Source of the DNA: Lachnospiraceae bacterium
GTDB lineage: Bacteria; Bacillota; Clostridia; Lachnospirales; Lachnospiraceae
Reading direction: 5' to 3'
Length of the DNA stretch: 44,713 nucleotides
Assembly: GCA_017455525.1 (NCBI GenBank)
Contig: JAFTAP010000096.1
Coordinates: 1 to 44,713, forward strand
The stretch's first letter is position 1; each line of letters starts with the position of its first letter. The position numbers and the translations under genes are program-made. Below the pieces are notes generated by a model that was not told the DNA's origin, did not search any database, and saw only the letters and a list, made by a program, of their open reading frames with translations. Shown in pieces: positions 1 through 44,713 of the stretch.

Positions 1-1
1 C

Positions 2-157
2 ACCACTAAAAATGTCACATGGAAGAGCAGCAACAAGAAGGTTGCGACCGTGGATAAAAATGGTAAGGTAAAAGGGATAAAGAAGGGCACAGCTACGGTA
101 ACTGTCACGACAAAGGACGGCAAAAAGAAAGCTGTCTGCAAAGTGACAGTAAACTGA
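2..157 (+). CDS. C-terminal end of a Big_2 (bacterial Ig-like) surface protein, 5' part outside window
   Basis: An open frame runs in from the left edge and stops at TGA 155-157. The 51 visible residues show the usual end of a BIG2 Ig-like repeat: WKSSNKKVATVDKNGKVKGIKKGTA-like spacing of a W-x-S-S strand, an A-T-V-D strand and a G-x-V-x-G-x-x-x-G-T-A-T-V-T-V core, ending in C-K-V-T-V-N. Such domains are found in secreted or cell-wall adhesins and glycan-binding proteins of Clostridia. Only the last domain is visible, so the function of the whole protein cannot be given. A terminator follows directly, so it is the end of its transcription unit. Confidence 0.8.
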   Translation, partial: TTKNVTWKSSNKKVATVDKNGKVKGIKKGTATVTVTTKDGKKKAVCKVTVN

Positions 158-197
158 AATAAAGCCTAAAGTGATCGCCCGGTAAACAAACATTCAT

Positions 198-245
198 AAC
201 CCGTGCTCTATGGCAATATAAGCCGTGGAGCATGGGTTTTGCTTT
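198..245 (+). terminator. Rho-independent terminator of the Big_2 protein gene
   Basis: AACCCGTGCTCTATGG (198-213) pairs with CCGTGGAGCATGGGTT (223-238), using three G-U pairs, around a short A+T-rich loop. It is followed by TTTTGCTTT. The position 40 nt after the stop codon fits an intrinsic terminator. Confidence 0.75.
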
Positions 246-265
246 GAAATACCGGCTTTGCGAAC

Positions 266-367
266 CCGCAGGGTTCTTTCATGAAGGATAATTGAAAATC
301 GAATAGTGTTAGATGGGATCAAGGGTTATAGGAATCATACAAAAGCCTTCGTGAGAGAACCCTGCGG
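266..367. repeat. 22-bp imperfect inverted repeat in the intergenic region
   Basis: The arm at 266-287 (CCGCAGGGTTCTTTCATGAAGG) is the reverse complement of 346-367 except at two places, both of which would be G-U pairs in a + strand RNA. The 58-bp spacer has no open frame. The rest of the 158-473 gap holds the terminator at 198-245 and a promoter/hairpin at 383-450. I see no gene in it. Confidence 0.7.
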
Positions 368-382
368 CGTTTTATGCCAGTA

Positions 383-411
383 TTGTATTTTAAGGCTTGT
401 TTTGATAAAAT
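383..411 (+). promoter_or_regulatory. Probable sigma-A promoter (extended -10) for the acidic repeat gene
   Basis: TTGTAT at 383-388, a 17-bp spacer and TAAAAT at 406-411, with TG one base before the -10 (TGa-TAAAAT), as in an extended -10 promoter. The -35 is weak (3 of 6). Transcription would start near 418, at the foot of the hairpin at 417-450. Confidence 0.5.
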
Positions 412-416
412 AAATC

Positions 417-450
417 GTTACTGTGCGGTTATCAAAATATGCACAGTGAC
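417..450 (+). promoter_or_regulatory. Hairpin at the predicted 5' end of the mRNA of the acidic repeat gene
   Basis: GTTACTGTGC (417-426) pairs with GCACAGTGAC (441-450), a 10-bp stem with one G-U pair and a 14-nt loop. There is no T run, so it is not a terminator. It lies between the predicted start site and the ribosome binding site and may act as a 5' stabiliser or control element. Confidence 0.5.
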
Positions 451-473
451 TGGAGAGGATACAGAAGGCAGCG

Positions 474-3095
474 ATGGATGAAGATTATCTGGATCGGTTG
501 CTAAAATCGGTAGAGGATAAGGAAGCGGAACTTGATTTGGATCCGGTTCCGGAGATACCTGCGGCGACGCAGGATTTTGTCATGCCTAATGATATCGCGC
601 CCGAAGATCTCGTGCCAAGCCCGGAGCCGGAGCTAATAATAGAGCCGGAAACGATAATAGAGCCGGAACCGGCATCTGAGTCGGCATCGATACCTGAGCC
701 GGAGACGGTGACTGAATCTGTACAGGAACCTATTTCTGTCGAAGCGGAGCCTATGCAGGATATAAGGGCGGATGTCCCGTCTGCAGAACCCACTATATCA
801 GACGAAGAGAGAAGACTGGAAGAACTGCTTTCAGGGAAGACCGGTGAACCAGAGCCTATATCGGAGAATGCTTCTGATTATTCGGCACAGGAGACAGCAG
901 AACCTGAGCCCGAGGCAGAGCAGATACAGGAGGCAGGTATTGAACCGGAGCCGGAACCGATACAGGAGGCAGGTATTGAGCCGGAGCCGGTACAGGTTGA
1001 GGAAGCTCCTGCTATGGAGATGCCGGAAGGCATGGAGCCGGAGGAGCCTTTTGACGTGATGGCTGCTATGAATGAGGTGGGCTTATCGGAGGATATCCCG
1101 GAGGGCATGGAGCCGGAAGAGCCGTTTGATGTGATGGCAGCTATGAACGAGGTGGATTTATCAGAGGATATTTCAGATGAGCCGGGAGAAGAGCCGTCTC
1201 TGGAGGATATATTTGCAGAGGCGGAGCAGCTTCAGCATGAGCTTGAGACAGAGATAGAGGCTATGGAAGAGGAGGCGACTTCGGCGGAGGAAGCGATGCC
1301 TGAGCCGGAAATTGCAGATGAAGCACCGATTGAGCCGGAGATAACAGAGCCGATAGAAGAGCCCATGTCCGAGCCGGATATAGAAGAGCCAATAGAAGAA
1401 GCTATTCCCGAACCGGATATTACGGAATCTGTTGAGGAAACAGCAACCGAGCCGGAGATACCTGAGACCGTCGAGGAAGCTGTGGTTGAGCCGATTGAGG
1501 AGACTATAGCAGAGCCGGAGCCTGTGGCGGATGCTGTGGATGATGATCCGAATAAACAGCTGAGCGCAGATGACATAGCGGCTTTATTTGCTGCGGCAGA
1601 TACGCCGGCAGACGCGGAAGAAGCTTTGCCGGAGGAAGTGCCTGTAGAAGAGACAATTCCAAGTGAGGAGATGACAGGTGGTGAAGATACCCCTGTAAGC
1701 GAGGAAGCACACAAAGAAGATATTTCTATGGATGATATCCTCGCAGAGGCGGAAAGTCTCGTAGGAGATGGGGAGGCAAGTGAGCCTGAGATAAAATACA
1801 CGCTTGCGGACGATGCGGAAATGCCCGGTGATGAGCTTGTAGAAGAAGCGGCTGCTCCTGCTGTAGACGATGACCCCAATAAGCAACTAAGCGCCGACGA
1901 GATAGCGGCGTTATTTGAAGGAGCGGACAGCGCACCTGCCGGAGACGCAGAGCCGGAGCCGGCGGAAGCTCCGGTTGAGGTGGAACCGGACGATGATCCG
2001 AATAAGCAACTAAGCGCCGACGAGATAGCGGCGTTATTTGAAGGAGCGGACAGCGCACCCGCCGGAGACGCAGAGCCGGAGCCGGCGGAAGCCCCGGTTG
2101 AAGCCGAGCCGGACGATGATCCGAATAAGCAATTAAGCGCCGATGAGATAGCAGCATTATTTGAAGGAGCAGACAGCGCGCCCGCCGGAGACGCAGAGCC
2201 GGAGCCGGCAGAAGAGCTGGTTGAGGGTGAGTCAGAGGGAGCTTCGGAAGATGAGCTTTCTATGGATGATATCTTAGCTGAGGCGGAAGCCCTTTCCGGA
2301 GATGAAGGCGAGGAAGCACCGCAGGAGCCTATAGAAGATACATCTTCTGAGCCGACCGATGAAAATACAGAAGCTCCCGTCGAGGAGCCCGCACCAGCTG
2401 AAGAACCTATACCAGCCGAGGACCCTGCTCCATCAGTGGATGATGATCCTAACCATGTGATGTCAGCAGATGAGATAGACGCGCTCTTTGCGGCAGCGGA
2501 AGGTGCTGCGACGGAGGAAGATGCTGAATCCGGACCCGCAGAGGAACCGGAGGAAGAAGCGTCTATGGACTCTGCTCTGGAGGATGCGCTTGGTCTTCTC
2601 GGTGAGGATGCGGCAGCAGATGATTCGGATGTCACGGAGCTTATAGATGAGATGGGAGATGATGCGGATCTATCGGAGGTCGGAGATCTGCTTAAGAAGG
2701 ACGATAATCTTGATTTAGTGGACGATGACCTGATGTCCATGCTTACGGGAGAAGGAGAGGAAGATGGAGGAGACGGTGGCGAATCTCCTGAAGAGGATGA
2801 CGAGTCTGGAAAAGGCCGTAAGAAACGAAGAAAAAAGAAGAAAAAGAAGAACGCAGAGCCTGAGACGGATGAGGAAGGGAATCCGATCGAGAAGAAGAGC
2901 TTTATCCAAAAGCTACAAGCGTTCTTATTTGCATCGGACGAGGACGAGGAAGAAGGGGCTGATCTCGAGGGCGTGGCATCTAATGTTGCAAATCCCAGCG
3001 AGCAGACTCTTGAAAACGCTGCGCTACTAAGCGAGGACATCCAGGCAGAAGAAGGCGGCAAGAAGAAAAAGAAAAAGGAAAAGAACAAAAAATAA
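474..3095 (+). CDS. Highly acidic E/P-rich repeat protein with lysine-rich end; first half of an interrupted frame
   Basis: I do not recognise a named family. The 873-residue product is dominated by E, P, A and D. It holds two copies of a 25-residue unit (P-E-G-M-E-P-E-E-P-F-D-V-M-A-A-M-N-E-V, about residues 184-233), and three nearly identical 41-residue units (nucleotides 1866-2234) that begin D-D-D-P-N-K-Q-L-S-A-D-E-I-A-A-L-F, with two diverged copies near 1536 and 2440. S-M-D-D-I-L-A-E-A-E occurs twice. The end is strongly basic (R-K-K-R-R-K-K-K-K-K-K, then K-rich to the stop). There is no signal peptide, so this part should be cytoplasmic. GAAGG at 464-468 sits 5 nt before the ATG. The TAA at 3093-3095 is followed in the same frame by more K/P-rich sequence, a membrane segment and a folded domain, so this may be the front of one 1236-residue membrane protein. 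Confidence 0.8.
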   Translation: MDEDYLDRLLKSVEDKEAELDLDPVPEIPAATQDFVMPNDIAPEDLVPSPEPELIIEPETIIEPEPASESASIPEPETVTESVQEPISVEAEPMQDIRADVPSAEPTISDEERRLEELLSGKTGEPEPISENASDYSAQETAEPEPEAEQIQEAGIEPEPEPIQEAGIEPEPVQVEEAPAMEMPEGMEPEEPFDVMAAMNEVGLSEDIPEGMEPEEPFDVMAAMNEVDLSEDISDEPGEEPSLEDIFAEAEQLQHELETEIEAMEEEATSAEEAMPEPEIADEAPIEPEITEPIEEPMSEPDIEEPIEEAIPEPDITESVEETATEPEIPETVEEAVVEPIEETIAEPEPVADAVDDDPNKQLSADDIAALFAAADTPADAEEALPEEVPVEETIPSEEMTGGEDTPVSEEAHKEDISMDDILAEAESLVGDGEASEPEIKYTLADDAEMPGDELVEEAAAPAVDDDPNKQLSADEIAALFEGADSAPAGDAEPEPAEAPVEVEPDDDPNKQLSADEIAALFEGADSAPAGDAEPEPAEAPVEAEPDDDPNKQLSADEIAALFEGADSAPAGDAEPEPAEELVEGESEGASEDELSMDDILAEAEALSGDEGEEAPQEPIEDTSSEPTDENTEAPVEEPAPAEEPIPAEDPAPSVDDDPNHVMSADEIDALFAAAEGAATEEDAESGPAEEPEEEASMDSALEDALGLLGEDAAADDSDVTELIDEMGDDADLSEVGDLLKKDDNLDLVDDDLMSMLTGEGEEDGGDGGESPEEDDESGKGRKKRRKKKKKKNAEPETDEEGNPIEKKSFIQKLQAFLFASDEDEEEGADLEGVASNVANPSEQTLENAALLSEDIQAEEGGKKKKKKEKNKK
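1866..2234 (+). repeat. Three tandem 123-bp repeats (41 aa each) inside the acidic gene
   Basis: Units begin at 1866, 1989 and 2112 and are almost identical at nucleotide level (for example GACGATGATCCGAATAAGCA at the start of units 2 and 3). Each encodes the D-P-N-K-Q-L-S-A-D-E-I-A-A-L-F-E-G-A-D motif plus an E/P/A linker. Near identity suggests recent duplication and possible copy-number change by recombination or slippage. Confidence 0.9.
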
Positions 3096-3200
3096 AAGCC
3101 AAAGAAAGAGAAGAAGCCAAAGGAAAAGAAGCCGAAGAAGCCCAAGAAGGAGAAGCCTCCGGTCGAGGAGATCCCTCAGAAGAAGCTTCCGAAGAAGAAG

Positions 3201-4184
3201 GTGGCGGCAGTGGCTTTATTCTTTGCATCATTCCTTGCGGCAGTGACTTTCTGTACGTTCGCATTCGCAAATGTGGGCTATGAGAGCGCAGCGAAGACAA
3301 ATTACGACAAGGGTGATTATGAGGGAGCCTTTGATTCACTCGTGGGACTTACACATCTGTCAGATGAGAGCAGGGACATCTATAATAAGTCTTTCGTGCT
3401 CATGCGTCTGCAGAGGAAGATAGACGCTTACAATGAGTTCCAGCAGAGGGAGATGCCTCTTGAGGCCATAGATTCTCTGCTGCAGGGAGTGGTCATACAT
3501 GATGCGCTCACGGAGTATGCGGCAAGCCTTGGCGTGGGAGACGGCTTCGAGGCATTATATCAGGAGATACTTGGTTATCTGTCAGGCATGTATGGCGTCA
3601 GCGAGGATGCCGCAAGGGAGACATCCAGGATAGGTGACGATCTGGAATACACGATGGCGCTTCTCGATATAGTCGATCCCACATGGCGGGATGAGATAGA
3701 GCCTACGGTCGAGCTTACAGAGGGTGGCGCAGCCATGCCTGAGTATACCGGCGAGCCTCCTGCAGAGGAGCCTCCGCATGAAGAGGAGGCGGAGCATGCG
3801 GATAACAATGATGAAAGCATGGATAATAATCAGGAGGGTGATATCGGCTCTGAAGATACGAATGATTCCGGTGATGAAGGAAATAACGGCGGTGAGCCGG
3901 AGGATCAGGGAGGCGAGCCTTCCGGTGATAATGGTGATGGCGGAAACGATGGCGGATTCACGCTGACTCCCGATAGTGATACGGACATTACCAATTCTGA
4001 TGGCACGCATATAGAGATATCGAACCCTGAGACGAATACCGGCGGTGATACTAGCGGATATGATCCTGCTCCTTCGGGCGGATCTTCCGATCCCGGAGAT
4101 CAGAATACCGCAAGCGACGGCACGACGCTTTACAGCTTTAATGTCAAGAAGGGAGCGGACGGCAGGTATCACCAGACGAATTAA
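3201..4184 (+). CDS. Membrane-anchored TPR-like protein half, in frame with the upstream acidic gene after a TAA
   Basis: The frame is the same as that of the gene ending at 3095 and stays open from 3096 to 4184; 3201 (GTG) is just its first usable start codon. Before it come 35 sense codons rich in K, P and E (K-P-K-K-E-K-K-P type). From the GTG the product has one membrane helix (about residues 1-24, V-A-A-V-A-L-F-F-A-S-F-L-A-A-V), then a helical, TPR-like region (N-Y-D-K-G-D-Y-E-G-A-F-D, about 34-165), then an acidic N/G/D/E-rich low-complexity tail. The expected topology is cytoplasmic N side, outer C side. No convincing Shine-Dalgarno precedes the GTG. It may be made by stop readthrough or reinitiation, or be the dead half of a gene broken by a nonsense change or a base-call error. 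Confidence 0.6.
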   Translation: MAAVALFFASFLAAVTFCTFAFANVGYESAAKTNYDKGDYEGAFDSLVGLTHLSDESRDIYNKSFVLMRLQRKIDAYNEFQQREMPLEAIDSLLQGVVIHDALTEYAASLGVGDGFEALYQEILGYLSGMYGVSEDAARETSRIGDDLEYTMALLDIVDPTWRDEIEPTVELTEGGAAMPEYTGEPPAEEPPHEEEAEHADNNDESMDNNQEGDIGSEDTNDSGDEGNNGGEPEDQGGEPSGDNGDGGNDGGFTLTPDSDTDITNSDGTHIEISNPETNTGGDTSGYDPAPSGGSSDPGDQNTASDGTTLYSFNVKKGADGRYHQTN

Positions 4185-4262
4185 AGATGTGAGATGTATC
4201 TTCAAGAGTAAGGTTTTGCTGTGTCAATGCACGGTTGTAAAAGGTAAGGAATTGTCATATAT

Positions 4263-4910
4263 ATGATAGCTATAATAGATTACGATGCAGGCAATATAAA
4301 GAGCGTTGAAAAGGCAGTAGACTTTTTAGGTCATGAATGCGTGACCACGAGAGACAGTAAGGCTATATTAAATGCGGATCATGTGATACTGCCGGGAGTA
4401 GGAGCATTCGGCGATGCTATGGATAAGCTTAAGGAATACGGGCTTATCGATGTGATAAAAAAGGTCTGTGAAGACGGTACTCCTTTTCTTGGTATCTGTC
4501 TCGGGCTTCAGCTTTTATTTGAAAGCTCGGAGGAGTCACCGGGGATAGGGGGGCTTTCCATACTTAAGGGTAAGATAAAGAGGCTTCCGGAGGGTGCTGT
4601 GAATGCAGAGTCGGACGCAGGAAAAAAAGCAGATAGCGTAAGGCTGAAAGTTCCTAACATTGGCTGGAACTCGCTTACGCTTCGTGGCTCAGGAAGGCTT
4701 TTTTCGGATGTTCCTGATGAGAGTTTCGTTTATTTCGTTCATTCTTATTACCTTGACGCAGAGGATAAATCTATAGTCAAAGCGACCATAGAATACGGCA
4801 CGAGGGTAGACGCTTCCGTGGAGTCGGGCAATATCTTCGCCTGCCAGTTCCATCCTGAGAAGTCGTCTGAAACAGGGCTTTCCATATTGGAGAATTTTTT
4901 AAATGTTTAG
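4263..4910 (+). CDS. hisH: Imidazole glycerol phosphate synthase, glutaminase subunit HisH
   Basis: Class I glutamine amidotransferase subunit that releases ammonia from glutamine for HisF in histidine synthesis. Visible motifs: D-Y-D-A-G-N at residues 6-11, L-P-G-V-G-A-F-G near 43-50, the nucleophile elbow G-I-C-L-G-L-Q with Cys79, and Q-F-H-P-E-K with His197 and Glu199 completing the triad. Length 215 fits the family (about 200-215), with a small K/D-rich insert near residue 120. AAGGAA lies upstream of the ATG. The end overlaps hisF by 8 bp, as expected for translationally coupled subunits of one complex. Confidence 0.95.
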
Positions 4911-5670
4911 CAAAAGGATAATCCCATGTCTTGACGTGAATAACGGACGGGTCGTGAAGGGCGTTAATTTCGTGTCCTTAAAGGACGCAGGAGATCCCGT
5001 CGAAATTGCGAGGGCTTATGATAAGGAGGGAGCGGACGAGCTTGTATTCCTTGACATAACCGCATCGAGCGACCACAGGGCTACAGTAGTGGAGCTAGTG
5101 AGGAGAGTCGCGGAGCAGGTATTCATTCCCTTCACCGTGGGCGGAGGAATAAGGACGGTTGACGACTTCCGTGCGGTCTTAAGGGAGGGCGCAGACAAGG
5201 TTTCGGTTAACTCTGCGGCGATAATGAATCCTGAGCTCATATCGCAGGCGGCGGATAAATTCGGCTCGCAGTGCGTCGTGCTTGCGATTGATGCAAAGAG
5301 GCGTGATGACGGCAGCGGCTGGACTGTATATAAGAACGGCGGGCGCGTGGATATGGGTCTTGATGCCGTGGAGTGGGCGGTAAAGGCCGTGAAGCTCGGA
5401 GCGGGCGAGATACTTCTTACCTCTATGGATGCGGATGGCACTAAGGTGGGATATGACATAGAGCTTACGCGCACTATCGCGGATGCCGTGAATGTGCCTG
5501 TCATAGCATCAGGCGGGGCTGGAAGCCTCTCTGATTTCAAGGATGCCTTTATAGAAGGGCATGCAGAGGCGGCTCTCGCAGCGTCTTTATTCCACTATAA
5601 GGAGCTTACGATAGGAGAGGTGAAGGAGTATCTTCATGGAGAAGGAGTGCCTGTAAGATGGCGGCGTTAG
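4903..5670 (+). CDS. hisF: Imidazole glycerol phosphate synthase, cyclase subunit HisF
   Basis: (beta/alpha)8-barrel cyclase that turns PRFAR and ammonia into imidazole glycerol phosphate and AICAR. The start [16 protein letters not shown] is diagnostic. The catalytic aspartates fall at D11 and D130 (A-I-D-A-K-R), and phosphate loops are seen in G-G-G-I-R-T and A-S-G-G-A-G. At 255 residues it is of normal length. Start ATG 4903 lies inside hisH and the stop lies inside ung, so the three genes form one tightly packed operon. AICAR made here can feed the transformylase encoded at 8550. Confidence 0.96.
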
Positions 5671-6317
5671 ACGGAAGGTGGGCGGAGGTCTTAGGACAGG
5701 AGTTTCATAAGCCTTACTATAAAGAGCTTTATAAGTTTGTGAAGCAGGAGTATGCGACTGAGGTCATATATCCGCCGTCGGACATGCTTTTCACGGCGCT
5801 GCATCTGACTCCGCTGGATAAGGTGAAGGTTGTAATCTTAGGGCAGGACCCGTATCACGAGCCGGACCAGGCTATGGGGATGTCCTTTTCCGTGCCGGAG
5901 GGCGTGGAGGTTCCGCCTTCGCTTAAGAATATATATAAAGAGATACATGAGGACATAGGTGAGAAGATACCTGATACCGGAGACCTCACGAGATGGGCAA
6001 GGCAGGGAGTTCTTCTGCTTAATGCCGTGCTGACGGTGAGAGCGCATCAGGCAAACTCCCACAAGGGAAAGGGCTGGGAGCAGTTCACTGATGCGATAAT
6101 AAAGGCTGTGGACGCAGAGGACAGGCCGATAGTGTTTTTATTATGGGGCAGGAATGCGAGGGATAAGAAGGAGCTTATAACGAACCCGAAGCATCTGGTA
6201 CTAGAGGCAGCCCATCCAAGTCCGCTGTCAGCCTACAACGGCTTCTTCGGCTGCAGGCACTTCTCGAAATGCAATAAATTTTTGAAAGAGAATGGATCAG
6301 AGGGGGTTGATTGGTAG
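5658..6317 (+). CDS. ung: Uracil-DNA glycosylase, family 1
   Basis: Removes uracil from DNA in base-excision repair. The water-activating motif G-Q-D-P-Y-H lies at residues 62-67 (Asp64, His67), the F-S-V-P motif near 77, and the DNA-intercalating loop H-P-S-P-L-S begins at His186. Length 219 is usual for Ung. It overlaps the end of hisF by 13 bp, and AAGGAG at 5642-5647 gives a 10-nt spacing to the ATG. It is probably co-transcribed with hisHF, although the functions are unrelated. Confidence 0.96.
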
Positions 6318-6354
6318 AAACGCCATGCGTTTCAGCGCCCGGGGAAGTACCGGG
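6317..6354 (+). other. Two adjacent perfect hairpins between ung and the LysA-like gene
   Basis: GAAACGC-CAT-GCGTTTC (6317-6333) and CCCGG-GGAAGTA-CCGGG (6338-6354) are both perfect stems. Neither has a T run, so they are not intrinsic terminators. They may mark an mRNA processing or stabilising element in front of the next gene. Confidence 0.5.
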
Positions 6355-6379
6355 AATCGTAGAGTGAATTGGAGGATAT

Positions 6380-7654
6380 ATGAAAAAAATACCATTTTTA
6401 TCAAGAGAGAAAGCAGAGGAAATAGCATCTGAGTATGGCACGCCTTATTACGTGTATGACGAGGCGGGGATAAGGAAGAACGCTAAGGCAGTCGCGGATG
6501 CTTTCTCGTGGAATAATGGGTTCAGGGAGTATTTTGCGGTGAAGGCTACGCCTAATCCTTTCATCCTAAAGATATTCAAGGATTACGGCTTCGGGTGCGA
6601 CTGCTCGTCAATGGCGGAGCTTAGGATGGCGAAGGCTGCGGGATTTTCCGGCGAGGAAATAATGTTCTCGTCTAATGACACGCCGGCAGAGGAATATGTA
6701 TATGCCGCTGAAATCGGAGCCTTGATAAACTTTGATGATATCACCATGCTCCCTTATTATCTGGAGCATGTCGGTGAATTTCCCGAGACGGTATGCTGCC
6801 GGTATAACCCGGGCGGAACCTTCTCGATAGCAAATGACATCATGGATAATCCCGGCGACAGCAAGTACGGCATGACGGAGGAGCAGATGGTCGAGGCTTT
6901 CAGAACCTTGAAGGCACATGGGGTCAAGCACTTCGGTATACATGCCTTCCTTGCGAGCAATACGGTGACGGATGATTATTACCCTACGCTTGCGAGGCAG
7001 CTCTTTGAGCTTGCCGTTGAATTAAAGAAGAAGTGCGGCGTTCATATTGATCTCATCAATCTGTCGGGAGGAGTCGGCATACCTTACAAGCCGAGTCAGG
7101 AGTCAAACCATATAGACCTCATAGGCTGGGGCGTGAGAGAAGCGTATGAGGAGGTTCTTGTGCCTTCGAATATGGGCGACGTGAAGATATTTACCGAGAT
7201 GGGGCGCTTCATGATGGGACCTTACGGGGCATTGGTGACAAGGGCTATCCATGAGAAGCATATCTATAAGGAATACATCGGAGTGGACGCATGCGCAGCG
7301 AATCTGATGCGCCCTGCTATGTATGGAGCGTATCATCACATTACCGTGCTTGGGAAGGAGGAATTTCCCGATGACCACCGCTATGACGTGGCAGGCTCCT
7401 TATGCGAGAATAACGACAAATTCGCCATAGACAGGCTGCTTCCGAAGATAGATATGGGTGATCTGCTATATATCCATGATGCGGGAGCGCATGGGTTTGC
7501 AATGGGCTATAATTATAACGGAAGGCTGTGGAGTCCGGAGGTGCTGCTGCATGAGAATGGGAGCTTTTCGCTGATAAGAAGGGGGCAGACGCTTAATGAT
7601 TACTTCGCTACGTTTGACTGCTTCGAGGAATTCAAGGAGATGTTTGAAGATTAA
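6380..7654 (+). CDS. lysA: PLP-dependent decarboxylase, diaminopimelate decarboxylase (LysA) family
   Basis: Fold-type III PLP enzyme, most like meso-diaminopimelate decarboxylase, the last step of lysine synthesis. Lys55 in E-Y-F-A-V-K-A-T-P-N-P would carry PLP. The barrel motifs H-A-F-L-A-S, the phosphate loop S-G-G-V-G-I-P, E-M-G-R-F (E-P-G-R in classic LysA) and the C-terminal G-S-L-C-E-N-N-D (Cys342) followed by D-A-G-A-H-G are all visible. Length 424 fits. The changed E-M-G-R and the N after C-E could mean another substrate in the same family, so lysine synthesis is likely but not certain. GGAGG 6372-6376 precedes the ATG. No lysine riboswitch is seen upstream. Confidence 0.75.
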   Translation: MKKIPFLSREKAEEIASEYGTPYYVYDEAGIRKNAKAVADAFSWNNGFREYFAVKATPNPFILKIFKDYGFGCDCSSMAELRMAKAAGFSGEEIMFSSNDTPAEEYVYAAEIGALINFDDITMLPYYLEHVGEFPETVCCRYNPGGTFSIANDIMDNPGDSKYGMTEEQMVEAFRTLKAHGVKHFGIHAFLASNTVTDDYYPTLARQLFELAVELKKKCGVHIDLINLSGGVGIPYKPSQESNHIDLIGWGVREAYEEVLVPSNMGDVKIFTEMGRFMMGPYGALVTRAIHEKHIYKEYIGVDACAANLMRPAMYGAYHHITVLGKEEFPDDHRYDVAGSLCENNDKFAIDRLLPKIDMGDLLYIHDAGAHGFAMGYNYNGRLWSPEVLLHENGSFSLIRRGQTLNDYFATFDCFEEFKEMFED

Positions 7655-7687
7655 GGATGTCAGAAATAAAATAGGTGTAATATCCTT

Positions 7688-7703
7688 GTAATATTACTAT
7701 GAT
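7688..7703 (+). promoter_or_regulatory. Palindrome GTAATATTAC abutting a -10-like TATGAT before the IMP cyclohydrolase gene
   Basis: GTAATATTAC (7688-7697) is a perfect 10-bp palindrome, directly followed by TATGAT (7698-7703). I find no good -35 at 16-18 bp upstream. It could be an operator at an activator-dependent promoter, but the evidence is only positional. Confidence 0.3.
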
Positions 7704-7746
7704 ATCCAATAAGGAGTGAGCATAATGCGGAGAGGAGATACGGCAT

Positions 7747-8463
7747 ATGAATTATGTAAACCTAAATGAAGAGATAAGCAAGACTTCTTATCCCGGACGA
7801 GGGATAGTGATAGGCGTCTCGGAGGGCGGCAAATACGCCGTGACTGCGTACTTCATCATGGGCAGGTCGGAGAATTCAAGAAACCGCATCTTCGTAGAGG
7901 ACGGTGCGGGAATAAGGACAGAGGCGCATGATCCGTCTAAGCTTGTCGATCCGTCTCTTATCATCTATGCTCCGGTAAGGGTTCTGGGGGATATAACGAT
8001 AGTGACTAACGGCGACCAGACGGATACGGTATATGACGAGATGAAAAGAGGCAGGTGCTTCGCAGAAAGCCTTAGGGGCAGGAGATATGAGCCTGATGCT
8101 CCTAACTATACGCCCCGGATATCCGGCATACTGCATGTCACGGGCGGGAAGTTTGATTATCAGATGTCCATAATAAAATCAGACAACGGCGATCCTGATT
8201 CCGATAACAGATATAATTTCGCATATTCCTCTCCGAAGCCGGGGAGAGGGCATTTTATTCATACTTATATGGGCGACGGTGACCCGCTTCCGTCCTTTGA
8301 GGGCGAGCCTACGCCTGTCATCATGCACGGTGACATAGACGAGTTCACCGAGGGGATATGGAAAGCTCTTGATAAGGACAATAAGGTGTCGCTTTTTACG
8401 AGGTATATAGATATAGCTACGGGGGAGTATGAGAGCAGGATAATAAACAAGAACAAACGATAA
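7747..8463 (+). CDS. purO: IMP cyclohydrolase, PurO type
   Basis: Closes the ring of FAICAR to give IMP, the last step of purine synthesis. The protein resembles the archaeal-type PurO family rather than the cyclohydrolase domain of bifunctional PurH: Y-P-G-R-G-I-V-I-G near residue 15, then T-A-Y-F-I-M-G-R-S-E-N-S-R-N-R near 35-52, and the I-V-T-N-G-D-Q-T-D motif near 86-94. Length 238 fits. A good GGAGAGGAG precedes the ATG. The next gene supplies the missing transformylase, which supports the call. Confidence 0.85.
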   Translation: MNYVNLNEEISKTSYPGRGIVIGVSEGGKYAVTAYFIMGRSENSRNRIFVEDGAGIRTEAHDPSKLVDPSLIIYAPVRVLGDITIVTNGDQTDTVYDEMKRGRCFAESLRGRRYEPDAPNYTPRISGILHVTGGKFDYQMSIIKSDNGDPDSDNRYNFAYSSPKPGRGHFIHTYMGDGDPLPSFEGEPTPVIMHGDIDEFTEGIWKALDKDNKVSLFTRYIDIATGEYESRIINKNKR

Positions 8464-8549
8464 AGCTTCTAATTCGATGTTTTATGTAAACCTATAAAGC
8501 AGCATGAATTTATGAGATAAAAAATAGTATGTAGAGGAGATATAAAAAG

Positions 8550-9728
8550 ATGAACGAGCTTGAATTAAAATACGGCTGCAACCCGAATCAGAAGCCGTCG
8601 AGGGTATACATGGAGGATGGTAGCGACCTCCCGATAGAGGTCTTAAACGGAAGACCCGGCTATATCAATCTGCTTGACGCATTGAATGGGTATCAATTAG
8701 TGCGAGAGCTTCAGGAGGCTACGGGGCATGTGGCTGCGACCTCTTTCAAGCATGTATCGCCTGCGGGTGCGGCTATCGGCATACCACTTACAGATGTCGA
8801 GAAAAAGATATACTGGATAGATGACGACACAGAGCTTTCTCCGTTATCTTGTGCTTATGCTAAGGCAAGAGGCGCAGACAGGATGTCAAGCTTCGGCGAT
8901 TTTATTTCTCTGTCTGAAAAGTGTGACGCAGATACAGCGAAGCTCATAAGGCGTGAGGTTTCAGACGGCATCATTGCTCCTGATTATGATGCTGACGCTT
9001 TGGAGATACTTAAGGAGAAGAAGAAGGGCGCATACTGCATATTAAAGATTGACAAGGATTACCGTCCGGCGCCGATCGAGCGTAAGCAGGTTTACGGCGT
9101 GACCTTCGAGCAGGGAAGGAATGAGTTTAAGATAGACAGGGAGCTTCTGAATAATATCGTTACAAAGAATAAGTCACTGACGGATGATGCGGCAAATGAC
9201 TTGATGATATCGCTTATCACGCTTAAATACACCCAGAGTAACTCCGTCTGCTACGTTAAGAACGGACAGGCTATAGGCGTGGGAGCAGGCCAGCAGTCGA
9301 GGATTCACTGCACGAGGCTTGCCGGGCAGAAGGCTGATAACTGGTACCTGAGGCAGTCGCCGAAGGTGCTGTCGCTTCCTTTTAGGGATGATATAAAGAT
9401 GCCCGACAGGGACAACGCTGTAGACCTATATATAGGCTCTGATTATATGGACGTGCTTGCGGACGGCAAATGGGAGCGGATATTTACTGAAAAGCCGGAT
9501 ATATTTACCGAGGAAGAAAAGAGGGCGTGGCTTGACGGCAATACGGACGTGGCTTTAGGCTCGGACGCTTTCTTCCCGTTCGGCGATAATATAGACAGGG
9601 CGGCAAAGAGCGGGGTTAAGTATGTGGCAGAGCCCGGCGGTTCGATAAGGGACGATGCCGTTATAGAAGCTGCCGACGGTTATGATATGGTGATGTGCTT
9701 CACGGGGATGAGGCTTTTTCATCATTGA
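8550..9728 (+). CDS. Stand-alone AICAR transformylase (PurH C-terminal-domain type)
   Basis: Transfers a formyl group from 10-formyl-THF to AICAR to give FAICAR. It has the AICARFT domain without the MGS-like cyclohydrolase domain of full PurH (about 510 residues): L-K-Y-G-C-N-P-N-Q-K-P at the start, V-L-N-G-R-P-G-Y-I-N-L-L-D-A, the catalytic K-H pair in S-F-K-H-V-S-P-A-G-A-A (about residues 66-76), G-A-G-Q-Q-S-R near 250, and the end A-E-P-G-G-S-I-R-D-D. Length 392 is typical of this split form in Clostridia. AGGAGATAT precedes the ATG. It forms a two-gene unit with the PurO-like gene. Confidence 0.88.
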   Translation: MNELELKYGCNPNQKPSRVYMEDGSDLPIEVLNGRPGYINLLDALNGYQLVRELQEATGHVAATSFKHVSPAGAAIGIPLTDVEKKIYWIDDDTELSPLSCAYAKARGADRMSSFGDFISLSEKCDADTAKLIRREVSDGIIAPDYDADALEILKEKKKGAYCILKIDKDYRPAPIERKQVYGVTFEQGRNEFKIDRELLNNIVTKNKSLTDDAANDLMISLITLKYTQSNSVCYVKNGQAIGVGAGQQSRIHCTRLAGQKADNWYLRQSPKVLSLPFRDDIKMPDRDNAVDLYIGSDYMDVLADGKWERIFTEKPDIFTEEEKRAWLDGNTDVALGSDAFFPFGDNIDRAAKSGVKYVAEPGGSIRDDAVIEAADGYDMVMCFTGMRLFHH

Positions 9729-9731
9729 ATT

Positions 9732-9760
9732 TTGACCCATGTGAGTTTATTTGTTATAAT
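9732..9760 (+). promoter_or_regulatory. Sigma-A promoter for the PfkB kinase gene
   Basis: TTGACC (9732-9737), a 17-bp spacer and a consensus TATAAT (9755-9760). This is one of the best matches in the window, 47 bp before the chosen start codon. Confidence 0.85.
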
Positions 9761-9806
9761 AGAAGGTCGTTGAAGAGATTGAGAGTGAAGGCGGAGGCTT
9801 TTGCAG

Positions 9807-10733
9807 ATGGTATATACGGTTACGTTTAATCCGGCTTTAGACTATGTGGTTCATCTTGATGAGCAGATAGCCAACGGACAGATGAACAGGAGCACGAGAG
9901 AGGAGTTTTATTATGGAGGCAAGGGAATAAATGTCTCTACGGTGCTTACGAACCTCGGCATAGATACGGTCGCTATGGGATTCGTGGCGGGCTTCACGGG
10001 AGCTGCGATAGTCCACGGGCTTACTCACAAGGGAATCCGTACTGATTTCATCATATTGCGTCAGGGCATATCAAGGATTAATGTCAAGATAAGGAACGGC
10101 GAGGAGACCGATATCAACGCTGCGGGACCGCGCCTCTCGAATGATGACGTGAAGGCTTTTATGAAGAAGCTCGATGGTCTTGTAGAGGGTGATTATATAG
10201 TACTTTCAGGCTCTGTGCCGCCTAATATGCATGACATCATATATGAGCGTATATGCAGGAGGGTAGCTGATAAGGGTGTGCAGGTCGTGGTAGATGCTGA
10301 CGGAGATCTGCTTAAGAATACTATCGAACTCAAGCCTTTCCTTATCAAGCCGAATAAAGCAGAGCTTGGGAGCCTTTTCGATGCGAAGATAAAGAACGAC
10401 AAGGACATAGAAAAATATGCGAGGAAGCTTCAGGAGATGGGAGCGAGGAACGTCCTTATCTCGATGGGCGGAGACGGCTCGATGCTGATACCGGAGGAGG
10501 GCAAGGTCATCCGTATGGGCGTGCCTGAGGGCAAGGTAATAAATACGGTAGGCGCCGGCGACTCAATGGTAGCAGGCTTCCTTGCGGGCTATATGAAAAA
10601 TGGCGATATGCAGAAAGCCATGAACCTTGCGACGGCAGCGGGAGCTGCGACGGCGTTCTCAGAGGGACTTGGCGAGAAGAGTACGATAATGATGCAGCTT
10701 GAGAAGATTAATAATAATCTCTGGGCGAAATAG
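9807..10733 (+). CDS. pfkB: 1-phosphofructokinase-type PfkB sugar kinase
   Basis: Ribokinase-fold kinase of the hexose-phosphate branch (fructose-1-phosphate, possibly tagatose-6-phosphate). The N-terminus M-V-Y-T-V-T-F-N-P-A-L-D-Y-V is typical of 1-phosphofructokinase. The sugar-binding G-G-K-G-I-N-V-S lies near residues 37-44, and the anion hole with catalytic base N-T-V-G-A-G-D-S (Asp252) near the end. I chose ATG 9807 over TTG 9801 because it restores the family N-terminus and places GGCGGAGG (9790-9797) at a normal 9-nt spacing. No PTS genes are next to it, so the in vivo sugar is open. Confidence 0.88.
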   Translation: MVYTVTFNPALDYVVHLDEQIANGQMNRSTREEFYYGGKGINVSTVLTNLGIDTVAMGFVAGFTGAAIVHGLTHKGIRTDFIILRQGISRINVKIRNGEETDINAAGPRLSNDDVKAFMKKLDGLVEGDYIVLSGSVPPNMHDIIYERICRRVADKGVQVVVDADGDLLKNTIELKPFLIKPNKAELGSLFDAKIKNDKDIEKYARKLQEMGARNVLISMGGDGSMLIPEEGKVIRMGVPEGKVINTVGAGDSMVAGFLAGYMKNGDMQKAMNLATAAGAATAFSEGLGEKSTIMMQLEKINNNLWAK

Positions 10734-10742
10734 ATAAGTTAA

Positions 10743-10826
10743 GCCGGCGTGTCGGAATTGGCAGACGAGACAGACTCAAAATCTGTTATCCGCAAGGGTG
10801 TATGGGTTCAAGTCCCATCGCCGGCA
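10743..10826 (+). tRNA. tRNA-Leu, anticodon CAA
   Basis: Complete 84-nt cloverleaf. The acceptor stem GCCGGCG pairs with CGCCGGC before discriminator A. The anticodon stem ACAGA/UCUGU encloses loop CUCAAAA, giving anticodon CAA for codon UUG. A long class II variable arm and the T arm AUGGG-UUCAAGU-CCCAU are present, and G-G occurs in the D loop. CCA is not encoded. Confidence 0.97.
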
Positions 10827-10833
10827 TTCAAAT

Positions 10834-10862
10834 CCCCCGGCGTGTATCGTCGGGGGTTATTT
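10834..10862 (+). terminator. Terminator after tRNA-Leu
   Basis: CCCCCGGCG (10834-10842) pairs with CGTCGGGGG (10848-10856), with one G-U pair, around loop TGTAT, followed by TTATTT. A strong G+C stem right after the tRNA. Confidence 0.8.
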
Positions 10863-10897
10863 AGGTATTAGGGAAAATTTTCAGAAAAGAGGATGAG

Positions 10898-12700
10898 ATG
10901 ACAGAAGAAGAAATGAATCGGGAAGATGCAGTAGTTGACATAAAGTATGAGGACGCAGGGCTTGATGACAGGATATTAAGGGCTGTCGCAGAACTTGGTT
11001 ATGAGGTGATGACGCCTATACAGAAGGACGCCATACCCGTCATGCTTGAGGGAAGAGACCTTATAGGACAGGCTCAGACAGGTACGGGTAAGACGGCGGC
11101 ATTCGGCATACCTATAGTGCAGAGTGTGGATGCTTTTGAAGAGAGACCGCAGGCGCTTATTCTTTGCCCTACGAGGGAGCTTGCCATACAGGCGGCTGAC
11201 GATATAAGGCAGTATGCGAAGTATTTTTCCGGGATAAGGGTGCTTCCCATATATGGCGGACAGGACATAACGAAGCAGATAAGGAGCTTGAAGGGAAATT
11301 CGCAGATAGTGGTCGGCACTCCGGGGCGTGTCATGGATCATATAAGGCGGCATACATTAAAGCTTGACGCTGTGAAGATAGTAGTGCTGGACGAGGCGGA
11401 TGAGATGCTTGACATGGGATTCCGCGAGGATATAGAAACTATACTTAAAGACATTCCGCAGGAGCATCAGACGGCTTTATTCTCTGCTACGATGCCCAAG
11501 CCGATACTGCAGATAACGAAGGACTATCAGAAGGAAGATGCTGTATTTGTTAAGATACCGGCAAAGGAGCTGACCGTTCCTTTAGTCAGGCAGTATTTCT
11601 ACGAGATACCTAAGGGGATGAAGGTCGATGCGGTGTCCAGATTATTGGACTACTACAATCCGAAGCTCACGCTTATATTCACCAATACTAAGCGCATGGC
11701 GGACGAGCTTGCGGAGACTCTCATAGGCAGGGGATACTTTGCTGACGTGCTGCATGGGGATCTCTCGCAGCAGCAGAGGGACCACGTCATGGCGGGCTTC
11801 AGGAACGGCAGCACAGAGATACTTATCGCTACCGATGTGGCGGCGAGGGGGCTTGACGTGGATGATGTGGAGGCGGTCATTAATTATGACGTGCCTGATG
11901 ATATCGAGTATTACGTACACCGCATAGGGCGTACCGGCAGGGCAGGACGCAAGGGCAGGGCGTTCACATTGGTAGTAGGCAGAGACATATATAAAATAAG
12001 GGATATCGAGAGATTTTGTCATACACATATAGAATCAAGGCATATCCCCACGGGCAAGGATGTGAAGGCGTCAAAGGCACAGAGCATTCTTGATTCCGTG
12101 ACCGAGGTAGCAGCAGGAGAGGATCTTTCTGACATGATAAGCCTTATCGAGAGCAAGATGTCTGATATGGAGCTGACATCTCTTGATATAGCTGCGGCAT
12201 TTCTAAAGAAGGCGATGGGGACAGGCAAGGACGAGGTCAAGGATTCAGACTTCATCACGCACAGGCAGGATGAGCCTGATGGAAGGAGACGCTCGCGTCG
12301 TGAAAGAGATAGGCGCAGATCCGGGAGAATGCGCAGAGATGAGGGCAGATCCGAGGGACGCAGAAGAGACAGGGACAGATTCGAGTCAGATGGACGCAGG
12401 ACAGAAAAATCTGATCGGTTCAGAGATGACGGACGAAGACCGGATAGAGACGATAGGTTCGTGGATGATAGATCTGATCGGTTCAGAGAAAGGGATGAAA
12501 GGCGCAGAGCTGACAGATCAGATAGAGACAGGAATAGATCAGATAAGAAGCGTCCTACAGAGGGTTCTTATTTTGACAGGTTCGCAGATAAGAAGATCCG
12601 CTCTAAGGATATAAATCTTGACGGCTCCGTGAAGTCGAAGAAGGACAGACCGAGGCTGGGCTTCGGAAAAGTAGGAAAGAAGAGGCGCAAGGACAGATAA
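10898..12700 (+). CDS. DEAD-box ATP-dependent RNA helicase (CshA/DeaD type)
   Basis: Two RecA-like domains with all core motifs: Q motif near residue 41 (T-P-I-Q), motif I A-Q-T-G-T-G-K-T at 59-66, P-T-R-E-L-A, T-P-G-R, motif II D-E-A-D at about 165, S-A-T in L-F-S-A-T-M-P, A-T-D-V-A-A-R-G-L-D, and motif VI H-R-I-G-R-T-G-R at about 341. The tail (about 450-600) is a long R/D/S-rich, low-complexity RNA-binding region (R-R-S-R-R-E-R-D-R-R type), ending in a basic K-rich segment. Likely role: mRNA turnover, ribosome assembly or cold adaptation. GAGG precedes the ATG. The MATE gene starts on the next base after its stop. Confidence 0.95.
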   Translation: MTEEEMNREDAVVDIKYEDAGLDDRILRAVAELGYEVMTPIQKDAIPVMLEGRDLIGQAQTGTGKTAAFGIPIVQSVDAFEERPQALILCPTRELAIQAADDIRQYAKYFSGIRVLPIYGGQDITKQIRSLKGNSQIVVGTPGRVMDHIRRHTLKLDAVKIVVLDEADEMLDMGFREDIETILKDIPQEHQTALFSATMPKPILQITKDYQKEDAVFVKIPAKELTVPLVRQYFYEIPKGMKVDAVSRLLDYYNPKLTLIFTNTKRMADELAETLIGRGYFADVLHGDLSQQQRDHVMAGFRNGSTEILIATDVAARGLDVDDVEAVINYDVPDDIEYYVHRIGRTGRAGRKGRAFTLVVGRDIYKIRDIERFCHTHIESRHIPTGKDVKASKAQSILDSVTEVAAGEDLSDMISLIESKMSDMELTSLDIAAAFLKKAMGTGKDEVKDSDFITHRQDEPDGRRRSRRERDRRRSGRMRRDEGRSEGRRRDRDRFESDGRRTEKSDRFRDDGRRPDRDDRFVDDRSDRFRERDERRRADRSDRDRNRSDKKRPTEGSYFDRFADKKIRSKDINLDGSVKSKKDRPRLGFGKVGKKRRKDR

Positions 12701-14062
12701 ATGGGTGCATCTCTTACAGAGGGCAGGCCTCTTAAGATAATACTTAAATTCATGCTGCCCCTCCTTTTGGGGAATATATTTCAGCAGTTCTACAATATGG
12801 TGGACACGATAATAGTCGGCAAGTTCGTGGGAGCGAATGCTTTGGCGGCGGTAGGCTCTACGGGGACCATCATGTTCCTGGTGCTTGGAATTGCTAACGG
12901 CATGGCGACAGGCTTCACGGTGCTTACGAGCCAGAAGTTCGGGGCGAAGCAAATAGAAGAAACCAAGGCTACTGTCGCAAACGGGATAATGCTGTCAGGA
13001 ATAGTGGTTGTTGTTCTGACAGCCTTAAGCCTTACCTTCATGCATCCTGTATTAAGGCTTATGAATACGCCTGAGGACATATATGACGACGCATACAGCT
13101 ATATTTCAGTCATCTGCATGGGTATAGTGATGCTCGTGTCATATAACCTTTTTTCTGCGTTCTTAAGGGCTATCGGCAATAGCAGGATACCGCTTTTCTC
13201 CCTTATTTTTTCGGCTCTGTTGAATATAGTGCTCGACGTTGTCTTCATAGTCAATTTCCACATGGGAGTCGCCGGGGCTGCATGGGCTACGAACCTATCA
13301 CAGGGCATAGCTGCCATCTTATGCGTGGTTTATATAATTAAAAAAGAACCTGTGCTTACTCCTACAAGGAGGATGTGGAGGCTTAACAGGCAGTATTCAA
13401 GGCTACAGCTTTACATCGGGGTGCCTATGGCTTTGCAGTTCGGGATCACGGCATCGGGAACGATGATAATGCAGAGCGCGATAAATATATACGGCTCGGT
13501 TGCGGTCGCAGGCTTCACTGCAGCAAGCAAGGTGCAGAACCTTCTGACGCAGGGCATGATGGCTATAGGACAGACTATGACAAGCTATTCGGGACAGAAC
13601 TTCGGGAAGGGCGACCTTGAGCGGGTGGAGTACGGCGTGAAGGATGCCATGAAGATAATGACGGTCTATTCTATCGCAGCGGCTTTGCTTGCAGTGCTTG
13701 CGCTGCCATACATGATGAAGCTCTTCTTTGCATCCGACGCAGTATTTGACGACCTTATTCCATGGGCAAGGACTTATATCTATGAGTGCGTCTTTGCCTA
13801 TATTCCATTGTCAGCAATATTCATATTCAGGAATTCCATGCAGGGCTGCGGATACGGCATGACTGCAATGATGCTTGGAATCGTTGAGTTCTTCACTAGA
13901 CTTATTGCTGCACTTTTATCGATAAGGATAAAGAGCTACGCCCTTGCTGTAGGAAGTGATCCCCTCGCATGGCTTACGGCAGGGATTATATCGGTGATCT
14001 TATTCTTGCATGTGATGAAGGATCTTAAGGCTAAGAAATTGACTGCAGAGAATATAAAGTAG
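12701..14062 (+). CDS. MATE family efflux transporter
   Basis: Inner-membrane cation-coupled multidrug antiporter of 453 residues with about 12 predicted helices in two bundles. The start M-L-P-L-L-L-G-N-I-F-Q-Q-F-Y-N-M-V-D-T-I-I-V-G-K-F-V-G is a family signature, and L-F-S-A-F-L-R-A-I-G-N-S-R-I-P and the second-half F-R-N-S-M-Q-G-C-G-Y-G-M equivalents are present. The ATG follows the helicase stop without a gap, so translation is probably coupled. The substrate cannot be told from sequence. The 107 bases after it, up to the convergent regulator gene, show no clear terminator. Confidence 0.93.
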   Translation: MGASLTEGRPLKIILKFMLPLLLGNIFQQFYNMVDTIIVGKFVGANALAAVGSTGTIMFLVLGIANGMATGFTVLTSQKFGAKQIEETKATVANGIMLSGIVVVVLTALSLTFMHPVLRLMNTPEDIYDDAYSYISVICMGIVMLVSYNLFSAFLRAIGNSRIPLFSLIFSALLNIVLDVVFIVNFHMGVAGAAWATNLSQGIAAILCVVYIIKKEPVLTPTRRMWRLNRQYSRLQLYIGVPMALQFGITASGTMIMQSAINIYGSVAVAGFTAASKVQNLLTQGMMAIGQTMTSYSGQNFGKGDLERVEYGVKDAMKIMTVYSIAAALLAVLALPYMMKLFFASDAVFDDLIPWARTYIYECVFAYIPLSAIFIFRNSMQGCGYGMTAMMLGIVEFFTRLIAALLSIRIKSYALAVGSDPLAWLTAGIISVILFLHVMKDLKAKKLTAENIK

Positions 14063-14169
14063 AATAATTTAAGCGGATTCCGAAGGGCGATCTATCCTGA
14101 TGAAAGGCATAAGCATCTGTATAAAAAGAATAGTACTATGAGTAAAATATTGCTTGCTGGGATGTAGTT

Positions 14170-14520
14170 TCAGCCTTCATTGCTTGAATTAGATGTAAAC
14201 GCCTGATAGCATGCATCGAGTATCTTATAGGCAGCATACTTCTCTTTGGGAGGAAGCATATCTATTTCTGATATTATATCGTTGTAATTCAAAGAAGCGG
14301 GATTTTCTTCTTCTGTCATTATGATATCCGGTGTTATGTGGAATACTTCACAGATTTTCAACATTGATCCAAGCTTAGGATTTGTTAGTCCTCGTTCGAT
14401 ATCCGCATAAGCACGGAGCGAGATTCCTGCCTGCCATGCGGCTTCTGCCTGTGAAAGACCAGATTGCTTTCTAATCTGTTGTAATTTATCACCTATTCTT
14501 TTTAAATTTGTAACAAGCAT
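14170..14520 (-). CDS. XRE-family transcriptional regulator next to the LoaP pair
   Basis: DNA-binding protein of 116 residues with an HTH_3/XRE domain at about residues 8-70 (I-R-K-Q-S-G-L-S-Q-A-E-A-A-W-Q-A-G-I-S-L-type helices, then D-I-E-R-G-L-T-N-P-K). The C-terminal 45 residues are helical with no known domain (M-L-P-P-K-E-K-Y-A-A-Y-K-I-L). AAAGGAG stands 7 nt before the ATG on the minus strand. It is divergent from the LoaP genes, and the region between has two copies of a 20-bp palindrome, so it most likely represses itself and the LoaP/capsule promoter. The effector is unknown. No signal-binding domain is visible. Confidence 0.88.
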   Translation of the reverse strand: MLVTNLKRIGDKLQQIRKQSGLSQAEAAWQAGISLRAYADIERGLTNPKLGSMLKICEVFHITPDIIMTEEENPASLNYNDIISEIDMLPPKEKYAAYKILDACYQAFTSNSSNEG

Positions 14521-14544
14521 TTCATTTCTCCTTTAATTTCCACA

Positions 14545-14564
14545 ATAGGAACTATAGTTCCTAT
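14545..14564. promoter_or_regulatory. Operator 1: perfect 20-bp palindrome ATAGGAA-N6-TTCCTAT
   Basis: A complete palindrome with arms ATAGGAAC and GTTCCTAT. It lies 25-44 bp upstream of the XRE start codon and includes TATAGT on the minus strand. It is the presumed site for autoregulation by the XRE protein. The same arms and spacing recur in operator 2. Confidence 0.75.
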
Positions 14565-14569
14565 AAATA

Positions 14570-14598
14570 TTGACAAAAATACCTTGACATGCTTAAAT
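14570..14598 (+). promoter_or_regulatory. Promoter of the LoaP genes and probably of the capsule operon
   Basis: TTGACA (14570-14575), 17-bp spacer, TTAAAT (14593-14598). Operator 2 begins on the next base, covering the predicted start site, and operator 1 ends 5 bp before the -35. A second TTGACA at 14584 has no matching -10. Confidence 0.6.
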
Positions 14599-14618
14599 AT
14601 AGGAAGTCTGGTTCCTAT
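14599..14618. promoter_or_regulatory. Operator 2: ATAGGAA-N6-TTCCTAT over the LoaP start site
   Basis: Arms ATAGGAA (14599-14605) and TTCCTAT (14612-14618) match operator 1 exactly, with the same 6-bp gap but a different centre (GTCTGG). Centre-to-centre distance to operator 1 is 54 bp, close to five helical turns, which would allow two dimers on the same DNA face. Confidence 0.75.
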
Positions 14619-14667
14619 ATTTAGTGCTTAGGTAATAATTATTGAACCATAGAAGGGCAGATATCGT

Positions 14668-15198
14668 ATGTGGTACGTGCTGAAGGTAATAGAGGGAAAA
14701 GAGGAAAATGCTTGTGAGACATGCAGGATGACATTCACGGATGAGTGCCATGCTGATGTCTTCGTGCCTTACTATGCCCGCCCGTATCACAGAGATGGGG
14801 AGTGGAAGGAGATAAAGAAGGCCTTATTCCCCGGATACATCTTCGTAGATACCGACAAGGCAGGGGCGGAAAGAGTTAGAGAGATGACGGTGAAGCGCAT
14901 ACCGTACACCGCACAGCCCGTGTGCGTGGGGGAAGAGTTCGTGCCCATATACGAGGACGAGCAGAGGCTACTTGAGAGCCTCATGGATAATGATCATGTC
15001 GTGACCGTGTCTAACGGCAACATAATAGACGACAGGGTCGTGGTAGACGAGGGACCGCTAATGCAGTATTCCGACAAGGTCTGCTGGTACGACCGCCATA
15101 AGAGGATGGCAAACATAGAGATGAACCTTCTGGGAAAGACGAGGCGCGTCAAGATAGGACTGGTACTGGCTAATAGGATATATACGAAGGCAGGATGA
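14668..15198 (+). CDS. loaP: LoaP/NusG-like antiterminator, first paralogue
   Basis: NusG-family transcription elongation factor. The NGN domain spans about residues 1-105 (M-W-Y-V-L-K-V-I-E-G-K-E start, A-L-F-P-G-Y-I-F-V-D at about 50-59), followed by a KOW domain (D-D-R-V-V-V-D-E-G-P-L, then W-Y-D-R-H-K-R-M-A, about 124-170). Core NusG is usually elsewhere beside secE, while LoaP-type paralogues (about 170-180 residues) head long polysaccharide or antibiotic operons and let RNA polymerase pass terminators. Here it stands directly before a ~20-kb capsule cluster. Cysteines at residues 17 and 20 (A-C-E-T-C) and in the KOW domain are unusual. AAGGG lies 10 nt before the ATG. Confidence 0.9.
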   Translation: MWYVLKVIEGKEENACETCRMTFTDECHADVFVPYYARPYHRDGEWKEIKKALFPGYIFVDTDKAGAERVREMTVKRIPYTAQPVCVGEEFVPIYEDEQRLLESLMDNDHVVTVSNGNIIDDRVVVDEGPLMQYSDKVCWYDRHKRMANIEMNLLGKTRRVKIGLVLANRIYTKAG

Positions 15199-15202
15199 TA
15201 TC

Positions 15203-15739
15203 TTGTGGTACGTGATACAGGTGAAAGCCATGCATGAGACGGCGGTCGTGGAGAGGTGCAGGAGCGATGTCATAATCCCGGGTGAGGACGTCTTCGCGAT
15301 GAAGTCGGAGAGGATGTTTAAGAGGCATGGCGAGTGGAGCCTGATAGAGGAAGTGTCCTTCCAGAAGTATATATTCGCCGTGACAGAGGACACCGATGAC
15401 TTCCGCATAAGGCTGAGGAACGTGAAAGAGCTCACGAAGATGCTGGGCGTAGGGGATGAGGTGGTCCCGATAAGGCAGGACGAGGAAGACCTGCTTAGGA
15501 GCCTCGGAGGAGAGGAGCATGTGATCCGTTATTCCGTGGGCTTCGTGACAGGCGACAGACTCATAGTCACGGAGGGACCGCTTGCGGGGCACGAGGGAGA
15601 GGTCAAGTGGATAGACCGCCACCAGAGGCTTGCGGGGATAGAGACGGAGCTCATGGGACAGATAGTAACCATAAGGCTTGGCTGCGAGGTATTGAAGAAG
15701 CTCCCGGAGGGACGTCTTATGCCTACTGGGACAGCGTAG
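15203..15739 (+). CDS. loaP: LoaP/NusG-like antiterminator, second paralogue
   Basis: The second NusG-like protein, 178 residues, clearly diverged from the first: M-W-Y-V-I-Q-V-K at the start, V-S-F-Q-K-Y-I-F-A-V in place of F-P-G-Y-I-F-V, and a well-kept KOW region (G-D-R-L-I-V-T-E-G-P-L-A-G-H-E-G-E-V-K, then I-D-R-H-Q-R-L-A). The start is TTG 15203 with AGGA 7 nt upstream, 4 nt after the first loaP stop, so the two are co-translated. The P-G loss in the NGN core may change contacts with polymerase or RNA. The two proteins may serve different terminators, or one may modulate the other. This is inference. Confidence 0.88.
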   Translation: MWYVIQVKAMHETAVVERCRSDVIIPGEDVFAMKSERMFKRHGEWSLIEEVSFQKYIFAVTEDTDDFRIRLRNVKELTKMLGVGDEVVPIRQDEEDLLRSLGGEEHVIRYSVGFVTGDRLIVTEGPLAGHEGEVKWIDRHQRLAGIETELMGQIVTIRLGCEVLKKLPEGRLMPTGTA

Positions 15740-15752
15740 ATATATGTTGATA

Positions 15753-15775
15753 GAGCAGGTATATGAAACCCGCTC
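15753..15775 (+). ncRNA. Leader hairpin just after the LoaP genes, candidate LoaP recognition element
   Basis: GAGCAGGT (15753-15760) pairs with ACCCGCTC (15768-15775) except for one A-C mismatch, around loop ATATGAA. LoaP proteins are known to need an RNA hairpin in the leader they act on. This is the first solid hairpin downstream of loaP. A further stem CGCC-CGGAT-GGCG lies at 15893-15905 inside GGCTT/AAGCC (15862/15906). Confidence 0.4.
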
Positions 15776-15875
15776 CGACTTATGGAGAGAAATATCATTC
15801 AGGAAACCATGGAATGTGAAGGTCGATGGAGTCGCCACACAGGAAACGGCGGATATATCGTGGCTTAAGGATGAA

Positions 15876-15974
15876 GTATGTCGGGAATCAAGCGCCCGGA
15901 TGGCGAAGCCTATTTATTATCTTTAATAGTATGTCGATCCCCTATATCTCTAAGAAGCCCGACATACCGGCCAT
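15876..15974 (+). ncRNA. Leader segment with mutually exclusive RNA helices upstream of a terminator
   Basis: CCCGACATAC (15958-15967) can pair perfectly with GTATGTCGGG (15876-15885), or by its last 8 bases with GTATGTCG (15929-15936); the two pairings exclude each other. The adjoining GGCCAT (15969-15974) can pair with ATGGTC (16020-16025), the 3' arm of the terminator, with one G-U. This is the layout of an attenuator or riboswitch-like expression platform. No known aptamer is recognised. Confidence 0.45.
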
Positions 15975-16010
15975 GCTTATAGAGCTTGAATATGAAAAAG
16001 ATATCAGGAT

Positions 16011-16037
16011 GGACCTCGAATGGTCTTTTTTTGTTTT
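16011..16037 (+). terminator. Intrinsic terminator in the capsule operon leader
   Basis: GGACC (16011-16015) pairs with GGTCT (16022-16026) around TCGAAT, then a run of T (16026-16032) and GTTTT. The stem is short, which suits a terminator that is meant to be overcome. It sits between the LoaP genes and all capsule genes. Confidence 0.6.
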
Positions 16038-16077
16038 ATAGTATTTAGATGAAATCTCAATAAGGGACAGGTAGGTT

Positions 16078-16191
16078 ATGAAAATAGTGATAGCAATCGC
16101 GGGAGCTGTAGTAGCTCTGATAGCGACGATTATAGTGTATTGCTGCATTTTAATAGGTTCAACGCAAGAACATGATGATTGTGACGAGTAG
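16078..16191 (+). CDS. Small 37-aa membrane peptide in the capsule leader
   Basis: ATG 16078 to TAG 16189-16191, preceded by AGGTAGG. The product is a single hydrophobic helix (about residues 3-28: I-V-I-A-I-A-G-A-V-V-A-L-I-A-T-I-I-V), a C-C pair at 22-23, and an acidic end H-D-D-C-D-E. It is not a typical lipobox. It would lie in the membrane with a short polar C-terminus. It stands between the leader terminator and the first glycosyltransferase gene, 33 bp before the latter. I know no family for it. It could be a small regulator or partner of the assembly machinery, or a chance frame. Confidence 0.55.
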   Translation: MKIVIAIAGAVVALIATIIVYCCILIGSTQEHDDCDE

Positions 16192-16224
16192 CAGCATAGT
16201 AAAAATGGAGCTATCAACGTATAT

Positions 16225-17076
16225 ATGAGTGCACAAATCAATAATTATAGTGTGTTGATGTCAGTATATGATAAAGAAAAGCCTGAGTATCTTAGACAGG
16301 CAATTGACAGCATACTGAATCAAACATATAAGCCTGACCAGTTTGTTATAGTCGAGGATGGGCGATTAAATGATGCCCTATATAAGGTATTGGATCATTA
16401 TACGACGGAGTATCCGGAGCTTATCTGTAGGTTGCCGCTGGAGCATAATTATGGGCTGGGCATTGCTTTGGATAGAGGATTAGAAATATGCAGGAATAAT
16501 CTAGTCGCAAGAATGGATTCAGATGATATCTCGGTGAAAGATCGTTGTGAAAAGCAGATGAAATTATTTTCCGATAATCCTAGTTTATCAATCGTATCAG
16601 GTTGTATCGCAGAGTTTGTAGATGACGTTAGCAACGTGGTATCAATCAGAAATGTGCCGGAGAGGCATGAAGCGATAAGAAGACAGATGCGAACGAGAAG
16701 CGCATTCAATCATCCTGCGGTAATGTATAAAAAATCAGAGGTCATTTTAAGTGGAGGATACGGAAAACTAAAGCGAAAACAAGATCATGATCTGTTTTCA
16801 AGAATGATGAATAACGGATGCAGAGCATATAACATTCAGGATGTTATTCTTTATTTTAGGGCGGACAAAGAGAATTTAAGGCGAAGAAAAAGTTGGACAA
16901 ATTGTAACAGCTATATGAAAGCTCAATGGAATATGTTTAGGAGACATGAATGCAGCTTGAAAGACCTGTTATATGTTGATTTCGCACAGTTCTTTTTTTA
17001 TCTTGCACCCGACAGTTTAGTTGAACTGGTTACCAGAAATCATCTAAGAGAACAGATTACTCATAGATCAAGATAG
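16225..17076 (+). CDS. Family 2 glycosyltransferase
   Basis: GT-A fold transferase of 283 residues, acting at the cytoplasmic face of the membrane on a nucleotide sugar. It opens with S-V-L-M-S-V-Y-D-K-E-K-P-E-Y-L-R-Q-A-I-D-S-I-L-N-Q-T, has V-I-V-E-D-G near 45-50, and the metal-binding M-D-S-D-D-I-S at about residues 95-101. It resembles AmsE/WcaA-type capsule transferases. No membrane helix is obvious. It is the first large gene of the capsule operon. The sugar is not predictable. Confidence 0.9.
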   Translation: MSAQINNYSVLMSVYDKEKPEYLRQAIDSILNQTYKPDQFVIVEDGRLNDALYKVLDHYTTEYPELICRLPLEHNYGLGIALDRGLEICRNNLVARMDSDDISVKDRCEKQMKLFSDNPSLSIVSGCIAEFVDDVSNVVSIRNVPERHEAIRRQMRTRSAFNHPAVMYKKSEVILSGGYGKLKRKQDHDLFSRMMNNGCRAYNIQDVILYFRADKENLRRRKSWTNCNSYMKAQWNMFRRHECSLKDLLYVDFAQFFFYLAPDSLVELVTRNHLREQITHRSR

Positions 17077-17094
17077 TGATATCGACTGAAAAAT

Positions 17095-19506
17095 ATGGGA
17101 TTTGAACAGATAATCAATCAAACACTGAATAATTACCCGTTTATAAAAAGAGGTGTCAAGCGGGCATACCAAAGAATCATGTATGGGTTTTCGTCCAAAA
17201 TTAAAAGTTCAGGAGATATAAATCGTGTTTCACCTGACGATGGAAGTGAATATTTCTTTGGATACTATGATAAATCACCATGGGACATCACAGACAGATA
17301 TATGCTTTGCATGAGAGCAAAGAATACATGGTCGGATGTAAGTCCTAAAGAGAAAGCAGACATACTGATCATAGATACTTCATTACCGGAGAATGACACA
17401 AACAGAGTAAAGAAGATAGCAGAGACTAAATCATGGAATGTACAGCAGGGGTGTATGCTCCAGTGGCTTGGATCTGATTTTTCTTCAAAAATCATTTATA
17501 ACGATTTCCGGGATGGGAAGTATGTATCTGTAATTAAAGAAATTTTAACAGGTACAGAGTCTGTCATCCCGGCTCCGATATATACGGTTTCCAATGATGG
17601 AAAGACAGCATTTACACTGGATTTTTCACGCCTTTATAATTTACGGCCCGGATATGGATACCATAATGTTCCGGAGAAAACAGAAGGAGTAGCTTTACCT
17701 GATGCGACAGCGGTATGGAAGATTAATCTTGAGACAGGTGAGGTGCATGAGTTTTTTTCATATAAAGATTTTGTTAAATTTCAGCCTAGACCTGAAATGC
17801 TGGGGGATGGCTCTGTTCATAAGGTAAATCATCTAATGATAAGTCCCGATGGGAATAGATGTATGGTGCTCTACCGTTGGTTTGCAGGACATAAGAAATA
17901 TACTAGACTTATTACGTTTGATACGGATGACGGCAGCGATATGTATCTTCTTTCAGATGATGACATGGTAAGTCATTGTTTTTGGAAGAATAATGAGGAA
18001 ATACTCGCTTTCGAGAATAAAAAAAGCGTTGGAACAGGATATTTCCTCATGAAAGATCATACACAAGAATATATACATTGTTGGCCAAATCTAAGTAATG
18101 ACGGACATCCAAGCTATAGCATGGATGGGAGCATGGTTGTGACTGATACCTACCCGGATAGGGCAAGAATCAGTGAAATAAAAATAATGAGTGGAAAGGA
18201 TGAGAAGATGTCTGACGTCAAGGTCATAGCAAAAGTCTTCTCCCCATTCAAGTATGACAATGACACCCGATGTGACCTTCATCCTCGTTGGAATTACGCA
18301 GGAGATAGAGTATGTTTTGATGGCGTGTTCGAGGGACATAGGGGGCTGTATTTAATAGACGTATCAAAAGAGAGACAGGATGTTAAAGAGAACAGGATAT
18401 TGGTTTGTTTTATGATGACGGCATGTAAGAAATGTGGTCCTGTACAGCAGATGCTGAATATTATAAAGGATATAGACAGAGAGACAATAGAGCCGGTACT
18501 GCTTACAATCTACCCTGAACCAACGGACGGAAGTAGCCAGATTAATAAATATTTACCTTATGTAACACATTATTATGCACATACACGAAAAATAGATATA
18601 GTCTTTGGTAGAACAGAGAAGATTGATAAGGTTCTATCTGACATTCACCCTGATGTTATCCATTCTTTAGGGGTATTTCCTGATTATGCAATAAGTCGGA
18701 TAAGAAAGTACCCACAGATAATAACTCTTAGGAACTACATATGGGATGATTACCCGGCTAAGTATGGGCGAATTCGGGGAACTATTCTTGCAAGGCTACA
18801 TATATATGCTATGAGACATGCAGATAAAACAGTAACATGTTCTAGGAGTTTATCGGAAGCATATAAAAAAGGCATGCATTTAACATATGATTATGTCATT
18901 AATGGGGTAGATACATATATTTTTAAGAAAACAAGTGATGAAGAAAGGATAAAAATACGCAGACAAGCAGGAATACCTTGCAGTTCTTTTGTTTTTGTAT
19001 ATTCAGGACAGTTTATAAAAAGGAAGAACCAGAGCTTTTTGTTGTCTGTCTTTCGGGAAGCATTCCAATCATCTGATATTTATCTTCTTATGCTGGGGGA
19101 TGGACCAGATTATCAGGAACTATATGATGAGTTTGGCAATATTGATAATATTGATTTTAGAGGAGACGTAGACGATGTAAGCCATTATCTGAAAGCATCT
19201 GATGCATATGTGTCTACGAGTAAGTCTGAGGGGATGCCTAATGGAGTGCTTGAGGCTATGGCAACAGGTTTGCCGGTTGTTTTATCAGATATTAATCAAC
19301 ATACCGAAATATTTAAGGCAAATCCTGGCATTGGTTATACATATAAACAGAATGATACGACTGACTTATCCGACAAAATGAAAAAAATATTAAGCGGTGA
19401 TTACAGGGGAATGGGTGAAAGAGCATACGACTTAGCAAATAATAAGTTTAATGCAAAAAAAATGAGTGAGAAATACCAAAGACTTTATAAAGAGCTGTAT
19501 CGATAG
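17095..19506 (+). CDS. Fusion of a TolB-like beta-propeller domain with a GT4 glycosyltransferase
   Basis: 803 residues in two parts. Residues 1 to about 428 look like a WD/TolB-type propeller of the kind linked to polysaccharide loci: S-P-D-D-G-S-E-Y-F-F-G-Y-Y-D-K-S-P-W-D near 42-60, then repeated W-x-N/S-P-D-G-x blades (M-I-S-P-D-G-N-R-C, S-Y-S-M-D-G-S, H-P-R-W-N-Y-A-G-D-R-V-C-F-D). Residues about 429-803 form a GT-B GT4 transferase: N-G-V-D at about 602, the donor site with Y-S-G-Q-F-I-K-R-K-N-Q, and S-E-G-M-P-N-G-V-L-E-A-M-A-T-G-L-P at about 711-727. No stop or frame shift lies between them. The propeller may bind the glycan or cut it. Its role is unknown. Confidence 0.85.
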   Translation: MGFEQIINQTLNNYPFIKRGVKRAYQRIMYGFSSKIKSSGDINRVSPDDGSEYFFGYYDKSPWDITDRYMLCMRAKNTWSDVSPKEKADILIIDTSLPENDTNRVKKIAETKSWNVQQGCMLQWLGSDFSSKIIYNDFRDGKYVSVIKEILTGTESVIPAPIYTVSNDGKTAFTLDFSRLYNLRPGYGYHNVPEKTEGVALPDATAVWKINLETGEVHEFFSYKDFVKFQPRPEMLGDGSVHKVNHLMISPDGNRCMVLYRWFAGHKKYTRLITFDTDDGSDMYLLSDDDMVSHCFWKNNEEILAFENKKSVGTGYFLMKDHTQEYIHCWPNLSNDGHPSYSMDGSMVVTDTYPDRARISEIKIMSGKDEKMSDVKVIAKVFSPFKYDNDTRCDLHPRWNYAGDRVCFDGVFEGHRGLYLIDVSKERQDVKENRILVCFMMTACKKCGPVQQMLNIIKDIDRETIEPVLLTIYPEPTDGSSQINKYLPYVTHYYAHTRKIDIVFGRTEKIDKVLSDIHPDVIHSLGVFPDYAISRIRKYPQIITLRNYIWDDYPAKYGRIRGTILARLHIYAMRHADKTVTCSRSLSEAYKKGMHLTYDYVINGVDTYIFKKTSDEERIKIRRQAGIPCSSFVFVYSGQFIKRKNQSFLLSVFREAFQSSDIYLLMLGDGPDYQELYDEFGNIDNIDFRGDVDDVSHYLKASDAYVSTSKSEGMPNGVLEAMATGLPVVLSDINQHTEIFKANPGIGYTYKQNDTTDLSDKMKKILSGDYRGMGERAYDLANNKFNAKKMSEKYQRLYKELYR

Positions 19507-19534
19507 GACATTATAATATTAGGAACTATATATT

Positions 19535-20449
19535 ATGGGAAATACTGTAAAAGACATATTAAAAAAACCTTCATTGTTATTTATGACGTTTGGACATTGG
19601 GGTTTTTTTAACTGGATGAGCGATGAGCAGTATTTAAGAATAGCATATAAGATTAAATTAGGGAAAAATTTGAACCTCGAAAATCCAGAGACTTTTAACG
19701 AGAAACTCCAATGGCTGAAGCTCTATGATAGGAGACCGGAGTATACAATGATGGTTGACAAATTCGAGGTAAAAAAATATGTTTCTGATATTATTGGAGA
19801 GGAGTACGTGATACCAACATTAGGAGTGTATAACAGTTTTGAGGAGATTAATTTTGATGCTTTACCTAATAAGTTTGTATTAAAATGTACTCATGATAGT
19901 GGGGGAATAGTGATATGCAAGGATAAGAGCAGTTTCAATAAAAAGAAAGTAAAAAGCAAATTAGAGAAATGTCTTAAACATAATTTTTATTGGGGCTTTC
20001 GTGAATGGCCTTATAAAAATGTAAAACCAAGAATTATAGCAGAGGTATATGTGTCTGATACTAAACAAAGTGGGTTGATTGATTATAAGTTTTTTTGCTT
20101 TGATGGAGAAATAAAATCCATGTATATAGCTACAGAACGGTTCAATTCAACAGATGAGACAAAATTTGATTTCTATGATGCAGATTTTAATCATCTACCC
20201 TTTACAAATGGACATCCAAACGCAAATATTATGCCTAGTAAACCAGATAATTTTGAATTGATGAAGGATATTGCATCTAAATTATCCAGGAATATTCCAC
20301 ATGTGAGAGTAGACTTTTATGAGGTTGACGGTAAGGTTTATTTTGGAGAGATGACTTTTTTTCATTGGAGTGGTCTTAAGCCTTTTGTACCTGAGGAATG
20401 GGATATGACTTTTGGAAGCTGGATAGAATTAAATAAGATAAAAATATGA
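19535..20449 (+). CDS. TupA-like ATP-grasp protein, copy 1
   Basis: 304 residues of the TupA-like ATP-grasp family, named after the teichuronopeptide synthesis protein, and common in capsule loci. Motifs: F-N-E-K-L-Q-W-L-K-L-Y-D-R near 50, M-V-D-K-F-E-V-K-K-Y-V, F-V-L-K-C-T-H-D-S-G-G-I-V-I-C-K-D at about 107-123 (ATP-grasp loop), W-P-Y-K-N-V-K-P-R-I-I-A-E, D-Y-K-F-F-C-F-D-G, and H-V-R-V-D-F-Y near 255. ATP-grasp enzymes join carboxylates to amines, so it may attach an amino acid or peptide to the glycan, though the family is also annotated as glycosyltransferase. AGGAAC lies 10 nt before the ATG. It is closely similar to the gene at 22802. Confidence 0.88.
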   Translation: MGNTVKDILKKPSLLFMTFGHWGFFNWMSDEQYLRIAYKIKLGKNLNLENPETFNEKLQWLKLYDRRPEYTMMVDKFEVKKYVSDIIGEEYVIPTLGVYNSFEEINFDALPNKFVLKCTHDSGGIVICKDKSSFNKKKVKSKLEKCLKHNFYWGFREWPYKNVKPRIIAEVYVSDTKQSGLIDYKFFCFDGEIKSMYIATERFNSTDETKFDFYDADFNHLPFTNGHPNANIMPSKPDNFELMKDIASKLSRNIPHVRVDFYEVDGKVYFGEMTFFHWSGLKPFVPEEWDMTFGSWIELNKIKI

Positions 20450-21537
20450 AGCTTACAATTTTTATAGGAGGGCTCTCAGGTGGCGGGGCTGAGAGAGTTG
20501 TTTGTAATTTAGCTAATTATCTTACAGAGCATGGTCATGTAATAGAAATACTCACTATGTCTGATGAACCAGCTTCATATGAACTGGATAAATCAATAAA
20601 AAGGATTTCTTTACTGTATCACACAGAGAATTATGGTTTTATATATAACTCATTTATAAGGTTAATGAGGCTTCGCAAGTATATGAAGGTTTCTGACACA
20701 GAAGAATATTTAGTTATGCTTCCAGTAACGATTGCACTGTTACTGTCACAGAAAAAAACAACAAAAGCTCCCATTATTGTATCGGAGAGGTGTGATCCTG
20801 CGCATCGTCCTAAACTATTCCAAATCTTTCTTACACATATGATGAAAAAGGCATCGGGGTTTGTATTTCAAACAGAGGAAGCAAAAGAGTGGTATGCTCA
20901 GTATTTAAGCAATATGGATTATAAGATTATTCCCAATTCAGTTGATATAAGCCAGTTGGGAGTAGGATGTGTTGACAGTGAAAAGAGAAAAAGTATTGTT
21001 GGAGTAGGTCGCCTGACAGGGCAGAAGAGGTTTGATTTACTAATAAAAGCATTCGCAAAAGTTCATAATCTGCATAAGGATTACCAGCTTACAATATACG
21101 GTGAGGGAGAATTGCGGAGTGAGTTGGAAGAAATGATTTGTCGGTTGAAATTGGATGATTACGTTTTTTTACCTGGTTATATTAATAATGTAGCAGAGAA
21201 ATTAGCAAGTGCTTCGATATTTGTACTTTCATCAGACTTTGAAGGTATGCCAAACGCTCTCATCGAAGCAATGGCACTAGGATTACCATGCATTGCTACG
21301 GATTGCCCTGTAAATGGGCCAAGGAGTTTAATTGAAGATGGCGTAAATGGAATTCTTATTAATACAGGGGATGAAGACTTATTAGTAAAGGCGATATTAT
21401 GCTTAATAGAAGATAAATATCTGGCTGAAAAGATAGGCGAAAATGCTATGAAAATCAGATATGTTCTATCGCCTGAAATCATATATGGAAAATGGAATGA
21501 GTTTCTAGAATCTAGAATAAGATTAAAGCGAGAATAG
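20446..21537 (+). CDS. GT4 family glycosyltransferase
   Basis: GT-B fold transferase of 363 residues. The N-terminal G-G-L-S-G-G-G-A-E-R-V-V-C-N-L-A is the classic acceptor-side signature. V-G-R-L-T-G-Q-K-R-F-D-L-L-I-K-A-F near 187-203 and S-S-D-F-E-G-M-P-N-A-L-I-E-A-M-A-L-G-L-P-type donor motif (with the E-x7-E pattern) near 262-280 complete it. It resembles the GalNAc/Gal transferases of capsule clusters. The ATG overlaps the stop of the ATP-grasp gene by 4 bp (ATGA), showing coupling. Confidence 0.92.
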   Translation: MKLTIFIGGLSGGGAERVVCNLANYLTEHGHVIEILTMSDEPASYELDKSIKRISLLYHTENYGFIYNSFIRLMRLRKYMKVSDTEEYLVMLPVTIALLLSQKKTTKAPIIVSERCDPAHRPKLFQIFLTHMMKKASGFVFQTEEAKEWYAQYLSNMDYKIIPNSVDISQLGVGCVDSEKRKSIVGVGRLTGQKRFDLLIKAFAKVHNLHKDYQLTIYGEGELRSELEEMICRLKLDDYVFLPGYINNVAEKLASASIFVLSSDFEGMPNALIEAMALGLPCIATDCPVNGPRSLIEDGVNGILINTGDEDLLVKAILCLIEDKYLAEKIGENAMKIRYVLSPEIIYGKWNEFLESRIRLKRE

Positions 21538-21575
21538 ATTTTTAAGGGCAGTACCTAATATTATATTGATAGATC

Positions 21576-22790
21576 ATGGGGATATTTAGTTTACGTTTAA
21601 GAACGTTAGTTAACTCAGAAATAATAATCCGGATAACTTTTTTCTTATTGACGCTAGGGATGCAGGTTCTTGTACATACTGCAAATTTCATATTTAAGAT
21701 TGTGATTATATTAACGGATTGCCTTTTATTTATGTTATGTAACAGTAAACTTCGAATACAAAAATATCATATTGCAAGGATGGGATTCATAATATATTCT
21801 GGGATATCTTTTTTATGGAGTACATACCTTGGAAATTACATGTTGATTCCAACGTATATATACTGTATTGTAACGTTGATTTTAATACATCAATTTCTTA
21901 ATTCAGAGCATAGGATCCATATTCTTATGAAATGCATAATTTTATCTTCGTATATACTATGTATAGTACTGATATTGCATTATGGAAAATCGATTTATGT
22001 ATCTAGAATAGATAATTCTATTTTGAATTCGAATGAAGCAGGGATAACGTTTGCGATATCTTACACATTCTGTATATATTTTTTTATATTAAAAAATAAT
22101 TTATTTTATATAATTACTGCTATGCCATTATGTCTTGCAGTTTTATTAACAGGCTCAAAAAAAGGAGTTATAATTTTATTAATTTCATCTATAGTATTGA
22201 TAATATTTAAGAATAATGTGGGAACAAATTTGTTTTACAGAGGAATTATTGTAGTAATAGCATTAGCATTGTGTTTAATAACAGTAATAAGATTTGTTCC
22301 CAACTTGTATAATATAATCGGTGTCCGTTTTATTCAATTCTATGAGGGAATTAAAAACTGGAATCCTAGCGGAGTTTCTCGGGGAAGCAAAAGCACGGCA
22401 TTACGAATGTCACTAATTCGATTTGGTATAGAAGGTATACTCAAGAAACCTATATTAGGATACGGATTAGATAATTATAGGCATTTTAGTCCACTTGAAT
22501 TGTATTCCCACGCTGACATTATTGAGATACTGTTCAACTTAGGTATTATAGGTGGGATATTATATTATTGGCCTTTTATTACTCTGATACGCATCTTCAA
22601 AAATCACAGAGATTATTTAGATGGTATATCAAAGGCTTTTATTCTAGGATTTATAGCCTACTATTTATTCTTATCATTAACATGTGTGACTAATAATTCA
22701 CTTTTTAATTGGATTATATTAGAGATAATGATTTCGTTTATGATAATAAAATATAAGCAAGCAAGACATAAGATTATACAGGATATATAG
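21576..22790 (+). CDS. O-antigen/capsule polymerase (Wzy-like) membrane protein
   Basis: 404 residues, nearly all hydrophobic, with about 10-11 predicted helices and one large outer loop before residue 320 (F-Y-E-G-I-K-N-W-N-P-S-G-V-S-R-G-S-K-S-T-A-L-R), which ends in L-G-Y-G-L-D-N-Y, a pattern typical of the Wzy_C/O-antigen ligase family. It would join lipid-linked repeat units outside the membrane. Wzy proteins are poorly conserved, so the call rests on topology, the loop motif and location between transferase genes. The gene is very A+T-rich, with weak ribosome binding signals. Confidence 0.82.
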   Translation: MGIFSLRLRTLVNSEIIIRITFFLLTLGMQVLVHTANFIFKIVIILTDCLLFMLCNSKLRIQKYHIARMGFIIYSGISFLWSTYLGNYMLIPTYIYCIVTLILIHQFLNSEHRIHILMKCIILSSYILCIVLILHYGKSIYVSRIDNSILNSNEAGITFAISYTFCIYFFILKNNLFYIITAMPLCLAVLLTGSKKGVIILLISSIVLIIFKNNVGTNLFYRGIIVVIALALCLITVIRFVPNLYNIIGVRFIQFYEGIKNWNPSGVSRGSKSTALRMSLIRFGIEGILKKPILGYGLDNYRHFSPLELYSHADIIEILFNLGIIGGILYYWPFITLIRIFKNHRDYLDGISKAFILGFIAYYLFLSLTCVTNNSLFNWIILEIMISFMIIKYKQARHKIIQDI

Positions 22791-22801
22791 TATAGAACAA
22801 A

Positions 22802-23713
22802 ATGGAAAGAAATGATCATCCTAAGGTGAACAGTTTAATTAGAATAAATAATTATCTAACTAAAAAAGGGTTGTTCAATTGGATGGAAGATGAAATGTTC
22901 TTAAAAATGCGATATAGGGTAAAACTAGGGACAAAGCTCAACCTAGAAAAGCCTCAGACATTCAATGAAAAGATGCAATGGCTTAAACTTTATGATAGAA
23001 ATCCTATATATACAAAGATGGTAGATAAGTATGAAGTAAAGAAGCTAGTATCTGAAAGCATCGGAGATCAATATATCATACCTACTTATGGTATATGGGA
23101 GAAATTCGAAGATATCTGTTTTGATGAACTTCCAAATCAGTTTGTTCTTAAATGTACGCATGACAGCGGTGGAGTTGTAATTATAAAAGACAAAAATAGT
23201 TTTGACCTCAAGGATGCAAAGAGAAAGATAAACAAAAGTCTAAGTAGGAATTATTATTGGGAAGGGCGTGAATGGCCATATAAGAATGTCAAACCTAGAA
23301 TAATTGCTGAAAAATACATGATAGATGAATCCGACACAGAGTTGAAGGACTATAAAATGATGTGTTTTAACGGCAAAATGATGTGTGTGTTTGTATGTTC
23401 AGAAAGGAATTTACAAAGTGGACTTCATATTACAATTTATGATAGAGAATGGAATAAGATGCCATTCGGTAGAAATCATCCTGCATCGGATTTGGATATA
23501 GAAAAACCGAAGAAACTAGATAGAATGATTTATTTGTCAGAAAAATTTAGTGCAGACCTTCCTTTTTTAAGAGTTGATTTATATGAAATTAATGGCTGTA
23601 TTTTTTTTGGAGAGTTGACGTTATATCCAGGTAGCGGTTTTAAGGAGTTTATACCGGAGTCATGGGATTATGAGCTGGGATCATGGCTACACCTTCCGAC
23701 AGGAGATATCTGA
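22802..23713 (+). CDS. TupA-like ATP-grasp protein, copy 2
   Basis: Paralogue of the protein encoded at 19535, of equal size (303 residues) and with the same blocks: F-N-E-K-M-Q-W-L-K-L-Y-D-R, M-V-D-K-Y-E-V-K-K-L-V, F-V-L-K-C-T-H-D-S-G-G-V-V-I-I-K-D, W-P-Y-K-N-V-K-P-R-I-I-A-E, D-Y-K-M-M-C-F-N-G and F-L-R-V-D-L-Y. Two divergent copies in one operon suggest two successive ligation steps or two acceptors. The stop overlaps the ATG of the capA-like gene (TGATG), so the pair is coupled. Confidence 0.88.
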   Translation: MERNDHPKVNSLIRINNYLTKKGLFNWMEDEMFLKMRYRVKLGTKLNLEKPQTFNEKMQWLKLYDRNPIYTKMVDKYEVKKLVSESIGDQYIIPTYGIWEKFEDICFDELPNQFVLKCTHDSGGVVIIKDKNSFDLKDAKRKINKSLSRNYYWEGREWPYKNVKPRIIAEKYMIDESDTELKDYKMMCFNGKMMCVFVCSERNLQSGLHITIYDREWNKMPFGRNHPASDLDIEKPKKLDRMIYLSEKFSADLPFLRVDLYEINGCIFFGELTLYPGSGFKEFIPESWDYELGSWLHLPTGDI

Positions 23714-24840
23714 TGAGCAAAATTGCTATTGCTGCAGACATAGTACCAACGCCGTCAAATATAGAACTTTTCACAGAAGGAGATACAGCCCGTCTGATAG
23801 GTGATAGTTTAATTGAGCGATTGAGAAGGGCCAGTTTTATAGTAATGAATCTCGAGACACCTCTATCGGATGAGGCATGTCCCATACGGAAGGCAGGACC
23901 GTGTCTGATAGCACCCACCAAAGCGATTTCAGGTCTGAAGGCGATAAATCCATTTTTCTTCACACTGGCAAATAATCATATCCTTGATCAGGGAGATAAG
24001 GGTTTATATTCCACGATGAATATTCTAGGTGAGAATCATATAGGATTTGCAGGAGCGGGGAAGTCATTAGAGGAAGCAAGAAAACCATATGTCGTGGAAA
24101 TAGGTGGAAGAAAGCTTGGGATATATTGCTGTGCAGAGCACGAGTTTTCTATTGCTGCTAATAAAAAGGCAGGCGCAAATCCGTATGATCCGCTTGAGAG
24201 CTTTGATGACATAAAGCAACTAAAAGAAATGTGTGACTATGCTATCGTTCTGTATCATGGCGGAAAGGAGCTATATAGATATCCATCTCCTCATTTGCAA
24301 AAAGTATTTAGAAAATTCGCCGATAGTGGCGCTGATATTGTTGTCGCCCAGCACACCCATTGTATAGGATGCAAGGAGGACTATAAAGAAAGTACTTTAG
24401 TTTACGGACAAGGGAATTTTCTATTTGATCATTCTAAGAAAAAACAATGGGAGACATCTTTGATAATAGAATTAGATCTGAATACCGGAATAGTGGATTA
24501 TGTTCCTTTGGTTAAGGCCGGGAATGGGGTGAGAGAAGCAAAGGGGGCAAGAGGGGAACAGATTCTTATGGAGTTTATGAGAAGAAGTGAGGAGATAAAG
24601 AATGAGGAGTTCGTCCGCGAGCATTATACCCGTTATGCACAAGAAATCGGAAATGAATATCTGATGCGTTTTTCCGGTAGAATAAGAAGGAATCTACTGG
24701 TGAGGTTTTTAGGAAAGCTCACTTCTTACAGATTTATCCGACATATGTATCAAGAAGAATCAAGACTGAGCATAAAGAACATTCTTGATTGCGAAGCGCA
24801 TCGTGAGCTCGCATCTGAAGTAATGGCAATACATAAATAA
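23713..24840 (+). CDS. CapA-like metallophosphatase-fold protein
   Basis: 375 residues of the CapA/PgsA family (poly-gamma-glutamate synthesis protein), a calcineurin-like fold. Motifs: N-L-E-T-P-L-S near 55, L-A-N-N-H-I-L-D-Q-G-D-K-G-L near 86-99, G-A-G-K-S-L-E-E-A, V-L-Y-H-G-G-K-E near 180, A-Q-H-T-H-C-I-G near 213, G-Q-G-N-F-L-F-D near 236. I chose ATG 23713, which overlaps the previous stop and has AGGAG at 23701-23705, over ATG 23683. There is no signal peptide or anchor, unlike PgsA, so it may be a cytoplasmic modifying enzyme. Next to two ATP-grasp genes, a peptide-like or amino acid decoration is possible. Confidence 0.85.
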   Translation: MSKIAIAADIVPTPSNIELFTEGDTARLIGDSLIERLRRASFIVMNLETPLSDEACPIRKAGPCLIAPTKAISGLKAINPFFFTLANNHILDQGDKGLYSTMNILGENHIGFAGAGKSLEEARKPYVVEIGGRKLGIYCCAEHEFSIAANKKAGANPYDPLESFDDIKQLKEMCDYAIVLYHGGKELYRYPSPHLQKVFRKFADSGADIVVAQHTHCIGCKEDYKESTLVYGQGNFLFDHSKKKQWETSLIIELDLNTGIVDYVPLVKAGNGVREAKGARGEQILMEFMRRSEEIKNEEFVREHYTRYAQEIGNEYLMRFSGRIRRNLLVRFLGKLTSYRFIRHMYQEESRLSIKNILDCEAHRELASEVMAIHK

Positions 24841-24901
24841 TAAAAATCATCCGAGAAGTTCTTAAGCGGAGAATCTGGATTCGATTTTCAGGAGATAGTT
24901 T

Positions 24902-26431
24902 TTGGCGAGAAGCAGGGCTAAGAAGGCAACTGTTAACATTGCAACAAACCTCCTCTACGAGGTTATTACATTCATATGCGGACTGATCCTTCCACGGCTT
25001 ATACTCAGTCATTTTGGCTCAACTTATAATGGTATAATTTCGTCCGTAACCCAGTTTCTGAGTCTGGTGTCTATATTGCGACTGGGGGTGGCCGGAGCGA
25101 CAAGGGTAGCGCTATACAGGACACTGGCCACAAATGACCTTGCAGGTACTAGTGCAATAGTTCGTGCCACAGAGAAGTATCTTCGTAAGGTAGGGCTTGC
25201 GATCCTGGTCTATATAGCAGTATTAGCTGTCGTTTACCCAATGTTTACTGATACCGGGATCGGATTCTTTGATGTTTCTGTTCTGGTAATAGCAACAGGG
25301 ATAGGAACTTTTGCGCAGTACTACTTCGGAATAACAAATCAGACATTCCTGTCTGCCGACCAAAGCACATACATTTCAAATATTGCGCAGATATGCAGCA
25401 CATTGGCAAACACCGTTCTGTCCGCTGTGCTTATATATTCCGGATGCACGATACAGACAGTAAAGCTGGCAAGTTCTGTAGTGTTTTTCCTGACTCCGTT
25501 CATGCTCAACATTTATGTCGCAAGAAAATACAGCCTCGACAAGAAGTGCGAACCGGACTATACGGGATTGGAAAAACGAAATGACGTGCTTGCCAGCTCT
25601 TTAGCGAACATAGTCCATGAGAACACGGATGTCATTGTCCTGACTCTGTCATGTGATGTAAAGACTGTCTCTGTATATGCTGTATATAACCTGGTAATGT
25701 CAGCGCTTAGAAAAATATTGGCTGTATTTTCTACGGGGACGGAGGCGATATACGGAGACATGTGGGCGAAACATCAGATGGATAGCATAAAAAAGAATCT
25801 GACTATATATGAATACGTAATAGGGGTTTTTATTTCTATAGTATTCTCGGCAACCATTATGCTTATCGTTCCCTTCGTCAGGATATATACAAAGGGGGTT
25901 ACGGATGTGAATTATATTCAACCAACGTACGCTCTGGTCATATCTGTAGCAATGGTTTTTTTCTGTTTTCGCATACCTTATCTGACTTTGGTTCAGGGAA
26001 TTGGAGCATACAAGGAGACTAAGGCGGGGGCGTTTTTCGAGGCAGGACTGAATCTGACATCATCTATAGTATTGGTAAAATTTATTGGAATAACGGGAAC
26101 CGCAATCGGCACGCTTCTGGCCAATGTTTTCAGGTCCTTCCAGTATGCTTTCTATATCGAAAGGAATGTTGTCAGCAGAGGAAAGGTAGTGCTATTGAAA
26201 GATATTATTTGGATAAGCATAAACCTTGGCTTGTCCTGCTCAATAGCCAGGATCCTTTTTTTCAGGATTGATATCAGCAGTTGGTCAGGCTGGTGCTGTT
26301 GTGGCGTAATGGTCGTATTTATAAGTATCACTGTTACACTGATGACCTCTTTAATAGCATATCGTCCGGTAGTCATGCAGACATATGCGGTAATTAGGAG
26401 GATGATAGGAGTGCCCAGAAGAAGGGCATAA
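24902..26431 (+). CDS. Polysaccharide flippase (Wzx-like, MOP superfamily)
   Basis: 509 residues with 12-14 predicted helices, starting K-K-A-T-V-N-I-A-T-N-L-L-Y-E-V-I-T-F-I-C-G-L-I-L-type, as in polysaccharide transporters that flip undecaprenyl-linked repeat units. The start is TTG 24902 with CAGGAGA at 24888-24894; there is no ATG near the conserved N-terminus. It pairs in function with the Wzy-like protein at 21576, which together define a Wzx/Wzy-dependent pathway. Confidence 0.88.
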   Translation: MARSRAKKATVNIATNLLYEVITFICGLILPRLILSHFGSTYNGIISSVTQFLSLVSILRLGVAGATRVALYRTLATNDLAGTSAIVRATEKYLRKVGLAILVYIAVLAVVYPMFTDTGIGFFDVSVLVIATGIGTFAQYYFGITNQTFLSADQSTYISNIAQICSTLANTVLSAVLIYSGCTIQTVKLASSVVFFLTPFMLNIYVARKYSLDKKCEPDYTGLEKRNDVLASSLANIVHENTDVIVLTLSCDVKTVSVYAVYNLVMSALRKILAVFSTGTEAIYGDMWAKHQMDSIKKNLTIYEYVIGVFISIVFSATIMLIVPFVRIYTKGVTDVNYIQPTYALVISVAMVFFCFRIPYLTLVQGIGAYKETKAGAFFEAGLNLTSSIVLVKFIGITGTAIGTLLANVFRSFQYAFYIERNVVSRGKVVLLKDIIWISINLGLSCSIARILFFRIDISSWSGWCCCGVMVVFISITVTLMTSLIAYRPVVMQTYAVIRRMIGVPRRRA

Positions 26432-26450
26432 AGTAAGGAGACTTTTTAGG

Positions 26451-27641
26451 ATGCTTGGCAATGGAGTTATGGAAATAAGAAGCATTTTCAAGGAGAATCT
26501 GGTGAAGCTTTACACTAGATTAATCAGGCTTTTATATGGAATAGATCCCCATAAAGTCTTGTTTATCAGTTTTAATGGAAAATCTTACTCAGACAATCCC
26601 AAGGCAATATCTGAAAAGCTGCACGAAGAAGCACCTGAACTGAATATAGTATGGGCTTTTACTGACCCTGATAAAAAGAAGGGAATTGTCCCGGATTATG
26701 TCAGGAGGATTTGCAGCCATAGGAGTTTAATGTATTACAAAGAGCTTTCTACGTGCGCTGTTGCTATCAATAACTTTCCGTTTCCTTTGATTGATAAGGG
26801 GGAGGATCAGATGTTCATACAGACATTCCATGGTGATCGGGCACCCAAGAAAGTAATGTATGACTCTCCATTTAAGAAAAGAAATTACAAGCTTGCAGAG
26901 ACAATACCGGGATTCTGTAATTTAGGTATCGTGGGATCAGAGTATGGGGAGAAGCTGTTCAGATCAGGGTTCAGATATACTGGGGAGATATTAAAGGCCG
27001 GAACGCCAAGATGCGATATGCTGGTGAACCCGGACTATGAATATGCGGATCGTGTGCGTAATACATTAGGGATAGCTGATGACACGAAGGTGCTTATGTA
27101 TGCGCCAACATACAGGAGGCAAAATGTAGGTAATAACACGCCACAGGAGATTCAGAAAATAGACCTGGAGAGAACGATAGAAGCCTTGGAAAATAAATAT
27201 GATTGCAAATGGGTGTGCCTGATCAGGACTCATCCTGGGGCAAGGCAAAGACTGAATGGCTATAGCTGTAATGAAGGGATATTGGATGTGACACAGTATG
27301 AGGATATGGCTGATCTTTTGTTAATATCCGACATGCTGGTAACTGACTATTCCTCAAGCGCTGGGGATTATGCTATTCTGCGCCGTCCGTTGGTGCTGTT
27401 CCAATCGGATATAGATGAGTACATTGAGAAGGATCGGAGCTTCTACTTTGACATGAATGAGAGTCCTTTCTTGATAGCGAAGACACAGCAGGAATTGGAG
27501 GAGCTCATATCCACGTTTGATGATGGGATGATAAAAAAGAATTGCAAGGATATACTGTCCTTCTTCCACACAAATGAAACGGGGTGCTCCTCTCAGTTGG
27601 TCGTTGAACGGATAATTGATTTCATAGAGCATGGCAAGTGA
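26451..27641 (+). CDS. CDP-glycerol glycerophosphotransferase family protein
   Basis: 396 residues of the TagF/TagB (Glyphos_transf) family, which moves glycerol-phosphate or a like group from a CDP-alcohol. Motifs: S-F-N-G-K-S-Y-S-D-N-P-K near 34-45, Q-T-F-H-G-D-R-A-P-K-K near 120-130, A-G-T-P-R-C-D near 180, Y-A-P-T-Y-R-R near 213, R-T-H-P-G near 257, and D-M-L-V-T-D-Y-S-S near 293-301. AAGGAG at 26435-26440 supports ATG 26451. It suggests a phosphodiester-linked glycerol (or ribitol) in the product. No tagD-like cytidylyltransferase is present in the window. Confidence 0.9.
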   Translation: MLGNGVMEIRSIFKENLVKLYTRLIRLLYGIDPHKVLFISFNGKSYSDNPKAISEKLHEEAPELNIVWAFTDPDKKKGIVPDYVRRICSHRSLMYYKELSTCAVAINNFPFPLIDKGEDQMFIQTFHGDRAPKKVMYDSPFKKRNYKLAETIPGFCNLGIVGSEYGEKLFRSGFRYTGEILKAGTPRCDMLVNPDYEYADRVRNTLGIADDTKVLMYAPTYRRQNVGNNTPQEIQKIDLERTIEALENKYDCKWVCLIRTHPGARQRLNGYSCNEGILDVTQYEDMADLLLISDMLVTDYSSSAGDYAILRRPLVLFQSDIDEYIEKDRSFYFDMNESPFLIAKTQQELEELISTFDDGMIKKNCKDILSFFHTNETGCSSQLVVERIIDFIEHGK

Positions 27642-27673
27642 AATATTGTATTTAGCGGGAGTTGAATGAAGAG

Positions 27674-28831
27674 ATGGCAAACGGAAGGGTGTACTGGATA
27701 ACCGGACTGTCAAATAGTGGAAAAACGACTATAGGGACAGCGCTTTATTACGATTTAAGAAGACAAGGGCAGGACGTAATCATTCTTGATGGAGATTTAA
27801 TGAAACAGATTGCCAGTGGGAGTATTTCGGCGGGATATGAAGAAGCGGATCGCCTTATACGTGCTAAAAGATATTCGTTGATGGCAAAGCTTCTGGCAGA
27901 TCAGGGAACATGGGTAATAGTGTGTGCTATAGCAATGTTTGATGAGATTCGGGACTGGAACAGGAGGAATATAAGAGGTTATGTTGAGGTATTTTTGGAT
28001 GTGCCTAAGGAAATACTTAAATCCAGAGACCGTAAGGGATTATACAAGGACGAAATGTATGCACAGCTCCCCAAAAAACCGGATATAATAATCGCAAATG
28101 ATGGAGATGAACCTATTAGGGATATTATAAAAAGAATAGAGCTTCTTGAACCGTCGAATGAAGATGACTATGACCGTGACCGTAAATACTGGAATCAGTT
28201 TTACATGAGACTGAAAAGTGGACTAGATAAGCCATCAGATTTTGCGGTTGAGGTCAACAAGAGGCTGAGGCCGCATTCGCACATCATGGAGCTCGGCTGT
28301 GGAAATGGCAGGGACAGCCTGTTTTTTTTGTCGCAGGGACATAGCGTTATAGCTGTTGATGGGTCGGATGCGGCAATAGATAGATTAAACGGGCTGACGG
28401 CCACAGATAAAAATGCGCTGTTCGTATGCGACGACTTTGTGAAATGCCATGCATTATACCAGATGCAATACGATTGCGTGTACAGTCGCTTCACACTCCA
28501 TGCTATAGACGATGATCAGGAAGATGAATTACTCATGAATACCAGGGAAGCCTTGAATTCCGGTGGTATGCTCTGCATAGAAGCCCGAACCGTGCATGAT
28601 GAAATATATGGAATAGGTGAAAAGGTCGGGCATAATGCTTATAAATATAATGATCACTACAGGCGTTTTATTGATGCTGAAGAATTCAGGGCGAAGATTG
28701 AAAAAATGGGATTCGAGATTATTGAATGTGTTGAATCCCAGGGATTCAGTAAGACCGAAGACTCGGATCCGGTGCTTATGAGGTGCGTTGCTACGATAAA
28801 GGGATCATGTCTTTCAATAAAAAGCAATTGA
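27674..28831 (+). CDS. APS-kinase-like domain fused to a SAM-dependent methyltransferase
   Basis: Residues 1 to about 160 form a CysC-like kinase: Walker A G-L-S-N-S-G-K-T-T (about 10-18), I-L-D-G-D-L-M-K-Q near 38, E-V-F-L-D-V-P-K-E, and R-D-R-K-G-L-Y-K as in APS kinases. Residues about 175-385 form a class I methyltransferase with M-E-L-G-C-G-N-G-R-D-S-L near 202-213, A-V-D-G-S-D near 227, and C-V-Y-S-R-F-T-L-H-A near 265. CysC homologues in capsule loci can act on nucleotide intermediates, for example CDP-phosphoramidate in Campylobacter, rather than in sulfate assimilation; no cysN/cysD is seen here. I chose ATG 27674 over TTG 27662 because the GGGAG at 27657-27661 is too near the TTG. 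Confidence 0.82.
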   Translation: MANGRVYWITGLSNSGKTTIGTALYYDLRRQGQDVIILDGDLMKQIASGSISAGYEEADRLIRAKRYSLMAKLLADQGTWVIVCAIAMFDEIRDWNRRNIRGYVEVFLDVPKEILKSRDRKGLYKDEMYAQLPKKPDIIIANDGDEPIRDIIKRIELLEPSNEDDYDRDRKYWNQFYMRLKSGLDKPSDFAVEVNKRLRPHSHIMELGCGNGRDSLFFLSQGHSVIAVDGSDAAIDRLNGLTATDKNALFVCDDFVKCHALYQMQYDCVYSRFTLHAIDDDQEDELLMNTREALNSGGMLCIEARTVHDEIYGIGEKVGHNAYKYNDHYRRFIDAEEFRAKIEKMGFEIIECVESQGFSKTEDSDPVLMRCVATIKGSCLSIKSN

Positions 28832-28837
28832 ATATTG

Positions 28838-30709
28838 ATGATTAAAGTGATTCTGAAAAGCATATATTTATTTTTCTTCTTTTTTTCATGCGGAGCATTA
28901 TATAATTCGGTCTTTAGAAGAAAGGATGATGGTAATACATATATTGGCGTATTATTTTCAGTTTCTGTTGCTCAGGTTATCATAATCCCTTTGTATCTGC
29001 TTGGGGTCAGAGTGGATAGGTCGTACGCATTGTTTGGCATTCTTATGGTAATGGTAACAGCTTATGGATTGTACTATCTTCTGAGGTATCGGGGAGAGAT
29101 GATATCAAGGATAAAGAAGGTCTTCACTATCAGGAACGCATGGTATGTTTTAGCGTTTGCGATACTTATTATTGAGCTGTTCTTTTACTTGTTTTATTAT
29201 AGACACAATAATGACGACGTCTTTTATGTTGCGAATATAAACACTTCGCTGGATACTAATAAGTGGTTTTTTATTGACCCTTCTACTGGGAACGAAGCTT
29301 TTTCTTTCTCACAGTGGAGTGCCTATATTATGTCAGGCTGGGAGACAGAATTAGTTTTCCTTAGTAGATTTTTTAGGGTGGACGGAGCTGTTTTTGCGCA
29401 TAGCATATTACCGCAGACCCTGCTCCCCATTCATTATGCCGCTATTTACGAGCTATCGAAGCGTATATCCGATAAATACAGGGCACAGATGCTGGCACTG
29501 TATTCTGTTATGAATCTTTTTAGCATGTATTCTGACTATCAAATTGGAAATTTTCTAAACTATAGAATATGGCAAGGGAAAGCCGTGATGTGTAATATTT
29601 TGTTTCCGGTGATTTTGCTCAGTTTCGTAAGGATATATAAATATGGAATGAGCATGAGAGACATATCTACGCTTTCACTTTGCATGGTTTCGGGGGTAGC
29701 ACTTAATCCTACCGGGATGTATCTGGTGCCAATATTATATGGAGGTTATTGCTTATCGTATACAATCATGAAAATCCTCAGGCACGAAAAGGAGGGTATC
29801 GTTAGGGAGGTAAAATACTTTCTCGTGCCATTGATTGTTGTGCTTCCTATAACAGTGATGAGATTATACTGCATGCAAATGGGCGGGATAATGACATTGA
29901 TCACTGAAAAAGCGGATACGATGAGATACTGGGATATTGTAAGGAATATAGTGGGGACGGGTTATATTATCGTGATTCTTTGGGGCCTGTCTATAATAAT
30001 CTGTCTTATGTGTTCAACAGAGGAGATTAGATTCCTGGTTTCGATATATAGCATAATAATACTCGCTACCTTCTTAAATCCAGTCCTATGCCCTTTTGTG
30101 GCGAGGACAGTATCAAGCACGGAGACATACTGGCGGCTATTTTGGCTTTTGCAGCCCCAATGTACGATATTGTTTGGGGCTCATCAGGTTTTATCTTTGG
30201 CTGGGAAAAGAAGGGTGCTTCTATCCAACATTACAATGATAATGATTTGCTTAACTGTTGCTATTGGGGGAAAATGTGGATTTATAAATGGTAGATTTGT
30301 AAAAAAGGTTAACCTTGAAGCCATAACCGAATTAACAAAATCTTCAGTCGACGAGGTCATGAAGGATGATTATTTCATTCGAATGGAATTTTGTGGCGAG
30401 CATCCCAGAATATTAATGCCTAAACAGAATTGCCATGAGATAAGGCAGTATACTGCGTGCTTGGAAGTCGTCTGGACAAAATGTTTAAAGCATTTGAGCA
30501 ATACCAATGATGATATAGAGAATTTTATGAATGAGCTGTATAGCGATAATGACTGCACTAACCTTGTTAAGAACATAGATGCATTTGACATTGACTATAT
30601 TGCCTTAAGGAATGATGCGGATATAAATGATTTTGGCGATGAATTGACATTGATTCATGAAGACGAGGAATACAGCTTGTATAGAACCGGACACTGCGAT
30701 GTTCAATGA
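28838..30709 (+). CDS. Large polytopic membrane protein, GT-C-like (DUF6077-like)
   Basis: 623 residues. About ten or more membrane helices occupy residues 1 to about 490, followed by a soluble, D/N-rich C-terminal domain of about 130 residues. After helix 4 comes Y-R-H-N-N-D-D-V-F-Y-V-A-N near 122-134, an acidic pair on an outer loop, as in GT-C transferases that use lipid-phosphate sugars. The resemblance to DUF6077 is from memory and unproven. ATG 28838 follows the previous stop by 6 bp. The DPM-like transferase at 31020 could provide the polyprenyl-phosphate sugar. Composition is like the A+T-rich genes upstream. Confidence 0.6.
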   Translation: MIKVILKSIYLFFFFFSCGALYNSVFRRKDDGNTYIGVLFSVSVAQVIIIPLYLLGVRVDRSYALFGILMVMVTAYGLYYLLRYRGEMISRIKKVFTIRNAWYVLAFAILIIELFFYLFYYRHNNDDVFYVANINTSLDTNKWFFIDPSTGNEAFSFSQWSAYIMSGWETELVFLSRFFRVDGAVFAHSILPQTLLPIHYAAIYELSKRISDKYRAQMLALYSVMNLFSMYSDYQIGNFLNYRIWQGKAVMCNILFPVILLSFVRIYKYGMSMRDISTLSLCMVSGVALNPTGMYLVPILYGGYCLSYTIMKILRHEKEGIVREVKYFLVPLIVVLPITVMRLYCMQMGGIMTLITEKADTMRYWDIVRNIVGTGYIIVILWGLSIIICLMCSTEEIRFLVSIYSIIILATFLNPVLCPFVARTVSSTETYWRLFWLLQPQCTILFGAHQVLSLAGKRRVLLSNITMIMICLTVAIGGKCGFINGRFVKKVNLEAITELTKSSVDEVMKDDYFIRMEFCGEHPRILMPKQNCHEIRQYTACLEVVWTKCLKHLSNTNDDIENFMNELYSDNDCTNLVKNIDAFDIDYIALRNDADINDFGDELTLIHEDEEYSLYRTGHCDVQ

Positions 30710-30716
30710 ATAGAGG

Positions 30717-31010
30717 ATGAGGGAGTACGAGAAGAGGCATGGGCATTATAGGAACTTCCAAAAAGGAGAGCTGGAAGCCTTTTTCAATGGGAAGGGGGTC
30801 AGGACGGTGAAGACATATTATGCGGGCTTCCCATTCTGGTCGCCTGTCACAAGGGATATCCTGAACCTGATGCCGGGGGACAGCATAGATGCGCAGAAAT
30901 CAATGAGGGGGGGTGGCAGGTTTCTGTCGCTTCTCCTTTATTATTCGTACAGGTATTTCAGCTCCGTTCATATTGGAGATCAGTTCATGGGGCTGTTCGA
31001 GAAGGCATGA
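30717..31010 (+). pseudogene. C-terminal remnant of a class I SAM-dependent methyltransferase
   Basis: Only 97 codons. The residues K-R-H-G-H-Y-R-N-F-Q-K-G-E-L-E-A-F-F near the start match the conserved D-R-x-x-G-H-Y-R-R-Y-x-x-x-E-L block found in the last third of capsule-locus methyltransferases, followed by V-K-T-Y-Y-A-G-F-P-F-W. The SAM-binding G-x-G-x-G half is absent, and TAG lies in frame just upstream (30711-30713). It sits exactly where the base composition changes, so it looks like the cut end of a gene whose front was lost on recombination. A short functional protein cannot be excluded. Confidence 0.7.
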
Positions 31011-31019
31011 CGGCTGCCA

Positions 31020-31736
31020 ATGGATAAGATATGCGTCGTCATCCCGACATACAACGAGTCCGGAAGTATCGGGAGAGTGGTCGGAGAGATAAGACAAAGC
31101 TGCCCCGGCGCTGACATAGTGGTCGTGGATGACGGTTCATCTGATGGCACGAAGCAAATAACGGAAGCCACGGGCTGCACCGTCATAAGCCTGTGCGCGA
31201 ACCTGGGGATAGGCGGTGCTGTCCAGGCGGGGCTTATGTATGCCGTTTCTAAAGGATACAAGCTGGTCGTAAGGATGGACGGGGACGGACAGCATGATCC
31301 CGGGTACATATCCGGCTTATGCGGAATTATCGAGGACGGGGGGGCAGATATTGCCATAGGTTCAAGGTACGTGAATCATTCAGGCTACCAGTCCACAAGG
31401 ACCAGGAGAGCCGGGATCAGGTTCTTAAGTTTCATTATAAGCCGCTTATGCGGGGCGGACATAAAAGATGTGACCAGTGGCTACTGGGCGATGAACGGCC
31501 GTGCGGCAGAGCATCTCAGTGAGAATTATGAACAGGATTATCCTGAACCGGAAGCAATACTATCATCGGTGAGTGCAGGATACCGTATCGTTGAAGTCCC
31601 TGTGGAGATGAGAGGCAGAACCTCGGGCAAGAGCACGATAGATATAAAACGATCCCTGTATTATATGATAAAAGTTACCTTTTCGCTTTTGTTTGCAAAA
31701 TTAAACCTTAAGGGGGAGCGGCATGCTGTCCGTTAG
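31020..31736 (+). CDS. Dolichyl-phosphate-mannose-synthase-like GT2 glycosyltransferase
   Basis: 238 residues. V-V-I-P-T-Y-N-E-S-G-S-I near 6-17, V-V-V-D-D-G-S-S-D-G-T at about 34-44, G-I-G-G-A-V-Q-A-G near 65, and V-R-M-D-G-D-G-Q-H-D-P near 84-94 mark a DPM1-type polyprenyl-phosphate glycosyltransferase with no C-terminal membrane helices of its own. The overlapping DUF2304 gene (14 bp) probably gives the membrane partner. It would make an undecaprenyl-phosphate sugar for use outside the membrane. Confidence 0.9.
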   Translation: MDKICVVIPTYNESGSIGRVVGEIRQSCPGADIVVVDDGSSDGTKQITEATGCTVISLCANLGIGGAVQAGLMYAVSKGYKLVVRMDGDGQHDPGYISGLCGIIEDGGADIAIGSRYVNHSGYQSTRTRRAGIRFLSFIISRLCGADIKDVTSGYWAMNGRAAEHLSENYEQDYPEPEAILSSVSAGYRIVEVPVEMRGRTSGKSTIDIKRSLYYMIKVTFSLLFAKLNLKGERHAVR

Positions 31737-32079
31737 GTTCAGGCTTGTCCTTGTAATGACAGTGATCATTTATTTTGCGCTGCTGTACGGGCTCATAAGG
31801 AGGAAAAGGCTGCTCCTAAAGTATGCCCTCATCTGGATTGGCATAGGGCTGGTGTTCACCATGCTGATAGCCTTCCCGTGGATACTGGTCAACGGTGCGC
31901 ATCTTATCGGCATCTATCTGGATATCAATTTCCTGTTCCTGCTCATGATAGGGCTCCTGATGATAATCACTATGTCGCTGACAATCATAGTATCAAGGCT
32001 TAATGATACGAACAAGAAGCTAGTGCAGAAGACGGCGATCCTGGAAGCAGAGATTGAGAAGTTGAAAGGAAATATGTGA
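31723..32079 (+). CDS. DUF2304 small membrane protein
   Basis: 118 residues with three predicted helices (about 4-22, 31-52, 62-88) and a charged coiled-coil tail (L-N-D-T-N-K-K-L-V-Q-K-T-A-I-L-E-A-E-I-E-K-L-K). It matches DUF2304 in length and in its fixed place behind a DPM-like transferase. AAGGGGGAG precedes the ATG, which lies inside the previous gene. It likely anchors or assists that transferase. The biochemical role of the family is not settled. Confidence 0.82.
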   Translation: MLSVRFRLVLVMTVIIYFALLYGLIRRKRLLLKYALIWIGIGLVFTMLIAFPWILVNGAHLIGIYLDINFLFLLMIGLLMIITMSLTIIVSRLNDTNKKLVQKTAILEAEIEKLKGNM

Positions 32080-32080
32080 A

Positions 32081-33121
32081 TTGCTGCTGTCGATAGGGGT
32101 GCCTGCGTACAATGCAGAGGCGACGATTCGGCGCTGCCTGGAATCCATCGTTTCATGCACGGGTTTTAGTGGATACGAGTTAATATGCGTGGATGACGGC
32201 AGCACGGATTCCACGCTGGACATCCTTAAGTCGTGGGAGATGCAATATGACAATATCCGTGTGATCCATACCAATAACAGGGGGGCATTTCTGGCAAGGA
32301 AGAGGATCATAGATGAGGCCAGGGGAGAATGGATTGGGTTCGTGGACTCGGATGATGTCGTGGGAACCGATATTTACAACAAAATGCTGTCAGAGTTGGC
32401 TAAGCATCCTGAGGCCGATATGGCGGTATGTGCCTTCTGGAAATCGGGCAGGAAGCATATGGACGCATTTGGCGACGCATACATGGACATTATGGATACC
32501 CCGGAATTGCTTGGACGGATGCTGGCAGTGAATCCTGCCTACTGGAACAAGCTGTACAGGAAAAGATTAGCCGTTAAGTCCATCCGCCTTGACTACTCGC
32601 CTAAGATAATGGAGGATTCCTTATTCTTCTGCAGCCTGATCCCATATACAAGGGGCGTTGTATTCGTCGGGAAGGCGCTGTATACCTATAACGACAATAA
32701 GGCTTCGGTAACCAGGGATATAGGGATGGATGAGGTCCTAGAGGCAGAGAGGGGAATAGAGGGGCTTCTTTCGAATGATGAAGCATCCAATAGGAGAGAA
32801 GTATACGAGGCAAAAGCGTTAAGGGAATTCAGGTCGGCCTATATTTCTTTGCACCTTGGAGTCGCATTCTCATTGAATTTTAATAGGAATGATGATTTTA
32901 AAGGAAATATGGAGGCATGGAGGGAGACGAGGCATTTTCTTGACACAAGGCTTCCCTGCTGGAGGAAGAATGAGTTCCTGTCAGTGAAATACGCATATAA
33001 TAACCGGCAGATCATGACGTTATATATTGGATACATGCTGTACAAAGCCGCCTTCTGGCCGGCCGTAGTGCGTGCCTACCATTATTTTGTCAGGATTACG
33101 GGATGTGATATGAAATGGTGA
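32081..33121 (+). CDS. Family 2 glycosyltransferase
   Basis: 346 residues with a GT-A domain: L-S-I-G-V-P-A-Y-N-A-E-A-T-I-R-R-C-L-E-S-I near 3-23, C-V-D-D-G-S-T-D-S-T near 37-46, and G-F-V-D-S-D-D-V-V-G near 88-97 as the metal site. The C-terminal half is helical and is typical of capsule transferases such as the CpsI/EpsJ group. The start is TTG 32081, with AAAGGA 10 nt upstream, 1 bp after the DUF2304 stop. No ATG is available near the conserved N-terminus. Confidence 0.88.
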   Translation: MLLSIGVPAYNAEATIRRCLESIVSCTGFSGYELICVDDGSTDSTLDILKSWEMQYDNIRVIHTNNRGAFLARKRIIDEARGEWIGFVDSDDVVGTDIYNKMLSELAKHPEADMAVCAFWKSGRKHMDAFGDAYMDIMDTPELLGRMLAVNPAYWNKLYRKRLAVKSIRLDYSPKIMEDSLFFCSLIPYTRGVVFVGKALYTYNDNKASVTRDIGMDEVLEAERGIEGLLSNDEASNRREVYEAKALREFRSAYISLHLGVAFSLNFNRNDDFKGNMEAWRETRHFLDTRLPCWRKNEFLSVKYAYNNRQIMTLYIGYMLYKAAFWPAVVRAYHYFVRITGCDMKW

Positions 33122-34110
33122 GGGGAGGCGAGGCACCAAAACGGCTGCTTTTTCTGGACGGGCTTAGGGCATTCGCAATGATAGCCGTGGCACTGGGGCA
33201 TGCCGTCAGCGAACTGTGGGGCGAGGATGTATTCGTATTCCAATTTATCTATTACTTCCACATGCCCCTCCTTTTCATGGTTTCGGGGCTCACATGGTCG
33301 GTCGTGAAAGGCAAAAGCGAGGCATATCTGATCGAAAGCTCCGCGCGCTTGTTAATGACGTCGGGTGTTTTTGCTGTAATAAACATGTGCATGGCTGTAT
33401 TTTATGAGGGGCTCCGTATGGCGGATGCCCTGGTTTACACATATAACGGAGTGTGGTTCATAATCGTACTGACAATCATACAGACTGCCGTATGCCTGCA
33501 GGCGCGACTTGATAGGGACATGAACAAAATAAGAGCGGGGGCGGACAGGCAGCTGGACATCATGTTAGTATTTGTGGCTGTCCTTGTAATGATGATCACG
33601 GGGGAATATCAGGTTATTAATCTCAGCAAAGCGGATGCTTTTGCTTTCAGGCTTGCCGGTGAGATAGGCAAGCTTTCGGGGTATTACCTCTGCTATTTAT
33701 ATGCGGATAGGGTCAGGGAGGCAGGGTCCAGTACTGCAAGAGGACTGTCGCTGTGCGTAACAGGTGTTTTGTTTGTGACGGCCTGCTACTGCCATAATAT
33801 TACGGTCAGTGTCGGACCAGTAAGAATCGTATCGGGCATCCTGATGGCACCCGCTCTGATGGGAATGTTCGAGCGTCATTACGGAACGAACATTCTGTAT
33901 ACAGTATCAGCCTTTTCTCTGGAGATATACTTGACGCATGTGCTGGTCATGAGGCTCCTGCCGGACAGTATAAGTCCGGCATGGTACAAGTGCGTACTGC
34001 TTACCATGATATTCCTGATGTCCGGCATCATCATCGGATATGCGGAGGAATACATACCGGTATTAAGGAACATATTTCATCCGGTAATAAAACGGAGGCT
34101 TGGAAGATGA
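33115..34110 (+). CDS. Acyltransferase family 3 membrane protein
   Basis: 331 residues with about ten helices. R-L-L-F-L-D-G-L-R-A-F-A-M-I-A-V-A-L-G-H near 10-29 (catalytic-type His), then Y-Y-F-H-M-P-L-L-F-M-V-S-G-L near 43-58, the hallmark of acetyl/succinyl transferases such as OafA and WecH. It likely O-acylates the growing glycan. It overlaps the previous gene by 7 bp, and its stop overlaps the next ATG (ATGA). Confidence 0.9.
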   Translation: MVRGGEAPKRLLFLDGLRAFAMIAVALGHAVSELWGEDVFVFQFIYYFHMPLLFMVSGLTWSVVKGKSEAYLIESSARLLMTSGVFAVINMCMAVFYEGLRMADALVYTYNGVWFIIVLTIIQTAVCLQARLDRDMNKIRAGADRQLDIMLVFVAVLVMMITGEYQVINLSKADAFAFRLAGEIGKLSGYYLCYLYADRVREAGSSTARGLSLCVTGVLFVTACYCHNITVSVGPVRIVSGILMAPALMGMFERHYGTNILYTVSAFSLEIYLTHVLVMRLLPDSISPAWYKCVLLTMIFLMSGIIIGYAEEYIPVLRNIFHPVIKRRLGR

Positions 34111-35558
34111 GGATTATGTTTGTGAATTTACCATATAAGTTCGCCATAAGCAGGGCAAGCCGCTGGCCTGAGAAGACGAAGAGCGGGACGCTTTACTATC
34201 CGTACTGGCTCTGCTATGCGGCTGGTGCGTGCATGGATAAAGGCTATGATGTAAGCGTCATTGACTGCATAGCGAGGGGGGATTCTAGAGAGGGCTGCAT
34301 TAAGAGGATAGAAAGTTTCATGCCGGATTACATTGTGTGCGAGACAACTACTCCAACATGCACGTATGACTATGAGACTATTGTGAAGATAAAGGACAGA
34401 ATGCCTGGAACGACCTTCATCGTAGGCGGTACGCATGCCACGGCACTCCACGAGAGAGTGATGAATGAGTGCGGGGCTATAGACATCATTGCCCGGAGGG
34501 AATATGATTTCACGATAGATGATATCGTAAGGAACCGTGATGACCTTGGCAGGGTGAGGGGCATCACGTATAGGGATGAGGACAAGGGGATAGTTGTCAA
34601 CGATGACAGGCCGTGGCACGAGAACCTTGACGACCTTCCCATGGTAAGCAGGGTATACGAGAAGTTCCTTAATGTGGGCGATTACGGATACAGTCTGGCC
34701 GAATCTCCGATGGTTCAGATCTTCAGTGCAAGGGGGTGCCCGTTCCGCTGCAACTTCTGCTCGTATCCCGGGACGATGGGTGGCAGGGCATACAGGAAGC
34801 GCAGCACCATGAACTTTGTTGATGAGCTTGAATACATATCGGAGCATATGCCGTATATAAAGGAAGTCTTCATAGAAGACGACACTTTTACGGTGGATAA
34901 GAAGCGGGTATATGAGATATGCAGGGAGATCGTGAGAAGGGGGCTGGATATCAGGTGGTCATGCAATACGAGGGCGGATATTCCGGAAAAGCTCATGAGG
35001 GCCATGAAGAGGGCAGGATGCAGGCTGCTTGTTGTTGGATTTGAGTCCGGGAGTCAGAAGGTGCTTGACGAGACGGAGAAGGGGATAAGGATTGCGGACT
35101 CGGAAGCATTCATGAGAGCTGCCAGGAAGAGCAGGCTGAAGGTCTTTGGCTGCTTCATGATCGGCCTTAAGGGCGATGATAGGAGGACTATAGAAGAGAC
35201 GTTCAGGCTTGCAAAACGGCTGTATCCCGACATGGTTTTCTTCCAGCAGGTGGTACCCTTCCCCGGGACGGGTTTCTATGAATGGGTAAGAGAGGAGGGA
35301 TACCTGCTGACTGAAAAGTATGGCGAATGGCTCGATGAGAGGGGGCAGCTCAGATGTCTCGTGAAATATCCATATGCGGATGCAGATGAGATAGAAAAGA
35401 TGCGGGACAGGATGATGAGCAGATACTATTTCTCAGTTAGATACATATTACATACGGCGCTTCATAACTTTTCCATCCCGGAGATGCGGAGGATAGCGAA
35501 GGGGGCAGTGTCTTATTTCACCTTTCGGATGAGGAAAGCGACGGGAAGGCATGTGTAA
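34107..35558 (+). CDS. B12-binding-domain radical SAM protein
   Basis: 483 residues. The N-terminal ~150 form a Rossmann-like B12-binding-type region (I-V-G-G-T-H-A-T-A near 109-117), followed by the radical SAM core with the cluster motif C-P-F-R-C-N-F-C (CX3CX2C, about residues 211-218) and a G-F-E-S-G-S near 310. I chose ATG 34107 since it overlaps the stop of the acyltransferase gene and has GGAGG at 34094-34098; an in-frame start at 33981 lies inside that gene. Members methylate or rearrange unreactive carbons. In a capsule operon it probably modifies a sugar or the lipid carrier. There is no clear D-x-H-x-x-G cobalt-ligand motif, so it may not use B12. Confidence 0.88.
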   Translation: MRIMFVNLPYKFAISRASRWPEKTKSGTLYYPYWLCYAAGACMDKGYDVSVIDCIARGDSREGCIKRIESFMPDYIVCETTTPTCTYDYETIVKIKDRMPGTTFIVGGTHATALHERVMNECGAIDIIARREYDFTIDDIVRNRDDLGRVRGITYRDEDKGIVVNDDRPWHENLDDLPMVSRVYEKFLNVGDYGYSLAESPMVQIFSARGCPFRCNFCSYPGTMGGRAYRKRSTMNFVDELEYISEHMPYIKEVFIEDDTFTVDKKRVYEICREIVRRGLDIRWSCNTRADIPEKLMRAMKRAGCRLLVVGFESGSQKVLDETEKGIRIADSEAFMRAARKSRLKVFGCFMIGLKGDDRRTIEETFRLAKRLYPDMVFFQQVVPFPGTGFYEWVREEGYLLTEKYGEWLDERGQLRCLVKYPYADADEIEKMRDRMMSRYYFSVRYILHTALHNFSIPEMRRIAKGAVSYFTFRMRKATGRHV

Positions 35559-35911
35559 TGAAGAAGTCTGACGTCTGCTTCTGCGCCATGTATCTCTGCC
35601 TCACGGTTATAGGCGCGACGATGATTAAGGCTGGCGCGGCTAAGGAGAGCGGGAGCTTTTATATCATGTCTCGGCCGATTAGTAAGGAGCTGATAATAGG
35701 GGTCTTACTATATGGATTCAGCTTCCTTATGTATACATTCGTGATATCGCAAATGCAGATCAGTCTTGTGATACCTCTGATGGCGGGAATCAACTCGATT
35801 GCCATAGTCCTTCTGGGGGTTATTATTTTTAAGGAAAGACTGGCCGCAGGGCAGGTATTGGGGGTTGCAGTGATAATAGCCGGGATCGTTGTCCTGGGAA
35901 TGTTCAGCTGA
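35558..35911 (+). CDS. Small EamA/SMR-like four-helix transporter
   Basis: 117 residues with four predicted helices, ending P-L-M-A-G-I-N-S-I-A-I-V-L-L-G-V-I-I-F-K-E-R-L-A-A-G-Q-V-L-G-V-type, the pattern shared by EmrE-like and EamA half transporters and by ArnE/ArnF flippase subunits. The TAATG overlap with the previous gene shows coupling. In this setting it may flip a polyprenyl-phosphate-linked sugar made by the DPM-like enzyme rather than export drugs. Confidence 0.8.
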   Translation: MKKSDVCFCAMYLCLTVIGATMIKAGAAKESGSFYIMSRPISKELIIGVLLYGFSFLMYTFVISQMQISLVIPLMAGINSIAIVLLGVIIFKERLAAGQVLGVAVIIAGIVVLGMFS

Positions 35912-35940
35912 CTTTAAGGTGGAGAAGCATAGTAGTAGGC

Positions 35941-36873
35941 ATGGCTGGCTTACAGGGGGATCTGAGAGGAATGGATTCAGGCTATATTAAGGAAGTGCTT
36001 TACAGGACGATGCTGAGGATGAGGAATTCTGCATACGGATACAGGATTTACGAATTTCTTGATGGCATCGGGGTTCGGATCATCCTTAGTAGGTTATTTA
36101 ACTTTGCTTCGGCAATGAAGATGAGCAGGCATCCCACGGACGAAATGGCGAGAAGCGCCTCATATTTCCGGGCTCATAAGGAAGAGATCGGCAGGGTGCT
36201 TAGGCTGCTGTCGGATGATTCATCAAGGGATACGTATAAGCGCATGTGGGAATTCAGGATGCATGGGAGGTACGGCATGCTACCGCGTAATTCTTACAGG
36301 AGCCAGTATTTTGGGAATGATTATTTTCATTATAAGAATGGCCGTGAAGTATTCGTTGACTGCGGCGCATTTGACGGCGATACAGTCAGGAGTTTCAAGA
36401 AGGCCATGGCAAAAAGGAGGATCGGGGGGTATCGGATGGTGGCTTTTGAGCCGGATAAGATGAACCATAATAATCTTGTGAGGAACCATCCGGATATTAA
36501 AGTTATCAGGGCGGGCTGCTGGGATTCGCGGACCACATTGGGTTTCGCCCCATCCGCAGATGGGTCTGCAATAAGGGAGCAGAATGCTTCCGCTGAGACA
36601 TATGAGATAGATGTTGTGAGGCTGGATGACATCGATGCCTGTGCTGATGCTACTTTTATAAAAATGGATATAGAAGGGGCGGAAACTAGGGCACTTGAGG
36701 GGGCGAGAGGCATAATAATGAGGAACAAGCCCAAGCTTGCGGTATGCATTTATCATTCAGATAATGATATGGTTCAGATCCCCTTACTGATACACGGAAT
36801 GAGATCTGACTACAGGATGTACGTGCAGCAGCATTCTAATAGCAGGTACGAGACAGTGCTTTATTGTGTTTAG
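35941..36873 (+). CDS. FkbM family methyltransferase
   Basis: 310 residues. The methyltransferase part spans about 130-285: F-V-D-C-G-A-F-D-G-D-T-V (SAM site, about 139-150), V-A-F-E-P-D near 169, I-K-M-D-I-E-G-A-E near 240-248, and P-K-L-A-V-C-I-Y-H near 264-272, all typical of FkbM sugar O-methyltransferases. The N-terminal ~120 residues are basic and helical with no known domain. The ATG has a GGTGGAG upstream at a long spacing. It is the last gene of the long one-strand capsule run. No terminator with a T run is seen after it, only the GGTGAAT/ATTCACC stem at 36929-36960. Confidence 0.88.
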   Translation: MAGLQGDLRGMDSGYIKEVLYRTMLRMRNSAYGYRIYEFLDGIGVRIILSRLFNFASAMKMSRHPTDEMARSASYFRAHKEEIGRVLRLLSDDSSRDTYKRMWEFRMHGRYGMLPRNSYRSQYFGNDYFHYKNGREVFVDCGAFDGDTVRSFKKAMAKRRIGGYRMVAFEPDKMNHNNLVRNHPDIKVIRAGCWDSRTTLGFAPSADGSAIREQNASAETYEIDVVRLDDIDACADATFIKMDIEGAETRALEGARGIIMRNKPKLAVCIYHSDNDMVQIPLLIHGMRSDYRMYVQQHSNSRYETVLYCV

Positions 36874-36928
36874 GTGCCGTAATTAATAATTGAACAATAT
36901 CAAACTGAGAAGCTTTGATAGATATGTT

Positions 36929-36960
36929 GGTGAATCACTGACATAAATGGAGCATTCACC
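36929..36960 (+). other. Hairpin downstream of the capsule operon
   Basis: GGTGAAT (36929-36935) pairs with ATTCACC (36954-36960), 18-nt loop, no T run. It lies between the fkbM-like gene and the promoter at 36985. It may mark a mRNA 3' end but is not a classic terminator. Confidence 0.35.
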
Positions 36961-36984
36961 GCAAAGACTAAGGAGAACCACATT

Positions 36985-37013
36985 TTGTCATTGATAAACC
37001 GATATGATACAAT
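36985..37013 (+). promoter_or_regulatory. Strong sigma-A promoter placed for a leaderless transcript
   Basis: TTGTCA (36985-36990), 17-bp spacer, TACAAT (37008-37013), with TG at 37005-37006 as an extended -10. The expected start site, 7 nt after the -10, is A37020, the first base of the ATG of the AAA/PD-(D/E)XK gene. No ribosome binding site precedes that ATG. Confidence 0.7.
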
Positions 37014-37019
37014 GATTTC

Positions 37020-38624
37020 ATGAATAACAGGAAGCTTCCGATAGGGATACAGGATTTTGAGTCTCTGCGTAATGACGGGTATCTTTACGTGGATAAGACG
37101 AGGTATATATATGAGCTTGCGCATAAGGGCAAGCCTTATTTTCTAAGCCGTCCGAGGCGGTTCGGGAAGAGCTTGCTGCTTTCCACGATGAGAGCATACT
37201 TCGAGGGTAAGAGGGAGCTTTTTGAGGGACTCGCAATAGAGGAGCTTGAGTCCGGTGAGCCTGATGCATGGCAGGAGTACCCGGTATTTTATTTTGATTT
37301 CAATAAGAAGAATTTCCAGCGTGAGACTGCATTGGAGGAGGTTCTCACGGATCATCTTAAAGATTGGGAGTCCATATATGGAGATGAGCATGCAGAAAGC
37401 CCTTTAGAAGAGCGTTTCCAGCATCTTATAGTCAAAGCTGTTGAACAGACAGGGCGTAACGCCGTAGTGCTAGTGGACGAGTACGATAAGCCACTTCTCG
37501 AGACTATCACTGATGACGATCTGGAGGAGCATAATAAGGCTGTATTCAAGGGCTTCTTCAGCACATTAAAGAGCTACGATCATTATCTTAAATTCGTGTT
37601 CCTCACGGGGGTGACAAAGTTCAGCAAAGTGAGCATCTTCAGTGACCTCAATCAGTTGCAGGACATATCGCTTGATGCGGACTACGCAGAGATATGTGGC
37701 ATCAAGGAGGAGGAGATGAAGGACTGCTTCATGCCTGAGATAGAGAGGATGGCGGAGTCCAACGGGATGAGCGTTGGAGAGTGCCTTACGAGTCTTAGGA
37801 AGCAGTATGACGGTTATCATTTCCATCCTGATTCCATGGGGGTATACAACCCTTTCAGCCTTATTAATGCCCTGCAGAAGCGGGAGTTCGGCTATTATTG
37901 GTTCTCCACCGGTACCCCGACATTCCTGTTGAAGAAGCTTGAGCAGATTGATTTTGACGCAAAGCAGTTCACTGGGGATGACCTGTATGCCTCTCCTCGC
38001 GTGCTATCTGATTACAGGGCGGACAATCCCGACCCGATCCCATTGTTTTACCAGACCGGGTATCTCACCATATGCGGGTATGACAGGGTATATGAGAGCT
38101 GTAAGCTGGGGTATCCTAATAATGAGGTCAAGTATGGATTTCTGGAGAGTCTGGCGCCTTATTACCTTCATAATGAAGAGAGTGCGAGTCCGCTGGACGT
38201 AAGGCGGTTCGGAAAGGACTTGGAGAAGGCTGATCTGGATAGCCTGCGTGAGAGGTTCACGGCTTTATTTGCGAGGCTTCCATATACTACGGATGAGAAG
38301 CCCGTGGAGCAGAACTTCCAGAATGTAGTCTATATAGTGTTCATGCTTCTCGGGAAGTTCGTTCATACGGAAGTACATAGTGCGAAGGGACGGGCAGACT
38401 GCATAGTAGAGACGGATGACTATGTCTATATTTTTGAGTTCAAGCGTGACGACTCCGCGGATGAGGCACTGAGGCAGATAGAGGATAAGGGATATGCAAA
38501 GCCTTATGCGGCGGATAAGAGGAAACTCTATCGCATAGGTGTGAATTTTGACTCAAAGGAACGGACGATAGACGGATGGGAAGTTAGAGAAAATGAAGAT
38601 GGGACACTTGGAGATAACTCATAA
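37020..38624 (+). CDS. AAA-ATPase-like protein with C-terminal PD-(D/E)XK nuclease domain
   Basis: 534 residues of the family that joins an AAA-ATPase_like domain to a PDDEXK_9 domain, often multi-copy in gut Clostridia and Bacteroidetes. N-terminal K-L-P-I-G-I-Q-D-F-E-S-L-R-N-D-G-Y-L-Y-V-D-K-T is diagnostic. R-P-R-R-F-G-K-S-L-L near 43-52 is the Walker A-like loop, and V-L-V-D-E-Y-D-K-P-L near 150-159 is Walker B. The end has K-G-R-A-D-C-I-V-E and Y-I-F-E-F-K-R-D near 455-482, a PD-(D/E)XK core. Function is unknown; links to mobile DNA or defence are suspected. It has its own promoter, independent of the capsule operon. Confidence 0.88.
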   Translation: MNNRKLPIGIQDFESLRNDGYLYVDKTRYIYELAHKGKPYFLSRPRRFGKSLLLSTMRAYFEGKRELFEGLAIEELESGEPDAWQEYPVFYFDFNKKNFQRETALEEVLTDHLKDWESIYGDEHAESPLEERFQHLIVKAVEQTGRNAVVLVDEYDKPLLETITDDDLEEHNKAVFKGFFSTLKSYDHYLKFVFLTGVTKFSKVSIFSDLNQLQDISLDADYAEICGIKEEEMKDCFMPEIERMAESNGMSVGECLTSLRKQYDGYHFHPDSMGVYNPFSLINALQKREFGYYWFSTGTPTFLLKKLEQIDFDAKQFTGDDLYASPRVLSDYRADNPDPIPLFYQTGYLTICGYDRVYESCKLGYPNNEVKYGFLESLAPYYLHNEESASPLDVRRFGKDLEKADLDSLRERFTALFARLPYTTDEKPVEQNFQNVVYIVFMLLGKFVHTEVHSAKGRADCIVETDDYVYIFEFKRDDSADEALRQIEDKGYAKPYAADKRKLYRIGVNFDSKERTIDGWEVRENEDGTLGDNS

Positions 38625-38637
38625 AGAGAGTATTTCT

Positions 38638-39705
38638 TTGGATAATAAGACTGTGCTTGTTACCGGGGCGGCGGGATTTATTGGGGCAAATCTGGTGCTC
38701 AGGTTGCTCGCGGAGACGGATGGTGCGGTTATAGTTGGTATTGATAATTTTAATGATTACTATGACACGGCATTGAAGGAGTATCGGTGCTCGCAGATTG
38801 AGAAGGCTTCAAAAGACAGTAAGAGTGAATTTAGCATTGTGCGTGGCTCCATTGCCGATAGAGAGCTTGTGATGGATTTATTCCGAAAGAATAGGCCGTC
38901 GGTTGTAGTGAACCTTGCGGCACAGGCAGGGGTCAGATACAGCATCGAAAATCCTGACGCTTATATCGAATCAAATCTAATAGGCTTTTATAATATATTG
39001 GAGGCATGCAGGCATTCGTATGATGACGGAGCGGAGGGCGTGCAGCATCTGGTGTATGCATCGAGCTCTTCTGTGTATGGCGGGAATAAAAAAGTTCCGT
39101 TTGACACTGATGATAACGTGGATCATCCGGTGAGCCTTTATGCGGCGACGAAGAAATCTAATGAGCTTCTGGCTCACAGCTATTCGAAGCTATACAACAT
39201 ACCCTCTACGGGACTGCGCTTTTTTACGGTGTACGGTCCGGCGGGACGTCCTGATATGGCGTATTATTCCTTTACGGAGAAGCTCAGGGCGGGGGAAAAT
39301 ATAAACATCTTTAACTTTGGCAACTGTAAGCGGGACTTTACCTATGTGGATGATATAGTTGAGGGCGTTATCAGGGTTATGAAGGGGGCTCCGGCAAAGG
39401 CTTTAGGTGAGGACGGGCTTCCGATACCGCCGTACAGCATATATAATATTGGAGGCGGACAGCCTGAGAATCTCATGGATTTCGTTCATATTCTGGCTGA
39501 GGAGCTTATATCTGCGGGCGTGCTTCATAGCGACTTTGATATAGAAGGACACTTAAATCTTGTCCCGATGCAGCAGGGAGATGTGCCGGTTACTTACGCT
39601 GATGCAAGTGGCTTAGAGCGGGACTACGGTTTCAAGCCGGAAATAAACCTGCGAACGGGGCTTAGGAAGTTCGCAAGGTGGTATAAAGAATATTATTGTT
39701 GTTAG
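38638..39705 (+). CDS. UDP-glucuronate 4-epimerase-like NAD-dependent epimerase
   Basis: Extended SDR: T-G-A-A-G-F-I-G binds NAD (residues 9-16), D-N-F-N-D-Y-Y-D is typical of the UDP-glucuronate epimerase group, A-A-Q-A-G-V-R-Y-S near 91-99, and catalytic Y168-x3-K172 in S-L-Y-A-A-T-K-K-S-N-E. It would make UDP-galacturonate from UDP-glucuronate for capsule synthesis. I prefer TTG 38638 (355 residues, M-D-N-K-T-V-L-V-T-G, GAGAG 7 nt upstream), as it gives the usual N-terminus and no overlap with the previous gene. ATG 38593 (370 residues) is in frame and would overlap by 32 bp. Confidence 0.88.
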   Translation: MDNKTVLVTGAAGFIGANLVLRLLAETDGAVIVGIDNFNDYYDTALKEYRCSQIEKASKDSKSEFSIVRGSIADRELVMDLFRKNRPSVVVNLAAQAGVRYSIENPDAYIESNLIGFYNILEACRHSYDDGAEGVQHLVYASSSSVYGGNKKVPFDTDDNVDHPVSLYAATKKSNELLAHSYSKLYNIPSTGLRFFTVYGPAGRPDMAYYSFTEKLRAGENINIFNFGNCKRDFTYVDDIVEGVIRVMKGAPAKALGEDGLPIPPYSIYNIGGGQPENLMDFVHILAEELISAGVLHSDFDIEGHLNLVPMQQGDVPVTYADASGLERDYGFKPEINLRTGLRKFARWYKEYYCC

Positions 39706-39706
39706 G

Positions 39707-39727
39707 ATAATACTATTCCAGTATTAT
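39707..39727. terminator. Possible bidirectional hairpin between convergent genes
   Basis: ATAATACT (39707-39714) and AGTATTAT (39720-39727) form a perfect 8-bp A+T-rich stem with loop ATTCC, in the 18-bp gap between the epimerase and aroF stops. There is no clear T run on either strand, so termination is only suggested by place. Confidence 0.4.
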
Positions 39728-40755
39728 ACAAGCTCTGCTAAATCCAGTATGAGTCTTTCCGAATCTTCCCAGCCGAGGCAGGGGTCGGTTATGGATTTGC
39801 CGTAGGTCATGTGGTCGGAGATCTTCTGATTTCCGGGTTCTATATAGCTTTCTATCATAAGTCCCTTGACCAGCTTCTTTATCTCCGGGTTGTGATTTCT
39901 CGAATGCACTACCTCCTTTGATATCCTTATCTGCTCCATGTATTTTTTATTTGAATTTGAATGATTCGTGTCCACTATGCAGGCAGGATTAACAAGGTCG
40001 CGCTCTGCGTATTTCTCGCATAGGAGTTCTAAATCTTCATAATGGTAGTTCGGAAGATTATTGCCGTGTTTATTCGTCGTGCCGCGGAGTATCGTGTGGG
40101 CGAGTTTATTTCCGGTCGTGTGAACCTCGTATCCCCTATAGGTGAAGGTATGCGGGTTCTGTGCTGCGACAAGAGAGTTAAGCATTACGTTAATATCTCC
40201 GGATGTGGGATTTTTCATGCCTGCCGCACAGTCAAAGCCGGAGACTACTATGCGGTGCTGCTGATCCTCTACGGAGCGCGCACCAATAGCAACATATGAG
40301 AGGATATCCTGCACGTAGCCCCAGTTATCGGGGTAGAGCATTTCATCGGCGGCGGTAAGCCCTGTCTCTTTTATTGCCCTGAGGTGCATCTTTCGCATGG
40401 CTACGAGTCCCTTGTAGAAGTCGGGCTTGCCCTCCGGATCGGGCTGATGGACTATTCCCTTGTAGCCTTCGCCTGTGGTACGGGGCTTATTTGTGTATAT
40501 CCTTGGGATTATGAGTATGCGGTCTTTTACCTTATCAGCAACCTTCGCAAGCCTTGAGATATAATCACAGACCGGATCTTCACTATCTGCGCTGCAAGGA
40601 CCGATGATCAGCAGGAAGCGGTCGTCTTTTCCTTCGATGATATCTTTTATCTGCCCGTCTCTTTCTTTCTTTATCTCTATGCTCTCGTCCGGCAGGGGAA
40701 ATTCTTCCCTTATCTCTGCGGGCGTGGGCAGCAGCTTTATAAATTCCATTCCCAT
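39724..40755 (-). CDS. aroF: 3-deoxy-7-phosphoheptulonate (DAHP) synthase, class I
   Basis: First step of the shikimate pathway: phosphoenolpyruvate plus erythrose-4-phosphate. I-I-G-P-C-S-A-D near residues 51-58, P-R-I-Y-T-N-K-P-R-T-T-G-E-G-Y-K-G, S-G-F-D-C-A-A-G-M-K-N-P-T-S-G-D, L-R-G-T-T-N-K-H-G-N-N-L and D-T-N-H-S-N-S-N-K are the AroF/G/H (I-alpha) signature blocks, so feedback control by an aromatic amino acid is expected. I chose ATG at 40755 (343 residues) since AGGAG stands 6 nt before it; an in-frame ATG at 40773 would put that site inside the gene. Confidence 0.94.
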   Translation of the reverse strand: MGMEFIKLLPTPAEIREEFPLPDESIEIKKERDGQIKDIIEGKDDRFLLIIGPCSADSEDPVCDYISRLAKVADKVKDRILIIPRIYTNKPRTTGEGYKGIVHQPDPEGKPDFYKGLVAMRKMHLRAIKETGLTAADEMLYPDNWGYVQDILSYVAIGARSVEDQQHRIVVSGFDCAAGMKNPTSGDINVMLNSLVAAQNPHTFTYRGYEVHTTGNKLAHTILRGTTNKHGNNLPNYHYEDLELLCEKYAERDLVNPACIVDTNHSNSNKKYMEQIRISKEVVHSRNHNPEIKKLVKGLMIESYIEPGNQKISDHMTYGKSITDPCLGWEDSERLILDLAELV

Positions 40756-40777
40756 GACAATCTCCTGTGGCATTAGA

Positions 40778-40795
40778 CTTCTGCGATAGCAGAAG
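40778..40795 (-). promoter_or_regulatory. Perfect hairpin in the aroF leader
   Basis: CTTCTGC (40778-40784), GATA, GCAGAAG (40789-40795), 7-bp perfect stem on either strand, 11-17 bases before the aroF ribosome binding site. It might be a translation or stability element. No T-box or tryptophan-codon leader is seen. Confidence 0.4.
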
Positions 40796-40876
40796 AGTCC
40801 TTGATACCAATCCTTTTTCTCACAATATATTTTACGACAATGATTACAACTAAAATACTTAAGCTACTTTATCACA

Positions 40877-40906
40877 TAGACAAAGGGGTATGCAAACTGA
40901 TATTAT
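40877..40906 (+). promoter_or_regulatory. Possible promoter for mnmA
   Basis: TAGACA (40877-40882), 18-bp spacer, TATTAT (40901-40906), 39 bp before the mnmA ATG. Four and five matches to consensus. The rest of the aroF-mnmA gap is A+T-rich with no further gene. Confidence 0.4.
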
Positions 40907-40945
40907 GATTTTTAACATGAAAAATACGTGTTTTGAGGCAGACGG

Positions 40946-42037
40946 ATGAATAAGAAAACCGTGGCGGTGGCGATGAGCGGAGGGGTTGATTCTTCTGTTG
41001 CTGCGCTGCTGCTAAAGGAGCAGGGATATAATGTGATAGGCGTGACTATGCAGATATGGCTGGATGAGGGGCTGTATCAGCTTGCGCGGGCTGATGGCTG
41101 CTGCTCTCTTAGCGCTGTGGATGATGCTAAGCGAGTATGCGAAATCATAGGGATAGAACATCAAGTTGTTAATTTCAAGGATATCTTCCGTGAGAGGGTA
41201 ATAAATAATTTTATAGACGAGTACGTGAACGGGCGTACTCCGAATCCTTGTATAATATGCAACAGGTACGTGAAATGGGAGTCGCTCCTTGAATGGTCAA
41301 GGCAGAACGGAGCGGATTATATAGCTACGGGGCATTATGCGAGGATTAAGCATCTGGATAATGGCAGATATGCTATAGCCAGATCTGTGACCGAGGCGAA
41401 GGATCAGACATACGCCTTATACAGCTTGACACAAGAGCAGCTTGGCTCTACATTGATGCCTGTGGGAGAGTATGAGAAATCAAGGGTTAGAGAAATTGCA
41501 TTTAAGGCACACCTTCCTGTTAGCAATAAGCCTGACTCCGAAGAGATATGCTTTATTCCTGATAATGATTATGCAGGCTTCCTCGACAGGGAGGCGGGTG
41601 ACAGAGTGCCGAAGCCCGGTAACTTCGTGACATCAGATGGGGAGATATTAGGCCGGCATAGGGGTATTACGCATTACACCATAGGGCAGAGAAGAGGTCT
41701 TGGGCTTGCTATGGGTCATCATGTATTCGTCACCGAGATAAGACGTGACACAAATGAGGTTGTGATTGGAGAGGATGAGGATGTATACTCAATGAGGCTT
41801 ACCTGTCATGGATTGAACTGCATGGGATTATCAGAGGCGGAGTTAGACACCGGCGGGAGCAGGCGTTTATTTGGGAAGATAAGATACAGACATCCCGGAG
41901 AATGGTGTACGATAAACAGGACAGGATATGACACGCTGGAGGTTGTCTTTGAGAAGCCGGTGAGGGCTGTCACTCCGGGACAGGCGGTGGTGCTTTATGA
42001 CGACGACCATGTAGCCTGCGGCGGGACTATAGACTGA
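40946..42037 (+). CDS. mnmA: tRNA-specific 2-thiouridylase MnmA
   Basis: PP-loop ATPase that thiolates U34 of tRNA for Lys, Glu and Gln. The PP-loop M-S-G-G-V-D-S-S is at residues 10-17. Catalytic Cys102 (N-P-C-I-I-C-N) and Cys202 (E-E-I-C-F-I-P-D) are both present, as are A-T-G-H-Y-A-R, D-Q-T-Y-A-L-Y and G-Q-R-R-G-L-G. A cysteine pair C-C at residues 52-53 is a Clostridia-type insert. Length 363 is normal. GAGG lies 8 nt before the ATG. Confidence 0.95.
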   Translation: MNKKTVAVAMSGGVDSSVAALLLKEQGYNVIGVTMQIWLDEGLYQLARADGCCSLSAVDDAKRVCEIIGIEHQVVNFKDIFRERVINNFIDEYVNGRTPNPCIICNRYVKWESLLEWSRQNGADYIATGHYARIKHLDNGRYAIARSVTEAKDQTYALYSLTQEQLGSTLMPVGEYEKSRVREIAFKAHLPVSNKPDSEEICFIPDNDYAGFLDREAGDRVPKPGNFVTSDGEILGRHRGITHYTIGQRRGLGLAMGHHVFVTEIRRDTNEVVIGEDEDVYSMRLTCHGLNCMGLSEAELDTGGSRRLFGKIRYRHPGEWCTINRTGYDTLEVVFEKPVRAVTPGQAVVLYDDDHVACGGTID

Positions 42038-42043
42038 GGTTTG

Positions 42044-43168
42044 ATGAAGAAAGAAAGAAGAAATGAATTCGACCTGATACGTGCGGTATCTACTGTGTGG
42101 ATTGTCTTATTCCATTACAGCTATACCTTTGTTCAGTACGGAGTAGGAGGAGAGCATATATTTGTCATGAAGCATGCGAATGGTACATGGGGCGCTCTTT
42201 TTGTGTCTTTATTTTTCATGCTTTCCGGTGCGTCCTTATATTATAATTGGGGCGACAGGATGACTTCATTTAAGGGGAAGGGCGGAGTGCTTGATTTCTA
42301 TAAGAAGAGATGGCTGGCAATCTTCCCTATGTTCTTCATTGCATGGTTTATATTCTATCTTATGTATGTCATAGAATTCGGATGGATGTGGGGATGGGGA
42401 GGACCCAGATATCGTCTTTTGCTTACTTTCTTCGGTGTAGACGGTTATTTTATGTATAGGGGCATGAATTACTACACGGTCGGAGAGTGGTTCCTAGGGG
42501 CTATCATTATCCTCTATGTGCTGTATCCCATATTGCAGTGGTGTATGAAAAAGATACCCTGGAAAAGCACGACGGTCATTGTCCTGTTATTTGGACTGAA
42601 TGTTGCCAGGCGTATGATACCCGCATTCGCAGTGTATAACGCATGGGTTATTATTTCGGACAATATTAATATAATAACCTGCCTCATGTCCTTCTGGACA
42701 GGCATGCTCTTAATAAGAGCGGACAGAAGACTTGCGGGGAAGGCTTTTGTGATACCCGCTTTGATAGCCGGTATCATCATAATGGTGATACCTCTTCCTG
42801 TAAGCACTCTGATACTATCACCTATCCTTGCGGTATGCTTTTATATAGTTCTTTTATCAATATCTGTCTGGCTTGACGGTCACAGAGACAGGTGGAAGCT
42901 TAAGGCATACGATAAGATAGTGGGGTTTTTCAGTAGGTATTCATTTGCGATATTCCTTGTGCACCATGTAGTAGTGCAGAGAATGATGGAGATCTTTATG
43001 GGAAGAGAGTTCACTTATGCGGGCAGTATCCTGTATTTCTTAGTGAACCTTGCATTGATATCGGTGCTTGCGGTTCTTCTGTCAAAGATTGCGTCTCTCG
43101 CAGTTACGGCAATAAAGATGTCGTTTTCAGCAAGGCAAATAAAGACCTCCGGCGGAGACGTTCCTTAA
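42044..43168 (+). CDS. Acyltransferase family 3 membrane protein
   Basis: 374 residues with about ten helices. R-R-N-E-F-D-L-I-R-A-V-S-T-V-W-I-V-L-F-H-Y-S near 5-26 and F-F-M-L-S-G-A-S-L-Y-Y-N near 60-71 mark the family, and F-L-V-H-H-V-V-V-Q lies near 305. The likely role is O-acylation of a surface polymer, or else of peptidoglycan. ATG 42044 is preferred to TTG 42041 and has GAGG 4 nt upstream, 6 bp after the mnmA stop. Unlike the gene at 33115, it is outside the capsule operon. Confidence 0.87.
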   Translation: MKKERRNEFDLIRAVSTVWIVLFHYSYTFVQYGVGGEHIFVMKHANGTWGALFVSLFFMLSGASLYYNWGDRMTSFKGKGGVLDFYKKRWLAIFPMFFIAWFIFYLMYVIEFGWMWGWGGPRYRLLLTFFGVDGYFMYRGMNYYTVGEWFLGAIIILYVLYPILQWCMKKIPWKSTTVIVLLFGLNVARRMIPAFAVYNAWVIISDNINIITCLMSFWTGMLLIRADRRLAGKAFVIPALIAGIIIMVIPLPVSTLILSPILAVCFYIVLLSISVWLDGHRDRWKLKAYDKIVGFFSRYSFAIFLVHHVVVQRMMEIFMGREFTYAGSILYFLVNLALISVLAVLLSKIASLAVTAIKMSFSARQIKTSGGDVP

Positions 43169-43171
43169 ATA

Positions 43172-43984
43172 TCATTTGAGCTGTATCTCAAACCGCTTCC
43201 TATTCCTGAATATAGAATAACAAGTGAAGCCCGCTTCTGATAAGGTCTGATGTACCTTGTCGAAGTCCGCTGCCATGTCCGGTACGCCGTGCGCATCAGA
43301 ACCTACTGTGGGCGGGAGACCGCCAAGATTGTGATAGCGCTTCAATATATCTATATGGGGATTGGAGGTTCCCATGCCCTTGCGAAAGCCTGCCGAATTG
43401 ATCTCGATACATTTGCCATGTTCTATAATGCTCTTTAGCAGAGGATCAAGTACATTGGCAAATTTTTCATACGTAAAGTTCTTATTCCCCGTCTTGCCGT
43501 ATCTTAGGATATAATCCAAATGCCCGTAGGAGTCGTAGTTATCGTACATCATGGTATTCTGTAATTCTTCTTCAAAATAAGCCCGATACGCCGCGTCGTC
43601 GTCCGGGTAATCCTCGAAGAATACGGGATAGTAGGGGTCTTTATTCTTCACTACATGCGAAGAGCCTATGACGAAGTCGAAGTCATGCGAGCTTATGTAA
43701 TCATCAAAATAAGAAAAGATCCCGTCCGTAGGCTGAAGTCCTGCCTCTATGCCGAATAATAGCTCGATACGGTCTTCGTATTTATTCTTTAGCTCTGTGA
43801 ATTTGTCATGGTAAGCCTCGATATCTACTACGAAGGTCCCGTCGGGATTAGCGCCATAGTCGTTATGCTCAGTGAAGCACAACGTATTAAGTCCCATATC
43901 TATCGCATGGAGTATCTCCGATTCCATATCGGAGTGTCCGTCGGTTGAAAATGTCGAATGCAGGTGGCAGTCTGTTTTTATCAT
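43172..43984 (-). CDS. hisK: Histidinol-phosphatase, PHP family
   Basis: PHP-domain phosphatase for L-histidinol-phosphate, the penultimate step of histidine synthesis. The metal-binding motifs are D-C-H-L-H-S-T-F-S-T-D-G-H (His7, His9), F-T-E-H-N-D near 38-43, G-I-E-A-G near 79-83, G-S-S-H-V-V near 114, G-H-L-D-Y near 155, and G-S-D-A-H-G near 234. Length 270 fits HisJ/HisK. It is convergent with the acyltransferase gene, with 3 bp between stops. It lies 38 kb from hisHF, as is common for this gene. Confidence 0.88.
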   Translation of the reverse strand: MIKTDCHLHSTFSTDGHSDMESEILHAIDMGLNTLCFTEHNDYGANPDGTFVVDIEAYHDKFTELKNKYEDRIELLFGIEAGLQPTDGIFSYFDDYISSHDFDFVIGSSHVVKNKDPYYPVFFEDYPDDDAAYRAYFEEELQNTMMYDNYDSYGHLDYILRYGKTGNKNFTYEKFANVLDPLLKSIIEHGKCIEINSAGFRKGMGTSNPHIDILKRYHNLGGLPPTVGSDAHGVPDMAADFDKVHQTLSEAGFTCYSIFRNRKRFEIQLK

Positions 43985-44055
43985 ATCGTCTTTATTAATA
44001 GCTTAATACAGTCCGTTCTATATGGTGTCAGGCTTCTGTTTTACACAAGAGATAG

Positions 44056-44087
44056 TACTTGAAAAATCTTTTATAATCAAGTATCAT
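44056..44087 (+). promoter_or_regulatory. Probable gap promoter with overlapping inverted repeat
   Basis: TTGAAA (44059-44064), 17-bp spacer, TATCAT (44082-44087). TACTTGA (44056-44062) and TCAAGTA (44077-44083) form a perfect inverted repeat with centres 21 bp apart, covering both -35 and the start of -10. This is the geometry of a two-half-site operator. Confidence 0.5.
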
Positions 44088-44183
44088 ATATAACGCTGAT
44101 GCGGGGAGGCGGGCAAGTGGTCCTTCGCTGAAAGCACACAAAATTCCATAATCATTTATATTTTCGCAGGAGGGTTTTTTATT

Positions 44184-44713
44184 ATGGCAGTAAAAGTTGC
44201 AATTAATGGTTTCGGTCGTATCGGACGTCTTGCTTTCAGACAGATGTTCGGAGCAGATGGTTATGAGGTAGTAGCGATCAACGATCTTACTTCTCCTAAG
44301 ATGCTCGCACATCTCTTAAAGTATGATTCATCACAGGGTAAGTATGCTCTCGCAGATACGGTTTCAGCAGGTGAGGACTCCATCACGGTTGACGGCAAGA
44401 CTCTTAAGATATACAAGGAGCCTGACGCAAACAACTGTCCTTGGGGCGACCTTGGTGTAGACGTAGTGCTTGAGTGCTCAGGCTTCTACACATCAAAGGA
44501 GAAGGCTCAGGCTCATATCAATGCAGGCGCAAGAAAGGTAGTTATCTCTGCTCCCGCAGGAAATGACCTTCCTACTATCGTATACAATGTTAACCACGAG
44601 ACGCTTAAGCCTGAGGATAAGATAATCTCAGCAGCTTCATGTACGACGAACTGCCTTGCACCTATGGCTAAGGCTCTTAACGACCTCGCTACCATCAAGT
44701 CAGGTATCATGAG
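44184..44713 (+). CDS. gap: Glyceraldehyde-3-phosphate dehydrogenase, 3' end outside window
   Basis: Glycolytic NAD-dependent enzyme. The first 176 residues are visible: [15 protein letters not shown] at 5-19 (NAD fold), I-N-D-L-T near 32, C-S-G-F-Y-T-S-K, and the active-site S-C-T-T-N-C with catalytic Cys153. AGGAGG at 44168-44173 stands 10 nt before the ATG. Codon use is strongly biased and regular, as expected for a highly expressed gene. It runs off the right edge. Confidence 0.96.

Follow-up and report, generated by a model that had tools for sequence, protein, structure and literature searches.

A conserved LoaP-associated leader element with an ops-like pause signature ahead of a capsule operon in a Lachnospiraceae bacterium

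What is the function of the leader that separates two tandem loaP genes from a surface-polymer operon, and is it an RNA switch or a site at which LoaP is recruited? We explored this question for contig JAFTAP010000096.1 of a Lachnospiraceae bacterium (assembly GCA_017455525.1), of which the whole stretch of 44,713 nt was analysed and is called the window here. The initial annotation had read the leader as an RNA switch, in which competing helices and a terminator, set by LoaP or by a ligand, control read-through into the capsule genes. The leader is framed by the following genes.

14668..15198, + strand: loaP-1, NusG paralogue of the LoaP family; NF033641 139.7 bits (cut-off 125); PF02357
15203..15739, + strand: loaP-2, tandem second LoaP; NF033641 129.2 bits (cut-off 125)
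16225..17076, + strand: first capsule-type gene, glycosyltransferase family 2; PF00535, E 5.7e-23

Both upstream proteins exceed the cut-off of the curated LoaP model, confirming the two LoaP genes that had been named ahead of the leader, and the best PDB sequence match of the loaP-2 product is 8f5g_A (E 9.2e-13). Domain matches likewise bear out the capsule or surface-polymer operon after the leader, the downstream genes tested being of the types GT2, GT1, Wzy_C, TupA-like ATPgrasp, PGA_cap and CDP-glycerol glycerophosphotransferase. Within the capsule cluster, Pfam additionally identifies an AAA-ATPase_like and PDDEXK_9 gene at 37020–38624. Upstream, an HTH_3 regulator gene lies divergently at 14170–14670 of the window, and palindromes of the form AGGAAC/GTTCCT, which sit between it and loaP-1, suggest control of the loaP operon by this regulator. 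Two small ORFs in the leader region (15744–15926 and 15826–16041) were rejected as genes, being without Pfam match.

The pairings on which the switch had been built do exist within 15740–16040. GTATGTCGGG (15876–15885) and CCCGACATAC (15958–15967) form a perfect 10-bp helix, the longest Watson–Crick helix of this region, GTATGTCG occurs again at 15929–15936, GGCCAT (15969–15974) is able to pair with ATGGTC (16020–16025) over 6 bp with one G–U, and the hairpin described at 15753–15775 is present in the MFE fold. These pairings exceed chance weakly, a helix of at least 10 bp being found in 10 of 300 dinucleotide shuffles of 15740–16040. The thermodynamic fold proposed as a check gave no support, since for 15740–16060 (321 nt) z was 0.11 and 50 of 100 shuffles were at least as stable. 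Two features occupy the 3′ part of the leader.

15930..16002, + strand: decayed AAA-ATPase-like/PD-(D/E)XK nuclease gene fragment, outside the conserved element; DNA and protein matches
16011..16036, + strand: weak terminator-like hairpin and T-rich tail ahead of the capsule operon

The terminator that had been placed at 16011 is plausible as a site, with a hairpin of 5 bp (16011–16026), 3 of them G–C, followed by TTTTTTGTTT; however, it is weak, since 14520–16400 holds two terminator-like sites where shuffles hold 1.0 ± 1.1. The stretch 15930–16002 shows 75% DNA identity (E 5e-6) to a longer open gene in a congener locus, L039, and in-frame protein matches to genes in L039 and L043 comprise 12/24 and 13/22 identical residues. 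The names given to the fragment come from the Pfam matches of the window gene at 37020–38624, and we read the L039 and L043 genes as being of the same kind. Both 3′ players of the proposed switch, CCCGACATAC and GGCCAT, fall inside this relic.

A different part of the leader was found to be conserved when the flanks of the loaP loci of this genome were compared by eye and then captured in a covariance model, R1. Its ten seeds, one of which is the window, all come from this genus and include four loci of this genome. The resulting element, which overlaps the 10-bp helix, is composed as follows in the window.

15787..15914, + strand: conserved LoaP-associated leader element; covariance-model match, R1 73.2 bits, R2 69.5 bits
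15807..15849, + strand: P1, CCAU (15807–15810) with ACGG (15846–15849); one A–C mismatch in the window
15821..15836, + strand: P2, GG-(bulged U)-CGAU with GUCG-CC, 6 pairs, loop GGA; candidate LoaP-binding hairpin
15849..15860, + strand: conserved linker GCGGAUAUAUCG, consensus GCGGACAUAUCG, from alignments
15881..15899, + strand: P3, candidate pause hairpin UCGGG/CCCGG; ends 2 nt ahead of GGCGAAGC
15902..15909, + strand: ops-like motif GGCGAAGC, from 62 elements chosen by GGCG[AG]AGC and a one-mismatch scan

The order of parts is thus P1, the bulged hairpin P2, the linker GCGGACAUA, hairpin P3 and the near-invariant GGCGAAGC. In the consensus, P1 (CCGU/ACGG) encloses P2 (UG-bulge-CGCU/AGCG-CA), which is followed by GCGGACAUAUCG, a P3 of variable sequence and AUGGCGAAGC. 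P2 of the window is complete with changed pair types, having G–C at pair 1, A–U at pair 5 and U–G at pair 6, where U–A, C–G and U–A are commonest. The window departs from the consensus in its P1 mismatch, its short P3 and its +1 base, A and not G; its P3 was misplaced by the covariance model, and UCGGG/CCCGG at 15881–15899 was taken instead. By eye, the P2 loop GCUUUGCC could pair with GGCGAAGC in many Lachnospiraceae, and in L103, L112 and others the P2 region carries GCTTTGCC or GCTTCGCC, whose complementarity to GGCGAAGC would allow a possible alternative long-range helix.

Rfam gave no gathering-score match at the element, neither in the window nor in 20 loci searched whole, and a permissive search of the five own-genome loci yielded five sub-threshold matches, none of which overlaps the element. 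This agrees with the earlier statement that the leader was not recognised as a known riboswitch class. JUMPstart of enterobacteria, EAR of Bacillales and conAn are antitermination leader elements of polysaccharide or conjugation operons; in the comparison through Rfam, the present element had no gathering-score match. In the open-licence literature searched, we found no earlier description of P1–P3 together with GGCGAAGC.

P1 to P3 covary. Among 39 sequences aligned with the covariance model, 82.7% of cells are paired and 15 of 21 pairs changed on both sides, compared to a shuffled mean of 12.3; having been fitted to the model, this alignment (A4) is biased towards the model's structure. Compensatory cells in the P1–P3 alignment amount to 154 compared to 52.6 after shuffling, and the covariation score of 0.468 exceeds both the shuffled (0.177) and the slid (0.049–0.124) values. 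P1 is paired in 142/153 and P2 in 182/204 cells of the 39 sequences, and in the 26 non-seed rows, which leave out the seeds and three close relatives, the counts are 95/101 for P1, 110/126 for P2 and 117/145 for P3. Both-side changes affect five of the six pairs of P2. The outer stem of P4 was rejected as a conserved helix, being paired in 15 of 39 sequences.

The element is also linked to loaP. Five loci of this genome together encode six LoaP proteins that exceed the cut-off, two of the genes being located in the window, and R1 matches once at each locus (C7, C34, C37, C51 and C31) with scores of 104, 102, 96, 73 and 34 bits. Four matches lie just downstream of loaP; the fifth, at C31 (34.1 bits), lies 2.8 kb downstream and is independent, as it was not a seed. 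Searching 48 congeneric genomes with the leader DNA returned six matches beyond the window, two of them within the nuclease genes of L039 and L043 and the other four in unrelated sequence, so homologues were found through loaP. The pattern GCGGACAKATN{20,50}GGCGAAGC occurred in 5 of 48 congeneric genomes and its reversed control in none. A loaP-centred search placed a model match beside loaP in 7/7 genome_contigs loci (titled Butyrivibrio, Lachnospiraceae and Anaerotruncus colihominis). Five of these matches reach 78–107 bits, although two of the five, L090 and L091, had already served as seeds, and the remaining two are weak at 23.2 and 19.6 bits, while 18 presumed housekeeping nusG loci gave no match above 11.8 bits.

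Within 600 nt of loaP, GGCG[AG]AGC was present in the sense orientation in 46 of 70 Lachnospiraceae loci and in antisense in 5 of 70 (Fisher 1.7e-13), where 46/70 corresponds to 45/69 distinct loci because L127 and L150 overlap, and where the 70 consist of the 30 loci first returned and 40 more from the same list, taken roughly by rank with some skipped. Three of the 24 loci without the motif in this range have it, or a one-base variant, at 620–690 nt. In many other genera the 8-mer lies 30–390 nt upstream of loaP, not downstream. For other Clostridia families the exact 8-mer was found near loaP in 6/30 loci and in antisense in one (p 0.10, not significant), which speaks against a universal link between element and loaP. 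As to arrangement, the element follows three loaP-like frames in tandem in L060/L097 (G230), and a strong intrinsic terminator lies between element and loaP in L100 and L102, approximately 65–100 nt past the motif.

On the genome level (E 0.01, strict filters), R1 has matches in 20 of the 397 genomes of the family, and R2 in 25 of the 391 of the class. A loaP-like frame lies within ~1.5 kb at 13 of the 27 non-own R1 loci, and 9 of the 24 non-own class (R2) loci have a loaP-like frame. LoaP over the cut-off is encoded by 16/25 element-positive Clostridia genomes compared to 47/366 others (p 2e-8), leaving 9/25 element-positive class genomes without one. Weak R1 or R2 matches without nearby loaP and motif (e.g. 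L072, L169, L171) are probably chance. A structured regulatory stretch between loaP and the surface-polymer operon, tied to LoaP, is supported for this leader.

We then considered the geometry around the motif in the 62 elements, for which it should be noted that their selection by GGCG[AG]AGC, with exclusion of sites that follow an A or lie too close to the end of a locus, renders the invariance of the 8-mer partly a matter of construction, that L144_2587 and L155_2423 resemble coding sequence, and that related sequences are counted singly. With P3 scored as the best hairpin of at least 4 bp within 5 nt of the motif, the mean score is 13.1 compared to 7.8 in shuffles, and in 40/62 elements exactly 2 nt separate the end of P3 from the first G of the motif. 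The consensus of transcriptional pauses is G-10/Y-1/G+1. A Y–R step is found at positions 10/11 in 42 and at 11/12 in 18 elements, and G at −10 combined with Y–R at −1/+1 in 60/62, the window included, +1 often being A. The predicted pause of the window has T15911 at −1, A15912 at +1 and G15902 at −10. A step at 10/11 puts the RNA 3′ end 12 nt from the hairpin, and pause hairpins are located 11–12 nt from the RNA 3′ end according to the excerpted source (PMC12288461). Among 91 other GGCG[AG]AGC sites, unfiltered and including elements outside the 62, the Y–R step occurs in 50 and the 2-nt gap in 23; after removal of sites in element-like context the counts drop to 6/26 and 2/26.

The motif itself hardly varies. 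The two inner G–C pairs of GGCGAAGC are constant in 39/39 sequences, and in a one-mismatch scan 16 of 23 sense-strand variants of ATGGCGAAGC differ in one of the two bases that precede the 8-mer or by A5 to G. The latter, the commonest change inside the 8-mer (8/62 elements, 4 variants in the unbiased scan), keeps the GNA loop. That the inner stem bases never vary argues for recognition of sequence, not of the stem alone.

By the pause consensus, the Y–R step with G at −10 is a partial likeness to ops, the enterobacterial target of RfaH, since the consensus has G at +1 where the element often has A. As excerpted, PMC5995543 gives ops12 as GGCGGTAGCGTG, in which a small DNA hairpin, closed by C3:G8, is required to recruit RfaH. 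Both systems combine a NusG paralogue with a GGCG..AGC core able to form such a hairpin. However, the window has GGCGAAGCCTAT and not GGCGGTAGCGTG, only the core being related, the triloop of the element is GAA where the ops loop is GGTA, and the element possesses a preceding hairpin and an RNA domain. Excerpts of PMC4686876 describe d(GCGAAGC) as an exceptionally stable DNA mini-hairpin of the GNA-loop kind, melting near 78 °C; GGCGAAGC contains this sequence and ends as in ops, with loop GAA. LoaP belongs to a NusG subfamily different from that of RfaH, and its recognition of the motif is only a candidate. A second likeness is to the TTNTTT pauses of B. subtilis, where NusG reads a non-template DNA motif in the bubble and a hairpin sits 11–12 nt from the 3′ end, as far as the excerpted account goes (PMC12288461); in the element GGCGAAGC replaces TTNTTT, and the element is linked to loaP.

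For the dfn/mln leader of Bacillus velezensis, the excerpted account (PMC12691694) reports that LoaP requires a UNCG-type leader RNA hairpin and binds the tested single-stranded DNAs weakly and nonspecifically, and that a pause between hairpin and terminator moderately enhances antitermination in vivo. Common to both leaders are a LoaP-family protein, a leader hairpin, a long operon thereafter, and a pause and terminator in between, which in the window are predicted or weak. In contrast, P2 of the window is not UNCG, and P1, the GCGGACAUA linker, P3 and GGCGAAGC are not met in the excerpts of that account, which also identify no non-template DNA signal (PMC12691694). No UNCG hairpin (T-N-C-G loop, stem of at least 5 bp) was found on the + strand of 14001–17500. 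Hairpins of the form T(G)TT(T)CGGC with at least 4 bp were present in 7/30 loci of other families and 2/70 of Lachnospiraceae in sense, and in none of either in antisense. Hairpins with loop TGTTTCGGC lie downstream of loaP in L191, L194, L196, L199, L201, L202 and L208, all from other Clostridia families (7/30 non-Lachnospiraceae loci). Most are followed by GGTCAT-like sequence; in L196 and L199 GGCGAAGCTATGCC follows, and the UNCG-type hairpin precedes GGCGAAGC. Since UNCG-type hairpins thus stand beside loaP and, in these two loci, ahead of GGCGAAGCTATGCC, P2 is possibly the counterpart of the LoaP hairpin and may be a diverged form of it, the dfn hairpin being compared by its description.

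We propose, with moderate confidence, a model in which 15787–15914 is a LoaP recruitment element that joins an RNA hairpin to an ops-like pause. For this conserved, covarying and loaP-linked element with its pause-like geometry, we infer binding of LoaP, pausing and antitermination. An RNA domain (P1, P2 and the GCGGACAUA linker) would be followed by a hairpin-stabilised pause made up of P3, GGCGAAGC and the Y–R step ~12 nt past the hairpin. RNA polymerase would transcribe loaP and then enter the leader, where P1 and P2 would fold and LoaP would hold P2. The polymerase would pause while P3 occupies its exit channel and the bubble exposes GGCGAAGC, and the N-terminal domain of LoaP would contact the paused complex at GGCGAAGC, either as RNA or as a non-template DNA mini-hairpin GC-GAA-GC, the latter mirroring RfaH at ops. 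Polymerase loaded with LoaP would then pass terminators into the capsule operon. Its more specific form, a two-part clostridial LoaP recruitment by RNA hairpin and by GGCGAAGC as non-template DNA mini-hairpin at a hairpin-stabilised pause, is plausible and put forward tentatively. Several of the observations above weigh against the model. The motif is missing within 600 nt of loaP at 24/70 Lachnospiraceae loci and shows no significant association with loaP in the 30 loci of other families, 9/25 element-positive class genomes are without a LoaP that exceeds the cut-off, and the unfiltered other GGCG[AG]AGC sites also display the Y–R step (50/91) and the 2-nt gap (23/91), albeit with further elements among them. 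The weak, nonspecific binding of single-stranded DNA by the B. velezensis LoaP (PMC12691694), the departures of the window in P1, P3 and +1, and the low number of elements with a clear terminator within 240 nt (6/60) point in the same direction.

The most serious alternative, which we regard as rather unlikely, is that LoaP reads the RNA hairpin P2 alone, as in Bacillus, with P3 and GGCGAAGC acting as a plain pause during which assembly can take place. Binding of LoaP to a leader RNA hairpin with moderate help from a downstream pause, as excerpted from PMC12691694, would fit it, as would the good conservation of P2 and the UNCG-type hairpins that stand beside loaP without GGCG[AG]AGC within 600 nt (e.g. 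L191, L202). However, a plain pause would need no near-invariant 8-mer, and both the constancy of the inner G–C pairs in 39/39 sequences and the confinement of 16/23 one-mismatch variants of ATGGCGAAGC to the two preceding bases or A5 to G speak against it. A metabolite-binding riboswitch placed beside loaP by coincidence is very improbable: the RNA is compact, covarying and near polysaccharide genes, and three genomes of family f18 have loaP on another contig, but the link to loaP opposes this reading, the helices are short, and conservation is strongest 3′ of the hairpins, at pause distance. That the element is an interspersed repeat, with GGCGAAGC also found in repeats of this genus, is hardly credible. 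L014 and L016 do have copies of GTCATTCTGAGGGCGAAGCCCGAAGAATCTT, which holds the mini-hairpin sequence, upstream of their LoaP matches; against this stand the single match per loaP locus in this genome, the orientation with loaP and the covariation.

The switch of the initial annotation, in which competition between 15876–15885 and 15958–15967 governs the terminator at 16011 under the influence of LoaP or a ligand, is left as quite improbable. Its 10-bp helix and the terminator-like hairpin both exist, and L100 and L102 combine a 9-bp alternative partner of P3 with a strong terminator after the element. In homologues, however, hairpin P3 occupies the place of the 5′ arm (GTATGTCGGG), which there pairs locally, with the stretch directly ahead of GGCGAAGC; the 3′ arm of the window lies in nuclease-gene relic. 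The particular switch is not supported. A perfect match of at least 8 bp that links the 45 nt preceding the motif to the 120 nt following it was found in only 5/62 elements, its length being 10 bp for the window, 9 bp for three others and 8 bp for one, and in 0/62 after one shuffle per element; two of the three elements with 9 bp share one genus, and the L111 match is not with P3 itself. The helix is moreover equalled in the 10 of 300 shuffles given above. Compensatory changes for the named helices were thus not borne out, an outcome that speaks against the switch; other helices of this stretch do show such changes. Judged by comparison of the homologues, what is conserved are the helices of the element and not the pairings named before. 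Read-through control as such may nevertheless apply, since a clear terminator follows within 240 nt in 6/60 elements and in none of five shuffles of each.

The leader is real: it holds an element that is conserved beside loaP and bears a pause signature resembling ops, from which we infer LoaP recruitment, and it is more interesting than the switch proposed for it. Action in trans is also possible. In the three f18 genomes, which represent one family, element and loaP are found on separate contigs, but these genomes are in many contigs, so this does not prove distance between the two. The element is followed by Wzz in L175 and L179, with a ParA/AAA_31-type ATPase next in L179, and by a nucleotidyltransferase-like frame in L166, the third genome. 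These elements are possible trans targets of LoaP.

On the question of how LoaP locates its operons, the Bacillus work, as excerpted (PMC12691694), gave a required RNA hairpin and no specific DNA signal. A near-invariant motif at pause geometry offers a direct route to ask whether Gram-positive NusG paralogues load like RfaH, and the element can be used to search Clostridia for operons that LoaP may control, some of them without neighbouring loaP. If the proposal is true, two-part recruitment would be the Gram-positive counterpart of RfaH–ops, serving numerous surface-polymer operons and, in some genomes, working in trans.
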